A DNA stretch of 64,000 bases, taken from assembly GCF_000266905.1 (NCBI RefSeq), contig NC_018027.1, forward strand, positions 3,162,001-3,226,000, given 5' to 3'. The notes under the pieces are model-generated. The model was given only the letters and a program-made list of their open reading frames with translations, had not been told where the DNA came from and searched no databases. The position numbers and the translations under genes are program-made. Below, piece by piece: positions 1 to 64,000 of the stretch; position 1 is the stretch's first letter, and every line of letters begins with the position of its first letter. The DNA is from Mycolicibacterium chubuense NBB4 (GTDB taxonomy: Bacteria > Actinomycetota > Actinomycetes > Mycobacteriales > Mycobacteriaceae).

Positions 1-1207
1 TGAGCCCTCCGCCGACGGCGACGGTCCGGGTGCCGGAATGTCCGTCGTCGAACCTCTCGAGGATCTGCCGGATTCCGAACGCGATTCCCTCGTAGGCCGC
101 GCGGAACAGGTGGCCCCGGCCATGGCGCAGCGTGAGGCCGGCCAGCACACCGCGGGCCTGCGGGTCGAACACCGGAGTGCGCTCGCCTGCGAGATACGGC
201 AGCATCAGCAGCCCCTCGCTTCCCGGCGGCACGCCCAGCGCCTCGGCGGTCAGCTCGTCGAAAGGTGCCCCGCCGGTGAGGGTTTGGAGCCAGTTGATCA
301 GCGTGCCCGCGGTGGAGGTCCCTGCCGCCAGCGCGAGACTGCCCGGTTCCACCCCAGCGGTCGTCCACAACGTCGGATCGCTGTGGTACTCGTCGATCAC
401 CTGCACCAGGAACATCGTCGAGCCGTACATCAGCATCTGATCGCCGGGCCGGCGCACACCCACGGAGAAGGCCTCGGAGTACGCGTCGACGGTTCCTGCG
501 GCGACCGGCAGACCGGCAGGCAGGCCGGTCTGTTCGGCAGCGGCAGCGGTCACCTGACCGACGATCTCGCTCGGCCAGACCAGTCGGGGTAGCGGCAGGT
601 GTCCGCAGATGCGCTCAGCCCACTGCCGGTTCCAGCCGAATTCCCGGGTGGCGTAGAGCGGATCGCACTGGCTGGCGGTGTGGTGGTCCATGACGTACTC
701 GCCGGTGAGCCTGGCGGCGATGTAGGAATTAGAGCCGTACCAGCCGGCGGCAGCCTCGAACACCTGCGGTTCGTGCCTGCGCACCCATTCGATCTTCGGC
801 CCGACCGCCTGGCTGGACAACAGCGTGCCCGCTCGATCCAGGATGTCTTTTTCCCCGAATTCCTCGGTGAGCGAGGCGATTTCGACGTGGGCGCGGGTGT
901 CGATCCCGTACAGGATCGCCGGCCGCAGGGGACGCAGGTCGGCATCGCAGAGCAGCAGGCACGGCCCGACGCCGCTGACGCACACCGCGCCCAGCGTCGC
1001 GTGGGCGGGCATCTTCGCTACCAGCGCGGCACTGATGGCGCACACCTCCCGCCACCACACCGCGTCGGCGTCGACCTCGGCCCACCCCGGGCGCGGCAGA
1101 TCCATCGAGTGAGCGATGGTCTCCGACGCGATCACGGTGCCCATCGTGTCGACGAGGACACCCTTGGTGCTCCCCGTTCCCATGTCGATTCCGAGCAGCA
1201 TGTCCAC
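1..1207 (-). CDS. FGGY-family carbohydrate kinase, C-terminus cut by window edge
   Basis: ATP-dependent sugar or polyol kinase of the FGGY (xylulokinase/gluconokinase) family. The N-terminus shows the phosphate-binding GIDMGTGSTKG motif, and mid-protein AGTVDAYSEAFS carries the expected catalytic Asp. About 400 residues are visible, ending in the ADENOSINE-motif-like VAVGGGL at the window edge, so the C-terminus is missing. The GTG at 1207 is preferred because AGGG lies 7 nt upstream; an in-frame ATG follows at 1201. It is divergent from the LysR gene at 1278, a likely regulator. The substrate cannot be assigned; it is a paralogue, not a copy, of the xylB-like gene at 2906-4300. Confidence 0.85.
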   Translation of the reverse strand, partial: MDMLLGIDMGTGSTKGVLVDTMGTVIASETIAHSMDLPRPGWAEVDADAVWWREVCAISAALVAKMPAHATLGAVCVSGVGPCLLLCDADLRPLRPAILYGIDTRAHVEIASLTEEFGEKDILDRAGTLLSSQAVGPKIEWVRRHEPQVFEAAAGWYGSNSYIAARLTGEYVMDHHTASQCDPLYATREFGWNRQWAERICGHLPLPRLVWPSEIVGQVTAAAAEQTGLPAGLPVAAGTVDAYSEAFSVGVRRPGDQMLMYGSTMFLVQVIDEYHSDPTLWTTAGVEPGSLALAAGTSTAGTLINWLQTLTGGAPFDELTAEALGVPPGSEGLLMLPYLAGERTPVFDPQARGVLAGLTLRHGRGHLFRAAYEGIAFGIRQILERFDDGHSGTRTVAVGGGL

Positions 1208-1277
1208 GGGACAACCCTACGACGCGACCGCGGGCCGCCCTCGACAAGCACGGCGGCCGATATGGACAATCGCCGGC

Positions 1278-2258
1278 GTGGACATTCGCCGGCTGCAGCT
1301 GCTGCTGGCCCTCTCCCGTCTGGGGTCGATGCGGGCGGTCGCCGAGGAACACCACCTGACGACGTCGACGGTGTCCCAGCAGATCGCGGCGCTGGCGCGG
1401 GAGGCGGGAACGCAGTTGATCGAGCCGGAGGGCCGTCGGGTACGGCTCACTCCGGCCGGTCGTCGCCTCGCCGACCACGCCGTGGTGATCCTCGCCGCGG
1501 TCGAGAGTGCGCGCCTGGACCTCGACGCGGACGCCGAGCCCGCCGGAACCGTGCGCGTCGGCGGCTTCGCCACCGGCATCCGGGTGTCCCTGCTGCCGAT
1601 CGTCGCGGAACTGGCCCGGCGGTTCCCGAAGGTCGAGTTCGTGGTCAGCGAATACGAGCCGATCGAGGCGTTCGCGATGCTGACCGCCGACGATCTCGAT
1701 CTCGCGCTCACCTACGACTACAACCTGGCACCCGCCTCGCCCGGTGCGATGTTGGAGACGGTGCCGTTGTGGTCGATCCGCTGGGGCCTCGGCGTGCCGT
1801 CGGCGGCCGCGCGCGACACCGCCGGAGACGCTGCCGCCCTGTCCGATTTCGCGGGTCACACGTGGATCATCAACTCCCGCAACACCGCCGACGAGGACGC
1901 GGTGCGCACCCTGGCCGCTCTGTCGGGCTTCACACCGCGGATCGCCCACCAGATCGACAGCCTCGACCTCGTCGAGGATCTCATCGTCGCCGGTTTCGGG
2001 GTCGGGCTGCTGCCGCTGGAACGGCCGACCGGTGCGGGCGTGACGGTGCTGCCGCTGCGCGATCCCGAGGTGGTGCTGACGGCCTACGCCGTGACCAGGA
2101 TCGGCCGCGCCACCTGGCCGCCGCTGCGGGCGGTGCTCGACCGGTTGCGGCCGGCGCCGGGTGCGCGTCTGCCCGAGCCGCGCTGGCCCCGCCCGCAGGC
2201 GGCGCCGGACTCCTCACCCGAGCCGCGCCAGCCACTCCCCCTGCCGCCGGACGAATGA
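1278..2258 (+). CDS. LysR-family transcriptional regulator
   Basis: A 326-residue LysR-type regulator. Residues 1-60 form the winged helix-turn-helix (LLLALSRLGSMRAVAEEHHL, then STVSQQIAALARE), followed by a substrate-binding domain to about residue 290 and a Pro/Arg-rich tail. The GTG start places the HTH at the extreme N-terminus as is normal for the family; upstream in-frame sequence reads as non-coding. It is divergent from the FGGY kinase (70-bp gap), the usual arrangement for a LysR protein and its target. Its 3' end overlaps the convergent hydrolase gene by 45 bp. The effector is unknown. Confidence 0.87.
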   Translation: MDIRRLQLLLALSRLGSMRAVAEEHHLTTSTVSQQIAALAREAGTQLIEPEGRRVRLTPAGRRLADHAVVILAAVESARLDLDADAEPAGTVRVGGFATGIRVSLLPIVAELARRFPKVEFVVSEYEPIEAFAMLTADDLDLALTYDYNLAPASPGAMLETVPLWSIRWGLGVPSAAARDTAGDAAALSDFAGHTWIINSRNTADEDAVRTLAALSGFTPRIAHQIDSLDLVEDLIVAGFGVGLLPLERPTGAGVTVLPLRDPEVVLTAYAVTRIGRATWPPLRAVLDRLRPAPGARLPEPRWPRPQAAPDSSPEPRQPLPLPPDE

Positions 2259-2909
2259 CGCGTCCACGGCGGCGCCGTGGCCCGGAACATACACCGCGTC
2301 CTCGCCTCCGGCGTGAATCATCTTCTCCAGGGTCGCCGGCCACGCCCCGATGTCGGAATCCGCGTCGACGCACGGGTCCGCGGATTCCTCGATCAGGTCG
2401 CCGCAGAACGCCACGGTACGTTCGGCACCGGTCACGACGGCGATCAGATCATGGCCGGTGTGGCCGCTGCCGGGGTGGGTGACGGTCACGGTGCGATCCC
2501 CCAGGCCGACGGTCCCCTCGAAGCCGGGTCGCACCGGGGCGCGCAGCACGGCCAGGGCCCGGTCCACCGCCTCCGGGGCGGCGCCGTGCCGGACCGCATC
2601 GCGGCGAAGGTGCGCACGCCGGGTGGCCATCGTCACCGCCACCTCGGGTGCACAGTACGTCTGCGCCCGGGCGAACACCGAGTAGCCCATGATGTGGTCG
2701 AAGTGATCGTGGGTCAGCACGACGTGGGTCACCGGTCCGCCGGTGAGCGCCTCCACGTCCTCGGCGACGGCGCCCGCCTCGGCCAGCGTGGTGCCGGTGT
2801 CGACGAGCAGCACCCCGGCGCTGCCGTGCACGAGTCCGACCGTGACGTCGCAGAACGTCAAGCGGCAGCGGAGAACTCGATCGGCCAGCGCTTCCCAGCG
2901 CAGGTTCAC
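2214..2909 (-). CDS. MBL-fold metallo-hydrolase
   Basis: A 231-residue metallo-beta-lactamase-fold hydrolase. The zinc-binding motif THDHFDH lies at residues 66-72 (His67, His69, Asp71, His72), with further expected ligands in the HTGHD, CGDLIEE and VPGHGAA segments. No signal peptide is seen, so it is probably cytosolic. The GTG start overlaps the stop of the upstream xylulokinase-like gene by 4 bp (GTGA), so the two are translationally coupled. Substrate class is open (thioester, lactone or phosphoester). Coupling to a sugar kinase is the only contextual clue. Confidence 0.82.
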
Positions 2910-4300
2910 CGCAGCGTCAGCTGCTGGGCGTCGCGATATCGCTCGAACAGATCCGGGGTCGGGTCGGCCTGGTAGGAGGTCATCCCGGCGAGCGACCAGG
3001 ACGGCGGCTCAACGCCGCCCGAGAGCACCCACGCGGCCTGCCGCGCAGCGCCGAGGGCGACGTACTCGGCGGGCGTGGGCACCTCGACACCCGCGCCGAG
3101 CACGGCGGGCGCGATGCGGCGCACCGCCTCGGACCGCGCGCCCCCGCCGACCAGCGTGATGCGGTCGACGCCGACACCCTGGTCGGCGATCTTGCCGGTG
3201 CAGTACGCCATCGAGCAGAGCAGCCCCTCCACCGCGGCTCGGGCGATGTTGGCGGAAGTCAGGTTGCGGGTCGTGACCCCGTGCAGCGCGCCCCGCGCCT
3301 CGGGGAGGTTGGGCGAGCGCTCTCCCTCGAAGTACGGGATGAGCAGAAGGCCCTCGGCGCCCGCGGGTGCGCTCAGCGCCAGCCGGTCGAACTCGTCGAA
3401 GTCGACGCCGAGCATCGCCGCGACCGAGGCGAGCACAGGCGCACCGTTGAGGGTGCACACCAGGGGCAGCTGGCGACCGGTGGCGTCGGCGAAACCGGCC
3501 ACGATGCCGTCGGGGTCGTGCGCCGCGGCCGTGCCGACCGCGCTCACCACGCCGGACGTGCCGAGGGACACGACACAGTCTCCCGGTTCGGCGCCCAGCC
3601 CGAGCGCCGCGGCGGCGTTGTCCCCCGCACCGGCGCCCAGCACCGCTCCGGCCCGGGCATGCCCGGCGGACTCGCGCGGGCCCAGCACGGACGGTACCGA
3701 AGGCCGCCGGCCCCGCAGCGCGAGTTCGAGGATCTCGAAGCGGTAGGTGTCCGAACTCGCCGAGTAGTAGCCGGTGCCACTGGCGTCGCTGCGGTCGGTG
3801 CGCAGATCGGCGATGTCCCCCGACCCGCTGAGCCGCCAGGTCAGCCAGTCGTGCGGCAGGCACACCGCCGCGGTCGCGTCGGCGTTGCGCGGTTCGTGGT
3901 CGGCCAGCCAGCGCAGCTTCGTCGCGGTGATGGCCGCAACCGGCACCACCCCGATCTGTTCGGCCCACTGCGCCGCACCGCCGAGCTCGTCGACGAGCTG
4001 TGCCGCCGCGGCCGCGGATCGGGTGTCGTTCCACAGCAACGCATCCCGGACCACCTCGCCCGCGTCGTCCAGGCAGACCATGCCGTGCTGCTGGGCACCC
4101 ACCGAGATCGCGTCCACGTCGTCGACGCCGCCGGCCTGCTCGATCGTGCTCGACAGCGCCTCCCACCAGGCGTGCGGCGCCACCTCGGTGCCGTCGGGAT
4201 GTGGTGAGGACGCCGATCGGACGATCCGGCCCGATTCGGCGTCGCAGATCAGCACTTTGCAGGACTGTGTGGACGAGTCGATTCCCGCGACGAGTGGCAC
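2906..4300 (-). CDS. xylB: Xylulokinase-like FGGY kinase
   Basis: A 464-residue FGGY kinase most like xylulokinase, which phosphorylates D-xylulose with ATP. The N-terminal [11 protein letters not shown] is the phosphate loop. VGAQQHGMV (residues 68-75) matches the sugar-binding segment of XylB, and Asp227 in [13 protein letters not shown] is the probable catalytic base. LVGGGARS near the C-terminus is the ADP-binding part. The start is GTG. The stop overlaps the downstream hydrolase start. No xylose isomerase or sugar transporter is in view, so the true substrate may be another keto-pentose or polyol product. Confidence 0.78.
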
Positions 4301-4475
4301 GCCTGAAAAGGTACTCCGATGACGCGGGGCCGCGGGTGCGGCTACGCCGTGGCGGCGACGGCTCCGGCGCCCGGATCGTTGCTGGCCAGCCGCCCGGTTG
4401 CGGGCTGATTCCCGTGCTCGTCACCGGCGCGATCCGCCGGGTTTGCACCCCAGTGACCCGGGGAACACAGGCCGC

Positions 4476-5411
4476 ATGTTGATCAGACGTGTTGCGCGCC
4501 CCATGCTGTCTGCGGTCTTCATCTCGCGTGGAATCGATGCCTTGCGGAGCCCCAAACCCGCGGCTGACGCCACCCGCCAGACGCTGGAGGGCCTGAGCAA
4601 GCTGCCCGACCCGGTCGGCACCAACGTCCCGTCGAACGCCGAGACCGTGGCCCGGGTGAACGCCGCCGTGCAGATCGGCGGCGGGCTGCTATTGGCGACG
4701 GGCAAGCTGCCCCGGGTCGCCTCGGCCGCCCTGGCGATCAGTGTCGTGCCGCCCCTCGGCGGGCATGCGTTCTGGAACGAGAGCGACCCGCAGCGCAAAG
4801 CCGACGAACGTCGCGCCTTCGTCACCGACGTCAGCCTGATCGGCGGGCTGATCATCGCCGCGGTCGACACCGAGGGCAGGCCCTCACTCGGCTGGCGCGG
4901 CCGTCGCGCTGCCCGCAAGGTGTCCGAGGCGGTGTCGTCGGCACTCCCGGCCGGTGCCGCCGCGGGCGGCTCGCTGACCGACAGCGAGTTGGCGGAGAAG
5001 GTCGGCCACGGCCTGCACGTCGGCGCCGAGCGCGGCCGCGAACTGGCCCACCTCGCGCGCGAGCGCGGCGGTGAGTGGGCCGAGGTCGCCCGCGAACGCG
5101 GCGGCGAATGGGCCGAGGTCGCCCGCGAGCGCGGCGGTGAGTTGGCCGAGGTGGCGCGCGAACGCGGCGGCGAGCTCGCCGAACTCGCGCGAGACCGTGG
5201 CGGGGAGCTGGCGGTGACTGCGCGCCATCGCGGTTACGAACTGGCCGATCGGGCCCGCGACCGCGCCCCGGACCTGGCCGACGTCGCACGCGAGCGCGGC
5301 ACCGAGTGGGCCGAGGTGGCCCGCGAGCGGGCCGAGCTGGCCCGCGACCGTGCCGCGGATCTGGCCGACACCGCCGGCACCGAGGTCAAGAAGCGCCGTC
5401 GCAAGCGCTGA
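4476..5411 (+). CDS. DoxX-like membrane protein with 11-residue-repeat tail
   Basis: A 311-residue protein in two parts. Residues 1-150 look like the DoxX family of small membrane proteins: an N-terminal ISRGIDALRSP segment, a hydrophobic GGGLLLATGKLPRVASAALA stretch and the GHAFWNESDPQ motif. Residues from about 180 to 303 are tandem 11-residue repeats of the form A-E-V-A-R-E-R-G-G-E-W/L, very rich in Arg, Glu and Asp. The C-terminus is strongly basic (KKRRRKR). The ATG at 4476 is chosen because the DoxX homology begins there. The repeat tail probably forms a long amphipathic helix. Function unknown. Confidence 0.75.
   Translation: MLIRRVARPMLSAVFISRGIDALRSPKPAADATRQTLEGLSKLPDPVGTNVPSNAETVARVNAAVQIGGGLLLATGKLPRVASAALAISVVPPLGGHAFWNESDPQRKADERRAFVTDVSLIGGLIIAAVDTEGRPSLGWRGRRAARKVSEAVSSALPAGAAAGGSLTDSELAEKVGHGLHVGAERGRELAHLARERGGEWAEVARERGGEWAEVARERGGELAEVARERGGELAELARDRGGELAVTARHRGYELADRARDRAPDLADVARERGTEWAEVARERAELARDRAADLADTAGTEVKKRRRKR
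5051..5384 (+). repeat. 33-bp tandem coding repeat (11-residue unit)
   Basis: About nine to ten imperfect, in-frame 33-bp units inside the DoxX-like gene. The core unit encodes ARERGGEWAEV; later units degenerate (ARDRGGELAVT, ARHRGYELADR, ARDRAPDLADV) and one unit is shortened near the end. Variation is mostly conservative (E/D, R/H, W/L), so the periodicity appears to be kept by selection on the protein rather than being a recent slippage product. Confidence 0.85.
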
Positions 5412-5514
5412 CGGTGGCGAACCGGTTCACGCCGGTTCAGAGCTCTTCCGCTGCACCGGACCGCTGGGTACGGTGGGCTCGCATCGCTGACCTCGCGACA
5501 GAGAGCGAACCCAC

Positions 5515-6003
5515 ATGACGAGCGACTACCCACCTCAGCCCGGCCAGTACGGAACTCCCGGCGGCTATCCCGCCCCCGGTCGGCGCGAGCCCGGCAGCCT
5601 CGGTCTGCGCTTCGCCGCGCGGATCATCGACGGTCTCATCGTCGGCATCGTGGGCGGCATCATCGTGTGGGCCATCGGTGCCGCGTCGAGCGTCTGGATC
5701 ACCGGTCTGTTCACCGGCGCGCTGACGTTCCTCTACTTCCTCGCATTCGAGGTCACCCAGGGGTGGACGCCGGGCAAGAAGCTGCTCGGCCTGCGTGTGC
5801 TGGGCCCGGCCGGTGCGTCCAGGCCGTCGGTCGCGCAGTCGGCGATCCGCAACTCCTGGACACTGCTGCCGATCATCCCGTTCATCGGCGGCCTGCTCGG
5901 CGTCGTCGCGATCGTCGTGATCGCCGTGACGATCAACAGCAGTCCGACCAAGCAGGGCAAGCACGACGAACTGGCCGGCGGCACCCAGGTCGTCAAGGGC
6001 TGA
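5515..6003 (+). CDS. RDD-family membrane protein
   Basis: A 162-residue membrane protein of the RDD family. A short Pro/Gly/Tyr-rich cytoplasmic N-terminus (residues 1-30) precedes the family's Arg-Asp signature, here LRFAARIIDGLIVG. Hydrophobic segments follow at roughly 36-57, 60-80 and 117-140, with the WTPGKKLLGLRV loop typical of RDD proteins between the second and third. Family members are variously proposed to be transporters or antiporters, and no specific role can be set from sequence. It is separated from the DoxX-like gene by about 100 bp and convergent with gntP. Confidence 0.83.
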   Translation: MTSDYPPQPGQYGTPGGYPAPGRREPGSLGLRFAARIIDGLIVGIVGGIIVWAIGAASSVWITGLFTGALTFLYFLAFEVTQGWTPGKKLLGLRVLGPAGASRPSVAQSAIRNSWTLLPIIPFIGGLLGVVAIVVIAVTINSSPTKQGKHDELAGGTQVVKG

Positions 6004-6013
6004 GTGCCGCCGG
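5975..6013. terminator. Candidate bidirectional stem-loop between convergent genes
   Basis: A perfect 10-bp inverted repeat (CCGGCGGCAC at 5975-5984, GTGCCGCCGG at 6004-6013) with a 19-nt loop spans the RDD stop codon and the gap before the convergent gntP end. It lacks a U-tract, as is common for mycobacterial terminators. Position and symmetry suggest a terminator, but this is inference. Confidence 0.4.
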
Positions 6014-6024
6014 GGTGCCTGGGA

Positions 6025-7488
6025 TCAGACGAAGATCCCGAGCACCAGGACCAGCACCAGGCCGACTACCGAGAGCAGGGTCTCCATGAGAGACCACGAC
6101 TTGATGGTCTGTCCTACGCTCATGCCGAAGAACTCCTTGACGAGCCAGAATCCGGCGTCGTTGACGTGGGAGAAGAACAGCGAGCCGGTGCCGACGGCGA
6201 GTACCACCAGCGACACCTGGCCCGTGCTCATGCCGTCGATGAGGCCGAGCATCAGCGACGACGCCGTGATGGTGGCGACGGTGGCCGACCCGGTCGCGAG
6301 ACGGATCAACACCGCGAGCACCCACGCCAGCAGGATCACCGAGATGTGTGCGCCCCTGGCCCAGTCGGCGAGCAATGTGCCGATGCCGGTGTCGACCAGC
6401 AGCTGTTTGAATCCGCCGCCCGCGGCGACGATCAGGATGATGCCCGCGACCGGGGGCAGCGAGGTCTCCAGGCATCTGACGATCTGATCGCGGGTCATCG
6501 CGGCGCCGCGACCGAGAGTGAAGATGCCGACCACGACCGCGATCAGCAGCGCGGTCAGCGGGCGGCCGAGGATGTCGAAGGTCTGACGCACCAGGCTGTT
6601 CTCGTCGTCGATGAAGATGTCGGCGAGGGCCTTGCCCATCATCAGCGCGACAGGCAGCAACACGCTGAACAGCGTGATGCCGAAGCTCGGCCGGACGCTT
6701 CGGGCGACGGTCTGCGTGGTGAGCTTCGCACCCCCGGACCCGGGGACCTCGGGTGCGTCCGGCGCCGCTGCAGCGGAGACCCCGCCGTCACGGACGTCGG
6801 CGGCGAAGCGGTCCGGCACATCGATGACCACCCAACGTCCGGCCAGGCGACCGAACAATGGGCCCGCCACGATGATCGTGGGGATCGCGACGGCCACGCC
6901 CAGCGCCAGGGTGACGCCGAGGTCCGCCCCCAGCAGATTGATCGCGGTCAGCGGTCCTGGATGCGGCGGCACCAGGCCGTGCATGGCCGAAAGGCCCGCC
7001 AGGGCGGGGATTCCGATGGTGATCACCGACTGGCCCGACCGTTTGGCCACCAGGTAGATGACGGGCATCAGCAGCACCAGGCCGATCTCGAAGAACATCG
7101 GCAGGCCGATGATCGCGCCCACCGCGGCCATCGCCCATGGCAGCGCACGCGGGGACGACCGGCCCACGATGGTGTCGACGATCTCGTCGGCTCCGCCGGA
7201 GTCGGCGAGCAACTTGGCGAACATCGCGCCGAGTGCGATGAGGATCCCGACGCCCGCGGCCGTGCTGCCGAACCCGTCGGAGAACGAGTCGAGCACGTCA
7301 CCGACGTTCATGCCGGAGACGATCCCGACGGTGGCTGCGCCGAAGATCAGCGAGAGGAAAGGGTGCAGTTTGGCGACGGTGATCAGCACGACGATCACCG
7401 CGATTCCAGCGAGCGCGGCGACAACGAGTTGCCATCCCGCCGCCACCGGTTCGGGCAGCTTGGTGTCAGCTGCCAGCAGTGTGATCAT
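6025..7488 (-). CDS. gntP: Gluconate permease (GntP family)
   Basis: A 487-residue integral membrane protein of the GntP gluconate:H+ symporter family with about 12-14 hydrophobic segments. Family hallmarks include the LGAMFAKLLADSGGADEI segment, the GLVPPHPGPLTA loop and a C-terminal HVNDAGFWLVKEFFG motif. The ATG at 7488 is selected because it overlaps the gntK stop by 4 bp (ATGA); the open frame upstream runs through the kinase gene and is not coding. It is co-transcribed with the gluconokinase, giving uptake followed by phosphorylation to 6-phosphogluconate. Confidence 0.93.
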   Translation of the reverse strand: MITLLAADTKLPEPVAAGWQLVVAALAGIAVIVVLITVAKLHPFLSLIFGAATVGIVSGMNVGDVLDSFSDGFGSTAAGVGILIALGAMFAKLLADSGGADEIVDTIVGRSSPRALPWAMAAVGAIIGLPMFFEIGLVLLMPVIYLVAKRSGQSVITIGIPALAGLSAMHGLVPPHPGPLTAINLLGADLGVTLALGVAVAIPTIIVAGPLFGRLAGRWVVIDVPDRFAADVRDGGVSAAAAPDAPEVPGSGGAKLTTQTVARSVRPSFGITLFSVLLPVALMMGKALADIFIDDENSLVRQTFDILGRPLTALLIAVVVGIFTLGRGAAMTRDQIVRCLETSLPPVAGIILIVAAGGGFKQLLVDTGIGTLLADWARGAHISVILLAWVLAVLIRLATGSATVATITASSLMLGLIDGMSTGQVSLVVLAVGTGSLFFSHVNDAGFWLVKEFFGMSVGQTIKSWSLMETLLSVVGLVLVLVLGIFV

Positions 7489-8003
7489 CGGTTCTCCTTT
7501 TCGGTTGCATCCGTTGACAATCGGGGGGCAGAGGCATCGATGATCGCGTCGATGCTCTGGTCGACGTCGACGGTGATGCCCCGCTCGTCGGCGTCGAGGG
7601 GCTCGAGGGTCTGGAACTGTGACACCAGAAGTGACGCGGGCATGAAGTGTCCCGGCCGGCTGGCCTGCCGCCTGCCGATGACCTCGGCGGTGCCGGCGAG
7701 ATGGAGGAACTCGACGCCGGCGCAGTGCCGGCGCAGTTGGTCGCGGTATCGGCGTTTGAGCGCCGAGCAGCTCATGACACCGCCGGTGGCGCACCGGTCG
7801 GCGAGCCACTCACCGATCGCCTCCAGCCACGGATGCCGGTCCTCGTCGTCGAGGGGCTGACCGGAGGTCATCTTCGCGATGTTGGCGGGTGGATGGAAGT
7901 CGTCGGCGTCGGCGAACGGGACGCGCAGGCGCTGCGCCAGCGCCGCCCCGACCGTGGACTTCCCGGACCCCGACACCCCCATGACCACGATCGGCGATAC
8001 CAC
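7485..8003 (-). CDS. gntK: Gluconokinase (P-loop type)
   Basis: A 172-residue thermoresistant-type gluconokinase that phosphorylates D-gluconate to 6-phosphogluconate, feeding the pentose phosphate pathway. Walker A (GVSGSGKST) is at residues 9-17. DADDFHPPANIAKM and the PLDDEDRHPWL segment are diagnostic of the GntK family, as is SCSALKRRYRDQLR. Length is normal. It starts with GTG and is the first gene of the gntK-gntP operon, divergent from a GntR/FadR regulator 122 bp away. Confidence 0.95.
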   Translation of the reverse strand: MVSPIVVMGVSGSGKSTVGAALAQRLRVPFADADDFHPPANIAKMTSGQPLDDEDRHPWLEAIGEWLADRCATGGVMSCSALKRRYRDQLRRHCAGVEFLHLAGTAEVIGRRQASRPGHFMPASLLVSQFQTLEPLDADERGITVDVDQSIDAIIDASAPRLSTDATEKENR

Positions 8004-8054
8004 CGGCCCTCCTACCTGTTGTGCTCGACGTCACACAGCGTGCCTCAAAAGGCA

Positions 8055-8068
8055 TACTATTGCAAGTA
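8055..8068. promoter_or_regulatory. Candidate operator in gntK/GntR divergent region
   Basis: TACT-N6-AGTA inverted repeat lying in an AT-richer stretch between the divergent gntK and FadR-type genes. FadR-family proteins normally bind short palindromes in such divergent promoters. Half-sites are only 4 bp and no second copy was seen, so the call is tentative. Confidence 0.3.
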
Positions 8069-8125
8069 GGTATCGATAAAAGCAGGTTGATAGTGATCCA
8101 CAGTGCGGTATGACACGATGTTTCC

Positions 8126-8830
8126 GTGGATCCCGAACCGCAGGTGGGCGCAGTGCACAGCGGCCTGCTGACCGCGTTGGGCACCGCCATCGTGTCCGGT
8201 GCGTACCCCGCCGGCCGGGTGATCACGCTCGAGGGCATCAGCGCCGACCGGGGAGTGTCGCGCAGTGTCGCCCGCGAGGCGATCAGGGTGCTCGAATCGA
8301 TGGGCATGGTCGAATCCCGGCGCCGGGTCGGCATCACGATCCAGCCGCCGGAGAAGTGGAACGTGTTCGATCCGCGGGTGATTCGCTGGCGACTGGACTC
8401 GAACGACCGCGCCGCGCAGCTGACCTCGCTCTCGGAACTCCGGCGCGGGTTCGAACCGGCCGCGGCGGCGCTGGCCGCGCGACGGGCCGATCCCCATCAG
8501 TGCCGGATCATGGCGGCGGCGGTGTCCGACATGGTCGTCCACGGGCGCTCGGGTGACCTCGCGTCATATCTGCTCGCGGACAAGGTTTTTCACCGAACTC
8601 TGCTGGAGGCGAGCGGAAACGAGATGTTCCGCGCCCTCAACGGTGTCGTCGCCGAGGTGCTGACGGGCCGTACGCATCACGGGATGATGCCCGACAAGCC
8701 GAACCCGGCGGCGATCGAACTGCACGACCAGGTGGCCCGGGCGATCCGGTTGAGAGACGAGGCGGCCGCCGAGCGGGCCATGCTCGCGATCATCGACGAG
8801 GCGGCCTCCGCGGTGGCCGAAGAGCTCTGA
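8126..8830 (+). CDS. GntR-family (FadR/FCD) regulator of gluconate genes
   Basis: A 234-residue regulator. Residues 10-75 form a GntR winged helix (AIVSGAYPAGRVITLEGISA, VSRSVAREAIRVLESMGMV). Residues 95-225 form an all-helical FCD effector domain with Asp/His residues typical of metal-assisted ligand binding (LADKVFHRTLL, LHDQVARAI). The GTG start is used. Its divergence from gntK-gntP makes it the probable repressor, with gluconate or 6-phosphogluconate as likely inducer; this is inferred from context. Confidence 0.88.
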   Translation: MDPEPQVGAVHSGLLTALGTAIVSGAYPAGRVITLEGISADRGVSRSVAREAIRVLESMGMVESRRRVGITIQPPEKWNVFDPRVIRWRLDSNDRAAQLTSLSELRRGFEPAAAALAARRADPHQCRIMAAAVSDMVVHGRSGDLASYLLADKVFHRTLLEASGNEMFRALNGVVAEVLTGRTHHGMMPDKPNPAAIELHDQVARAIRLRDEAAAERAMLAIIDEAASAVAEEL

Positions 8831-8833
8831 GGG

Positions 8834-9580
8834 TTATTTCCGCGGCGCGTAGGTGTAGTCGATCTTGTCGCCGTCGACCGCGGTCACCGTCAGCGTCAAC
8901 GCCGCGGTCTCCGCTCCGGCCAGGACGGTGCAGTCGACGGTGTTGCCGGTGTGCCCCTCGAGGTTTCCGCTGCAGGACGCCGAGTCCGGCCGCTTCCCGA
9001 GGTGGGTCGCGAGTTCGTCGAGCAGTGACGACTCGACCTCGGCCTTGGTGAGCATCGGCACGAGGTCGAAGTTCATCATCAGGCCCTGGACGCTCTTCAC
9101 CTCGGCGGTGCGGCGCAGCGTGACACCTGCGGTGGTCACGTCGCAGTGGGCGACGGCCCCCATCGTCCCCGGCAAGTCCGACAGGCAGGTCACCGACGCG
9201 GCGGCCGACGCACCGGTGTCGCTCACCAATCGGGCGACGGCCCGTTCCAGCTGATCCTTGGACAGCGCCGGCTTCATCTCGTAATCGATCGTGGTGCCGT
9301 TGACACCCGTGACGGTCACGACCGGCTGGAAGCTGTTGGTCGCGCTCATCACGACATCGCAGCGGACGCTCTGGCCCACCTGGCCGATCAGGGCGTCCTT
9401 GCACGTCACCGACTCGGGCTGCTCCCCCGCATTCGCCAGCCGCGCCGAGATGTCGTCCTGCAGATCGGATCCGGCCACCGCCGGGAGCCCGCCGGAGCTG
9501 CGCAGAGTGCAGCCGCCTGCCAGAGCGGCCATCATGGCCCCCGCCGCCAGAGCGGCTGCCGGGCCGAGCACCTTCCTCAT
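8834..9580 (-). CDS. Lipoprotein with three DUF4333 domains
   Basis: A 248-residue exported lipoprotein. The signal peptide ends in a lipobox (LAGGC, Cys near residue 24). Three successive DUF4333-like domains follow, each with two Cys separated by about 15-17 residues around a Gly-rich turn (SVTCKDALIGQVGQSVRCDV, SVTCLSDLPGTMGAVAHCDV, SASCSGNLEGHTGNTVDCTV) and a C-terminal V-x-G/D-x-x-I strand. DUF4333 is a mycobacterial cell-envelope domain of unknown function, and the paired Cys likely form disulfides. The ATG at 9580 is chosen because the signal peptide starts there. Confidence 0.85.
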   Translation of the reverse strand: MRKVLGPAAALAAGAMMAALAGGCTLRSSGGLPAVAGSDLQDDISARLANAGEQPESVTCKDALIGQVGQSVRCDVVMSATNSFQPVVTVTGVNGTTIDYEMKPALSKDQLERAVARLVSDTGASAAASVTCLSDLPGTMGAVAHCDVTTAGVTLRRTAEVKSVQGLMMNFDLVPMLTKAEVESSLLDELATHLGKRPDSASCSGNLEGHTGNTVDCTVLAGAETAALTLTVTAVDGDKIDYTYAPRK

Positions 9581-9642
9581 GTGCCATCCCGTCACGGCTG
9601 GGAATCTGTAGGGGACGGTAACAGAGTCTCCGGCGAGGATGG

Positions 9643-10539
9643 TTGACTGCCGACGTGGAAAGACAGCCCGTTCTCGCTCGCCGGCTCTTCGACCGCATCG
9701 AACCGTTGCACGCCGTGACCTACTTCGCCGCCGAAGCCCGAGCGGCACTGGACGACCTGGGCTTGCGCGGCTTCTGGATGGGCTATTTCGCGGCCCGGTC
9801 GGCGCCGTTCGGCATGGTGCCCGCGCAGGTCGTCACCGCGGCGTTCTACAACTTCGCGCCCGAGCGCGTCGCCAAGGCCCTGCCCGCGGCATGGGAAACC
9901 GCCTCGCCGGCCGCGGCATTGCGGGCCCGTGAGCACTCGGCGGTGGCCGCGCTGCGGCGGGCCGGGGTGACCGACGAGGAGGCGGGCACCGTCGCCGACC
10001 TCGTCGAGAAGGCACACGACGGCGTGGACGTCGGCGGCCGCACCCTGTATGCGGCCAACCGGGCGCTGGACTGGCCGCGCGATCCGGTGGCGAGGTTGTG
10101 GCATGCGGCCACGCTGCTGCGCGAGCATCGCGGCGACGGCCACGTGGCGGTGCTCATCGCCGAGGGTGTGTCGGGCCGCGAGAGCAACGTCCTGCACGCC
10201 GCGGCCGGCCGGGTGCCCGAGGCGATGATCAAACGCAGCCGGGACTACGACGACACCGCGTGGGAGCACCACTGCGAGGCGCTGCGCCGCCGCGGACTTC
10301 TCGACGCCGCAGGCGATCTCACCGCGGACGGCCACGCACTCAAGCAGCGCGTCGAGGACACCACCGACGCGCTGGCGCTGACCGCCCTCGACGCTCTCGC
10401 CGACGCCGAGGTCGAGGAGCTGTTCGCCGCGCTGACGCCGATCACCCGGAAGGTGGTCGCCGCGGGCGATGTGCCGTCGGCGACGCCGATGGGGCTGACT
10501 CGCGACGACCTGCACGACGACAGCGCGCACCTGAGCTGA
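9643..10539 (+). CDS. SCO6745-like helical protein
   Basis: A conserved actinobacterial protein of about 298 residues resembling the SCO6745 family. The N-terminus (LFDRIEPLHAVTYFAAEARAAL) and the GFWMGYFAARSAPFG motif are typical, followed by a long Ala-rich helical region and a possible winged-helix segment (DDTAWEHHCEALRRRGLLDA, TADGHALKQRVE). No catalytic motif or membrane segment is seen. The start is ambiguous: TTG at 9643 has GAGG 4 nt upstream, while GTG at 9655 has no clear ribosome site. Divergent from the DUF4333 lipoprotein. Confidence 0.75.
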   Translation: MTADVERQPVLARRLFDRIEPLHAVTYFAAEARAALDDLGLRGFWMGYFAARSAPFGMVPAQVVTAAFYNFAPERVAKALPAAWETASPAAALRAREHSAVAALRRAGVTDEEAGTVADLVEKAHDGVDVGGRTLYAANRALDWPRDPVARLWHAATLLREHRGDGHVAVLIAEGVSGRESNVLHAAAGRVPEAMIKRSRDYDDTAWEHHCEALRRRGLLDAAGDLTADGHALKQRVEDTTDALALTALDALADAEVEELFAALTPITRKVVAAGDVPSATPMGLTRDDLHDDSAHLS

Positions 10540-10542
10540 GGT

Positions 10543-10869
10543 TCAGCGCGGGCCGTACATGATCAGCGCGACACCGGCCAGCGCCACCGCGGCACCGAGG
10601 ACGTCCCAGCGGTCGGGCCGGAAACCGTCGGCGACCATGCCCCAGATCAGCGACCCCGCGATGAACACCCCGCCGTAGGCGGCCAGCACCCGACCGAAGT
10701 GGGCGTCGGGTTGGAACGCCGCGACGAATCCGTATGCGCCGAGCGCGATGACCCCCGCGCCCGCCCACAGCCATCCGCGGTGCTCCCGCACGCCCTGCCA
10801 CACCAGCCAGGCACCACCGATCTCCAGCAGCGCGGCGAGGACGAACAGCAGAATGGATTTGACGACCAC
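10543..10869 (-). CDS. YnfA/UPF0060 small membrane protein
   Basis: A 108-residue membrane protein with four transmembrane helices. The pattern [21 protein letters not shown], an [13 protein letters not shown] turn, [14 protein letters not shown] segment, [31 protein letters not shown] and a final hydrophobic helix is characteristic of the UPF0060/YnfA family, related to small multidrug-resistance proteins. The GTG at 10869 is chosen because homology begins immediately after it. Transport substrate is unknown. It lies 17 bp downstream of the amine oxidase gene and may be co-transcribed. Confidence 0.88.
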
Positions 10870-10886
10870 AGCGTCAGCGTGCCAGG

Positions 10887-12872
10887 TCAGTGATGGGCGC
10901 TGGTGGTGGAGGTGTGGCAGGCGTCCGGCGGCGAGCCGACGACGTCGAGTGCAGGGTTGCGGTCGAAGAAGCCGAATGGCTTGAGCCAGAACGAGACCAC
11001 GTCGACGGGCATCACCGGCCAGTCCTCCGGCCTGGTGATGTGGTGGATGCCGAAGACATACCACAGCACCACGTCGGTGTTCTCGATACTGCGATCGGCC
11101 GCCGTCCACTGCGTGAGTCCGGTGTCTCGCACCGACTGGTTCACGAATTCGCCTGCCGGCCAACGCTCCTCACGCCTGTTCGGGGTGACCCACAGGGTGT
11201 GCCCGATGACGCCGGCGCGTTCGAGGACGCAGGAACCGGGCTCGAACATCGCCGGGATCGCGCCGCTGGGCACGAGTTTGTAGGCGGGGTGGGTGCCGAG
11301 GCCGGTGACGACGTTGGTGTTGACCACCTTCCATGCCCGCTGCGTGGCGAAGCTGACGTCCTGCCTGGCCTCGGCCTCGCTGCGCAGCGGGAGGTTGCGC
11401 ACCACCAGCGACAGGCCGTGCGGATTGGCGGGCCCGATCGGCTCGGCGTAGGACTCCGACATGAACACCGTGTTGTCGGTGCCGTCGACGTCCATGTCCA
11501 GCCGTGCCACCAGAAAGTGTTGGTGGAACGGCGCATACGTGCGCTCGTCGACGAGGGTGCCGTTGGGGTTGGGCGCGCCCGGCGGCAGCGGCGTGGTCAC
11601 CATGATGCCGGTGGCGCGCACCTCGCACTCGATGTTGCCGTCCTGGTACAGCCGCCAGTAGACCAGGTACTCGTAGTTGGCGACGGTCACGTGGAACGAC
11701 AGCGTGAGCCGGCGCATGCGGCGCACCTCGGCGCCGATGTCGTGGTCGACGTGCTTCCACAGCACGGCGTTGTCCTCCTCGTGGATGCAGATCGCATGGG
11801 TGATCGTGTAGGGCTCGCCTTTGCTGTTGTGCAGCACCGCATTCAGATACCGGATCTCGCCGAGGCAGTCGCACCCGAGTTCCAGCGACGTCGTCATGAA
11901 CCCGAGCCCCCACTCGCCGATGTCGAACGCGGTGCGGCGGTAGTGATCCGGTGACGGATCACGGTAGGGCACGACCATCTCGGCGAACGAGAGCCGATGC
12001 GCGACCGACCGGTCGCGGTCACCGTCGCGGTACCGCACGGTGTGCAGCGTCATCCCTTCCCGGTGGTTGAAACCGACCCGCAGCGACCAGTTCTGCCAGC
12101 GGACCAGGTTGCCGTCGAGGGTGAACGAGGGCCCCTCCGGCTGGACGATGTGCAGCGGCTTGAGCGGTTCGCGACGCCCGGCTCTGCGGATTCGCTCCGG
12201 GATGTGCCGGGGCACGTACTCCCCCATCACCTCTGGAGGTGACGCCTCCCCGGTGGCGAACGGGCCGACGTCTTCGACCCGCAGGAGTTCCATCCTGTTC
12301 AGGTCGATGACGCAGTGCAGCCCGCTGACCAGCCGGGCGTACGGGTTGGCCCCGGCGGCGGCCTTCACCCAGGTGTCGGACCAGCCGATGCGCCGGTCTG
12401 AGAACTCCGGCGGAGCGACCGCGTCCCCGTAGGTCCAGGTGTCGAAGAACACCAGGCCGATGTCGGTGATGCCACGTCTGCGCAGGGCGGCGACGACGTC
12501 GGGATGACTGCGCAGCAGCTGATCGCACTCGGTGAACTCGTCGAGGGTGAAATTCGCCTGCACGCCCGGGATGTGCTCGAAGACCTCGACGCGGTCGTCG
12601 GTCAGTGATACCACGCCCTTGTAGGTGGCGTTGGCGCTGCGGTCCAGGCACACCACCTCTGCCCGCCGCGCGGGCGGCCCGCCGGTGTCACCGCTGTCGT
12701 GAAAAGCGGCCAGCTCCTCCTTGGAGGGCTCGACCATTTCGATCGAGGCGAAGCGCCAGCCCAGTTCCGGGCCGCCGGGAGCTGGTGGGGCGCCGACGCC
12801 GCGCTCGCGACGCAGGATCGCGGCGGCCGCAGTGATCTCGTCGGCGCTCAGCGGGTCGAGCGGGTGGCTCAT
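10887..12872 (-). CDS. Copper-containing primary amine oxidase
   Basis: A 661-residue quinoprotein that oxidatively deaminates primary amines to aldehydes with release of NH3 and H2O2. The cofactor motif NYEY at residues 399-402 marks Tyr400 as the topaquinone precursor. Asp317 in FDIGEWG is the likely catalytic base. Copper ligands are His450 and His452 (FHQHFLV) and a His in the [12 protein letters not shown] segment near residue 610. The ATG at 12872 excludes non-homologous upstream codons. Closest in layout to Arthrobacter phenylethylamine/histamine oxidases; the substrate is not determinable. It is preceded by a carboxylesterase gene in the same direction. Confidence 0.93.
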
Positions 12873-12916
12873 CCGAACACGCAACCACACCGACTCCGGT
12901 TGCGCAGCGATTCCCC

Positions 12917-14425
12917 TCAGGCCAGCGAGAAGCCCTCCCACGCCTGGCGTCGGTGCGCGTGCGGGTCGTATTCCACGCGCGGGTGGCGGTCGAACACCAT
13001 CACCGGGCGTTCGTCGGCCGAGTAGCGCGGCCAGTCCTCGCCGGGCACGCCGGTGCGGCTGAAGGAGCGCCAGCGCCGCTGAACGTCCTTGCTGACGCGG
13101 ACCGCCGAGCGCCGGTCGCCGGCGAGTGTGAGGAGCGCGCCCGGCATGGAGCGGTAGATGTCGAACACCGCCAGCAACTCGGTGGCGTGGGTGGCGCCCA
13201 CCCCCGTCCAGTGCAGCGGCCGCGGCGCATAGTCATAGCGGTACATGAAGGTCGGCGCGTGAGCGCTGTGCGCCCCGGCGATCTGCCAGGCCGCGACGCT
13301 GAAGGTGAAGTCCCCGCCGATCTGCACGCACGCAGCAGGGTTGGGGTAGTCGGGGTAGGCGCTCATGATGCGGTTGCGCACCTCGGCGTCGGTATCGCCG
13401 AGCATGATCTCGATGGTCTGCTCGGTGGTCGGCAGCAGCGGGAGGAACCGGGTGAACAGCCGCCCCTCCTCGGCGTTGGTGCCGACGATCAGCGGCACCG
13501 GGTGGGCGCTGCCCTCGCGCATCGCCTCGACCGGGTCCTGCGGAAGGTAGTCGGTGCCGTAGGTGGGGCCGACCGGGAACGCACCGGGCATGTCCTCGAA
13601 GCCGTTGGCGACCAGGCCGTCGAGCGCGCTGATCAGCGCCCGCGGGTGCGCCGCCATCAACGCGGCGGCGGGGTCACCGCCCTCGGGCGCCACCAGCGCG
13701 GCGAACCGGTCGGCGAACTCGGCGGCCATCTGCGGAGACCGCACCATCCCGCTGGCGGGACTCTCCGAAATAGCCTGTGCGAAAAGACCTTTCGCATCTG
13801 GCGTGGCGAGCAGCGTGGCGACGGCGTGCGCGCCGGCGCTCTCCCCGAAGATCGTGACGTTGTCGGGATCGCCGCCGAACGCCGTGATGTTGTCGCGCAC
13901 CCAGCGCAGCGCCAGTACCAGATCGCGCAGGAACAGGTTGTCGTCGATCGGGTTCTCCGGCGTCGACAACGAGGACAGATCCATACAGCCCAGCGGGCCG
14001 AGACGGTAGTTGACCGAGACGTAGACGCAGCCACGGCGGGCCAGGGCCGCCCCGTCGTAGAGCGGGGTCGCGGAGCTGCCGAGGATGTATCCACCGCCGT
14101 GGATGAAGAACATCACGGGCAGCGGCGCACCGGCGGAATCGGCCTCCTCCGGTGCGACGACATTGAGGGTCAGACAGTCCTCGCTGGTCGGTTGATACTT
14201 GCGGACACCGACCAGCGTGTAGCGGCGGTGCTGCGGGGCGCAGGAACCGAATCCGTGGCAGTACCGCACGCCGGGCCAGGGATCGACGGGCTGCGGCGCG
14301 CGATAGCGCAGCCGGCCCACCGGAGGCTTCGCGTAGGGGATCGAGCGCCAGCGGTGGACACCATCGCGGGTGAAGCCCTCGACCGTGCCGGAGGCGGTCT
14401 TCACCCGCACGATTTGCTCGTGCAT
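12917..14425 (-). CDS. Type-B carboxylesterase
   Basis: A 502-residue alpha/beta hydrolase of the carboxylesterase/cholinesterase family. The nucleophile elbow GESAGAHA places Ser196. The oxyanion HGGG is at 109-112, SEDCLTLNV (81-89) is the second family signature, and GVGATHATEL carries the probable catalytic His. There is no signal peptide. The gap to the amine oxidase is 44 bp, so both likely form one operon that could process ester-linked amines, but this is only contextual. Confidence 0.9.
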   Translation of the reverse strand: MHEQIVRVKTASGTVEGFTRDGVHRWRSIPYAKPPVGRLRYRAPQPVDPWPGVRYCHGFGSCAPQHRRYTLVGVRKYQPTSEDCLTLNVVAPEEADSAGAPLPVMFFIHGGGYILGSSATPLYDGAALARRGCVYVSVNYRLGPLGCMDLSSLSTPENPIDDNLFLRDLVLALRWVRDNITAFGGDPDNVTIFGESAGAHAVATLLATPDAKGLFAQAISESPASGMVRSPQMAAEFADRFAALVAPEGGDPAAALMAAHPRALISALDGLVANGFEDMPGAFPVGPTYGTDYLPQDPVEAMREGSAHPVPLIVGTNAEEGRLFTRFLPLLPTTEQTIEIMLGDTDAEVRNRIMSAYPDYPNPAACVQIGGDFTFSVAAWQIAGAHSAHAPTFMYRYDYAPRPLHWTGVGATHATELLAVFDIYRSMPGALLTLAGDRRSAVRVSKDVQRRWRSFSRTGVPGEDWPRYSADERPVMVFDRHPRVEYDPHAHRRQAWEGFSLA

Positions 14426-14498
14426 CCTCCCGACGGTAGCGAACCCCGCCCCGCGACGCCTGACCGGGCGGGCCGTGTCGAACGGCTAGCCTGACCCA

Positions 14499-15203
14499 AT
14501 GCGCATCGCAGGCCTGATCGGGGTGGCTGCGGTGGCGGCCGCCTGTTCCCACTCGGTCGGCGGGGACGCCGAGCCCTCGGCTTCGGTGACCCCGACGCCG
14601 CCGGGCACGACCACGACCACGACCACGGCGGCGGCGCCGTCCACGCCGCGTCCGGCCGCAGCGGCCCCCGGCAAGAGCGCCTCACTCGACGAGGTCATCC
14701 GCTGGATTGAGGCGGGCACACCGGCCGACCCTGGCACGTACCACGTCGCGTTCCGCGACGGCGTGAGCACCCGACTCGGCGACGACATCGCTTTCACGGC
14801 TCCCTCCGGCCCCCCGAACAGCAACACCTCGTGCATCACCGACGCCGCGCTCGACAACGGCGCGTTGACGTGCCTGCTCGATCTCACCTCTCCCCCGCCC
14901 CGCCCGCCGGACGGCGAGGGAGTCTGGAAGCCGGGGTGGATCGAGTTCCCCGGCGCGAGCCTGCTCGTCGGCGCGCTGCGCGGAGACCCCGGCCCGTTCG
15001 TCAAAGGCAACGGTCCCGACCTCGCGCCGGGCCAGTCGCTGATGTTCGGCGACGATCGCTGCCGCAGCGACGCCGCCGGGCTGTTCTGCGTCAACTATGC
15101 GCACCGGTCGGCGATGTGGATCAGCGCCGAGGGCATCGTCCCGTTCGGCTGTCTGCAGCCGGCCGCCCCGCCGCCGGGCAACGGAGCCATGTTCAGCTGC
15201 TGA
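14499..15203 (+). CDS. Putative secreted lipoprotein, Thr/Pro-rich linker
   Basis: A 234-residue exported protein. The N-terminus is a short signal peptide (MRIAGLIGVAAVAAAC) with a lipobox-like AAAC whose -3 Ala is slightly atypical. A low-complexity Thr/Ala/Pro linker spans about residues 27-60. The globular part has six Cys (e.g. NTSCITD, LTCLLDL, DDRCRSD, GLFCVNY, PFGCLQP, terminal Cys), consistent with disulfides outside the membrane. It resembles mycobacterial hypothetical secreted proteins; no enzymatic motif is present. Confidence 0.75.
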   Translation: MRIAGLIGVAAVAAACSHSVGGDAEPSASVTPTPPGTTTTTTTAAAPSTPRPAAAAPGKSASLDEVIRWIEAGTPADPGTYHVAFRDGVSTRLGDDIAFTAPSGPPNSNTSCITDAALDNGALTCLLDLTSPPPRPPDGEGVWKPGWIEFPGASLLVGALRGDPGPFVKGNGPDLAPGQSLMFGDDRCRSDAAGLFCVNYAHRSAMWISAEGIVPFGCLQPAAPPPGNGAMFSC

Positions 15204-15262
15204 CCCGGCCTGCGCGGAGGGATCTGGGTTGCCGCGCGCGCTCGATCGGAGAAGGACCGGCG

Positions 15263-15613
15263 TCAGCGCCAGCCGTCGGCGGCGCGCGCGGCCCGCATCA
15301 CCGCGTCGCACAGCTCACGCAGCTCGGCCGGATCGGCGCCCTCTTCGATCGCGGTGGCCATGTCCTCGGCGGCGCACCTGACCTGATATACGCGGTCGGA
15401 CAGCTCGGAGGCCTCCTCGGCGCTGAGCACCACGGCATCGGTCGGCACCGAGGTGCCCTTGACCAGAGCGCGATGCTCGTAGGCGCGTTGCCGGCACGAC
15501 TGCCTGCAGTACTGCCGCCGGCGGCCGAGCCCGGAGTCGGCGACTTCGCGCCCGCACCACCGGCAGGTCTGCGGACGCGTACGGGTGCTGCTGCGGGTGG
15601 CGGGGCTCGTCAC
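15263..15613 (-). CDS. Small zinc-ribbon protein next to rbpA (Rv2049c-like position)
   Basis: A 116-residue protein. Residues 15-40 carry Cys-x2-Cys followed by Cys-x3-Cys (TCRWCGREV, QYCRQSCRQR), a zinc-ribbon or treble-clef-like module embedded in a very basic region. The C-terminal half is acidic and helical (SAEEASELSDRVYQ, AELRELCDAVMRAA). Its place beside and divergent from rbpA matches Rv2049c of M. tuberculosis. The role is unknown; nucleic-acid binding is plausible from the basic zinc module. Confidence 0.75.
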   Translation of the reverse strand: MTSPATRSSTRTRPQTCRWCGREVADSGLGRRRQYCRQSCRQRAYEHRALVKGTSVPTDAVVLSAEEASELSDRVYQVRCAAEDMATAIEEGADPAELRELCDAVMRAARAADGWR

Positions 15614-15668
15614 AGGGCGACTCTAAACCGGGCGATGCCGGGTTCCCGGTATCATCGACGGTCGAGTC

Positions 15669-15696
15669 GGGAACTCTCTGCGACGTGTAAGCGTTG
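15669..15696 (+). promoter_or_regulatory. ECF-sigma (SigH/SigE/SigR-like) promoter for rbpA
   Basis: GGGAAC at 15669-15674 and GTTG at 15693-15696 are separated by exactly 18 nt. This matches the GGAAC / GTT promoter class read by mycobacterial SigH/SigE and Streptomyces SigR. It lies 64 nt upstream of rbpA, on the correct strand, in an otherwise non-coding region. Confidence 0.68.
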
Positions 15697-15760
15697 AACA
15701 ACGGTCCTCGATTCGCCTCCGGCGAAGTCCGGACCACAAGCGTTACGACAGGAGTTGACG

Positions 15761-16096
15761 ATGGCTGATCGTGTGTTGAGAGGCAGTCGCCTCGGGGCGG
15801 TGAGCTACGAGACGGACCGCAATCATGACCTGGCGCCGCGTCAGGTCGCCCGCTACCGCACCGACAACGGCGAGGAATTCGACGTCCCGTTCGCCGACGA
15901 CGCGGAGATCCCCGGCACCTGGCTGTGCCGCAACGGCATGGAGGGCACCCTGATCGAGGGTGACGTCCCGGAGCCGAAGAAGGTCAAGCCGCCGCGCACC
16001 CACTGGGACATGCTGCTGGAGCGCCGGTCGGTCGAGGAGCTCGAGGAGCTCCTCAAGGAGCGCCTCGAGGTCATCAAGACGCGCCGTCGCGGTTGA
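15761..16096 (+). CDS. rbpA: RNA polymerase-binding protein RbpA
   Basis: A 111-residue actinobacterial transcription factor that binds RNA polymerase holoenzymes containing SigA or SigB, stabilises the open complex and affects rifampicin response. Recognisable parts are the N-terminal MADRVLRGSRLGAVSYETDR tail, the core domain with the conserved PGTWLCRNGMEG segment, the basic linker (PEPKKVKPPRTHWDMLLERR) and the sigma-interaction helix (VEELEELLKERLEVI). The ATG at 15761 follows AGGAG. An ECF-type promoter upstream suggests induction by oxidative or envelope stress. Confidence 0.96.
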   Translation: MADRVLRGSRLGAVSYETDRNHDLAPRQVARYRTDNGEEFDVPFADDAEIPGTWLCRNGMEGTLIEGDVPEPKKVKPPRTHWDMLLERRSVEELEELLKERLEVIKTRRRG

Positions 16097-16132
16097 TCCC
16101 GGTGCGCTGAGCGCAACCAGCCGCTCAGGAGG

Positions 16133-16921
16133 TCAGCGTGCGGTGCCGCGCGCCCGGTCGATCCGGGCGCGCAGGCCCCACTGCGCGACTTTGACGATGG
16201 CCTCCCGGATCGTCGAGCCGTCCATCTTCGACACCCCGTGCTCACGTTCGGTGAACGTGATCGGCACCTCCACGACCGTGAAGCCGGCGTTGATCGAGCG
16301 CCAGGTCAGGTCCACCTGGAACCCGTAGCCCTTCGAGTCGACGGCGGCGAGGTCGATCTTCTCCAGGACCTCGCGGCGGTAGGCGCGATAGCCCGCGGTG
16401 ATGTCGTGGATGTCGACGCCGAGCAGGATCCGCGAGTAGCCGTTGGCGGTGCGTGACAGCACGAGCCGGCGTCGCGGCCAGTTGCGGACCTGGCCGCCGT
16501 CGACGTACCGGGACCCGATGACCACGTCGGCGCCGGCGTCGATCTCGTCGAGCAGCCGGTACAACTCCTCGGGCGCGTGGCTGCCGTCCGCATCCATCTC
16601 GACGAGGACCGAGTACTGGCGGTTCAGGCCCCACGCGAAGCCTGCCAGATATGCGGCCCCGAGGCCGTCCTTGGACGTCCGGTGCATGACGTGCACGCGA
16701 TCGGGGTCGGCGAGTGCGAGCTCGTCGGCGAGCTCACCGGTGCCGTCGGGACTGCCGTCGTCGACGATGAGGACGTGCACGTCGGGCGCGGCGTCGTTCA
16801 CCCGCGCGACGATGGTCAGAAGGTTGTCGCGCTCGTTGTAGGTCGGGATGATCACGAGAGTGCGCGCGCTGGGCCGTCCCACGGGCCTGACCGGGTCTTG
16901 CGCGCCGCCGGGGACGCTCAT
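16133..16921 (-). CDS. ppm1: Polyprenol monophosphomannose synthase Ppm1
   Basis: A 262-residue GT2-family glycosyltransferase that transfers mannose from GDP-mannose to polyprenol phosphate, supplying the donor for lipomannan, lipoarabinomannan and glycoprotein mannosylation. The N-terminal nucleotide fold shows [11 protein letters not shown] and VDDGSPDGT, and the metal-binding DAD is at 110-112. No multi-spanning domain follows, so this is the stand-alone catalytic unit corresponding to domain 2 of M. tuberculosis Rv2051c. Its start overlaps the lnt stop (ATGA), so the two are coupled. Confidence 0.94.
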
Positions 16922-18609
16922 GGGGCTCCTTCGCCGTTGTCAGACGCCACTCGCCGGCGCCGGAATCTTGCTGACACGAACGATCCATTGTGCAGCATCG
17001 CCCCCAGAATCCCCGCAACGCCGATGCCGGCGAGCACCGCTTCGACGTAGGGCCCGAAGCGGGTCGCCGGCGTCAGCGTCGTTCTGAGTCGGATCTGTTG
17101 GTCCAGGTAGGCGGGCTCGAAGAAGTTCGTCCGGACCATTTCCCGACCGTCGGGCGAAATCACCGCGCTGATTCCGGTGGTGCCTGCCACAACGACGTAG
17201 CGATCGTGTTCTACCGCTCGAAGCCGTGCGAAGGCGAGCTGTTGCTCGCTCATCGTCTCGTCGAACGTGGCGTTGTTGCTGGGCACCGCCAGCAGCTGCG
17301 CGCCACTGCGCACCGACTCGCGCGCCGCACGGTCGAAGATGACCTCCCAGCAGGTCGTGACGCCGACCGGCACGCCGGCTGCGCGCACCACGCCGTCGCC
17401 GTGGCCGGGAACGAAGTAGCCGGCCCGATCGGCATAGGACGACAACTTGGAGAAGAAGCTGCGCCACGGCAGGTATTCGCCGAAGGGCTGCACGATCTGC
17501 TTGTCGTGGCGGTCCGCCGGACCGGTGCCGGGATTCCACACGATGACGGAGTTGGTCGACACCGGGTTGCTGGGGCTGTACCCCGGTGCGGCGAGCACGG
17601 AGCCGACGAGGATGGGCGCCTTGATGGCCGCGGCTGCCGCGGAGATCTCCTCGGAGGCGTCGGCGTTGGTGAGCGGGTCGATGTCCGAGGAGTTCTCCGG
17701 CCAGATCACGAACATCGGCTGCGGTGCGCGTCGGGCCTGTACGTCCGCGGCCAGCTGCAGGGTCTCGCGGACGTGGTTGTCCAGGACGGCGCGGCGCTGG
17801 GCGTTGAACTCCAGACCCAGCCGCGGCACGTTGCCCTGCACCGCCGCCACCGTGACGGGCGGCTCGTCGCCGGCGCCTGCAGCCGACTTGCGGACGTGCG
17901 GCCAGGCCAGTGCGGTGCACAGCAGCACGACGGCGATGCACACCCCGGGGATCACCACCGGCGGCGGCTCCGCGGCGCGCGCGGTGGCGTCGCGGCGCCA
18001 CCAGCGCACGACACCGAGGATCAGTGCGCAGGCACCGAAACCGATCAGCACGGCGGCGAACGACACGAGGGGCGCGCCGCCGAGGTAGGCCAGCGGCAGC
18101 AGAGGGCTGCCGGTCTGGGAGAACCCGACCACACCCCACGGGAAGCCGCCGAACGGAACCGTCGACTTGAGCCACTCCTGCAGTGACCAGAGCCCGGCGA
18201 ACCAGAGCGGCCACCCGGGCAGTGTGCGCACCACCACCGCCAGCAGCCCGAACAGGGCGGGGAACAGCGCCTCGGCGAGGCTGAGGGCCAGCCACGGCAC
18301 CGCGCCGACGAGACCGCTGATCCAGGGCAGCAGCGGAACGTAGAACGCCAGACCGAACAGCAGGCCGTACCCGAAACCGCCCGCCGCGGTGGTCGAGGGC
18401 CGGGTCAGCACCCAGCCGAGCAATCCGAACGCCAGGAATGCGGCGGCCCACCACCCGAACGGCGGGAAGCTGACGCACAGCGCCAGACCGGCGACGATGG
18501 TGACGGTCAGTGCGGGCAGCCGGTCGACGAAGGCCTGCCTGAAGCGATGCAGCCGGGACGGTGCGTCGGCCGTCGGTTGGGCCGCCTCGGTCGTGGGGCT
18601 CTCAGCCAT
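16918..18609 (-). CDS. lnt: Apolipoprotein N-acyltransferase Lnt
   Basis: A 563-residue membrane enzyme that N-acylates the lipid-modified Cys of lipoproteins. The N-terminal half has about six to seven transmembrane segments (residues 33-235) and the C-terminal part a nitrilase-like periplasmic domain. The catalytic triad is visible as Glu305 (VIWPENS), Lys370 ([15 protein letters not shown]) and Cys420 (VTTCWEVIF). The ATG at 18609 overlaps the amidohydrolase stop by 8 bp. In M. tuberculosis this domain is fused to Ppm1; here they are adjacent separate genes, as in M. smegmatis. Confidence 0.94.
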
Positions 18610-20182
18610 GGAGGACCGAACCTCGGTGCACGGTCTGTCGACACCGCGGGAGTCGCCCGTCGAGTCGCGGCAGCACAGGTACGCGCGAGCGCGGATCGGT
18701 GGACCAGCGTTGCACCGCATCGGCCGGAGCGCTGACGTCGAATGCGTCGGCCTCCCAGACGGCATACGACGCAGGCGCTCCGGGGACGAGGGTGCCGGTC
18801 ACCCCGTCGCGGACGCCGGCGGCGCGCCACGCACCGCGGGTGGCGGCGGCGAAGGCGGCGCGCGCCGAGATGGCGCTTCCCGGGGTGCGATGCGTGGTCG
18901 CCGCACGGACGCCCGCCCAGGGGTTCATGTCCGTCACCGGGCTGTCGGAGCCGAAGGCGAGTGGCACGCCTTGGGATGCTAACAGCGCGAAGCGGTTCAT
19001 CTGCTGTGCTCGCTCGGCGCCCAGGCGCCGGGCGTACATGCCGGTGTCGCCGCCCCACAACGCGTCGAAGGCGGGTTGCATGCTCGCGATCACCCCCCAG
19101 GCGCCCAGCTTGGCCGCCTGCTCCTCGGTGACCATCTCCAGATGCTCGAGACGGTGACCGCAGCGGGCGACGGCGACGCTGCCGAACCGCTCGACGACCG
19201 TCTCCAACGCCTCGACCACGGCGGTCACCGCGGCGTCGCCGATGACATGGAAGCCCGCGGTGATGCCGGCGTCCGTGCAGGCCGCCAGGTGGGCGGTGAT
19301 CGCCTCGGGGTCGAGGTAGCTGTTCCCGTTCGCCGCGGAGCAGCCGTGCACATCGGCGTACGGCTCGTGCAGCCAGGCCGTGCGGGACCCCAGCGCTCCG
19401 TCGACGAACAGGTCGCCGGCCAGTCCGCGCGCCGCGGTCTGGTCGATCAGCTCCCGCGCCTGTGCCGCGGTGCCGACGTGCTCACCCCAGTAGCCGACGA
19501 CTTCGACTCCGTGGCCGTGTCCGCGCAGTTCCCGCCAATCGTCGAGGCCGCCGATCTGCGGGCCCGCGCATTCGTGGACCGCGACGATGCCCGTGGCCGC
19601 CGCCGCGTCCAGCGCCGCCTGTCTGGCCGCGGTGCGCTGCGCGGCGGTGAGGTTCTCGCGGGCCACCCGGCGGACGAGATGGTGTGCATCGGCGGTCAGC
19701 GTCGCGTCATCGTCGACGCCGGCACGCCGGCGCAGCGCGGTCGACGCGGCGGCCGAGTGCAGGTCGACGCGGGCGAGGTAGGCCAGTCGGCCGCCGACGA
19801 CGGCGTCGATGTCGGCGGTGCTCGGGGGGGTGCGTTCGGGCCACGAGGTCTCGTCCCAGCCATGACCCCAGATCACCCCGTCGGGGTGCGACCGGACGAA
19901 GTCGGCGAGCAGCTGCAGGCAGTGCCGCAGCGAGCTCGCGGCTCTGAGATCCAGTCCGGTCAATGCCAGGCCGGTGGCCGTGACGTGGACGTGGCTGTCG
20001 ACGAACGCGGGGGCGACGAAGCCGCCGTCGAGGTCGGTCACCATCGCGTCGGGATACTGCGCGCGACCGACGTCGTCACTGCCCAGCCACGTCACGACTC
20101 CCTCCCGGACGGCCATCGCGGTCGCGTCGGGCATGGCGGGGCTGTGGATGCGCCCGTTCAGCAGCAGGCGGGTGGCGCTCAC
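18602..20182 (-). CDS. YtcJ-like metal-dependent amidohydrolase
   Basis: A 526-residue amidohydrolase-superfamily protein. [12 protein letters not shown] holds the first His pair, [10 protein letters not shown] and the CGHRLEHLE segment supply further metal-site residues, and [11 protein letters not shown] carries the terminal catalytic Asp. Overall organisation fits the YtcJ/AepA-like subfamily (N-formimidoyl- or amide-bond hydrolysis; substrate generally unknown). The GTG start overlaps the fxsA stop. The position matches Rv2052c between ppm1/lnt and fxsA. Confidence 0.86.
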
Positions 20183-20691
20183 TCCGGCAGACGGGGTGGT
20201 TCGCGGCGCGGGACATCCTCGGCCGGATTGTCGACCACGTCGATGACCTCACCGTCGATGTAGTCACCGCGGCGCTGCGAGTACGCCGACCGTGCGGCCG
20301 CCGCCGCGCTGCCCGCGGTGCCGACGCCGACGATCAGCGGAACCCGGCGAGCGGCGATCGCGGTGAGCAGGGGACGAGCCGCGGCGCGGGTGGGCGGCAG
20401 CAGCAGCAGCAGCGCGCCGATGACGGAACTGGCCAGCCCGGGGATCACGACGAGCACCGTACCCAGTGCCACCAGTGCGCTGTCTGTGACCGCGCCATGG
20501 GCCTCGGCGGCGGTCAGTCCGGACCGCAGACGCCGCAGGTGACGACGCACCTGCGATCCGGCCAGCGCGAGGCCGACGAGGAACGTCGCTGCCACCAGCA
20601 GCATGGTCCACCCGAAACCGATCGTCGTCGCCAGTGCGACCAGCACCGCCGACTCGACCACTGCGTAGACCAGGAACAGCCGCATCGCCAT
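20179..20691 (-). CDS. fxsA: FxsA-family membrane protein
   Basis: A 170-residue membrane protein of the FxsA family (in E. coli, overexpression suppresses F-exclusion of phage T7). It has hydrophobic helices at about residues 5-25, 27-47 and 72-100 (LVALGTVLVVIPGLASSVIG is the family core), followed by the LPPTRAAAR motif and an acidic-to-Pro-rich tail. The ATG at 20691 is used; the frame is open upstream but without homology. Matches Rv2053c in location. Confidence 0.86.
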   Translation of the reverse strand: MAMRLFLVYAVVESAVLVALATTIGFGWTMLLVAATFLVGLALAGSQVRRHLRRLRSGLTAAEAHGAVTDSALVALGTVLVVIPGLASSVIGALLLLLPPTRAAARPLLTAIAARRVPLIVGVGTAGSAAAAARSAYSQRRGDYIDGEVIDVVDNPAEDVPRREPPRLPE

Positions 20692-20738
20692 GTTCAACCA
20701 ACGCTTCGACGGCGGTCTGGGTTCCTGCGATCGGTCGG

Positions 20739-21146
20739 TCAGGCGGGCACGGCCTGCACCTCGATGGCCGCATGGACCTTGTTGATGCCGCCGCGCAGGA
20801 TGGCCTGAGGGATGAAGTACCAGGCGTGGTGCCAGTACCGCCGGATGATCATGTCGAACACCCGCCGGGTCTCCGACTTGGGCAGCATCCGCGCCACCGC
20901 CTCGACCGGCTCTCCCTTGACCTTGCCGAGGACGCCGCATTTCTGGATGGTGACTCGCGGAGTGTTGTTGATTCGCTTCGTCTTCCACGAGCCGTCGTCG
21001 GTGATGATGAGCAGCTTGTCGCCTTCGGGGACACCCCATACGGGCGTCGGCTTGGGCCTGCCGTCCTTGGTGAAGGTGGTGAGCAGGAGGTACTTCTCGG
21101 TGTAGACGTCGCTGAACGTGGGGGTCTTCGTCGAAGAGTCGGCCAT
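20739..21146 (-). CDS. PPOX-class F420-dependent oxidoreductase (copy 1)
   Basis: A 135-residue split-barrel protein of the pyridoxamine 5'-phosphate oxidase/F420 family. It shows the YLLLTTFTKDGRPKPTPVWGVP and SWKTKRINNTPRVTI segments used to bind flavin or deazaflavin cofactors. Actinobacterial members reduce diverse substrates with F420H2. It lies 7 bp downstream of a closely similar gene, so the pair is a tandem duplication that has diverged at the C-terminus (copy 1 has RRYWHHAWYFIPQ). Confidence 0.82.
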   Translation of the reverse strand: MADSSTKTPTFSDVYTEKYLLLTTFTKDGRPKPTPVWGVPEGDKLLIITDDGSWKTKRINNTPRVTIQKCGVLGKVKGEPVEAVARMLPKSETRRVFDMIIRRYWHHAWYFIPQAILRGGINKVHAAIEVQAVPA

Positions 21147-21153
21147 GAAGTGA

Positions 21154-21537
21154 CTAATTGACCGCTTTGACCTCGATCGAAACGTTGTTCTGCATACCGC
21201 CGCGCAGCTTCGAGAACAGATTGAAGGCTTTGCCGAGCACTCCGTAGCGCTTGCCGATCGCGTCGTAGGTGGCGCCGTTGGCGGACTTGTCGAGAATGCG
21301 CGCGGTCGCTTCGACGGCGTCGCTCTTCGGATTGCCGCTGCGGTCGCAGCTGGCGATCGTGACGCGGGGGGTATTGCGAATCCGCTTGACCTTCCACGAC
21401 TTCTCCTGCGTGATCACCACCAGCGCGCCCCCGGAGCGCACCGCCCAGACCGGGGTGGGCTTGGGCCGGCCGTCCTTGGTGAACGTGGTCAGCAGGATGT
21501 ACTCGGACTCGGCGATGTCAGCGAAGGTGGCGGCCAT
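21154..21537 (-). CDS. PPOX-class F420-dependent oxidoreductase (copy 2)
   Basis: A 127-residue split-barrel protein, paralogue of its downstream neighbour. Both share TTFTKDGRPKPTPVW and the K-x-K-RI-x-NTPRVTI region; this copy has SCDRSGNPKSDAVEATARIL. F420 rather than FMN is the likely cofactor by family, but the specificity residues were not checked. The ATG at 21537 is preferred, with an in-frame GTG at 21555 as an alternative. Likely co-transcribed with copy 1. Confidence 0.82.
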   Translation of the reverse strand: MAATFADIAESEYILLTTFTKDGRPKPTPVWAVRSGGALVVITQEKSWKVKRIRNTPRVTIASCDRSGNPKSDAVEATARILDKSANGATYDAIGKRYGVLGKAFNLFSKLRGGMQNNVSIEVKAVN

Positions 21538-21573
21538 GCCGCCAAATGTAACCACGACAGCCGATCGGAGCAG

Positions 21574-22896
21574 CTAGCAGGCGTGTTTGAGGGCGACCAT
21601 GTCGATGGTGATGGGTTGGTCGGTGTGGTGCACCCATTGTCGTACCGGTGGTCCGGGTAGTGGTGGTGCGGTGGAGTGGTAGACCGCGCCGGTGGTGGTG
21701 CGGAATGCCGCGGTGTGGCGGCCGTGGCGTTCGGTGGTGGTGACCGTCCAGCCGGGAGCTTCTTTGGCGTAGTTGCACGCCGCGCAGGCACCGAGCCCGT
21801 TGAGCGCGCTGGTCGGCCCGCCGTCGCGGTAGGGCCTGGCGTGGTCGTGGTGGCGGATCGGGGCGTTGCAGTACGGCGTCCGGCAGGTCTGGTCGCGCAG
21901 CCCGAGAAACGCCGCCAACCCTGTCGGGAACAGCCGGGACTTCGACTCCAGCGCCACCAACTGCCCACTCGTCGGGTGCCGATACAACCGGCGCAGGGTG
22001 GCTTTGGCGTTCTCGTCGGCGACCGCCTCGGACACCAGATGCCGGGCGACCGCGGCGGGGACGGGACCGTAGCCCGCGGCCCAGCCGGGGCAGTCGTCGC
22101 CCCCGAACAGCGTGGTGTCGGCCAGCACCAGATTCAACGCCACCGGCACCGGCGCCTCCGCGGGGCGCCCGGTCACCCGCTCATAGAGGGTGTCGGCCAT
22201 GATCTGCAAGCGACCACGCCCATCCCCGGTCAGGTCGGCCTGGCGCTTGAGCGCGGCGTACACCCCCACCCCCTGCGCCAGCGGCAACAGCGCGGTCACA
22301 TAGACCATGCCCTCGGGCGCCGGACGGGTCCACACACACCGATCCCCGACCGCCTTGGCGTTGCGTTCCACCACCGCCGCGACATCCAACCGCGCGGTGA
22401 TCGCCTTGGCCTCGGCCTCCACCCGCGCATTACCCCAGCCCGCCAGCTCGGTGGTGTCGGCACACAACTCGGCGTCGAGCGCACGGCGATGCCCCACACT
22501 CAGACACGCCGACGCCTTGACGATCACCACCGCCCGATACTCCGAGAGCACTCCCGCCTCCAGCGCGGCCAGGGTGTGGGGCATCTCGTGCACCAACGCC
22601 TGCGCCACCCCGACGTGGGTGTTCCCGCACACCGGGGCATCCCGGCGGGCCAACGCCACCTCCGAGGCCAACCCGCGCCCCCGCCGCGCCACCGGCACCC
22701 CCGCCGCCTCCTCAGCGGCGCGCCGCTGGGCCGCCCACACCGCCGTCGCCCGCGCCTGCGCGGCGGCCGCAACAGATTTCAGCCGTTCACAGCGCTCGAC
22801 GACATCACGCAACTCAGCCTCCGAGGCACCGTCATCGACGTCGACATCGAACACCTGTGCGAACACACCATCGGCGCTACGCGGACGCAGCGACAA
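21574..22896 (-). CDS. DUF222/HNH endonuclease-domain protein (13E12 family)
   Basis: A roughly 440-residue member of the mycobacterial 13E12 repeat family. An N-terminal DUF222 region (residues 20-320) with long Ala-rich helices is followed by a C-terminal HNH module: CRTPYCNAPIRHHDHA, then DGGPTSALNGLGACAACNYAKE, with Cys pairs that can bind zinc. Such genes are multi-copy in mycobacteria and often linked to mobile or recombination-prone sites. The first in-frame start is TTG at 22896, 10 bp from the end of cobN; a GTG at 22866 is equally possible. Confidence 0.83.
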   Translation of the reverse strand: MSLRPRSADGVFAQVFDVDVDDGASEAELRDVVERCERLKSVAAAAQARATAVWAAQRRAAEEAAGVPVARRGRGLASEVALARRDAPVCGNTHVGVAQALVHEMPHTLAALEAGVLSEYRAVVIVKASACLSVGHRRALDAELCADTTELAGWGNARVEAEAKAITARLDVAAVVERNAKAVGDRCVWTRPAPEGMVYVTALLPLAQGVGVYAALKRQADLTGDGRGRLQIMADTLYERVTGRPAEAPVPVALNLVLADTTLFGGDDCPGWAAGYGPVPAAVARHLVSEAVADENAKATLRRLYRHPTSGQLVALESKSRLFPTGLAAFLGLRDQTCRTPYCNAPIRHHDHARPYRDGGPTSALNGLGACAACNYAKEAPGWTVTTTERHGRHTAAFRTTTGAVYHSTAPPLPGPPVRQWVHHTDQPITIDMVALKHAC

Positions 22897-22906
22897 ATCC
22901 CGGCCA

Positions 22907-25900
22907 TCAGCCTTCGAGGTCGCCCTCGGTGTCGAGCAATACCTGCTTGAGCCCGTCCAGCGTCGCCTGCTCGGGTGCCGCCCACAGGCCGCGGCCCGCG
23001 GCTTCGAGCAGCCTCTCGGCCATGCCGTGCAGCGCCCACGGGTTGGACTCCGCCATGAACTTGCGGTTCTCGTCGTCGAGCACGTAGCTCTGCGAGAGCT
23101 GCTCGTACATCCAGTCCGCCATCACGCCCGCGGTGGCGTCGTAGCCGAAGAGGTAGTCGACGGTCGCGGCCATCTCGAACGCGCCCTTGTAGCCGTGCCT
23201 GCGCATCGCGGAGATCCACCGGGGGTTGACCACGCGCGCGCGGAACACGCGGGTGGTCTCCTCGTTGAGCGTGCGGGTGCGCACCGCATCGGGGCGGGTG
23301 TTGTCGCCGATGTAGGCCGCGGGCGCCTCTCCGGTCAGCGCCCGCACTGTCGCCACCATGCCGCCGTGGTACTGGAAGTAGTCGTCGGAGTCCGCGATGT
23401 CGTGCTCACGGGTGTCGGTGTTCTTGGCCGCCACCGCGATCCTGCGGTAAGCCCGGCTCATGTCCTCGGTCGCCGGCGCGCCGTCGAGACCACGGCCGTA
23501 GGCGAAGCCACCCCACGCCGTGTAGACCGCGGCGAGGTCGGCATCGTCGCGCCAATTCCGGCTGTCGATGAGTTGCAGAAGTCCCGCGCCGTAAGTTCCC
23601 GGCTTGGAGCCGAAAATCCTTGTGGTCGCGCGGCGTTGGTCGCCGTGGTCCGACAGGTCGGCCTGCGCGTGCGCGCGCACGAAGTTGTCGCCGTCCGGTT
23701 CGTCGAGATCGGCCACCAGCTGCACCGCATCGTCGAGCATGGCGACGACGTGCGGGAACGCGTCGCGGAAAAAGCCCGAGATGCGCACCGTGACGTCGAT
23801 GCGCGGCCGGCCGAGCTCGTCGAGCGGGATCGGCTCCAGGTCGACGACACGCCGCGACGCGTCGTCCCAGATCGGCCGAACGCCCAGCAGCGCAAGGACT
23901 TCGGCGATGTCGTCACCGGCGGTGCGCATCGCCGACGTCCCCCACACCGACAGCCCCACCGATTCGGGCCAGCGGCCGTAGTCGGCGCGGTACCGCTCCA
24001 ACAACGAATCCGCCATCGCGACACCGGTTTCCCACGCCAGCCGGGACGGCACCGCTTTCGGGTCGACGGAGTAGAAGTTGCGTCCGGTGGGCAGCACGTT
24101 GACCAGTCCGCGCAGCGGCGACCCCGACGGTCCGGACGGAATGAAACGCCCGTCGAGCGCACGCAGGACCTGCTCGATCTCGCGGGAGGTCTCGGCCAGT
24201 CTCGGCACCACCTCGGTGGCGGCGAACCGCAGAATCGCTGCGACGGCGGCATCGTCGGTGAGGGTCGGCACGACCGCCGCATCCCAGCCACTGGCCTGAA
24301 GCGCCGCAACGAGTTCCCTGGCGTGCGCCTCGGCGGCGTCGACGGCCGCACGGTCGTCGTGACCATCCTCCGCGAGACCCAGCGCCTGGCGCAGGCCCGG
24401 TACGGTCTGCTCGCCGCCGAACAGCTGACGCGCCCGCAGGATCGCCAGCACCAAATCGAGTTCCGCGTCACCGACCGGCTTTTCGCCCAGGATGTGCAGG
24501 CCGTCGCGGATCTGCACGTCTTTGATCTCGCACAGCCAGCCGTCGACGTGCAGCAGCATGTCGTCGAACGAATCCTCGTCGGGGCGGTCGGTGAGCCCGA
24601 GGTCGTGGTCCATCTTCGCGGCCCGCATCAGCGTCCAGATCTGCTGACGGATCGCGGGCAGCTTCCCGGGGTCGAGCGCGGAGATGTTGGCGTGCTCGTC
24701 GAGAAGCTGCTCGAGACGCGCGATGTCGCCGTAGGTCTCGGCCCTCGCCATCGGCGGGATGAGGTGGTCGACGAGGGTGGCGTGGGCGCGGCGTTTCGCC
24801 TGCGTTCCCTCCCCGGGGTCGTTGACCAGGAACGGGTAGACCAGCGGCAGATCGCCCAGGGCGGCGTCGGTGCCGCACGACGCCGACATGCCCAGCGTCT
24901 TCCCGGGCAGCCACTCGAGATTGCCGTGCTTGCCGAGATGCACGACGACGTCGGCCCCGAAGCTGTCGCCGAACTCTCCGTCGAGCCAGCGGTAGGCGGC
25001 CAGGTAATGATGACTGGGCGGCAGATCGGGATCGTGGTAGATCGCCACCGGGTTCTCGCCGAATCCGCGTGGCGGCTGCACCATCAACACGACGTTGCCC
25101 GACTGCATCGCCGCGATCACGATCTCTCCGTCGGGATCACGGCTGCGGTCGACGAACAACTCGCCCGGCGGCGGACCCCAGTGTTCGACCATGGCGTCGG
25201 CGAAGTCGGTGGGAAGCGTGGCGAACCACCGCCGGTAGTCGGTGGCGGACACCCGGATCGGATTGCCGGCCAGTTGCTGGTCGGTCAGCCAGTCGGGGTC
25301 CTGTCCGCCGCGTTCGATCAGCGCGTGGATCAGCGCGTCGCCATCGGAGGCCTCGAGTCCGGGGACGTCGCCGACGTCGTAGCCGGCGTCGCGCAGAGCG
25401 TGCAGCAGGTTGACGGCACTGGCCGGGGTGTCGAGGCCGACGGCGTTGCCGATCCGCGCGTGCTTGGTCGGATAGGCCGAAAAGACAACGGCGACACGCT
25501 TTTCCGCTGGCGACACCGAGCGCAGTCTGGCGTGCCGCACCGCGAGCCCGGCCACCCGCGCGCAGCGCTCCGGGTCGGCGACGTAGGAGATGAGGCCTTC
25601 GTCGTCGATCTCCTTGAAGGAGAATGGGACCGTGATGATGCGGCCGTCGAACTCGGGCACGGCGACCTGCGTCGCGACGTCCAGAGGCGACATGCCGTCG
25701 TCGTTGTCGTCCCACTGGGCTCGCGAACTGGTCAGGCACAGTCCCTGCAGAATCGGAACGTCAAGAGCGGCAAGGTGAGCCACGTTCCACGCGTCGTCGG
25801 TACCGCCCGCCGAGACCGCGGCGGGTGTCGCGCCACCGGCGGCCAGCACAGTGGTGATCAACGCGTCGGCAGTGCCGAGCAGCTCGAGCAGCTCGGCGTC

Positions 25901-26524
25901 GGCATTGCGCAGCGACGCGCAGAACACCGGCAGCGGCACTCCCCCGGCGTCCTCGATCGCCGCGCACAGCGCCTCGATGTATCCGGTGTTGCCGGCCAGG
26001 TGCTGAGCCCGGTAGAAGAGCACGGCCACCGTGGGCCCGTCGCGACGGACGCCGGCGCGCTCGAGCACACCCCAGGTCGGCGTCGAGACCGGTGCGGAGA
26101 ACCCGAAGCCGGTCATCAGAAGGGTGTCCGAGAGGAACGCGTGCAGGTTGGCCAGATTGTCGACGCCGCCCTGCGCGAGGTAGATGTGCGCCTGCAGAGC
26201 CACTCCGGCCGGAGTGGTCGAATGTTTCATCAACTCCGCGTCCGCGGCCTGTTCGCCACTGACGACTACCGTGGGCACACCGCTGGCGACGACGGTGTCG
26301 ATACCGTCCTCCCAGGCCCGGTATCCGCCCAGGATCCTCACGACGGCGACGTCGGCGCCGCTCAGCAACTCCTCGAGTTCACCGTCGACCAGCCGGGCCG
26401 GGTTCGCCCACCGGTAGGCGGCTCCGCTGGCCCGCGCCGTGATCAGGTCGGTGTCCGACGTGGACAGCAGCAGGACGGAGGGCGTTTGACCGGGAGCGGC
26501 GGGGACCGAAGTGGACGGGGTCAC
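22907..26524 (-). CDS. cobN: Cobaltochelatase subunit CobN
   Basis: A 1205-residue large subunit of the ATP-dependent aerobic cobaltochelatase (CobNST), which inserts Co2+ into hydrogenobyrinic acid a,c-diamide. The N-terminus VLLLSTSDTDLITARASG and RILGGYRAWEDGIDT are typical of mycobacterial CobN. The central VVHLGKHGNLEWLPGKT and C-terminal GYKGAFEMAATVDYLFGYDA blocks are conserved in CobN/BchH/ChlH chelatases. The GTG start at 26524 is chosen by homology; GGGAG lies unusually close to it. A 32-codon mini-gene ends 37 bp upstream. Confidence 0.95.
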   Translation of the reverse strand: MTPSTSVPAAPGQTPSVLLLSTSDTDLITARASGAAYRWANPARLVDGELEELLSGADVAVVRILGGYRAWEDGIDTVVASGVPTVVVSGEQAADAELMKHSTTPAGVALQAHIYLAQGGVDNLANLHAFLSDTLLMTGFGFSAPVSTPTWGVLERAGVRRDGPTVAVLFYRAQHLAGNTGYIEALCAAIEDAGGVPLPVFCASLRNADAELLELLGTADALITTVLAAGGATPAAVSAGGTDDAWNVAHLAALDVPILQGLCLTSSRAQWDDNDDGMSPLDVATQVAVPEFDGRIITVPFSFKEIDDEGLISYVADPERCARVAGLAVRHARLRSVSPAEKRVAVVFSAYPTKHARIGNAVGLDTPASAVNLLHALRDAGYDVGDVPGLEASDGDALIHALIERGGQDPDWLTDQQLAGNPIRVSATDYRRWFATLPTDFADAMVEHWGPPPGELFVDRSRDPDGEIVIAAMQSGNVVLMVQPPRGFGENPVAIYHDPDLPPSHHYLAAYRWLDGEFGDSFGADVVVHLGKHGNLEWLPGKTLGMSASCGTDAALGDLPLVYPFLVNDPGEGTQAKRRAHATLVDHLIPPMARAETYGDIARLEQLLDEHANISALDPGKLPAIRQQIWTLMRAAKMDHDLGLTDRPDEDSFDDMLLHVDGWLCEIKDVQIRDGLHILGEKPVGDAELDLVLAILRARQLFGGEQTVPGLRQALGLAEDGHDDRAAVDAAEAHARELVAALQASGWDAAVVPTLTDDAAVAAILRFAATEVVPRLAETSREIEQVLRALDGRFIPSGPSGSPLRGLVNVLPTGRNFYSVDPKAVPSRLAWETGVAMADSLLERYRADYGRWPESVGLSVWGTSAMRTAGDDIAEVLALLGVRPIWDDASRRVVDLEPIPLDELGRPRIDVTVRISGFFRDAFPHVVAMLDDAVQLVADLDEPDGDNFVRAHAQADLSDHGDQRRATTRIFGSKPGTYGAGLLQLIDSRNWRDDADLAAVYTAWGGFAYGRGLDGAPATEDMSRAYRRIAVAAKNTDTREHDIADSDDYFQYHGGMVATVRALTGEAPAAYIGDNTRPDAVRTRTLNEETTRVFRARVVNPRWISAMRRHGYKGAFEMAATVDYLFGYDATAGVMADWMYEQLSQSYVLDDENRKFMAESNPWALHGMAERLLEAAGRGLWAAPEQATLDGLKQVLLDTEGDLEG

Positions 26525-26561
26525 CTCCCATTCGTACCGCACCGCGCCCGGCGCGCCGCGG

Positions 26562-26660
26562 TCACCGGCTCCAGCGGCCGTACCAGGTCTGCCGGTAGGG
26601 CAGCCCGACGGCGGCCACCAGTGCGAAAACGATCCCCGCGAAAACGATGAGAGAGAACAT
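26562..26660 (-). CDS. 32-residue single-pass membrane mini-protein upstream of cobN
   Basis: A complete short gene: ATG at 26660, TGA at 26562-26564, with AAGGAA about 7 nt before the start as a good ribosome site. It encodes a hydrophobic helix (MFSLIVFAGIVFALVAAVGL) followed by an aromatic, basic tail (YRQTWYGRWSR), a topology like KdpF-type small accessory subunits. It sits 37 bp before cobN in the same direction and just below a perfect palindrome. A role in cobalt delivery or in CobN expression is possible; conservation was not tested. Confidence 0.6.
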   Translation of the reverse strand: MFSLIVFAGIVFALVAAVGLPYRQTWYGRWSR

Positions 26661-26677
26661 CGCCGTTCCTTCACCCG

Positions 26678-26693
26678 ACCCGTGCACACGGGT
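26678..26693. promoter_or_regulatory. Perfect 7-bp palindrome before the mini-gene/cobN unit
   Basis: ACCCGTG-CA-CACGGGT, a perfect inverted repeat with a 2-nt spacer, lies 17 nt upstream of the mini-gene start. The short spacer is more typical of an operator for a dimeric repressor than of a terminator, and there is no U-tract. Confidence 0.5.
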
Positions 26694-26779
26694 TCAGTAC
26701 GCGAGACGGTACCGCCGGTAACGCGCGCAGAAGAGCTGCTGTGGGGAACAGAACCGCCCCGGCGAATCTGTGACCGAGG

Positions 26780-28252
26780 TCACAAAGCGGTGCGGACCTC
26801 GAAGTCGGTGACCTGCGGGGCGCGCAGCAGTTCGGAGTATCGGTCGGGCTCCCACGGGAACAGCTCGGGCAACCCGTCCTTGCCGAGGTACCAGCTGCGG
26901 CAGCCGGTGGTCCACACCGTCTGCGGCATCGCCGCCTTCATGTCCTCGTTGTAGCGCTTGGTGGCCTCTTCGGTCGGTGATGCGGCGACGATCCTGCCCG
27001 CCCGCAACTGCTCGATCCACCACGTCACGTAGTCGGCCTGATGTTCGGCGATGTTGATCAGCGAGTCGTTTCCCACCGGCGCGTGCGGGCCCATGAACAT
27101 GAACATGTTCGGGAAGCCCGGCACGGCCACCGAGCGGTACGCCGTGGCACCGTCCGCCCACGCCTCCTCGAGTGTGCGGCCCCCCTCGCCGGTGACGGCC
27201 AGCGGCCGGACGTAGGCGTGCGCATCGAATCCCGTCGCCAGCACCAGGAGATCCACTTCGTGCAGCGTCCCGTCGGCGGTGACCACGCCGCGGGGTTCGA
27301 CTCGCACGATGGGTTCGGTGACGATCTCCACGCCGGGCTCCTGCACCGCCCGGTAGTAGTGGCCGGCGAAGATCATCCGCTTGCACATCGGCTGGTCCAC
27401 CGGCGTCAGCTTCTTCTTCAGCTCCCGGTCCCGTACCGACAGCCGCAGATTCCACCGGCACTGGGTTTGATAGAGCCACCGCTGCCACCCGGGACGCACC
27501 GGCGCAACCCCGAACATCGATCGGACGAAGCGGCTGTAGAACCAGTACCCGAACGCGTTGAGCCGGGGCCAGCGCCGCAGCGCCGCCTTGGTGCGTTCGG
27601 ACACCCTGGGGTTCGGCCACGGACAGATCCACTGCGCGGTGCGCTGGAACACGGTGAGCCCTCTGACCTTCCCGCCGAGCTCGGCGGTGATCTGCACACC
27701 GGTCGAACCGGTGCCGATGAGCCCGATTCGCTTGTCGGGCAGCGAGACCGAGTGATCCCAGCGCGCCGAGTGGAACATCGGGCCTGCGAAGGTGTCGAGC
27801 CCCTCGATGTCGGGATAGCGCGGAATCCGCAGGATCCCCGTCGCCGTCACCAGGACGTCGAAGGCCTCGTCGCCGGCGGGAGTGGTCAACCACCACTTTC
27901 CGTCGCGGAAGGCCGCCGAACGTACTTCGGCCCCGAATCTGATGTGGCGCCTGATGTCCCGTTCGGTGGCGACCTCGCGGAAGTACTGCTGGATCTCGGG
28001 TCCGGGCGGCAGCATGTGCGACCAGTCGGGGTTGGGCCGGAACGAGTACGTGTAATACCGCGACGGCACATCGCATGTCAGACCCGGATAGGTGTTGTCG
28101 CGCCAGGTGCCGCCGACCTCGTCGGCCTTCTCGAACAACGTGAAGTCCTCGATGCCGGCGTCCTGGAGCTTGGCGGCCATACAGAGACCCGACATGCCGG
28201 CGCCGATGATCGCGACGCTGATCGTGCGCGGTGACGGATTCGTGGTTGTCAT
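26780..28252 (-). CDS. Flavin-containing (Baeyer-Villiger-type) monooxygenase
   Basis: A 490-residue class B flavoprotein monooxygenase. GAGMSG at 17-22 is the FAD-binding loop and GTGSTG near 180 the NADPH loop. The BVMO fingerprint FxGxxxHxxxWD is present at residues 155-166 (FAGPMFHSARWD). It probably inserts oxygen into a ketone or oxidises a heteroatom using NADPH and O2; the substrate is unknown. It stands alone between the cobN unit and the ABC operon, with no obvious pathway partner. Confidence 0.9.
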   Translation of the reverse strand: MTTTNPSPRTISVAIIGAGMSGLCMAAKLQDAGIEDFTLFEKADEVGGTWRDNTYPGLTCDVPSRYYTYSFRPNPDWSHMLPPGPEIQQYFREVATERDIRRHIRFGAEVRSAAFRDGKWWLTTPAGDEAFDVLVTATGILRIPRYPDIEGLDTFAGPMFHSARWDHSVSLPDKRIGLIGTGSTGVQITAELGGKVRGLTVFQRTAQWICPWPNPRVSERTKAALRRWPRLNAFGYWFYSRFVRSMFGVAPVRPGWQRWLYQTQCRWNLRLSVRDRELKKKLTPVDQPMCKRMIFAGHYYRAVQEPGVEIVTEPIVRVEPRGVVTADGTLHEVDLLVLATGFDAHAYVRPLAVTGEGGRTLEEAWADGATAYRSVAVPGFPNMFMFMGPHAPVGNDSLINIAEHQADYVTWWIEQLRAGRIVAASPTEEATKRYNEDMKAAMPQTVWTTGCRSWYLGKDGLPELFPWEPDRYSELLRAPQVTDFEVRTAL

Positions 28253-28324
28253 ACTTCGACCCCCTGGGTGACCTGGCCGCCAACGTACTCCGGCATCGCC
28301 TCCGGCAGACCCGAAATCGCCCAG

Positions 28325-29308
28325 CTAACCCGCGGTGACGAAGCCCTTGGACACCATCCAGTCGCGCGCCACCACACTCGGGTCGCGCCCCTCGACGTCA
28401 ACCTGCTTGTTGAGGTCGATGATCACGTCGTTGGTCAGCGCCGCGGTCACCGGCGCGGTCACCGCGGCGATCTCGGGGTGGGCGTCGAAGAACGGGCGCT
28501 TCATCGTCACCGACGGGTTGTAGTGCGCGAAGAACTGCTTGTCGTCGGTCAGCACCGTCAGGTTCAGCGCGGCGATGCGTCCGTCGGTGGTGAACACCTC
28601 GCCGAAGTCGCACTGGGTGCCGTCGGCGGTGGCCTGATAGATGATGCCGACCTGCAGGATCGGCGTCTGTGCCCGGGCCGGGTCGAATCCGTAGGCGGCC
28701 GCCATGCCGGGGAATCCGTCCTGGCGGGCGCGGAATTCGGTGTCCACGCAGGTGCGGGCCGCCGCCGGGTCTCGCTTGACCAGTGCGGCGTAGTCGGAGA
28801 GCGTCCGGACCCCGGTGCGCTCGACCGTCCGCGTGCTCGCGGCCAGCGCGTAGGTGTCGTCCATCGGGCCCGGGTCGAGCCACACCATGTCGTTGCGTGC
28901 CAGGTCCTCGTCGCGGACGGCCTCGAATTGCTTGCGGCTGTTGGGAATCGGCTTCTCGTGCCCGAGGTAGTTGATCCACGCATTACCGGTGAACTCGTAG
29001 GCGACGTCGACCTGACCGGAAAGCTGTGCGCCCCTGGTGCTTCGGGACCCGACGATGCCCGTCAGATCCCGGACGTCGGCGCCGGCGGCGGCCAGCGTGT
29101 ACTCGAGGATGTAGCCCAGGATCACCTGCTCGGTGTACTCCTTGGAGCCCACGGTGATCTTGGCCCCTTCCAGTCCGGGGGTCGGCTTGATCGACCCCGG
29201 CCCGACCTCCAGTGGCACCGCGCTGCCCGAACCCAGGCCGCACGCGGTCAGCACCACCGCGACGGTCGTCAGCATCGCGCTGAGCGCGCGCCTGCGGCGG
29301 GCCGTCAT
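28325..29308 (-). CDS. proX: Osmoprotectant ABC transporter, substrate-binding lipoprotein
   Basis: A 327-residue lipoprotein of the OpuCC/ProX type that captures glycine betaine, choline, carnitine or similar osmolytes. The signal peptide has lipobox LTAC (Cys near residue 23). The mature domain begins KITVGSKEYTEQVILGYI, the family hallmark, and contains DVAYEFTGNAW. It is the last gene of the operon, overlapping the permease stop/start by 4 bp. Its ligand could connect to the betaine-degrading operon at 55-64 kb. Confidence 0.9.
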   Translation of the reverse strand: MTARRRRALSAMLTTVAVVLTACGLGSGSAVPLEVGPGSIKPTPGLEGAKITVGSKEYTEQVILGYILEYTLAAAGADVRDLTGIVGSRSTRGAQLSGQVDVAYEFTGNAWINYLGHEKPIPNSRKQFEAVRDEDLARNDMVWLDPGPMDDTYALAASTRTVERTGVRTLSDYAALVKRDPAAARTCVDTEFRARQDGFPGMAAAYGFDPARAQTPILQVGIIYQATADGTQCDFGEVFTTDGRIAALNLTVLTDDKQFFAHYNPSVTMKRPFFDAHPEIAAVTAPVTAALTNDVIIDLNKQVDVEGRDPSVVARDWMVSKGFVTAG

Positions 29309-30090
29309 CGCAGCCCTCTGGGACCGAGGTAGAACTCCGCCAGCCCGCCCAGCCAGTCGACGAGCAGCGCCAGGCAGACGGCCAGCACGCTGCCCAGGAT
29401 CAGGGTCACGTTGTCCTGCAGCTTGTAGCCCGTGTCGATCAGAATGCCCAGCCCGCCGGCGTTGACCAGGAAGGACAGTGTCGCGGTGCCGACCGCCAGC
29501 ACCAGCGAGGTCCGCAGGCCGGCGAGGATGAACGGCACCGCGAGCGGCAGTTCGACACGCGCCAGCAGCCCGCCCCGGGACATGCCCTGACCCAGCCCGG
29601 CGTCGATGTAGGAGCGGTCGACCTGATCGATGCCCAGAATGGTGCTCGACAGCACCGGCAGCAGTGAATACAGCGCGATCGGCAGCACGCCGATCCAGAA
29701 GCCGGTCTCGGCGGTCAGCAGGAACAGCAGCACCAGCAGACCGATGGCGGGTGCGGCCTGGCCGATGTTGGCGATACCGATGAACAGCGGGCGCAGCACT
29801 CGTGCGCCGGGCCTGGTCACGAGGATGCCGAGGGGCACTCCCACCAGCAGCACGATCGCGGTCACCGCCGCGGTGATGAGCAGGTGCTGCCAGATCAGCG
29901 TGGCGACGTTGGCCGCGTTGATGTTCTCCTGCTGCGTGGCGGTCAGCTCCCGGTCGAACGCCCAGAAGATCACCGCAGCACCGACGACGAGCACCAGCAC
30001 GGGCTGGATGAACAACCGGATCCGCTCAGCCGCCGTGGTGGCGGGAGCTCCCGGCTTCGTGGCCGCCCCGGTGTCGGTGGCGACGCTCAC
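29305..30090 (-). CDS. proZ: Osmoprotectant ABC transporter permease
   Basis: A 261-residue membrane permease. An N-terminal cytoplasmic tail is followed by about six transmembrane helices, with the EAA-like cytoplasmic loop IDAGLGQGMSRGGLLARVELPLAVPFI used to contact the ATPase. Start (GTG) and stop overlap the flanking genes by 4 bp, so the operon is tightly coupled. Similar to ProZ/OpuCD; it pairs with the second permease at 31256-31903. Confidence 0.9.
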   Translation of the reverse strand: MSVATDTGAATKPGAPATTAAERIRLFIQPVLVLVVGAAVIFWAFDRELTATQQENINAANVATLIWQHLLITAAVTAIVLLVGVPLGILVTRPGARVLRPLFIGIANIGQAAPAIGLLVLLFLLTAETGFWIGVLPIALYSLLPVLSSTILGIDQVDRSYIDAGLGQGMSRGGLLARVELPLAVPFILAGLRTSLVLAVGTATLSFLVNAGGLGILIDTGYKLQDNVTLILGSVLAVCLALLVDWLGGLAEFYLGPRGLR

Positions 30091-31259
30091 GTCGGCTCGT
30101 CCTGGGAATCGGTGGCCGCTTCGGCTTCGGCCCGGAGCCGGGTGATCGTGTCGATGAGCGTGTCCAGCGTGACGACGCCCTCGTACCGGCTACCGGGTCC
30201 GACCACGACGGCCGACGCATGCTGCTCGGCGAGGATCGCCTCGAGCGCGTCTTCGAGCGTGGAGTGCGTGCTCACCACGTCGAGGGACTCCACCGCCTCG
30301 GCCAGCGATCCCGCGTGCCGCAGGCCCCGCTCGCGGACCCAGCTGACCGGCCGCTCGCGGTCGTCGAGCACCACCGCCCAGTCGTGCTCGCTTGCCGCGA
30401 TCACCGACCGGACGTGCTCCACGGTGTCGCCGCGGTGCACCGACGGCCGCGTCTCCAGGGCGACGTCCTTGATGCGCAGCAGCCCGAGCTGCCGCAGCGA
30501 CGCACCGGAGCCGACGAAGCCCGCGACCGTCTCGTCGGCCGGGCTGGCGAGGATGTTCTGCGGCGTGTCGTACTGCAGCACGGCGGACTGCTGCCCGAGC
30601 ACGGCGATCCGGTCGCCGAGCTTGACCGCCTCCCCGAAGTCGTGGGTCACGAACACGATGGTCTTGCGCAGATCGCTCTGCAACCGCAGCAATTCGTCCT
30701 GCAGAGAGCTGCGGGTGATCGGGTCGACGGCGCCGAACGGCTCGTCCATGAGCAGCACCGGCGGATCCGCGGCCAGCGCCCGCGCCACCCCGACGCGCTG
30801 CTGCTGACCACCCGAGAGTTGACGCGGAAACCGTTCGGCGTACTGAGACGGCTCGAGTCCGACCAGGTCGAGGAGTTCGTCGACGCGGTCGGCGATCCGC
30901 TTGCGGTCCCAGTTCAACAGGCCGGGCACCAGGCCGACGTTCTGCCGGATCGTCATGTGCGGGAACAGCCCCGCCTGCTGGATGGCGTAGCCGATCGAGC
31001 GCCGCAGTTCGGTGGGCTTGATCGACAACGCGTCCTTGTCACCGATCAGGATCCGGCCCGAGGTCGGCTCGCTGAGCCGGTTGATCATCCGCATCGTGGT
31101 GGTCTTGCCGCACCCCGATGGACCCACGAACACGACGATCTCGCCGGCGGGGATGTCGAGCGACACATCGTCGACGGCGGGCTGTGTAGACCCGGGGTAG
31201 ACCTTCGACACGTGGTCGAGTTCGATGCGCACCCCGGTGGGTTCGGATTGGACGGTCAC
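30087..31259 (-). CDS. proV: Osmoprotectant ABC transporter ATPase with tandem CBS domains
   Basis: A 390-residue ATP-binding subunit. Walker A is GPSGCGKTTT, the signature is LSGGQQQRVGVARAL, and Walker B is LLMDEPFGAVD. After the ATPase domain (about residues 10-260) come two CBS modules (about 275-375), which in OpuA-type ATPases sense ionic strength or cyclic nucleotides and gate transport. The GTG at 31259 is selected because it overlaps the upstream permease stop (GTGA). Confidence 0.92.
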   Translation of the reverse strand: MTVQSEPTGVRIELDHVSKVYPGSTQPAVDDVSLDIPAGEIVVFVGPSGCGKTTTMRMINRLSEPTSGRILIGDKDALSIKPTELRRSIGYAIQQAGLFPHMTIRQNVGLVPGLLNWDRKRIADRVDELLDLVGLEPSQYAERFPRQLSGGQQQRVGVARALAADPPVLLMDEPFGAVDPITRSSLQDELLRLQSDLRKTIVFVTHDFGEAVKLGDRIAVLGQQSAVLQYDTPQNILASPADETVAGFVGSGASLRQLGLLRIKDVALETRPSVHRGDTVEHVRSVIAASEHDWAVVLDDRERPVSWVRERGLRHAGSLAEAVESLDVVSTHSTLEDALEAILAEQHASAVVVGPGSRYEGVVTLDTLIDTITRLRAEAEAATDSQDEPT

Positions 31260-31903
31260 CGAATGCCTTTCGACGTGGTGAGGCGCCCGACCAACACGAG
31301 TATCGCGTCGAGCGCCAGGGCGAGGACGACGATCAGCAGGGTGCCGCTGAGCGCCATCGGCAGGGCTGTCGGGCTGCCCACCCGGGCCAGGCCGGCGAAG
31401 ATCAGGTTGCCCAGGCCGGGGCCTTTGACGTAGGCCGCGATGGCCAGCACCCCCATCGACATCTGGGTGGACAGCCGCATCGCCGACAGGATCGCCGGCC
31501 AGATCAGCCGTAACTCCACCCGCGTCAGCGTCGTCAATCGCCCCATGCCGATCCCGCGCGCTGCGTCGGTCAGGGCCGGGTCGATGCCGCTCAGCCCGAC
31601 GATCGTGTTGCGGATGATCGGCAGCAGCGAGTACAGCACCAGAGCGGCCACGCTGGTGATGACCCCGAGCCCGAACAGCGGAATCAGCAGGCCTAGCAGG
31701 GCGAACGCCGGCACCGTGAGGATCACGCTCGACGTGCCGGTCGCCAGATTCGCCGCCAGTGCGTTGCGATAGGTCAGCACGCCGATCAGCACGCCGATGA
31801 CCGTGGCGATGAGCACGCTCTGCACCACGGCGCTGACATGCTGATAGGAATCGAACAGGAGTTGCGGATAGTGCGCAGAGACGTAATCCCACAGGGCACT
31901 CAC
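31256..31903 (-). CDS. proW: Osmoprotectant ABC transporter permease (first operon gene)
   Basis: A 215-residue permease with five to six transmembrane helices and an EAA-like loop (TDAARGIGMGRLTTLTRVELRLIWPAIL). It has a GTG start and is the promoter-proximal gene of the four-gene unit permease-ATPase-permease-binding protein. This differs from M. tuberculosis proXVWZ, where the binding protein comes first. The promoter must lie in 31904-32118. Confidence 0.9.
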   Translation of the reverse strand: MSALWDYVSAHYPQLLFDSYQHVSAVVQSVLIATVIGVLIGVLTYRNALAANLATGTSSVILTVPAFALLGLLIPLFGLGVITSVAALVLYSLLPIIRNTIVGLSGIDPALTDAARGIGMGRLTTLTRVELRLIWPAILSAMRLSTQMSMGVLAIAAYVKGPGLGNLIFAGLARVGSPTALPMALSGTLLIVVLALALDAILVLVGRLTTSKGIR

Positions 31904-32118
31904 TGCGTGGTCCTCACAGGATCTCCCGTCTCCCCGCGCGGAACACGATTCGGTTGTGTGCGCGCATGCCCGTGCGGCGCTGCTGTACTACCCGCTCTCG
32001 ACTCGTGCGAAACGGCTCCGATTGCATTCGCGCTGAACACAAGGATTGGCTGCGGTGCGGCGGTGGTGCACAGTGACCGCGGTCGTGTTCTGGAGGTGGA
32101 GACGCGGCGTCGTTACGA

Positions 32119-32491
32119 GTGGTCAAACTCGGGTCGATCATCGGTGCGCGCATCGACGGGGTCGATCTGGCCTCGGGGGTCGATCCCGCGACCGCCGCAC
32201 AGATTCGCTGCCGCGCTCGGCACGCCGACCACGGCCCACCCGACCGTGACCTTCCGCGGCGCGCGGGTGCTGTTCGGCCACTTCGTCAGGCAGTTCGTCG
32301 GACTCGGGCACACCGAGTCGGCAACGCTGTTCGGCCTGTTTCAGGCGCGGATCACCAAGCTGGAGAACAGCATTCGGTGGAACTGGGAGCTCGGCGATCT
32401 CGCCGTGTGGGACAACCGCGCCACTCAGCACTACGCCGTCGCCGACTACGGCGACAAGTTCCGCAGATTGACCCGGGTGACTCCGGCCGGC
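32119..32491 (+). pseudogene. Degenerate TfdA/TauD-type dioxygenase remnant
   Basis: Two ends of an alpha-ketoglutarate-dependent sulfate-ester/taurine dioxygenase remain. The N-terminal piece (VKLGSIIGARIDGVDL onward) lies in one frame. At about 32207 the homology jumps frame to a fragment ending in HFVRQFVGLGHTES, then SIRWNWELGDLAVWDNRATQ and RRLTRVTPAG. The middle of the family's roughly 290 residues, including the HxD iron-binding motif, is deleted; only the distal His (RATQHYAV) survives. The product cannot be active. The flanks 31904-32118 hold only the divergent ABC-operon promoter region; no other gene is seen. Confidence 0.78.
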
Positions 32492-32507
32492 TCTCGCCGG
32501 CTGACCC

Positions 32508-32786
32508 TCACAGCCGGTACATCTCCCGCGCCATTGCCGCGTCCTCGATGAACGAGTAGTGCGTCGGGTAATGCCGGGGCACCCCCTCCGGTCGCGACGA
32601 CGTGAACAGGGCGCGGACCGCGAGCCGCAGGCTGCGCCGTCCTACGGTCGGGGCCGCCAGGGCCGCGGCCGAACCGAGCAGGACCTCCTGCTCGGTGATC
32701 AGCGGCGGCGGCGGCGCGGCGGCGGTGGCCGGAGCGCCGAGGTCGATGGTCGGCTGGGCTTCGAAATTCGTTGCCAAATCGGTCAT
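32508..32786 (-). CDS. Small conserved-looking protein of unknown function
   Basis: A 92-residue soluble protein. The N-terminal half is Ala/Pro-rich with a PPPPLITEQEVLLGSAAAL segment. The C-terminal half is basic then aromatic: RRSLRLAVRALFTSSRPEG followed by the distinctive HYPTHYSFIEDAAMAREMYRL end. There is no signal, Cys or membrane segment. The ATG at 32786 has GGGAAG about 8 nt upstream; a GTG at 32795 would add three residues. Its codon use is like its neighbours. It is divergent from cobG and directly beyond the dioxygenase remnant. I do not recognise the family. Confidence 0.6.
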   Translation of the reverse strand: MTDLATNFEAQPTIDLGAPATAAAPPPPLITEQEVLLGSAAALAAPTVGRRSLRLAVRALFTSSRPEGVPRHYPTHYSFIEDAAMAREMYRL

Positions 32787-32902
32787 TTCAATCACTTCCC
32801 GATGGAGGTCTCACAGGCCCGGTCCCCGCCGGACCTCTCGATGACCGCCAAGTTACGAGCCCGCGCCATCAAGATCGCGGGTACGTCGCTACGCGTTTCC
32901 GT

Positions 32903-32955
32903 GGTTACCTCCGTGATTGGTACCTGCACCGGCGCACCGGTGTACCTAAGTAACC
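32903..32955. promoter_or_regulatory. Nested inverted repeats in the cobG/small-gene divergent region
   Basis: Outer arms GGTTAC (32903-32908) and GTAACC (32950-32955) enclose an inner imperfect hairpin at 32919-32946 (GGTA...CACCGG, loop CGCA, CCGGTG-TACC). The region 32787-33080 is non-coding between divergent genes. This could be an operator or an RNA leader; no B12-box of a cobalamin riboswitch was found. Confidence 0.4.
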
Positions 32956-33080
32956 GCGATCAGCCTTCTGAGCTGCGGTTTTGCGGGTTCTTCGCCGAGG
33001 TCGCGGGGGCCGTCGCCGGCGCCGGCCGGCCGGATCGGGAGACCAGCAACCGCGGCTTTCAGGCCGGGTACCGTGGACGG

Positions 33081-34205
33081 GTGGCCAGGGCACGGAAGGA
33101 CGACGCTTGCCCGGGTGCGCTGCAGACCCATCACGCCGCCGACGGCGAGCTGGCCCGGATCAGACTGCCCGGCGGAATGGTCACAGCCGGGCAGCTGGAG
33201 GCACTGGCGCTGGCCGCCATCGATCTCGGATCGTCGACCCTCGAGCTCACCTCTCGCGGCAACGTGCAGATTCGCGGTGTCCGCGACGCCGAGGCCGTCG
33301 CCGAACGGCTCACCGGCGCAGGGCTGCTGCCATCGCCGACCCACGAGCGGGTACGCAACATCGTGGCCTCGCCCCTGTCGGGACGCCGCGGCGGGCTGTG
33401 CGACATCCGCGACACCGTGCTCGCGCTCGATTGCGCGGTCCGAAGTGACCCGGAACTCGCGCGCCTGCCGGGCCGATTCCTGTTCGGCATCGACGACGGC
33501 ACGGGCGATGTGTCCGGCCTGGGCGCCGACGCCGGCATCCATGCCGTCGACGACTCGACGTTCGCGGTCCTGCTGGCCGGCCGGGACACCGGGGTGCGGC
33601 TCGACTGCGGCGCCGCCGTCGGCGAGCTGGTCGCGATCGCCCGGCGATTCGCCGGCACCCGCGGAAGTGCTTGGCGGGTGGCCGAACTCGACGATCCAGA
33701 CCAATTGCTCGGGCCGCTTCCGGCGACCGCGCCGGTCGGCAGGACGTGGGCCGCGCGGACCGCTCCCCCGGTCGGCTGGATAGAGCAGACCGACGGGCGT
33801 GTGACGCTCGGTGCCGCCGTGCCGCTCGGCGTGCTCGACGCCCAGGTGGCACGCTATCTGGCTGCGGTCGACGTGCCCGCGGCCGTCACGCCGTGGCGTT
33901 CGGTGCTGCTGTTCGATCTCGAGGAGGGCGTCGCCGACGTCGCGCTGAGGGTGCTCGCCCCGATGGGACTGGTCTTCGACGAGAACTCGCCGTGGCTGTC
34001 GGTGTCGGCGTGCACCGGCAGTCCCGGCTGTGCGCACTCCCGCGCCGACGTGCGCGCCGACGCGGCGGATGCCGTCACGGAATCGGGTCCGACCGGCGGG
34101 CACCGCCACTACGTCGGATGCGACCACGCCTGCGGAAGTCCGGCCGCCGCGACGGTGTTCATCGCCACCGGAGACGGCTACCGGCTGCGTGAGCCCCACC
34201 CGTAG
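33081..34205 (+). CDS. cobG: Precorrin-3B synthase CobG
   Basis: A 374-residue monooxygenase of the aerobic cobalamin pathway that converts precorrin-3A to precorrin-3B. It is a nitrite/sulfite-reductase-like protein: ferredoxin-like half-domains include ELTSRGNVQIRGV, and the [4Fe-4S]/sirohaem-type Cys set is CTGSPGCAHS plus CDHACGSP. The GTG at 33081 gives the usual length; open frame further upstream is not coding. CobG requires O2, so this organism uses the aerobic route. First gene of cobG-cobH-cobIJ. Confidence 0.93.
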   Translation: MARARKDDACPGALQTHHAADGELARIRLPGGMVTAGQLEALALAAIDLGSSTLELTSRGNVQIRGVRDAEAVAERLTGAGLLPSPTHERVRNIVASPLSGRRGGLCDIRDTVLALDCAVRSDPELARLPGRFLFGIDDGTGDVSGLGADAGIHAVDDSTFAVLLAGRDTGVRLDCGAAVGELVAIARRFAGTRGSAWRVAELDDPDQLLGPLPATAPVGRTWAARTAPPVGWIEQTDGRVTLGAAVPLGVLDAQVARYLAAVDVPAAVTPWRSVLLFDLEEGVADVALRVLAPMGLVFDENSPWLSVSACTGSPGCAHSRADVRADAADAVTESGPTGGHRHYVGCDHACGSPAAATVFIATGDGYRLREPHP

Positions 34206-34214
34206 GGTGAGCGG

Positions 34215-34841
34215 GTGCTCGACTACATCCGCGACGCCGGGGAGATCTACCGGCAGTCGTTCGCGACGATCCGCGACGAGGCGGATCTGTCCCGCTTCCC
34301 CGCCGACGTCGCCCGCGTGGTGGTCCGGCTCATTCACACGTGCGGCCAGGTCGACGTCGCCGAGCATGTGGCGTTCACCGGCGACGTCGTCGCGCGGGCG
34401 CACGCCGCCCTGGCCGCCGGCGCCCCGTTGCTCTGCGATTCGTCGATGGTGGCCGCCGGCATCACGCGCCCACGACTGCCCGCCGACAACGAGGTGGTGT
34501 CGCTGGTGGGCGACCCGCGGGCCCCGGAGCTGGCCCGCCGGCTCGGCACCACGAGGTCCGCGGCCGCGGTCGACCTGTGGGCCGAACGGATTCCCGGTGC
34601 GGTGCTCGCCATCGGGAACGCACCCACGGCCTTGTTCCGGCTGCTCGAGCTCGTCGACGAGGGTCTCGCGGCGCCCGCCGCGGTGCTGGGCGGCCCGGTC
34701 GGCTTCGTCGGGTCGGCGCAGTCCAAACAGGAACTGATCGACGATCCGCGCGGCATCGCCTACCTGATGGTGACGGGCCGGCGCGGCGGCAGTGCGATGG
34801 CCGCCGCCGCCGTGAACGCGATCGCGAGCGAACGCGAATGA
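34215..34841 (+). CDS. cobH: Precorrin-8X methylmutase CobH
   Basis: A 208-residue isomerase that moves the C-11 methyl to C-12, forming hydrogenobyrinate. The catalytic His lies in [11 protein letters not shown], and the tight-binding loops [19 protein letters not shown] and [13 protein letters not shown] are strongly conserved. GTG start 9 bp after the cobG stop, and its stop overlaps the next start (ATGA). Length is typical. Confidence 0.95.
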
Positions 34842-36316
34842 CCCGCGGCAGCGGAACTCTGTGGGGTGTCGGGCTGGGCCCGGGCGACCCCGAGCTGGTG
34901 ACGGTGAAGGCGGCGAAGGTCATCGCGGCGGCCGACGTCGTCGCCTATCACAGTGCGCGACATGGCCGCAGCATCGCGCGCGCCATCGCCGAGCCGTATC
35001 TGCGCGACGGTCAGATCGAAGAGCACCTGGTGTATCCGGTGACCACCGAGACCGCGCAGCACCCGGGCGGATATGCCGGGGCGATGGAGGACTTCTACCG
35101 CGAGTCCGCCGAGCGCATCGCCGCGCACCTCGACGCGGGCCGCGACGTCGCGCTGCTGGCCGAGGGCGACCCCCTGTTCTACAGCTCCTACATGCACATG
35201 CACACCCGTCTCACGGAGCGTTTCGAGGCGGTGATCGTGCCCGGCGTGACGTCGGTCAGCGCGGCGTCGGCGGCGGTGTCCACACCGCTGGTGCAGGGCG
35301 ACCAGGTTCTGACCATCCTGCCGGGGACGCTGCCCGCCGCCGAGCTCGAACGCAGGCTCGCCGACACCGACGCCGCCGTGATCATGAAGCTCGGCCGCTC
35401 CTATCCTCATGTGCGGCAAGCACTGTCGGCGGCCGGCCGACTCGGCGACGCGTACTACGTGGAGCGGGCCAGCACCTCGACGCAGCGCGTGTTGCCCGCA
35501 GCGGACGTCGATGACGCGTCCGTGCCCTACTTCGCTCTGACGATGCTCGCGGGCCGGTCGCGCCCGCCGGCCGCTCCCGGATCGGTCTCGGTGGTGGGCC
35601 TGGGCCCGGGTGACACCGCCTGGATGACACCGCAGAGCCGCCGCGAGCTCGCCGAGGCCACCGACCTGATCGGGTACGGGCCGTACCTCGACCGCGTCGT
35701 CACGCGGGGGGGCCAGACCCGCCACCCCAGCGACAACACCGACGAGCCGGCCCGCGCCCGGCTCGCGTGCATGCTGGCCGAGCAGGGCCGCGCGGTGGCG
35801 GTGGTGTCATCGGGTGACCCCGGCGTGTTCGCGATGGCCACCGCAGTGCTCGAGGAAGCCAAGCAGTGGCCCGGCGTCGAGGTGCGGGTGATTCCCGCGA
35901 TGACCGCCGCGCAGGCGGTGGCCAGCAGGGTCGGTGCGCCGCTCGGCCACGACTACGCGGTGATCTCGCTGTCCGACCGGCTCAAGCCGTGGGACGTCAT
36001 CGCCCGGCGCCTGACCGCGGCGGCGTCGGCCGACATGGTCCTGGCCGTCTACAACCCGGCGTCGAAGACCAGGACGTGGCAGGTCGGCGCGATGAAGGAC
36101 CTGCTGCTGGAACACCGTGACCCGGGCACGCCCGTCGTCATCGGCCGCGACGTCTCCGGACCGGCGGAGTCGGTGACGGTGGTGCGGCTCGCCGACCTCG
36201 ATCCCGCCGACGTCGACATGCGGTGTCTGCTCATCGTCGGCTCCTCGCAGACGCAGTGGTATTCCGGCGACGGCACCGACCGGGTGTTCACCCCGCGCCG
36301 GTATCCGCAGGTCTGA
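34838..36316 (+). CDS. cobIJ: Bifunctional precorrin-2 C20- / precorrin-3B C17-methyltransferase CobIJ
   Basis: A 492-residue fusion of two SAM-dependent tetrapyrrole methylases. The CobI half begins [16 protein letters not shown] and contains [12 protein letters not shown] and [11 protein letters not shown]. The CobJ half starts near residue 249 with a second [13 protein letters not shown] and has [20 protein letters not shown] and [10 protein letters not shown]. This fusion is standard in mycobacteria (annotated CobI in M. tuberculosis). It acts before and after CobG in the ring-contraction sequence. Confidence 0.95.
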
Positions 36317-36332
36317 CACCCGTCGCGCATCG

Positions 36333-36361
36333 TTGACAGTCGTCAGAACTGCGGGTTAGGG
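36333..36361 (+). promoter_or_regulatory. Promoter/operator for TetR-phosphotransferase pair
   Basis: TTGACA (36333-36338) with a weak -10 (TTAGGG, 36356-36361) at 17-nt spacing places the transcription start at or beside the GTG at 36368, so the mRNA would be leaderless. TGAC-AGTC-GTCA (36334-36345) overlaps the -35 and is a plausible TetR autoregulatory operator. Confidence 0.45.
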
Positions 36362-36367
36362 TCGCGC

Positions 36368-37018
36368 GTGCAGCGAGGGCTCCCGGTGCGGTCACCGACC
36401 GACCGGCGTCAACCGCAGAAGAGCGACCTGCGGCGCAGCGCGATCCTGGAGGCGCTGGACGTCCATCTCCGCGAATCCGGTTTCGACGGACTCAACATCG
36501 CCGACGTCACGCGGCGGGCCGGGGTGACCCGCTCGGCGTTCTACTTCTACTTCGAGAACAAGTCCGCCGCGGTCGCGGCCCTGCTGGAACCGATGTACGA
36601 CGACGGATTCCTCGCCGGCGACATCCTCGCCGACACCGCGCAACCACCGCGCCGGCGCATCCGCGCGATGCTCGAGGCGCTGCTCGACACCGTCGACGAG
36701 CACCGCTACCTGCTCGCCGCGATGCTCGACGCCCGCTCGGCCAGCGCGTCGATCCGCCGGGTGTGGGACGACGCCCGCGAGTCCTTCGTCCCCACGGTCG
36801 CCGGCGTGATCACCGCCGAACGCGCATCCGGGCGCGCACCGGCCGGCCCGGCCGCCGACGTGCTCGCCGGCATGCTCCTCGAATTCAACGACCGCCTGCT
36901 CGAGCGGCACACCGTCGGCGGGAGCCTGACGCGCGCGCAGCTGCTCGAGGGCGCCGAGACGATCTGGCTCCGCACCATCTACGGCACCGTCGGCGACCAC
37001 GGAGAGGCGACCTCGTGA
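36368..37018 (+). CDS. TetR-family transcriptional regulator
   Basis: A 216-residue TetR regulator. The N-terminal HTH (AILEALDVHLRESGFDGLNI, TRRAGVTRSAFYFYFENKSA) is intact with the diagnostic YFYF helix. The remaining residues form a ligand-binding helical domain. Its stop overlaps the phosphotransferase start (GTGA), so it should regulate that gene and itself. The pair occupies the space between cobIJ and cobL where M. tuberculosis carries blaC, sigC, cobK and cobM. Confidence 0.88.
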   Translation: MQRGLPVRSPTDRRQPQKSDLRRSAILEALDVHLRESGFDGLNIADVTRRAGVTRSAFYFYFENKSAAVAALLEPMYDDGFLAGDILADTAQPPRRRIRAMLEALLDTVDEHRYLLAAMLDARSASASIRRVWDDARESFVPTVAGVITAERASGRAPAGPAADVLAGMLLEFNDRLLERHTVGGSLTRAQLLEGAETIWLRTIYGTVGDHGEATS

Positions 37019-38103
37019 CCATTCCTCGCAGCCCGTCCGACCTCACCCCGGCGTGGCTGGGCTCGGTCCTCGGAGCCGACGTGACCGACGTCGAGGTCAC
37101 CGCGATCGGGACCGGGCAGACGGGTGCGACCTATCGGGTGACGGCGACGTATTCGGCGGCCGCCGGGTCGGCCGCCCTGCCGGGGACCTTCGCGATCAAG
37201 CTGCCCGCACAGGACGACACCGTCCGCGAACGCGTCGCGCTGGGCTACCTGTCGGAAGTCGAGTTCTACTCGACGGTGACGCACGAGGTCTCGATCCCGG
37301 TACCCGCCTGCTTTCACAGCGAGATCACCTCCGACGGAGCCGATTTCGTTCTCGTACTGGCCGACATGGCGCCCGCGGTGCAAGGTGACCAGATCGCCGG
37401 CTGCAGCCCGCGGGAGGCGGCGCTGGCCGTCGAGGCGCTGGCCGGCCTGCACGGACCGAGCTGGTGCGACCGCCGCTGGTGTGACCTGCCGTCGATCGTC
37501 ATGCCCAAGCCCGGCGACGAGGCCGCCGCCACCGGGATGGGCGAGGTCGCGGTGATGGCCGCGAACATCACGCTCGAGAAGCTCGGCAGCTCTGTCCGCG
37601 ACGACGACCGCGAGACCTTGCTGACCTCCATGGGGCTGGTGACCCCGTGGCTGCTCGCTGTGCCGCACCGCTTCTCGCTGATGCACGGCGATTACCGACT
37701 CGACAACCTGCTGTTCGCCCCCGACCGCACCCGCGTCACCGTGGTCGACTGGCAGACGATCGGCGTCGGCCTGCCCACGCGCGATCTCGCGTACTTCACC
37801 TCCACCAGCTTGCTGCCCGATGACCGGGCCGCCGCCGAACCCGGTCTCGTCGAGCGCTACCACGCGGCGCTGCAGCGGCACGGCGTCAGCGGTTACGACC
37901 TCGAAACCTGCTGGGAGGATTACCGTCTCGGCGTCCTGCAGGCTCCGCTGCTGACGACGCTGGGTTTCGCGTTCGCCTCGTCGACCGAGCGCGGCGACGA
38001 GATGATCCTGACCATGCTGCACCGGGGCTGCCGGGCGATTCGCGAGCTCGGCGCGATCGACGTGGTCAGGTCGTATCAGGCTTCGTCACGACCCACTGCG
38101 TGA
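37015..38103 (+). CDS. Aminoglycoside-phosphotransferase-like kinase
   Basis: A 362-residue protein-kinase-like phosphotransferase of the APH/ecdysteroid-kinase-like (DUF1679) group. FAIKLPAQ holds the ATP-binding Lys, LMHGDYRLDNLLF is the catalytic loop (Asp and Asn), and VVDWQTIGVG the metal-binding DxD-like Asp. Substrates of this group range from antibiotics to small alcohols; none can be assigned. The 3' end overlaps convergent cobL by 38 bp. Confidence 0.83.
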   Translation: MTIPRSPSDLTPAWLGSVLGADVTDVEVTAIGTGQTGATYRVTATYSAAAGSAALPGTFAIKLPAQDDTVRERVALGYLSEVEFYSTVTHEVSIPVPACFHSEITSDGADFVLVLADMAPAVQGDQIAGCSPREAALAVEALAGLHGPSWCDRRWCDLPSIVMPKPGDEAAATGMGEVAVMAANITLEKLGSSVRDDDRETLLTSMGLVTPWLLAVPHRFSLMHGDYRLDNLLFAPDRTRVTVVDWQTIGVGLPTRDLAYFTSTSLLPDDRAAAEPGLVERYHAALQRHGVSGYDLETCWEDYRLGVLQAPLLTTLGFAFASSTERGDEMILTMLHRGCRAIRELGAIDVVRSYQASSRPTA

Positions 38104-39253
38104 CGGGCATCGCCGGTCGCCATCCGGTGAACGAGCCGACCGGCTCGCCGCGGTAGTGCTGGAATCTGCGCAGCTCCCCGCCGTACCTCGAGAAGCATTG
38201 CGCGAGCACCGCTTCGGACTCGACGGTGACCGCGTTGGCCACCAGCCGGCCGCCCGGCAGCAGCCGCTCCCAGCAGGCGTCCATCAGACCGAGCCGGCTG
38301 ATCCCGCCGCCGACGAAGATCACCTTCGGCGGCGCGCAGAACTCGAAGGACTCCGGAGCATCGAACATCGTGTCGACCCGCACGCCGAACGCGACGGCGT
38401 TCTGGGCGATCCGCGCGCGACGCGTCTCGTCGCGTTCGAAAGCCAGCGCGTGGCAACCCGGCGCGCTGCGGCACCACTCGATCGCGACGCTGCCCGAGCC
38501 GGCCCCGACGTCCCAGAGGCACTCTCCCGGCCGCGGCGCCAGCGCCGCCAGCGTGGCCGCCCGCACGGCCTGTTTGGTGATCTGGCCGTCGTGGGCGAAC
38601 GCGTCGTCGGGAAGCGTGCCGCCGACGCGCTCGTCGGGCAGGTACCGCACGGCCATCACGTTGAGGTCGTCGACGTCGGCGGGGGGCCGGCGCGCCCACT
38701 CCCGCGCGGTGGACGAGCGACGCGATTCCTGTGGGCCGCCGAGCTGTTCGAGGATGGTCATCTCCGAATCCCCGCGGCCCGTGTCGGTCAGCAGCCGGGC
38801 CAGCTGCGCGGGGCTGGAGTGGTCACGCGAGAGCACGACGGCCTGCCCGCCGCGCCGCACGGCCGTGCTCGCCTCGTACCACACCAGGCTGATGATCTCG
38901 GTGTCCTGCACCGACCACCCGACCCGCGCACAGGCGAGCGTCACCGACGACACGTGGGGCAGCACCGCGACCCGGTCGGCGCCGTGAATGCGGATCAGTG
39001 AGCTGCCGACTCCGTGCAGCAACGGGTCGCCGCTGGCAACGACGTGTACGTCACCGTCGGCGCCGTCGAGAAGGGTCTGCAGCGCCGGCAGCATCGGCGA
39101 CGGCCACGCCCGCCTGACGGCGGTCACCGTGTCGTCGAGCAGGTCCAGCTGGCGCGGTGAGCCGTACACCACAGTCGCCCTGTGCAATTCGTCCCGCGAG
39201 GCCGGCGCGAGACCGGGCATGCCGTCGGCTCCGATGCCGACCACCACGATCAC
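38066..39253 (-). CDS. cobL: Precorrin-6Y C5,15-methyltransferase (decarboxylating) CobL
   Basis: A 395-residue bifunctional enzyme that methylates C-5 and C-15 and decarboxylates the C-12 acetate. Residues 1-200 are a tetrapyrrole methylase domain (VVVGIGADGMPGL, VASGDPLLHGVG). Residues from about 215 form a class I SAM methyltransferase (LWDVGAGSGSVAIEW near 246, VIFVGGGISRLG). The GTG at 39253 overlaps the stop of the upstream SDR gene, as in the Rv2072c-Rv2073c pair. Confidence 0.94.
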   Translation of the reverse strand: MIVVVGIGADGMPGLAPASRDELHRATVVYGSPRQLDLLDDTVTAVRRAWPSPMLPALQTLLDGADGDVHVVASGDPLLHGVGSSLIRIHGADRVAVLPHVSSVTLACARVGWSVQDTEIISLVWYEASTAVRRGGQAVVLSRDHSSPAQLARLLTDTGRGDSEMTILEQLGGPQESRRSSTAREWARRPPADVDDLNVMAVRYLPDERVGGTLPDDAFAHDGQITKQAVRAATLAALAPRPGECLWDVGAGSGSVAIEWCRSAPGCHALAFERDETRRARIAQNAVAFGVRVDTMFDAPESFEFCAPPKVIFVGGGISRLGLMDACWERLLPGGRLVANAVTVESEAVLAQCFSRYGGELRRFQHYRGEPVGSFTGWRPAMPVTQWVVTKPDTT

Positions 39254-40008
39254 CGGGGCAGCCTCCGCCACATCCACCTCGGCATCGCGCGGAAGGCGAA
39301 CGCCAGCACCGCGAGCGACCCGGGCACCCACACCACGCTGCGCTGCCTGCGCAGCGCAGCCACGGTGGCTTCGGCCACTTGGGCGGGTGTGCTCGACAGT
39401 GGCGCCGGCGTCATGCCCTGGGTCATCCGCCCCACCACGAATCCGGGCCGCACCAGCAGAAGGTGCACGCCCGATCCGTGGAGTGCGTCGGCCAGGCCGC
39501 TGCAGAACCCGTCGAGACCCGCCTTGGCCGACCCGTACACGTAGTTCGCGCGGCGCACCCGCACCCCTGCCACCGACGAGAACGCGATCAGGTTTCCGGC
39601 ACCCGCGGCGCGCATGGTGTCGGCGAGCACCGTCAACAGGCTGACCTGCGCCACGTAGTCGGTGTGCGCGATAGCCGCCGCGTGCGCTGCGTCCTTCTCC
39701 GCGCGTGCCTGGTCGCCCAGGATCCCGAATGCGACCACCGCGGTGCCGATCGCACCGTGCCGGGCGACGATCGTGTCGACGACGCCGCGATGCGAGGCCA
39801 GGTCGTCGGCGTCGAACGACACGGTGTGCACCGCCACGGCGCCGTCCTGCTCCAGCACTGCGATTTGCTCACCGAGATCGTCCGGTCGGCGGGCCGCCAG
39901 CACCACGGTGGCACCGCGGGCCAGCCGGCGCGCCACCTCGAGACCGATCTCGCTGCGGCCACCGAATACGACGACCACTGGACCGTCTGTATGTGCCGTG
40001 TCCTGCAT
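39250..40008 (-). CDS. Short-chain dehydrogenase/reductase (Rv2073c-like)
   Basis: A 252-residue [21 protein letters not shown] is the NAD(P)-binding Rossmann motif, and [14 protein letters not shown] carries the catalytic Tyr-x3-Lys, with the Ser in IAFSSVAG. A hydrophobic, Arg-rich C-terminus ([18 protein letters not shown]) may contact membrane. Layout resembles DprE2-type SDRs, but the substrate is unknown. It is translationally coupled to cobL although no cobalamin step needs it. Confidence 0.87.
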
Positions 40009-40043
40009 GGCTGCGATTATGTCCTGCGCTAGCGTGGACGCCG

Positions 40044-40469
40044 ATGGCTACACCCGGTCGCAAGGCAACCACCAAGCTGACCAACGACGCGCTGGCGTTC
40101 CTCACCGAGCGCCATCTGGCCATGCTGACCACCTTGCGGTCGGACCAGTCGCCGCACGTGGTGGCGGTCGGCTTCACCTTCGACCCGACCACGCACATCG
40201 CCCGTGTCATCACCACCGGCGGTTCCCAGAAGGCCGTCAACGCCGAGCAGCGCGGCGTCGCCGTGCTCAGCCAGGTCGACGGCGCCCGGTGGCTGTCGCT
40301 GGAAGGCAAGTCCACCGTGCACACCGACATCGACGCGGTGCGCGACGCCGAGTTGCGGTACGCGCAGCGCTACCGCACCCCACGGCCGAACCCCAAGCGG
40401 GTGGTGATCGAGGTTCGCGTGGAACGCGTGCTCGGATCCTCCGACCTGCTGGACCGCGGCGAGGACTGA
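40044..40469 (+). CDS. F420-dependent split-barrel reductase, biliverdin-reductase type (Rv2074-like)
   Basis: A 141-residue PPOX-fold protein in the genomic position of Rv2074, which has been characterised as an F420H2-dependent biliverdin reductase. Shared features are the [21 protein letters not shown] strand pair, [16 protein letters not shown] and [10 protein letters not shown] segments. The ATG at 40044 is used. Divergent from the SDR gene with only a 35-bp gap, and convergent with pepE. Confidence 0.82.
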
Positions 40470-40473
40470 CCCG

Positions 40474-41613
40474 TCAGGAGGCCGGCACCACGACGAGGTC
40501 GTGCGGCCGGTTGTTCACCGACAGCGCGCCGTCGGCGGTGACGATCACGATGTCCTCGATGCGGGCGCCCCACTGCCCCGGGAAGTAGATGCCCGGTTCG
40601 ACCGAGAACGCCATTCCCTCCTGCAGCGGAAGGGAATTGCCCGCCACGATGTAGGGCTCCTCGTGCACCGACAGCCCGATCCCGTGGCCCGTCCGGTGCA
40701 CGAACGCCTCGGCCAGACCCTCGGCAGCGAGCACGTCGCGGGCGGCGGCGTCGACCTGTTCGGCGGTGACGCCGGGCCGCACCGCGTCGACCGCGGCGCG
40801 CTGCGCGCGCTGCAGCACCGAGTACCGCCGCGCCACCTCGGGATCGGGGGTACCGATGCTGTAGGTGCGGGTGGAGTCGGAGTTGTAGCCCGGATCGTAG
40901 GGACCGCCGATGTCGACGACAACGATGTCGCCGACGCGCAATTCGCGGTCCGAGCACTCGTGGTGGGGATCCGCCCCGTGCGGACCGGACCCGACGATGA
41001 TGAACGCCACCTCTGAATGTCCTTCCGCGACAATCGCTTCGGCGATGTCGGCGGCCACGTCGGCTTCGGTGCGGCCGGGCGCCAGGAACTCCGGCACCCG
41101 CGCGTGCACCCGGTCGATCGCCGCGCCGGCCTTGCGCAACGCGTCCACCTCGGCGGGGTCCTTGATCATCCGCAGGGTGCGAAGGACATCGGTCGCCAGC
41201 ACCGGCACGACACCGAGAGCCCCGGCGAGCGGCAACAGATGCAGCGCGGGCATCGAGTCGGTCACGGCGACCGCGAGCGGAGGCTCGCCGAGCGCGTCGG
41301 CGACCAGCCGGTACGGATCGTCACCGTCGACCCAGTCACGCACGGCGACACCGAGTTCGGTGACCGCGGACTCCTTCAGCGACGCGAGCTCCAGGCGCGG
41401 CACCACGATCGTCGGGTCCCCCGCCGCCGGCACCACCAGCGCGGTCAGCCGCTCGAAGGTCTGCGCGCGAGAACCGGTCAGATAGCGCAGGTCGTAACCG
41501 GGTGTGATGACCAGACCTGCCAGGCCGGCCCCGGCCGCAGCGCGGGCCGCCGCGGTCAGACGATGTGCGTACACGTCGGTGCCGAAACGGGCCTGCGGCG
41601 AAGGCGGGGTCAT
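40474..41613 (-). CDS. pepE: M24-family Xaa-Pro dipeptidase PepE
   Basis: A 379-residue metallopeptidase of the Xaa-Pro aminopeptidase/prolidase type. The N-terminal creatinase-like domain (residues 10-140) precedes the pita-bread fold. Metal ligands are seen in order: [21 protein letters not shown] (two Asp), RTGHGIGL (His), [11 protein letters not shown] and [10 protein letters not shown] (two Glu). The ATG at 41613 is selected. Neighbours match Rv2089c-Rv2090. Probably cytosolic. Confidence 0.91.
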
Positions 41614-41646
41614 GCCGACCAGGCTAATCGGGCGGCCGCCCGTCCC

Positions 41647-41706
41647 GCGAGCAGACACAAAGTCGCGCGACACGCGCGCGATCTGCCCGAGTTTGTGTCT
41701 GCTCGC
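41647..41706. repeat. 60-bp inverted-repeat element with perfect 15-bp arms
   Basis: GCGAGCAGACACAAA (41647-41661) and its exact reverse complement (41692-41706) bracket a 30-nt interior that itself contains the palindrome GTCGCGCGAC (41662-41671). It lies in the 115-bp divergent region between pepE and the exonuclease gene. It resembles a mobile or REP-like palindromic unit, or a regulatory hairpin. Confidence 0.7.
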
Positions 41707-41728
41707 CGGAGAAAGGCGGCCTGGCAGG

Positions 41729-42700
41729 ATGGCAGGCGTGTCTGCTCCCCTGGTGCTCCTCGACGGCGCGAGCATGTGGTTCCGCTCCTACTTCGGGGTC
41801 CCGTCGTCGATCACCGCACCGGACGGCCGCCCGGTCAACGCGCTGCGCGGTTTCCTGGACGCGGTCGCGACGGTGATCACCCGCGAACGGCCGCGCCGGC
41901 TGGTGGTGTGCCGGGACGACGACTGGCGTCCGCAGTGGCGGGTGGACCTGATCCCGTCGTACAAGGCGCACCGGGTGGCTGTCCCCGCAGACTCGGCGGA
42001 TCCCGACGGCGAGCTCGACGTGGAGGAGGTGCCCGACGAGCTGACCCCGCAGGTCGACATGATCATGGAGATCCTCGACGCGTTCGGCATCGCGACGGCC
42101 GGGGCGGCGCACCACGAGGCCGACGACGTGCTCGGCACGCTGGCGGAGCGGGAACGCCGCGACCCGGTGGTCGTCGTCAGCGGCGACCGCGACCTGCTCC
42201 AGCTGGTCCGCGACGAACCCGTGCCGGTGCGCGTGCTCTACCTCGGGCGCGGCCTGGCCAAGGCGACCAAGTACGGCCCCGGTGAGGTGTCCGATCTCTA
42301 CGGCGTGCCGGTGCACCGCGCCGGTCCGGCGTACGCCGAACTCGCGCTGTTGCGCGGCGACCCCAGCGACGGGCTGCCGGGTGTGCCGGGCATCGGGGAG
42401 AAGACCGCGGCGATGCTGCTGGCGAAGTACGGCTCGCTCGAGGAGATCGTGGCGGCGGCCGCCGACCCCGGCTCGAAGCTGTCGAAGGCGCACCGCAGCA
42501 AGTTGCGCGCGGCTGCGGACTACATCGACAACGCGACACGGGTCGTGCGGGTCGCGACCGACGCCGACATCAACTTCTCGACGACCAGCGACGAGCTACC
42601 GCTGGCTGCGCGGCACCCCCGGAAAGTCGTCGAACTCGCCGAGCGCTACGGCGTGTCGTCCTCGATCGGACGTCTGCAGACCGCGCTCGACAAGCTCTGA
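41729..42700 (+). CDS. 5'-3' exonuclease (PolI-like, Rv2090 type)
   Basis: A 323-residue stand-alone FEN/PIN-type 5' nuclease. N-terminal [14 protein letters not shown] and the acidic cluster [12 protein letters not shown] plus [12 protein letters not shown] supply metal-binding Asp/Glu. [17 protein letters not shown] is the helix-hairpin-helix DNA-binding motif. It could act in RNA-primer or flap removal beside DNA polymerase I. Start ATG 41729 or GTG 41738. Confidence 0.9.
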
Positions 42701-42705
42701 GCCGG

Positions 42706-43512
42706 CTACTTGGGCCGGCCGACCTCGTAGGTCCCGTTGTCGTCCTGGAACGTCACGGTGACCTGTCGTTTGGTGCCGTCGATGCTGACCTCGCAGTTGA
42801 ACGTGTCGCCCTTCTTCACCGTCGGGCTGACGCCGTTGTTGCACTTCACGCCGCTGACGTTCTTGGCGCCGTACCCGTTGCTCTCGTCGCTGAGGATCTT
42901 CTGCACCCCGGTCTGGGCCGCGTTGACGTCGAGCTTGGTGGTCACGAAGAAGCCCGGCTTCCAGAACCCGAGCACCAGCACCACGGCGACGATGATCGCG
43001 GCGAGCAGGCCGATGACACCGCCGATCACGGCCAGGGACCGCTTGGAACCCTCCTCCTGGCCGGGAGCCTGGTAGTTCGGGTACTGCCCGTACTGGCCCG
43101 GCTGCTGACCGTACGGTCCGGGCGGCTGACCGTATTGGCCGGGCTGCTGGCCGTATCCGGGTGCCGGCTGACCGTACGGCTGGCCGTAGGCGCCCGGCTG
43201 TCCGTACTGGCCCGGATAGCCCGCCGGGTTGTACTCGCCCGACTGCTGGCCGTACTGCTCGGCCGTCGGGTACTGCTGCGGCGGGTACGTCGGCGGCTGG
43301 GTCGGCTGCTGGTAGGACGGGTACTGCTGCGGGGTGTACGCGGGCGGCTGCCAGGATTGCTGCTCGGTGCCGGGCGCCTGCGGCTGCTCCGTACCCGAAG
43401 GCGGCTGCCAGCCCTGGTTGGAGACCGATTCCCCGGACGGCTGATTCGTGCCCGACTCGGGCTGCTGACCCTGCCACGGCTGTGTCTGGTCAGGTCCCTG
43501 CGGTCCGCTCAT
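42706..43512 (-). CDS. Gln/Pro/Tyr-rich membrane protein with DUF4333 domain (Rv2091c-like)
   Basis: A 268-residue single-pass membrane protein. Residues 1-150 are low-complexity, with repeated [14 protein letters not shown] units, facing the cytoplasm. A transmembrane helix follows at about 160-182 ([20 protein letters not shown]), then an extracytoplasmic DUF4333 domain with a Cys pair (VKCNN, TFNCEV). Convergent with the exonuclease gene and upstream of nothing; it follows helY on the same strand. Function unknown. Confidence 0.83.
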
Positions 43513-43570
43513 GTCTCTCCTTGGTCGCCACTGATTCGCCTTGCTCGTCTGTAGTCGCTGGCCACACAGA

Positions 43571-46411
43571 CTACCCGGCATCAACTGCTACGACGCCGCG
43601 CCGAACGTCGTTGATGGCGCGTTTCGCGGTTGTCCGCAGCGCCGGTGACGGTGCGGCGTTGCGGACCTGATCGGCCAAGTCCAGCACCTGGCGGCACCAT
43701 CTGACGAAATCGCCCGCGGACATCGTCGATCCGTTGCCCGCGGTGTCGGAAGCCGCCAGCGCCGACGCCAGATCGCCGGTACTGGCCCACCGGTGGATCG
43801 CCGCGACGAACCCGTCGTCGGGTTCCCGACTCTGCGTCAGGCGGTGTCTCTGCTCGTCGGCGCGCAACTCGGTCCACAGTCGTCGGGTCTGATTGAGCGC
43901 ACGGCGCAGCCGGCCCGTGGGGATGTCGGCGCCGTCGGAGCCGCCGTGCCCGTCGCGGCGCGATTCGTAGAGCACCGCCGACAGCGCAGCGGCCAGCTCG
44001 GCCGCGTCCAGGTTCTCCCACACGCCGGTGCGCAGGCATTCGGCGACCAGCAGGTCGCTCTCGCTGTAGATGCGGGCGAGCAGCCTGCCGTCGTCGGTCA
44101 CCGTCAGCGTGCCCTCGCCGGCGACTCCGTCGACGCGGTTGGTCCCGGCGACTCCGTCGACGCGGTTGGTCTCGCCGACTCCGTCGACGGTGATGAACCC
44201 GCGCTCCCTCAGCAGCACCACGATCCTGTCGAACGTCCGCGCCAGCGAGTTCGTCGCCGCCGCGATCTTGCCGCGCAGCTGGTCGTTGTCGCGTTCGATC
44301 CGCAGATACCGCTCGGCGAGGCGGACCTTGTCCTCCCGGTCCGGCAGCTGGTGAGCGGCGTGGCGGCGCATCCGCTCGCGCAGGGCCGCGAGCTCGGGAT
44401 CGATGTCGGGATCGAGCGCCTGCCCGCTCCTGCGGCCCCGCGCGGACGGCACCTCGAGCTTCTCGGCGGCCGAGCGCAGCGCCGACGCCAGATCGCGCCG
44501 GGCCCGCGGATTGCGGTGTTCCACCCGTTTGGGCAGCGTCATCTTGCCCATCGGCGGTGCCGAGCCCGAATAGTCCGCCGACGAGATCCGGCCCGCCCAA
44601 CGGTGTTCGGACAGCACCAGCGGCCGGGGGTCGTCGTCGTCGTGTGCCGGCTCGAGCACCACGGCCAACCCGCCGCGACGGCCGTGGGTGATCGTGATGA
44701 TGTCCCCGCGACGCAGCGCGGTGAGCGCGTCGTTCGCGGCCTGACGGCGCTGCAGGCGCGACGCGCGCGACTGAGCCCGTTCCCGCTCGGAGATCTTGGC
44801 TCGCAGCCGCGTGTAGTCCAGGATCGCGGCGTCCCGGCCGCCCAACTCGTCGGCCAGCTCACCGAGCAGACGCTCTCCGCGCTCGACGGCGCGCACCAGA
44901 CCGACGACCGATCGGTCGGCCTGATATTGCGCGAACGAGCGCTCGAGCAGCCGGCGGGCCTGCTCGGGGCCCATCTGGTGCACCAGATTGATGGTCATGT
45001 TGTAAGTCGGGGCGAACGAACTGCGCAGCGGGAACGTCCGCGTCGACGCCAGCCCGGCGACCTCGGCGGGGTCGGTGGTGCTGTCGTGCGGAGTCCACAG
45101 CACCACCGCGTGGCCCTCGACGTCGATGCCGCGCCGCCCCGCCCGGCCCGTCAGCTGGGTGTACTCCCCCGGCGTCAGCGGCAGGTGCTGCTCGCCGTTG
45201 AACTTGACCAGGCGCTCGAGCACCACCGTGCGGGCGGGCATGTTGATACCCAGAGCCAGTGTCTCCGTGGCGAAGACGGCCTTCACCAGACCTGCGGTAA
45301 AGAGCTCCTCCACGGTGTGGCGGAAGGTCGGCAACATACCCGCGTGGTGAGCGGCCAGGCCGCGCAGCAGTCCTTCGCGCCACTGATGGAAGTCGAGCAC
45401 GACGAGATCCGCGTCGTTGAGGTCGGCGGTCCGGCGATCGACGATCTCGGCGATGCGGGCGCGTTCCTCGTCGGTGGTCAACCGCAGCGATGACCGCAGG
45501 CACTGCTTGACCGCCGCGTCGCAACCCGCGCGGGAGAAGATGAACGTGATCGCCGGTAGCAGGTCGCCCTGCTGCAGGACGCTGATCACGTCGGCGCGGC
45601 TGGGCGTGCGGAACAGGCTGGGGCGGTTGGTCCTGCCGCGACCGCGCGGTTGCCAGTCGGCGAGCCGGTCGGCCTCGCGCCGGTGGGCGATGTGGCGCAG
45701 CAGCTCGGGGTCGACGAGAAGGTCCCGGCCGCCTTTGCGCGGGCCGGAAGCGCGGTAGTCGAACAGATCCATCAGCCGCTTGCCGACCATGACGTGCTGC
45801 CACAGCGGCACCGGGCGGTGCTCGTCGACGACGACGGTGGTGTCGCCGCGGACGGTCTGGATCCAGCCGCCGAACTCCTCGGCGTTGCTCACCGTCGCCG
45901 ACAGGCTGACCAGCCGTACGTCGTCGGGCAGGTGCAGGATCACCTCCTCCCACACCGCGCCGCGCATGCGGTCGGCCAGGAAGTGCACCTCGTCCATGAC
46001 CACATACGAAAGCCCTTGCAGCGCACGCGAGTCGGCGTAGAGCATGTTGCGCAGGACCTCGGTGGTCATCACCACGACGTCGGCGTCGCCGTTGATGGCC
46101 TGATCGCCGGTGAGCAGCCCGATGCGCTTCGGCCCGTAGCGTCCGACCAGGTCATTGTGCTTCTGATTGCTCAGCGCCTTGATCGGCGTGGTGTAGAAGC
46201 ACTTGCGGCCCGCGGCGAGCGCCAGGTGCACAGCGAACTCGCCGACGACGGTCTTGCCCGCACCGGTCGGGGCGCACACGAGCACCCCGTGGCCGCGGGC
46301 CAGTGCCTCGCAGGCGCGCCGCTGGAAGTCGTCGAGGGCGAAGGACAGCAGATCAGCGAACGCGACGACGTCGTCGGTCGGGCTCACCGGCTCATCAGGT
46401 TGCGTCGTCAT
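43571..46411 (-). CDS. helY: DEAD/DEAH-box RNA helicase HelY (Ski2-like)
   Basis: A 946-residue superfamily 2 helicase of the Ski2/Mtr4 type. Motif I APTGAGKT is at 47-54, motif II DEVH at 140-143, and VSLSATVSN and the motif [14 protein letters not shown] are present. A long C-terminal region (DSHCT-like) follows. It is longer than M. tuberculosis HelY (about 906 residues), partly because of a 9-residue repeat around residues 740-765. Its start overlaps the tatC end by 17 bp. Confidence 0.93.
44123..44190 (-). repeat. 27-bp in-frame tandem repeat inside helY
   Basis: Two full 27-bp copies (44123-44149, 44150-44176) and a 14-bp partial copy (44177-44190) encode [13 protein letters not shown] 9-residue units. 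Copies are almost identical at DNA level, which points to recent slippage in a surface loop. Confidence 0.85.
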
Positions 46412-47345
46412 CGATCACGAAGCGTGAGGTTGTGGACACGGCCGACGGAGCCTCGACCGGCTCAGCCGGACCGATCGGTGACGCTTCATCGTCGGGGACG
46501 GATTCGAGCGCGGCACGGCGCGCCTTGCGCCTGTCGTTGACCCGCGCGATCTGGATCGCCACTTCCAGCAGCAGGGTCATCGCGATGGCCAGCGCGAGCA
46601 TCGAGAAGGGATCCGAGCCCGGTGTCGCGAAGGCGGCGAAGACGAACAGGCCCATGATGAGCCCTCGGCGCCACGCCCTGAGCTTCGCGTAGGTCAGGAT
46701 GCCGACGAGGTTGAGCATGATGATCAGCAACGGGAACTCGAAGCTGATCCCGAACACGAGCAGCAGATTGATCAGGAAGCCGAAGTACTGATCGCCCGAC
46801 AGCGCGGTGATCTGCACGTCGCTGCCGACGGTCAGCAGGAAGCGCAGCGCCTTGGACAGCACCACGTAGGCGAGCACGGCGCCGGTGACGAACAGAGCGG
46901 CACCGACGGTGACGAACGCGACCGCGAAACGGCGCTCCCTGCTGTAGAGGCCCGGGGTGATGAACGCCCACATCTGGTACAGCCAGACGGGGCAGGCGAG
47001 CACGATGCCGGCGGTCAGACCCACCTTGAGCCGCAGCATGAATTGGTCGAACGGCGCCGTCGCCAGCAACCGGCACGCGTTGTCGGGGGCGATCGTCGCC
47101 CTGGCCGAGGCAGGCAGCGAACAGTACGGTCCGCGCAGCCAGTCGCCGAGGCTGGGCAATCCGAATGCGCCGTGGCTGTACCAGATGAAGCCGAGGGCGG
47201 TCGTGAGCAGGACGGCCAGCACCGAGATCAGCAAACGGCTGCGCAGTTCGGTGAGGTGCTCGACCAACGACATGGTCCCGTCGGGGTTGACCCGGGAACG
47301 GCGCCGGCGAGGGTCGAGCTTCTTGAAGAGAACGGGGATCTGCAC
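46395..47345 (-). CDS. tatC: Sec-independent translocase subunit TatC
   Basis: A 316-residue six-helix membrane protein, the receptor for twin-arginine signal peptides. The N-terminal [15 protein letters not shown], the [18 protein letters not shown] loop and the [12 protein letters not shown] segment are signature sequences. A charged 60-residue cytoplasmic C-terminus is typical of mycobacteria. GTG start. It follows tatA by 75 bp on the same strand. Confidence 0.95.
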
Positions 47346-47420
47346 GTCAGACTGCCTAGGTGCTGCTCACACGCACGTGATCACGACGCGGACGGCGTCC
47401 GCGCTCGGTGAGATGCTCGA

Positions 47421-47687
47421 TCAGGCCGGGCGCTTGTCCGACGACGGCTCGGTTGCCGACTGTGCAGCCCCGCCGGCGGTCGAGTCGGGAACTCGTTCGG
47501 ACGTGATCTGCGTCGGCTGTTCCGGCTTGGCCGAATGCGAATCCGCCTGCATCTCCTTGATCTCGGACTTGAAGATGCGCATCGACTTCCCCAGCGAACG
47601 CGCCGCGTCCGGGAGCTTCTTGGCGCCGAAAAGCAGCACGAAAACCGCGATGACAATGAGCCAGTGCCAGGGTTGTAGACCACCCAA
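47421..47687 (-). CDS. tatA: Sec-independent translocase subunit TatA
   Basis: An 88-residue TatA. The N-terminal transmembrane helix ([16 protein letters not shown]) leads into the invariant [24 protein letters not shown] amphipathic helix, then an acidic/polar tail. The start is TTG at 47687, supported by GGAGG at 8-nt spacing and by alignment of the N-terminus with mycobacterial TatA. Forms the translocation pore with TatC. Confidence 0.94.
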
Positions 47688-47717
47688 TTTGGTTACCTCC
47701 AGACGTCTGCGCCGAGT

Positions 47718-48704
47718 CTACCCGCCTTGGGGCTGCGAACCGACCCCGTAGGCGTCCAGCGCCGCCGCCGCGGCCTCGCGGACGCGGGCGGCGAGAGGGG
47801 CCGGTTCGAGCACCCGCACCGCGGCGCCGAAACCCAGCACGAAGCGCGACATCCAGGCGTCCGAGGCGTAAGTCATGGTCGCCTCGCAGGACCCGTCGGG
47901 GTACTCGCGGACCACCCGCAGCGGGTAGTAGTCGAACATCCAGGACGCCGAGCGGTCGATGCGCAGCGTCGCAGTCGGCAAGGACGGGTCGGCGGTGTCC
48001 GGGTCGAACAGCGACGTGTCCGGGCCGGCCTGCACCGCCGGGGGCGGCGGCACCGACGGTTCGTCGAGCACCCTCGCGTCGACGATCCGGTCGAAGCGGA
48101 AGAGCCGCACCGCCTCGGCCGATCTGCACCACGCCTCCAGGTAGCTGTGGTCACCGACGAGCACGACGCGAATGGGGTCGACCACACGACTGGACAACAC
48201 GTCGTGCGACGCCGAGTAGTACTCGATCGCCAGTGCCTTGTCGGCGCGCACCGCGGTCCGCACCGCGGCAGCCGCCTCGCTCTCCATCGGGGCGGGCTCG
48301 TCGACGGCGGCACCCTCGATGTGGTGACCGGCCCGTCCCGCGGCCGACTCGATCTTGGCGATCGCGCTGCGCGCCGCCTCCGGGTCGACCATCCCCGGCA
48401 CGTCCACGAGCGCACGCAGCGCCACCAGTACGCCGGTGGCCTCCGGTGAGGTCAGCCGCAGCGGGTGATCGATGCCGGCGGTGAACGTGACTTCGATGGT
48501 GTCGCCGGAGAATTCGAAGTCGATCAGGTCCCCGGGCCCGTAGCCGGGCAGCCCGCACATCCACAACTGGTTGAGGTCGTCGCGCAGCTGCTTGACGCTG
48601 ACGCCGAGATCCGAGGCCGCCTCGGCATACGTGATCCGGGGGTTGGCCTGGAAATACGGCACCATGTTCAGCAGCCGCACCAGCCGCGTACTCACTGCTG
48701 TCAT
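47718..48704 (-). CDS. pafC: WYL-domain regulator PafC
   Basis: A 328-residue transcriptional regulator with an N-terminal winged helix (RITYAEAASDLGVSVKQLRDDL) and a WYL domain (about residues 150-230, with SYLEAWCRSAEAVRLFRFDRI). Together with PafB it forms the PafBC activator of the LexA-independent DNA-damage response in mycobacteria. The ATG at 48704 overlaps the last stop of the 35-bp repeat array that separates it from pafB, so it can be translated by coupling through that array. Confidence 0.92.
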   Translation of the reverse strand: MTAVSTRLVRLLNMVPYFQANPRITYAEAASDLGVSVKQLRDDLNQLWMCGLPGYGPGDLIDFEFSGDTIEVTFTAGIDHPLRLTSPEATGVLVALRALVDVPGMVDPEAARSAIAKIESAAGRAGHHIEGAAVDEPAPMESEAAAAVRTAVRADKALAIEYYSASHDVLSSRVVDPIRVVLVGDHSYLEAWCRSAEAVRLFRFDRIVDARVLDEPSVPPPPAVQAGPDTSLFDPDTADPSLPTATLRIDRSASWMFDYYPLRVVREYPDGSCEATMTYASDAWMSRFVLGFGAAVRVLEPAPLAARVREAAAAALDAYGVGSQPQGG

Positions 48705-48814
48705 GCGCGATCCGCCTCCGCTCCTCGCTCGCAAGTCATGCGCGATCCGCCTCCGCTCCTCGCTCGCAAGTCATGCGCGATCCGCCTCCGCTCCTCGCTC
48801 GCAAGTCATGCGCG
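48701..48814 (-). repeat. Three 35-bp tandem repeats at the pafB/pafC junction, each a coupled minicistron
   Basis: Identical copies occupy 48701-48735, 48736-48770 and 48771-48805, with a 9-bp partial copy after. Reading leftward, each copy supplies a TGA overlapping an ATG (ATGA), so three 12-residue frames (MTCERGAEADRA) run 48809-48771, 48774-48736 and 48739-48701, each ending on the next start. The last stop overlaps the pafC ATG. GAGGAGCGGAGG in each unit can serve as a ribosome site. The array therefore preserves translational coupling from pafB to pafC. Confidence 0.9.
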
Positions 48815-49804
48815 CACACCCTCCTCCGCCTGCGCCCGCAGCCGCGCGATCACGTCGGCGCGCAACGACGCCGGCTCGAGGGCGATGGCGTCGGCGCCGT
48901 AGCTGGCGATCTCGCGCGCGATGCGGTCGAACATGCCGACGTCCAGCGTGATCTCCTCGCCCGGCCGGCCACCGATCGTCTTCGGGCCCACGACGGTGCC
49001 GCGGCGGCGCAGCGCGGTCGCGCGACCGTCGGCCACCCACACCCGGGCCTGCCCCGCGTCGGGCCAGTCACCGACCACGCGGGCCACGATCTCCCGCAGA
49101 TCGACGCCCTCGGGCCGGTGCACCGTCCCCGGCTCACCGAGGAGTGTCACGTCGGGCCCGATCCGGGAGAGCCGGAAGGTGCGCACCGCGTCGCGGTCGC
49201 GGTCATGGCCCACCAGATACCAGCGGCCGCGATCGGTGACCACACCCCAGGGCTCCACGGTGCGGGTCGTGTACGGCTCGGTCCGTGACGGCCGGTGCGG
49301 GAACTGCACGGCTTGTCCGGAGTCGATGGCGGACAGCAGGATTCCGAGTACATCCTCCGATCCGCGCAAGCCGGGCAGCGCGGCCGTCGACGTGATCGTC
49401 ACGTCGCCGTCGGGGGCCTCGACGTCGACCCCGGCGGCGCGCAGCTTCAGCAGTGCGCTCTGCGTCGCCGTGATCAGCTCCGGCGACTCCCACAGCTGGG
49501 TGGCCACCGCCACCGCGGCCGCCTCGTCGGCCGTCAGCTCCACCGCGGGCAGCGCGTAGGCCTCACGGTTGATGCGGTAACCCTCGGTCGGGTCGGTCTG
49601 CGACACGCGGCCGGTCTCGAGGGGGATGCCGAGATCGCGCAGTTCGTTCTTGTCGCGCTCGAACATCCGGGAGAACGCCTCGTCGCTGGCCTCCTCGGAG
49701 TAGCCGTAGACCGTCTCGCGGATCCGGTCGGCCGTGATGAACGTCCGCGTCGACAACAACGCGATGACAAGGTTCATCAGCCGTTCGACTTTCGAGATCC
49801 CCAC
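48806..49804 (-). CDS. pafB: WYL-domain regulator PafB
   Basis: A 332-residue partner of PafC. It has an N-terminal HTH (VERLMNLVIALLSTRTFITA, then FSRMFERDKNELRDLGIPLE) and a WYL domain (WYLVGHDRDRDAVRTFRLSRI) plus a C-terminal extension. PafBC activates repair genes after replication stress; single-stranded DNA is the reported signal. GTG start, 70 bp downstream of pafA. The C-terminal codons run into the repeat array, where the stop overlaps the first minicistron. Confidence 0.92.
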   Translation of the reverse strand: MGISKVERLMNLVIALLSTRTFITADRIRETVYGYSEEASDEAFSRMFERDKNELRDLGIPLETGRVSQTDPTEGYRINREAYALPAVELTADEAAAVAVATQLWESPELITATQSALLKLRAAGVDVEAPDGDVTITSTAALPGLRGSEDVLGILLSAIDSGQAVQFPHRPSRTEPYTTRTVEPWGVVTDRGRWYLVGHDRDRDAVRTFRLSRIGPDVTLLGEPGTVHRPEGVDLREIVARVVGDWPDAGQARVWVADGRATALRRRGTVVGPKTIGGRPGEEITLDVGMFDRIAREIASYGADAIALEPASLRADVIARLRAQAEEGVRA

Positions 49805-49874
49805 GGCCTAGAGCTTAAGGCGACTCGGCCGAGGCGTCGGACGGGCGTTACGGCGCGCCGCGTGCGACCGGGAC

Positions 49875-51233
49875 CTACATGCTGGCGATGAGCCGCTTCA
49901 CCCGCTCGTCGACGGAGCGGAACGGGTCCTTACACAGCACCGTGCGCTGAGCCTGGTCGTTGAGCTTGAGGTGGACCCAGTCGACGGTGAAGTCGCGTCC
50001 GGCTTCCTGGGCGGCGCTGATGAACTCGCCGCGCAGCTTGGCGCGAGTGGTCTGCGGTGGCGTGTTGACCGCCGCCTCGATCTCCTCGTCGGTGGTGATC
50101 CGCGCCGCCAGACCCTTGCGCTGCAGCAGGTCGAACACGCCGCGACCGCGCTTGATGTCGTGGTAGGCGAGGTCGAGCTGGCTGATCTTGGGGTCGGACA
50201 GCTCCATGTTGTAGCGGTCCTGGTAGCGCTGGAACAGCTTGCGCTTGATCACCCAGTCGATCTCGGTGTCCACCTTGGCGAAGTCCTGGCTTTCGACCGC
50301 GTCGAGCTGGCGGCCCCACAGGTCGACGACCGCGGAGATCTGCGAGCTCGGTTCGCGGGTCTGCAGATACTCCACCGCGCGGGCGTAGTACTCGCGCTGG
50401 ATGTCCAGCGCGCTGGCCTGCCGGCCGCCGGCCAGGCGGACCGGCCGCCGGCCGGTGAGGTCATGGCTGACCTCGCGGATCGCGCGGATCGGGTTGTCCA
50501 GCGAGAAATCGCGGAAGGCGACCCCCGCCTCGATCATCTCGAGCACCAGCGACGCCGACCCGACCTTGAGCATCGTGGTCGACTCGCTCATGTTGGAGTC
50601 GCCGACGATGACGTGCAGCCTGCGGTACTTCTCGGCGTCGGCGTGCGGCTCGTCGCGGGTGTTGATGATCGGACGCGAGCGGGTGGTCGCGCTGGAGACG
50701 CCCTCCCAGATGTGCTCGGCCCGCTGGGACAGGCAGAAGGTCGCGGCCTTCGGGGTCTGCAGCACTTTGCCTGCACCACAGATGAGCTGGCGGGTCACCA
50801 GGAACGGCAACAGCACGTCGGAGATGCGGGAGAACTCCCCGGCGCGCACGATCAGATAGTTCTCGTGGCAGCCGTAGGAGTTTCCGGCGGAGTCGGTGTT
50901 GTTCTTGAACAGATAGATGTCGCCGCCGATGCCTTCGTCGGCGAGGCGCTGCTCGGCGTCGATAAGCAGGTCCTCGAGAACGCGCTCGCCTGCGCGATCA
51001 TGGGTGACGAGCTGGGTGAGATTGTCGCATTCGGCGGTCGCGTACTCGGGGTGGCTGCCCACATCGAGATAGAGGCGCGCGCCGTTGCGGAGAAAGACGT
51101 TGCTGCTGCGTCCCCACGACACGACCCGCCGGAAGAGGTAGCGGGCGACCTCGTCCGGGCTCAGCCGACGATGGCCGTGGAACGTGCAGGTGACACCGAA
51201 TTCGGTCTCGATGCCCATGATTCGTCGCTGCAC
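49875..51233 (-). CDS. pafA: Pup-protein ligase PafA
   Basis: A 452-residue carboxylate-amine ligase that attaches the prokaryotic ubiquitin-like protein Pup to lysines of proteasome substrates. GIETEFG at residues 7-13 begins the glutamine-synthetase-like nucleotide site; [13 protein letters not shown] carries the conserved Asp that acts in catalysis; [20 protein letters not shown] is near-invariant. The GTG start at 51233 gives the canonical N-terminus. Pup, Dop and the proteasome core genes are not in the window. Confidence 0.96.
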
Positions 51234-51338
51234 CTCACCGAGACTACTTGCTGACTGGCGCAGAAGGGGGTGCAGACACCCGAATGGGGCCTGTGGATAA
51301 CCCGGGTGAGCGTTGCGCAGGATCTGCCAGCATGAGGC

Positions 51339-51617
51339 ATGGGGGAAATCGCACGTGTGGATGGGGAGAGGGTGCGTGCCGCGGCCGACGGTGTCGACGC
51401 GGCCGCCGACGGCGTCGCGGGCATCCGATCTGAACACCTGGCGCCCGACGAGCTGTGCGGCTCGCAGGTCGGCGCCGCCGCGTCGCACGAGCCGATGGCG
51501 GAACGTCTGAACGAGGTCGTGACGAGACTGCGGGCGTGGGCTCGGGCGGCGCGCGGCGCGGCTGACGCATTCGAGCGTGCCGAGGTCGCCAACGGGCAAC
51601 GGATCGCGCCCCGGTGA
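51339..51617 (+). CDS. EspC-like type VII secretion-associated small protein
   Basis: A 92-residue Ala-rich helical protein resembling the EspC (T7SS_ESX_EspC/DUF2580) family. [21 protein letters not shown] first helix, a central turn and a second helix ([22 protein letters not shown]) fit the helix-turn-helix hairpin of ESX substrates or chaperones. It overlaps the next gene by 4 bp (GTGA), so both proteins are made together. Role inferred from fold and coupling only. Confidence 0.62.
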
Positions 51618-53233
51618 TCCGGCCCACCGTCACGCAGGCACAGGCGTGGCGGCCCGAGGCGCTGCGCGAACTCGCTGCGGACTGGGATGACAGTGCCCGG
51701 CGGCTGTCGGAATACGTCGACGCCGCGGCCGGAGAGGCGGGACGCAGCGCCGAGTACTGGTCCGGCACCGCCGCCGACGCGGCGCGCGAGGACGCCCGGC
51801 GCGTCAGCGACGAAGCCGCGAAACTGGCAGGTGTCCTGATCGCCGCCTCCGTGGCCGCCTGCGACGGCGCCCGACAGATCCGCACCGCCCGCGCGGAGGT
51901 CCTCGACGCGGTCGAGCAGGCACGGCGCGAGGGATTCGCCGTCGCCGACGACGGATCGGTGGCCGTGGCCGGCAATGCCGAACCGCTGCTGGTGCTGCTG
52001 GCCGGCGGCCGGGCCGCGGTGGCCGACGACGTCCGAACGGTCCGGGCATCGGCCCTCGGCGCGCGCATCGGTGACGCGCTGGACCGCCTGGGCGCCGCCG
52101 ATGCCGACGCCGCGGCCGACATCAGTGCCGCGTGGGCCGTCGAGCGCTCACCCTCCCCGGCGGCGACGGTGCCCGCCGGAGCCGTGCCGACGCCGGCGGT
52201 CGACGTCGTCGGGGGGTGGCCGACGATGAGCCAGGACGACATCGCCGCGCAGATCGCCGCGATGACGCCCGGGCAGCGCGATCGGCTGATCGCCGAATTC
52301 CCGCGTCAGGTCGGGAACACCGACGGAATGCCGTGGGACATGCGGGTGGCCGCCAACCGGCTCAACATCGCCGCGGCGATCCTCGCCGAACCCGGTCGCG
52401 ACGCGGCATCTGCCGAACGGACCGTGTTCTATCGCAGCCTGCTCGGGGAGATCGACGACCCGGCCGGTTCCGGCGGTCGGGTCCGGCGGCAGATCCTGGC
52501 GTTCGACCCGGCGCGGGCCTCGCTGATCGAGCTGAACGGGGACCTGGCCGTCGCCCGCAGCGTCGCGGTCCTCGTGCCGGGGGTGAACACGACGATCGAC
52601 GACTCCGCCGCCGACACCACCACCGCGCGCCGGTTCGTGTCGGCCACACACGGACAGGTCGCGATGATCACCTACCTCGGCGGCCCGTTCCCGCAGGTGC
52701 ACAATCCGGCGGCGGTGCTGCTCGACGCCGCGGATCCGCGGTACGCGCTGCAGATGGCGCCGCGGCTGGTGGCGTTCAGCGAGGACGTCGACCGCACCGT
52801 CGCCCCGGGCGTCCCAGTCACGGTGATCGGGCACTCCTACGGCGGCTCGATCGTGGGCACCGCCGAAGAGCAGGGCCTGACGTCGGACCGGACCTTGTTC
52901 CTGGCGGCCGCCGGCGCGGGAGTGGGCGTCGACGATGCCGGCGACTGGCACAACCGGAACCCCGACGTGCTGCGGTTCTCGATGACCGCGCCCGGCGACT
53001 TCATCGAGTTGGTGCAGGGCATTCCCGGCGGCCCGCACGGCGCGGACCCCGACGACATGCCCGGGGTAATCCGGTTGTCGGCAGGGCGGTACGACGACGG
53101 AGGGCCGGTCGCGGGGTGGGGCGCCCACTCCGGGATGCTCAACCGGCCCTCGGACGCCTGGCGGACGATCCTGGCGGTCATCACGGGGGATGGTGAAACC
53201 GTGCGCCGCGCCTGCGCAGGAGCGCCACAATGA
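51614..53233 (+). CDS. DUF1023 alpha/beta hydrolase with N-terminal WXG-like module
   Basis: A 539-residue protein. Residues 15-150 are helical and contain a WSG (WXG) turn at 49-51, followed by heptad-like Ala/Arg helices, resembling WXG100/LXG delivery domains. A linker leads to an Abhydrolase_8 (DUF1023) domain: [15 protein letters not shown], the nucleophile elbow GHSYGGS (Ser407) and a distal PHGADPDDM that holds the catalytic Asp/His region. Translationally coupled to the EspC-like gene. A secreted ESX-type enzyme or effector is the likely reading. Confidence 0.75.
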
Positions 53234-53237
53234 GGCC

Positions 53238-54134
53238 ATGGCTTCACGGGCCTCGCGCAGCGCGCCCGTCGACGGGTTCAGGCTGACGTTCGACCGCTAC
53301 GGCACCCCGGGCGCACCACCTGTGATCCTGCTGCACGGCTGGCCCGGCACCCGGCACGACTATCGGCGCCTGGTGCCGCGGCTGCTCGAGGCCGGCGAGG
53401 TCGACCTGGTGGTGCCGGATCTGCGCGGCTTCGGGAACTCCGACAAGCACGCGGTGTCCGTCGGACACTTCTACAGCGCCTCGGCTCAGGCGGCCAGCAT
53501 CGTCGGCCTGATCAAGGAACTCGGCCTCCACGGTGTCGTGATCGCGGGCTACGACGTGGGGAGCCGTGTGGCGCAGAGCGTTACCCGCATGCACCCCGAT
53601 CTCGTGCACGCTCTCGTGCTGTCCCCGCCGCTGCCGGGGGCCGGTGACCGCGTGCTGACCGCCCGGGCGCAAAGCGAGTTCTGGTATCAGGCTTTTCATC
53701 AGCTGCCGCTGTCGGCCGAGTTGCTCGACGGCAACGCCGAAGCCGTGCGCGAGTACCTCAGGCACTTCTGGGATCACTGGTCCGGGCCCGACTTCACGCT
53801 GGGCGAGGATGACCTCGAGATCTTGGTGGCCGACTACGCGTTGCCGGGCGCGTTCGCCGCGTCGATCGCCTGGTATCGCGCCGGCGCGGGCACGGTCACA
53901 CAGTCGCTGACCGAGCTCCCGCCGGAGCGCGCGATCAAGATCCACGCCCCCACCGACGTGCTGTGGCCGGACCAGGATCCGTTGTTTCCGGCGGAGTGGG
54001 CGGACCGGCTGGAGCACTACTTCACCGACGTGACACTGCAGATTGCCTGCGGCGCAGGGCATTTCACGCCACTGGAGCGTCCGGAGCAGTTCGCCCGGCT
54101 GGTGCTCGACCGGGTCGGGATCCGGCAACCCTGA
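53238..54134 (+). CDS. Epoxide-hydrolase-like alpha/beta hydrolase
   Basis: A 298-residue alpha/beta hydrolase. HGWPG at residues 33-37 is the oxyanion motif of epoxide hydrolases, and the nucleophile elbow AGYDVGSR places an Asp (106) rather than Ser. GAGHFTPLERPE near the C-terminus holds the general-base His. An Asp nucleophile favours epoxide hydrolase or haloalkane-dehalogenase-type chemistry over esterase activity. The ATG at 53238 lies 4 bp after the DUF1023 gene stop. Confidence 0.85.
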   Translation: MASRASRSAPVDGFRLTFDRYGTPGAPPVILLHGWPGTRHDYRRLVPRLLEAGEVDLVVPDLRGFGNSDKHAVSVGHFYSASAQAASIVGLIKELGLHGVVIAGYDVGSRVAQSVTRMHPDLVHALVLSPPLPGAGDRVLTARAQSEFWYQAFHQLPLSAELLDGNAEAVREYLRHFWDHWSGPDFTLGEDDLEILVADYALPGAFAASIAWYRAGAGTVTQSLTELPPERAIKIHAPTDVLWPDQDPLFPAEWADRLEHYFTDVTLQIACGAGHFTPLERPEQFARLVLDRVGIRQP

Positions 54135-54158
54135 ACTGCCGTTGCCTACGATGGGGAC

Positions 54159-55229
54159 ATGGCCGAGGACTTCTTGATCGCAGACGTGCCCTTCTCCCAC
54201 GATCCGTGGGTGGTCGCCAGAGGCCGCTACGCCGACATGCCCTACCGGCGCGTCGGCGCCTCGGGCCTGTTGTTGCCGGCGATCTCACTCGGCCTCTGGT
54301 ACAACTTCGGCGACAACCGTCCGTTCGACGTCCAGCGTGCGGTGCTCAGGCACGCGTTCGACCGCGGCATCACGCACTTCGACCTCGCCAACAACTACGG
54401 GCCGCCCTACGGATCGGCCGAGGAGAACTTCGGCCGGATGCTGCGGCGCGACTTCAAGCCGTACCGCAACGAGCTGATCGTCTCGACGAAGGCGGGCTGG
54501 GACATGTGGCCCGGACCGTACGGGCAACTGGGCGGGCGGACCTATCTGCTGAACAGCCTCGACGAGTCCCTCGACCGGCTCGGACTCGACTACGTCGACA
54601 TCTTCTACTCCCACCGCATCGACCCCCGCACACCGCTGGAGGAGACGATCGGCGCGCTCGACTCGGCGGTGCGCGCCGGTAAGGCCCGCTACGTCGGAAT
54701 CTCGTCCTATTCGGCCGCCAAGACCGCCGAAGCCGCCGCGATCGCACGGCAGCTCGGCACGCCGCTGGTGATCCACCAGCCGTCGTACTCCCTGCTCAAC
54801 CGCTGGATCGAAGGCGACCTCGTCTCCGAGCTCGCCGAGGCAGGGATGGGCGCGATCGCGTTCACCGCGCTGGCTCAGGGTCTGCTGACCGACCGTTACC
54901 TGCGCTCGCCCGCCTCCGATGTCAGTCGAGCGACCGCGCGGCCGACGTTCGACGACGAGCTGGTGACCGACGACGTGCGCGAGCGTCTTCGCGGTCTCGC
55001 CGGAATCGCCGAGCGCCGCGGTCAGACGCTGGCGCAGCTGGCGCTGGCCTGGGTGCTGCGCGATCCCGCGGTGGCATCGACCCTGATCGGCGCCTCCAGC
55101 GTCGAGCAACTCGACGAGAATCTCGGTGCGCTGTCAAATCTGAGCTTCTCCCCCGACGAACTCGACGAGATCGATCGCTACGCCACCGATGCGGGCATCG
55201 ACATGTGGCGGGAGAGCTCCGACGTCTGA
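54159..55229 (+). CDS. Aldo/keto reductase (YghZ/AKR14-like)
   Basis: A 356-residue NADPH-dependent aldo/keto reductase. The catalytic tetrad is visible: Asp and Tyr in FDLANNYGPPYGSAE, Lys in VSTKAGWD and His in FYSHRID. NADPH-binding residues are in the WVLRDPAVASTLIGASSVEQL segment. The GPPYGSAE insertion is typical of YghZ-type enzymes that reduce glyceraldehyde 3-phosphate and methylglyoxal. Follows the epoxide-hydrolase-like gene by 24 bp. Confidence 0.9.
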   Translation: MAEDFLIADVPFSHDPWVVARGRYADMPYRRVGASGLLLPAISLGLWYNFGDNRPFDVQRAVLRHAFDRGITHFDLANNYGPPYGSAEENFGRMLRRDFKPYRNELIVSTKAGWDMWPGPYGQLGGRTYLLNSLDESLDRLGLDYVDIFYSHRIDPRTPLEETIGALDSAVRAGKARYVGISSYSAAKTAEAAAIARQLGTPLVIHQPSYSLLNRWIEGDLVSELAEAGMGAIAFTALAQGLLTDRYLRSPASDVSRATARPTFDDELVTDDVRERLRGLAGIAERRGQTLAQLALAWVLRDPAVASTLIGASSVEQLDENLGALSNLSFSPDELDEIDRYATDAGIDMWRESSDV

Positions 55230-55284
55230 CCCCGGTCACCAGCGGCCGCGGTGCCCTGGGGGTGCGGCGAGGATCTCGCGGCGC

Positions 55285-56079
55285 TCAGCCGCGCGCGACC
55301 CAACCGAGCCGGTGGCTGATCTCGTCGGCGGCGGCGATTGTCTGCTTGGCCACCTCGTCGAACCGCTCTGCCGAGAGCCGGTAGGCCGGTCCCGAAACAC
55401 TCAGTGCCGCAACCACTTGCGCGTTCGCGTCGCGGACCGGGGCGGCGACGGCGTTGAGGCCGACTTCCAGTTCCTCCGCCACACTGGCCCAGCCGCGGTC
55501 GCGAACGGTGGCCAGCTGGTCCTGCAGCGCGGCGACAGCACAGACGGTCGAGTCGGTGAACGGTTGCAGCGGCGCCCTCAGCCGGGCCCGCACCTCGGCG
55601 GGGTCCAGCCCGGCCAGCAGTACCTTGCCGCTGGAGGTCGCGTAGGCGGGGCAGCTCTGCCCGACCCAGGTCCGCAGGGTGATCTCGGCGGGACCGATGG
55701 CCTCGACGATGTTGACGATCCGATCCTGGTCCAGCACAGCGAGATTCGCGGTCTCCCCCACGTCGACGCTGAGTGCGTCGCAGACGTCCTGGCTGACCTT
55801 GACCAGATCGACATGACCGCCCGCGGCATGCGCGAGGCGAGCGATCGCGAATCCCAGCCGGTACTTGCCTCGTTCGGAGACCTGTTCGACGTACCCGCGT
55901 GATTCCAGCGCCGCCACGAGCCGCGAGGCCGTGGACTTGTGCACGCCCAGTTCGCCGGCGATCTCGGTGACCCCGGCCTGGCCGAGTCCGGCGACGATCT
56001 CGAGCACCTGCAGCGCCCGGTCGACCGACTGGACTGCGGCGGGGGGCTCGCCTGCGCCGGGGTTGTCGTGCTTGGCCAT
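55285..56079 (-). CDS. IclR-family transcriptional regulator
   Basis: A 264-residue IclR regulator. The N-terminal winged helix is SVDRALQVLEIVAGLGQAGV with VHKSTASRLVAALESRGYV; the C-terminal effector domain (residues 95-255) shows AYATSSGKVLLAGL and AAPVRDANAQVVAALSVSGP. It is the last gene of the seven-gene leftward unit, 12 bp after the DUF294 gene, and probably controls the betaine/choline genes in response to a pathway metabolite. Confidence 0.88.
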   Translation of the reverse strand: MAKHDNPGAGEPPAAVQSVDRALQVLEIVAGLGQAGVTEIAGELGVHKSTASRLVAALESRGYVEQVSERGKYRLGFAIARLAHAAGGHVDLVKVSQDVCDALSVDVGETANLAVLDQDRIVNIVEAIGPAEITLRTWVGQSCPAYATSSGKVLLAGLDPAEVRARLRAPLQPFTDSTVCAVAALQDQLATVRDRGWASVAEELEVGLNAVAAPVRDANAQVVAALSVSGPAYRLSAERFDEVAKQTIAAADEISHRLGWVARG

Positions 56080-56091
56080 CGCATCGCCAGC

Positions 56092-57942
56092 CTATACGGC
56101 GGAGTACCCGAAGTTCCCCACGCGCCGGCGCACCGCCGCGATCTCGCGTAAGCCGTCGCCGAGCAGACTGCGATTCAGCGGCGACAGCTCGGCCATGGTC
56201 ACGATGTCGCCGGGGGTGTGGCCGGCGGCGATCTGCTCGACCTGGTGGGCCATCCGCAGCCGCTGCAACATCGTGAACACGTCGCGCAGCGTGTCGGCGT
56301 CGCGCTGGCTCAGCGCGCCGGCCTGGGCGGCGGCCTCCAGCCGGGCGGGGGTGGACGCCGACGTCAGTCCTGCTGACAGGCCACCCCAGCGGGCCAGGTT
56401 CACGATCGGCGTGACGGCGTGGTTCTTCAGATCGAAGGTGCCTCCGCGGCGGGACAGCACATCGCGCAGCGAGCGCATCCTGACCTTGCCCGACAACGCG
56501 TCGAGGAGCTGAAGCCGCAGCGCGTTCGGGTGTTCCTCGCGGATACGCTGATAGGCGGCCGGCACCGAGTGCAGCCGGGCGTCGCCCCACACCACGCGCC
56601 CGTCGATCAGCAGCGACGAGAAGACCAGTCCGCGGTCGCGCAGCGGATCTGCGAGCCAACCCTGGGCGGCGCGCAGCCAATCCGATTGCGAACGGGAGAA
56701 TTTCGGCTTGGCCGCGACGGCGCCGTTGCTGTCGGAGGGCAGCCCGCAGCGGTCGAGCAGCTGGTGCACGTCCGCGGCGACGCGGCGCAGGGTCACGGCG
56801 TGGCCGGCCATGTCGTCGCGCCAGGACAGCGCGCTGTCGACATCGGAGGACGGCATCGCCTCCCGGCGCGCGACGCTGCCCAGCGTCAGCCACGCGAATC
56901 CGTCGGCGGGCGCGGAATCGCTTGCCGACAGCACGATTTCGAGCGCGCGGCGGACCAGGCTGTCGATGACCACCGACAGTATCGCGCTGGTGGCGGCGGT
57001 CTTGGTGCCGTTGCGGAACAGGTCGACGGCGGTCCCGGTGACGCGCTGACCGACCTGCTGCAACTCGGCGGCGTCGCCGGCGAGCGCGATGGAGCGCCGC
57101 AGCATGAAGCTCTCGCGTGCCGACGCGGCCAGCAGGTCGGCGTCTTCGACCACGCCGAGCACCTCGCCGCGTGAGTTGAGGACCGGCATGTGCCGCAGAC
57201 CGCATTCGAGCATCTCCATCAGAACGCTGTCGGCGGTCAGGTCGGCGGTCACCGTGCGCGCCGGGGCTCTCATCACGCGGGCGATGGGAACGTCGACGGG
57301 CAGGCCCGCCGCGACGACGCGGGTGCGCAGGTCACGGTCGGTGAAGATGCCGAGATGGCCGTCACGCAACCGGATCAGCGCATACGAGACGTGCCGTTCG
57401 GTCATCCGCACCACCACGTCGCGCACCGACTCCACCGGTTCGACGAGCAGGACGTCGCCGTGCACGAGTTCGGCCACTGGCCTGCTGTCGGTCGCCGGTG
57501 CGATCGCCGGGCGCTCGCCCGCGGCGTGGTTCCAGCCGGAGGAGGCCAGAAAAGCCAGGCCTGCGGGCTTGGCGAACTGCGCCCGCACCAGGCTGCCGGG
57601 CAGCTTGATCAGCGTGGTGGGCACGGTGGTGCGCGCCTGGAAATCCATTCCGGCGCCGGCCAGCAGCGGCAGGTATCCGAACAGGCCGCCCGGCTCCACG
57701 ACGTCGATCAGGGCCCCGTCGCGGCTGGCTCGCAACGCTATCGCGCCGTCCCGCACCAACCAGATCTCGTCGGGTACCCGGACGGCGTAGTCGGCGACGA
57801 CGGCCCCAGCGGGGAACTCCTCGATCGTGGCGCCTTCGGACAGTTCGGTGAGCTCGGCTTCGGTGGCGGCCTGAAACGGCGTGTGCGCAGCCAGAAACGC
57901 GGGGAGGTCCCGGCTCTCAGCTCGTTCTGATGAGGTCGGCAC
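56092..57942 (-). CDS. cNMP-binding / CBS / DUF294 nucleotidyltransferase-like protein
   Basis: A 616-residue multidomain signalling protein. Order: cyclic-nucleotide-binding-like domain (about 15-130), two CBS domains (about 160-280; DVLLVEPVESVRDVV, PVLNSRGEVLGVVEDADLL), a DUF294 nucleotidyltransferase core with GSVARREAMPSSDVDSA (GS-x9-DxD), and a DUF294 C-terminal helical domain. Such proteins are often placed next to acetate or amine metabolism genes and may modify or sense nucleotides. GTG start overlapping the GMC gene by 26 bp. Confidence 0.87.
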   Translation of the reverse strand: MPTSSERAESRDLPAFLAAHTPFQAATEAELTELSEGATIEEFPAGAVVADYAVRVPDEIWLVRDGAIALRASRDGALIDVVEPGGLFGYLPLLAGAGMDFQARTTVPTTLIKLPGSLVRAQFAKPAGLAFLASSGWNHAAGERPAIAPATDSRPVAELVHGDVLLVEPVESVRDVVVRMTERHVSYALIRLRDGHLGIFTDRDLRTRVVAAGLPVDVPIARVMRAPARTVTADLTADSVLMEMLECGLRHMPVLNSRGEVLGVVEDADLLAASARESFMLRRSIALAGDAAELQQVGQRVTGTAVDLFRNGTKTAATSAILSVVIDSLVRRALEIVLSASDSAPADGFAWLTLGSVARREAMPSSDVDSALSWRDDMAGHAVTLRRVAADVHQLLDRCGLPSDSNGAVAAKPKFSRSQSDWLRAAQGWLADPLRDRGLVFSSLLIDGRVVWGDARLHSVPAAYQRIREEHPNALRLQLLDALSGKVRMRSLRDVLSRRGGTFDLKNHAVTPIVNLARWGGLSAGLTSASTPARLEAAAQAGALSQRDADTLRDVFTMLQRLRMAHQVEQIAAGHTPGDIVTMAELSPLNRSLLGDGLREIAAVRRRVGNFGYSAV

Positions 57943-59449
57943 ACTTCTCCGCCATCGTCATCACGGTGATGTTGGGGTTGACCGCGGGCAGCTTCGGCAT
58001 GGCCGACGCGTCCACGACGCGCAACCGCTCGACGCCCTTGACGCGAAGCTGCGGATCGAGCACCGCCATCGGGTCCGATGCCGCCCCCATCCGCGCGGTC
58101 GCCGCGGGGTGGTAGACGGTGTTGTGGCAGTGGTGGATGTAGTCGAGCAGTTCGTCGTCGGAGGTGGCGTCGGGCCCGGGAGCCAGTTCGCGCGCCACCC
58201 ACGCGGCCAGCGGTGGCTGTTCGGCGATCCGGCGGGCCAGCTTGACCCCGGCGAGCATGATGCGGTCGTCGTAGCCGTCCGGATCGGTGAAATACCGCGG
58301 GTCGACGCGCGCCCGATCGCGGAAGTCACGCGACCGCAGTCGCACCGTTCCCCGCGAGCGCCCCTGGGTGACGTTGGGCGTCAAGCAGAATCCGTTGTCG
58401 GTCGTCGGGTATCCGCGGCGCAGCGTGTTCATGTCGAACGGCACGCTGCCGTAGTGCATCATCAGGTCCGGCTGCCGGACATCCTCGTCGATGGTGGTGA
58501 ACAGCCCGATCTCCCACCACTGGGTGGAGGTCGTCACCATCGGCTTCGAGGCTTCCCAGAACACCAGCCCCTCGACGTGGTCGTCGAGGTTGGCGCCGAC
58601 GCCGGGCGCGTCGACACGCACCGGGACACCGACCTCCCGCAGATGCGCGGTCGGCCCGATTCCCGACAGCATCAACAACTTCGGTGTGTCGATCGCACCG
58701 GCGGTGAGGATCACCTCACGACGGGCGGTCACGGTGTCGTAGCCGGTCAGGTCCGTCCGCTGATACCGCACGCCGGTGGCGCGCAGCGCCTCGTCGAACA
58801 GCACTTCGGCCACCCACGAGTCCGTCCAAACCTCGAGGTTCTCGCGGGTGCCGAGGATCGGGTGCAGGAACGCGTGCGACGAGGACATCCGGGTCATCCG
58901 GGTGCCCTCCTCGGCGGCGTTGATCTGGAACCAGCCCGCACCGTTGCGCACGGTCTCGCCGCGGTTGAACGCCACCGTCGGCAGGCCGACCATCGCAGCG
59001 GCCTCGAGAACCGCTGTCCCACAGGGGTCGTCGGGCGCGACGTCACGCAGCAGTATGGTCTTGACCAGACGTTCGGTCAGCGGCAGGACCTCGGCGGCGC
59101 CCCACCCGGTCGCGCCCATCTCCACCCACTCGTCCAGGCACTCGGCAGGCGGCCAGAACGCGATGCACGAATTGTGCGACGAGCAGCCGCCGAGCACCTT
59201 GGCCCTGGCGTGCCGCATGAACGAGTTGCCCCGTTCCTGCGGTTCGACCGGGTAGTCCCAGTCGTAGCCGGAGTCGAGCAGGTGCATCCACTGGGACAGG
59301 TCCAAGATGGCGTCGTCGTCGACGTCGGAGGGACCCGCCTCGATCAGGCACACCGAGACGTCGGGGTCCTCGGACAGCCGCGCCGCGAGCACGCAACCTG
59401 CGCTCCCGCCGCCGGCGATGACGTAGTCGAAGGTTCCCGCGTCAGCCAT
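57917..59449 (-). CDS. betA: GMC oxidoreductase, choline-dehydrogenase-like
   Basis: A 510-residue FAD flavoprotein. GGGSAG at 13-18 binds FAD, VLGGCSSHNSCI is the first GMC signature and GAIDTPKLLMLSGIGP the second. The catalytic His is in NTVYHPAATARMG and the partner Asn in AVNPNITVMTMAEKCADLI. In this operon, with a betaine-aldehyde-type dehydrogenase, oxidation of choline to betaine aldehyde is the best guess; other alcohols are possible for the GMC family. Confidence 0.85.
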   Translation of the reverse strand: MADAGTFDYVIAGGGSAGCVLAARLSEDPDVSVCLIEAGPSDVDDDAILDLSQWMHLLDSGYDWDYPVEPQERGNSFMRHARAKVLGGCSSHNSCIAFWPPAECLDEWVEMGATGWGAAEVLPLTERLVKTILLRDVAPDDPCGTAVLEAAAMVGLPTVAFNRGETVRNGAGWFQINAAEEGTRMTRMSSSHAFLHPILGTRENLEVWTDSWVAEVLFDEALRATGVRYQRTDLTGYDTVTARREVILTAGAIDTPKLLMLSGIGPTAHLREVGVPVRVDAPGVGANLDDHVEGLVFWEASKPMVTTSTQWWEIGLFTTIDEDVRQPDLMMHYGSVPFDMNTLRRGYPTTDNGFCLTPNVTQGRSRGTVRLRSRDFRDRARVDPRYFTDPDGYDDRIMLAGVKLARRIAEQPPLAAWVARELAPGPDATSDDELLDYIHHCHNTVYHPAATARMGAASDPMAVLDPQLRVKGVERLRVVDASAMPKLPAVNPNITVMTMAEKCADLIRTS

Positions 59450-60989
59450 CGGCCTTGGCCTCCGCCGCGGTGTCGGGAAGGGCTTCGGCGGCGTGGGACT
59501 TCAGTGTGCCGATGTGGTTGCGCCCCTTGAGGAAATACCACAGCAGGCCGGCGCCGACGATGATGCCGATGTAGACGAACGCGCCCCACGTGTTGTACCA
59601 GGGCTCGCCGTACACCGCCGCGCGGGGCCACGCGAGGTTGAGCGCCATCCCGACGCCCCAGACGACCGCGACGATGTTGACCGGCAGCCCCCAGCGGCCC
59701 ATCGTGAAGTAGCCGCCCTCGGCGAGGTCTTTCGGCGGCCACTGCCCCTTCAGCCGCTTCTTGAGCAGCGGACCGGTCACCATCAGGTAGGCCAGGTAGA
59801 TCATGATGATCGCGATCGACGTGAGCACCGTGAAGATCTTGGGCTGCTCGATGTTGATGACCAGGATGATCACCGAGATGACCCCGATGGTCACCGCGGG
59901 GACGATGGGCGTCTGGGTCTTCGGGTTGACCGTGGCCAGCTTCTCGCCGAACGGCAGCGCGTTGTCGCGGGCCATCGCGAAAGTCAGCCGGATCGCTGCG
60001 GTGTGCACGGCCAGCGTGCACACCGTCACCGCGACCACGATGCAGATCAGGAAGATCTTGCCGAGCGGGCCCCACATGACCGACTCGACGATGTACTGCA
60101 GACCGCCCGAGCTCTCCCCGAGCTTCGGATCGTCGAGATTCGGCGCCGCCATCACGGCGAACACCAGGATGGCTCCGCCGATCACGAACGAGGCCAGGAT
60201 CGCCCGGGCGATCGCCTTGGGCGCGGTGCGGCGCGGTTCGACCGTCTCCTCCCCCAGCGACGAGGCGGTGTCGAAGCCGTACATGACGTAACCGGATGCC
60301 AGCGAGGCGACGAGGAAGGCACCGAGGTAGCCCATCGATTCGCCGGCGCCGTACCCGTTGGTGGAGAAGAACACCTGCGGTCCGCGTTCGAGGTTGACGG
60401 CCAACAGCACCGCGATGAGCACCGCCGCGATCAGTTCGATGAACACCCCGGCGCTGTTGATCATCGACATCAGGCGCACACCGAGCGCGTTCACCAGCGT
60501 GGTGAACGCGATCAGGATGGTGCCGAGCAGCACCGCGTTGGCCGCGTAGTCGTAGGGGCCGCTGCCGTCGCCGATGATCTGGAAGCCGCTCCACAACCGC
60601 GGGAGGTTGAGCTGGTAGGCCAGCGCCACCGCCGAGATCGTCACGATCGATGCGGTGAGCATCAACCAGCCCGACGTCCATCCGACGAGTCTGCTCGCGA
60701 GCTTCTTGCTCCAGTTGTAGACCGAGCCGGCCACCGGGTACTTGGCGGCCAGCTCCATGAAGCACAGCGCGACGGCCATCTGGCCGACGAAGACGATCGG
60801 CCACGACCACAGGTACGCGGGTCCTGCGGTGCCGAAACCGAAGTAGAACAACTGGAATGTGCCGGTGAGGATCGAGATGTAGCTGACGCCGGCGGCGAAG
60901 CTGGCGAACTTGCCGATGCTGCGGTCCAGTGACTCCTTGTATCCGAAGTCGTCCATGCCGCTGTCGGCGTGCGGCTGCTTGATCACCAT
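59442..60989 (-). CDS. APC-superfamily amino acid/amine permease
   Basis: A 515-residue transporter with about 12 transmembrane helices. GTFQLFYFGFGTAGPAYLW, ELAAKYPVAGSVYNW and the GYVMYGFDTASSLGEETVEPRR loop are typical of APC permeases for amino acids, choline or polyamines. It lies between the GMC and aldehyde-dehydrogenase genes (8-bp overlap and 34-bp gap), so its substrate is probably the operon's choline, betaine or sarcosine compounds. The ATG at 60989 excludes non-homologous upstream codons. Confidence 0.9.
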   Translation of the reverse strand: MVIKQPHADSGMDDFGYKESLDRSIGKFASFAAGVSYISILTGTFQLFYFGFGTAGPAYLWSWPIVFVGQMAVALCFMELAAKYPVAGSVYNWSKKLASRLVGWTSGWLMLTASIVTISAVALAYQLNLPRLWSGFQIIGDGSGPYDYAANAVLLGTILIAFTTLVNALGVRLMSMINSAGVFIELIAAVLIAVLLAVNLERGPQVFFSTNGYGAGESMGYLGAFLVASLASGYVMYGFDTASSLGEETVEPRRTAPKAIARAILASFVIGGAILVFAVMAAPNLDDPKLGESSGGLQYIVESVMWGPLGKIFLICIVVAVTVCTLAVHTAAIRLTFAMARDNALPFGEKLATVNPKTQTPIVPAVTIGVISVIILVINIEQPKIFTVLTSIAIIMIYLAYLMVTGPLLKKRLKGQWPPKDLAEGGYFTMGRWGLPVNIVAVVWGVGMALNLAWPRAAVYGEPWYNTWGAFVYIGIIVGAGLLWYFLKGRNHIGTLKSHAAEALPDTAAEAKADG

Positions 60990-61023
60990 GTGCGTGCCTT
61001 TCCCGGGGCCACCCCCGAGCCCG

Positions 61024-62523
61024 TCAACCCTTGAACCAGCCCGCGGCGGTGGGAGCGGTGTTGTGCCAGATGTGCTTGATCTCTTGATATTCCGCGAGCC
61101 CGGTGGGACCCAGTTCGCGGCCGTTGCCCGACTTCCCGAAACCGCCCCACTCCGCCGGGGCGGCGTAGTAACCGAAATCGTTGAGCCACACCGTGCCGTG
61201 CCGCAATGCGCGCACCACACGTTCGCCTCGCGCCGCGTCCGATGTTCGGACACCGGCGGCCAGACCGTATTCCGTGTCGTTGCCGAGGGCGACGGCCTCG
61301 GCTTCGTCGGTGAACCGCTCGACCGTCAGGATCGGGCCGAACGTCTCTTCGGCGACGATCCGCATCGAGCGGTCGCAGCGGTCGAAGATGGTGGGCAGAT
61401 AGAAGTAGCCGTCGGCGAGCGCGGGATCGTCGGGACGAGCGCCCCCGGTGATCAGCTGCGCGCCCTCATCGATTCCGAGTTGTACGTAGGACTCCACCTT
61501 GGCGCGATGTTGAGCGGAGACCAGCGGGCCTGTCTCGCTGGCGGGGTCCATGCCGTCGCCCATCGTGATCTTGGCGGCCCGGGCAGCCAGAGCGGCGACG
61601 AAGTCGTCGGCGATCGGCTCTTCGACGATCAGCCGGGTGCCCGCCGAGCACACCTGGCCCGAGTGCAGGAACACTCCGGTCAGCACATGGTCGACCGCGG
61701 TGTCCCAATCGCCGTCGCGCACATCGGCGAACACCAGGTGCGGGTTCTTGCCCCCGAGTTCGAGCGCCACCTTGGTGACGTGCTCGGCGGCCGCCCTGGC
61801 GATCGTGCGGCCGGTGGCGAGTCCCCCGGTGAACGAGATGAAGTCGACGGCCGGATTCTCGGTCAGCGCGGCGCCGAGCGCCGCGCCGCTGCCCTGGACG
61901 AGGTTGACCACGCCCGCCGGCACCGACGCCTCCGCGAACGCCTCCTCGAGCAGCCGCGCGAACGCGATCGTGCTCAGCGGGGTGACCTCGCTGGGTTTGG
62001 CCACCATCGTGCATCCGGCGGCCAGCGCGGGCGCGATCTTCCAGGACATCTGCAGCAGCGGGTAGTTCCACGGGGCGATCAGCACGCACACGCCGATCGG
62101 CTCCCGCACGACCCGGCTGATCACCGCCGGGTCGCCGACGTCGACGACCCGGTCGGCTTGGACCGCGATGAGCCGGGAGTAGTAGCGGAAAACCGAAGTG
62201 ACGTCGTCGATGTCGATCCGGCTCTCGGCCAGCGTCTTGCCGGTGTCGACGGTCTCGAGCCGGGCCAGGTCTTCCTTATCGCGCTGCAGCAGGTCGGCGA
62301 TCCGGTTCAGCAGGGTGGCCCGTTCGGCGACCGGCGTCGCGCGCCAGGCGCCGTCGTCGAACGCCGCGCGGGCTGCCGCCACCGCGTGGCGGGCGTCGTC
62401 GGGGGTGGCTTCGTCGACAACGGCAGCAGTGCTGCCGTTGGCGGGGTTGACGATGTCGCGGGTGCCGCGGTCGGATGCGTGGCGCCAGGAGCCGCCGATC
62501 CAGAGATCGGGTTCACCGTCCAT
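61024..62523 (-). CDS. betB: Betaine-aldehyde-dehydrogenase-like ALDH
   Basis: A 499-residue NAD(P)-dependent aldehyde dehydrogenase. Catalytic Cys292 lies in LHSGQVCSAGTRL, Glu255 in LELGGKNP, and Asn153 in PWNYPLLQ. The overall sequence resembles BetB, which oxidises betaine aldehyde to glycine betaine. Its position between a Rieske oxygenase and an APC permease supports a choline-to-betaine role, although related ALDHs act on other amino-aldehydes. Confidence 0.87.
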   Translation of the reverse strand: MDGEPDLWIGGSWRHASDRGTRDIVNPANGSTAAVVDEATPDDARHAVAAARAAFDDGAWRATPVAERATLLNRIADLLQRDKEDLARLETVDTGKTLAESRIDIDDVTSVFRYYSRLIAVQADRVVDVGDPAVISRVVREPIGVCVLIAPWNYPLLQMSWKIAPALAAGCTMVAKPSEVTPLSTIAFARLLEEAFAEASVPAGVVNLVQGSGAALGAALTENPAVDFISFTGGLATGRTIARAAAEHVTKVALELGGKNPHLVFADVRDGDWDTAVDHVLTGVFLHSGQVCSAGTRLIVEEPIADDFVAALAARAAKITMGDGMDPASETGPLVSAQHRAKVESYVQLGIDEGAQLITGGARPDDPALADGYFYLPTIFDRCDRSMRIVAEETFGPILTVERFTDEAEAVALGNDTEYGLAAGVRTSDAARGERVVRALRHGTVWLNDFGYYAAPAEWGGFGKSGNGRELGPTGLAEYQEIKHIWHNTAPTAAGWFKG

Positions 62524-62547
62524 GGTCTCGCGCCCTCCGCCAGTCGT

Positions 62548-63669
62548 CTACACCGCAGTCGCCAGCCGGGACACTACCCAGTGATGGAACTCCGCGAGGT
62601 GGTGTTCGGCCGGAACGAGGACACCGCCGTCGCGGTAGGCCCGCGAGGACATGGCCGGCTGGGTGCGCTCGCAGGCCGCGAAGTCCTGCAGGTTGACGCG
62701 GTGGAACAACTCGACGGATGCGGAGATGTCCTCTTCGGACGACAGCACCGCACCGGTGTAGAGCCAATCGCATTCGACGACGGTGCGGTCGGCGGCGACC
62801 GGATACATCCGATGGAAGATGACGTGGTCGGGGACCAGGTTGATGAACACCGTCGGCTTCACGGTGATCGCGTAGTAGCGACGGTCCTGATCGTCGGTGA
62901 TGCCGGGAAGCCGGTCGAATCCCGCTGTGCCGTCGACGGTGAATCCGGCGATGCCGGAGCCGAATTGCGCGCCGCTGCCGGTGTTGGCCTGGGCGGCGAT
63001 GCCCCGCGAGAACTCCGGCAGGACGCCGACGAGCTCGGGGTGGATGGAGCTGCAGTGGTAGCACTCCATGAAGTTCTCGACGATGAGCTTCCAGTTCGCC
63101 GCCACCTCGTAGACCACGCGGCGCCCGACGTCGAGTCCGCCGATGCCGTAGCGGTTGATGGCGTCGGAGTCGCCGAGGGTGCCGGCGGCTCCGGCCACCA
63201 CGTCGTCGAACGGCGGTGGCGCGTCGGCCAGACACACCCAGGCGTAGCCCAGCCACTCGGTGAGCGCCACGGGCACGAGCCCGTAGGTGTACCGGTCGAT
63301 CGGTGTGCCGGCATCGTCGGTGAGCGCGCCGAGGTTCGGCGCGGCGACGAGTCTGCCGTCGAGAGCGTACGTCCAGGAGTGATAGGGACAGCGCAGCGTG
63401 CGCTTCACCTCTCCGTCGGACTCGGTGCACAGCTGCGCGCCGCGGTGCCGGCAGACGTTCAGGAAGGCGCGCAGCAGCCCGTCGCGTCCGCGGATCAGCA
63501 GCACACTCTCGCGGCCCACCTGAACCTTCTTGAACTTCCCGGCAAGCGAGAGGTCCGCAGACCGCGCCGCACAGAACCACATGCTCTCGAAGATGTGCTC
63601 CTGCTCGGCGGCGAAGACGTCGGCGCTCGTGTAGTAGGCGCCGCCGAGGGTGGCGAGAAGGGCGGTCAT
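62548..63669 (-). CDS. Rieske oxygenase, glycine-betaine monooxygenase (GbcA)-like
   Basis: A 373-residue aromatic-ring-hydroxylating-type oxygenase alpha subunit. The Rieske cluster is Cys73-x-His75 and Cys94-x2-His97 ([18 protein letters not shown]). The mononuclear iron site is in [14 protein letters not shown]. In GbcA such proteins demethylate glycine betaine to dimethylglycine; carnitine (CntA) or choline monooxygenases are alternatives. No reductase subunit is visible. The ATG overlaps the upstream sarcosine-oxidase stop (ATGA). Confidence 0.82.
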
Positions 63670-64000
63670 GTCGTCACCAATCTGCGGGGATCGAACAGCG
63701 AGATCGGGTGCGCCGTGGCACCGGAGACGGCCAGGTCGGCGAGGATCTCCCCCACCACGGGCACGAATTTGAAGCCGTGACCGGAGAATCCGCACGCCAC
63801 GGTCACGTGGGCGCTGTCGGGGTGGCGGGCGATCACGAAGTGCTGATCGGGGGTGTTGGAGTACATGCACGTCGCCGAGTGCACGCACGGTCCGTCCAGG
63901 GCCGGCAGCAGTTCGGCGACCCGTTCGCGCATCTCGCGGACCTCCCCCGCGTGCACGGTGCGGTCGATGGTCTCCGGCGTGCACTCGACGCCTTTGCGGA
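63666..64000 (-). CDS. Monomeric sarcosine oxidase-like, N-terminus outside window
   Basis: The C-terminal ~111 residues of a flavin amine oxidase (SoxA/SolA type). The segment [13 protein letters not shown] precedes [23 protein letters not shown], which is the characteristic C-terminus of monomeric sarcosine and N-methyltryptophan oxidases; the Cys is in the region that covalently binds FAD. The frame stays open to the window edge. Removing methyl groups from sarcosine would complete betaine catabolism to glycine. Confidence 0.78.

Follow-up and report, generated by a model that had tools for sequence, protein, structure and literature searches.

The junction of pafB and pafC lies on the minus strand of the analysed window (the whole 64,000-nucleotide stretch of Mycolicibacterium chubuense NBB4 DNA) and contains three identical 35-bp units. 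The upstream gene pafB (48806-49804, minus strand; 332 aa from the GTG start given in the ORF list) was named from the earlier note and from its position beside PafC orthologues; its product terminates in LRAQAEEGVRA, and the TGA at the gene's end at 48806 is located inside the first ATGA of the array. The downstream gene pafC (47718-48704, minus strand) encodes 328 aa from an ATG start, and 80 orthologues were found. TRF analysis identified a perfect tandem array with a period of 35 bp at 48700-48814 on the minus strand (3.3 copies, 100% matches, score 230), which bears out the earlier observation of a 35-bp unit tripled without change. Translation of the array gives three ORFs of 12 codons, minicistron 1 (48771-48809), minicistron 2 (48736-48774) and minicistron 3 (48701-48739), all on the minus strand and all reading MTCERGAEADRA followed by a stop. 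The order on the minus strand is pafB, minicistrons 1, 2 and 3, pafC, and all four junctions are 4-nt ATGA overlaps, the TGA of minicistron 3 overlapping the pafC ATG; the chain of three ATGA-coupled 12-residue minicistrons described in the earlier note is therefore present in the sequence. An SD-like GGAGG, read from the sequence, is located in the last unit at 48715-48719 (minus strand), 10 nt before the pafC ATG, and the other two units contain the motif as well, at the same 10-nt distance from the ATG that follows. The SD duplex energy of the GGAGG of the unit was -9.5 kcal/mol, calculated with an anti-SD string. Upstream of pafB, an ORF at 49875-51599 (minus strand), pafA by position, has 574 aa counted from a TTG, and its true start is probably internal.

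The genome was searched with the first 25 bases of the unit, allowing up to three mismatches. This search returned three matches, all within the pafB-pafC array, and none with the reversed-pattern controls; the array is not a chance repeat. A looser comparison revealed one further single diverged unit, with a ATGACTTATC head, at another gene junction of the same genome, so that the element occupies only two loci there and multi-copy dispersal within this genome is weak. The second copy is located at L002:1501-1571 (G000:C3:529385-529455), where the junction genes look like mnhE and mnhF, and the tail of the upstream protein, GKADPA, resembles the end of the unit. Within the genus, 51 of 198 genomes contained a core pattern when at most two mismatches were tolerated, and 106 of 396 contained a pattern with free positions when at most one was tolerated, with a maximum of 13 matches in one genome (G323) and no reversed-pattern control match in either search. 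A family-wide draw showed the element in 7/15 genomes of the genus and in 0/186 genomes of 30 other genera. The element is thus a dispersed repeat with a near-constant 25-bp core. The exact pattern had no match in viral contigs, and a search with the array at E 0.01 gave none in collections of phages and plasmids; these searches lend no support to a spread through phages or plasmids. No description of such a 35-bp repeat class appeared in the titles and abstract openings of papers among the literature matches listed.

In order to define the anatomy of the element, a sample of 140 distinct arrays was taken from the listed part of the pattern matches. Some genomes entered this sample twice with differing names (L021 and L167 are apparently one genome), and it still includes near-duplicates such as L042 and L099. 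NTGA was present at both ends of a 35-bp register in 117/140 arrays, 10/140 arrays fit a 32-bp register, and 13/140 fail both rules at one or both ends. With a minimum ORF length of 60 codons, the first NTGA contains the end of an upstream ORF in 99 of the 117 arrays (18/117 are without one), and the last NTGA is the start of a downstream ORF in every one of them. The 117 arrays span 38 downstream gene families, and the geometry of ATGA-coupled minicistrons recurs where the element occurs. The search of this genome and of related genomes that the earlier note had recommended for the 35-mer upholds the repeat as real and recurrent, but not as restricted to pafBC. Most arrays (101/140) hold a single copy, with two copies in 17, three in 16, four in 5 and six in 1. 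The spacings within the 140 arrays were 35 bp in 64 cases, 32 bp in three, and 55 bp and 36 bp in one each; the 55-bp spacing is made up of 35 bp and a remnant of 20 bp, the latter still encoding MTGQRVA and a stop that leads into GTGA. The length variants comprise six 32-bp sites, one 20-bp site, one 56-bp locus, one 36-bp spacing and one 34-bp unit. By a count made by eye, 8/10 of these variants keep a length of 2 mod 3 (binomial 0.0034), the rule being violated by the 36-bp spacing and the 34-bp unit, in one array each.

Reading frames were then compared over 175 units. No unit has an in-frame stop (0/175), frame 1 has stops in all units (beyond the leading TGA, a TAG in 70), and frame 2 has stops in 8/175; the absence of in-frame stops is a modest argument for an open frame, because frame 2 also has few. 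A stop-substitution test carried no information on this point, as only 2/75 possible substitutions would create a stop. The variable codons are more informative. At the NAG codons 4 and 8, T is present in 0/175 units each and in 0/38 families, whereas at the GNA codon 6 it is present in 71/175 units and 22/38 families, and the lack of T at codons 4 and 8 is a stronger argument for an open frame than the bare stop count, although founder sequences could account for part of it. Variation in the core affects codons 4, 6 and 8 at their first or second base, and third codon positions are nearly fixed, so the open frame is kept, and the peptide itself is probably not conserved.

The ends of the arrays were examined for a signature of insertion in the 117 arrays of the 35-bp register, the test omitting 23/140 arrays (10 in the 32-bp register and 13 others). 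In 98/117 arrays (0.84), the base after NTGA was the same in the last unit as in the downstream gene, compared to 0.33 in shuffles, and 0/5000 shuffles were as high as observed. Due to the duplicates and near-duplicates in the sample, the match was also determined for single arrays drawn from each gene family (n=38), and three such draws gave a fifth-base match of 0.71, 0.82 and 0.76 against a null of 0.36. At pafBC, the fifth base matched in 16/16 cases, 8 with C and 8 with G. The match was 0.45 at position 6 (0.30 in the null) and 0.38 at position 7 (0.29 in the null). When stratified by the fifth base, the excess at position 6 persisted (53 observed, 39.3 expected, 3/5000 shuffles as high), with weaker excesses at positions 7-8, and a strict 4-bp duplication does not explain the excess at positions 6-8. 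A target duplication of 9-10 bp, suggested by loci L113 and L100, was rejected as the per-position match drops steeply past position 5. The first unit starts with A in 81 and G in 33 arrays (n=114), with no T, and the downstream gene starts with A in 112 and G in 5 (n=117). At pafC in particular, the start codon is ATG in 12/12 carriers versus 39/63 bare junctions (the other 24 have GTG; p 0.007), in a hand classification from which 2 MIRU-like and 4 unclear rows were left out. Within one clade, L042 is filled (GTGAC...ATGAC) and L060 is bare (GTGAC). Judged from these sequences, the signature fits insertion into TGAN with a 4-bp duplication and an element-borne A.

The history of the junction was followed in the 80 named PafC orthologues, of which 11 have 35-type units (one of them 56-bp), 2 have MIRU-like units and 67 have none; hand classification gave 11 carriers, 2 MIRU-like, 63 bare and 4 unclear rows (L045, L070, L071 and L081). 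The bare junction, found in 63/80 orthologues, is usually a -4 overlap, in agreement with the earlier statement that a single ATGA overlap is the normal state. Between species, the copy number at pafBC is 1, 2, 3 or 4 for the 35-bp units, or two 56-bp units. Presence of the element changed at least 10 times on one 81-tip maximum-likelihood PafC tree in which some forks are weak. The PafB tail ends within one base of GATCGCGC, the end of the element, at 11/63 bare junctions, tip counts that are not independent because several rows are closely related, and a GATCGCGC-like tail is present at 1/1649 other NTGA sites in the same loci. Bare junctions with a PafB C-terminus ending in ADRA include L034, L032 and L011, among others. 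These ADRA tails are apparently deletion scars of lost units that have altered the protein tail, and comparison of sisters such as L034 and L042 suggests a deletion between a GCGCAGGCG-like stretch of pafB and the GCGNAGGCG of the element.

We consider it probable (approximately 0.78) that the array is a short, MIRU-like mycobacterial insertion of about 35 bp that has been amplified locally in tandem, and that its mini-ORF relays ribosomes from pafB to pafC. We infer that the element would insert, in a transposition-like manner, at a stop/start overlap (NTGA) and duplicate TGAN; as it carries its own final A, the downstream gene would then begin with ATG. Because the unit is 2 mod 3 in length and its core is free of stops, each copy would form a short ORF that extends from the upstream stop to the next start, and with these ORFs chained, a ribosome leaving pafB could terminate and reinitiate on three minicistrons before reaching pafC. 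Growth of the array would proceed by slippage amplification. The main consequence would be an insertion that is nearly harmless to coupled expression, and the most economical view is that of a nearly neutral insertion, which would survive because coupling is not broken. PafB and PafC form a heterodimer in equal amounts and are encoded on a common transcript in M. smegmatis (PMC5656591), and a naturally fused PafB-PafC form is described in Arthrobacter (PMC8223512), so co-translation of the two proteins makes sense. Reinitiation at overlapping genes is established elsewhere, with variable importance of the SD motif (PMC6728339). As in the termination-reinitiation at ATGA overlaps described there, the pafB-pafC junction has an overlapping stop and start and an SD-like motif within the upstream frame; the difference is that an inserted repeat here multiplies the overlap, giving three intermediate 12-codon frames. 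An element-borne SD as an expression booster was rejected, as the SD duplex energy before pafC did not differ between carriers (median -7.7 kcal/mol) and bare junctions (median -6.9 kcal/mol; p 0.53).

Alternative readings differ in how they account for the same observations. The earlier note treated the array as a pafBC device for tuning or phase variation, in which copy number sets the PafB:PafC ratio and hence the DNA-damage response. Copy number at pafBC does differ between species, as described above, and in M. tuberculosis, 12/41 MIRU loci reportedly differ in copy number from isolate to isolate (PMC2734929). However, the sampled junctions that hold the element belong to 38 downstream gene families, it comes and goes at pafBC, 67/80 pafBC orthologues have no unit, and the SD energy in carriers is no stronger; a device dedicated to pafBC is improbable, and an effect of copy number on the level of PafC is possible as a secondary, unproven consequence. 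A further reading is that the repeats act at the DNA or RNA level, as a promoter, an RNA structure or a site of mRNA processing, with open frames that are incidental. The report that a MIRU-bearing region drives senX3-independent expression of regX3 (PMC4213456) is in its favour, as is the variation in codons 4, 6 and 8 described above, by which the peptide itself is not conserved. A simple scan, in which sigma-70-like promoters were the only promoter type covered, found no promoter or terminator, and the RNA fold z-score (-0.47) indicated no unusual folding, so that a promoter, terminator or folded-RNA element is not supported; the location at stop/start overlaps and the lack of T in the NAG codons argue for translation, and action at the DNA or RNA level has little chance of being the explanation. 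Perfect short tandem repeats may be assembled wrongly, but many other assemblies contain similar arrays with their own sequence variants, and the searches with the unit and core patterns gave no control matches, so an assembly artefact or a chance repeat is extremely unlikely.

Descent from a true MIRU is a more serious competitor, in which the element would be a diverged MIRU subfamily and not a separate element of like habits. Two of the PafC loci, L083 (Mycobacterium colombiense GF28) and L085 (Mycobacterium sp. E2479), have a 50- or 77-bp MIRU-like unit at pafB-pafC, so two kinds of element are found at one site. The MIRU-type core was derived from L083 and its kin, and we take it to be the MIRU of M. 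tuberculosis. A pattern made from L083 matched 111/198 genus genomes, with one control match (G171) and no match in the genome that holds the 35-bp array. Copies of this type in 30 fetched loci obey the same site rule, with NTGA at both ends in 29/43 and a shared fifth base in 27/29; 24/29 are 50, 53 or 77 bp long, and the rest are 51, 52 or 62 bp. Supply et al. are said to have reported MIRU insertion at DTGA sites in 1997 (Mol Microbiol 26:991). The 35-bp element likewise uses a DTGA-type site, as the first-unit NTGA has A or G and both sides of the unit have TGAN in common. According to PMC12548453, MIRUs are short, apparently mobile repeats that insert at start codons with -4 coupling, which probably limits harm to the target gene; in M. 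tuberculosis H37Rv they occupy 41 loci, with unit lengths of 46-101 bp (PMC3914561). Like MIRUs, the element is dispersed and often tandem, and carries a short ORF with -4 coupling to the next gene (for MIRUs, PMC12548453); the ends of its short ORF overlap the neighbouring stop and start, both in the window and in the sample (99/117 upstream and 117/117 downstream). The element differs in its length of 35 bp (with 32-, 20- and 56-bp variants) from the 46-101 bp of MIRUs (PMC3914561), and it is mostly found in other genomes of the genus than the MIRU-type repeat.

Local alignment of the two cores was no better than that of dinucleotide shuffles (668/2000 and 349/2000 shuffles were as good), and homology to MIRU by sequence is therefore not supported. 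The 35-bp element was present in 2/68 genomes with at least five MIRU-type matches and in 49/130 other genomes, a split that was counted by eye at a cut of five matches chosen by the analyst and for which p is 1e-8 with phylogeny not controlled. The architecture of the element matches that of MIRUs, and its length and sequence do not; with cores that do not align above chance and that seldom reside in one genome, it is MIRU-like in its working and is not classed as a MIRU, and common descent is rather unlikely. A statement that confines the MIRUs of the senX3-regX3 region to M. leprae and the M. tuberculosis complex (PMC4213456) cannot be true of the whole repeat type, because the MIRU-type pattern is present in 111/198 genus genomes. 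Tentatively, the locally amplified insertion favoured above could represent a second minimal mobile element of mycobacteria, made up of only about 31 bp of its own and a TGAN duplication of 4 bp, with no sequence relationship to MIRU, and converged on the stop/start overlap. Such an element may survive by serving as a relay for ribosomes, bringing along both a reading frame of its own and the A of the following ATG, and its tandem growth would give chains of translated minicistrons, the number of which could shift subunit ratios, as at pafBC.

With these observations, the idea of MIRUs extends to an element that is far shorter, differs in sequence and resides in other members of the genus, and the many natural insertions give a readable signature, the TGAN duplication with an element-borne A. 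Because the state of pafBC has changed repeatedly, the junction provides natural pairs of carrier and bare states in which the cost of extra terminate-and-reinitiate steps could be determined. If the relay is real, ATGA overlaps would be safe landing sites for tiny mobile DNA, and this would give a testable rule for the spread of elements without breakage of operons. Another system of direct repeats between co-directional genes is ETR-F / VNTR3239 upstream of fpg in the M. tuberculosis complex, which is likewise absent from the same junction in other species (PMC2734929). Those repeats differ in being longer and complex and in beginning 40 bp past the upstream stop codon, and the passages on them describe no ATGA chain (PMC2734929). 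Two further repeats were seen in the window: a 27-bp coding repeat at 44118-44189, in 2.7 copies, which gives repeated residues inside a large helicase-like ORF, and a GC-rich 33/66-bp repeat array at 5023-5342, with about 10 copies of the 33-bp unit and 72% matches.
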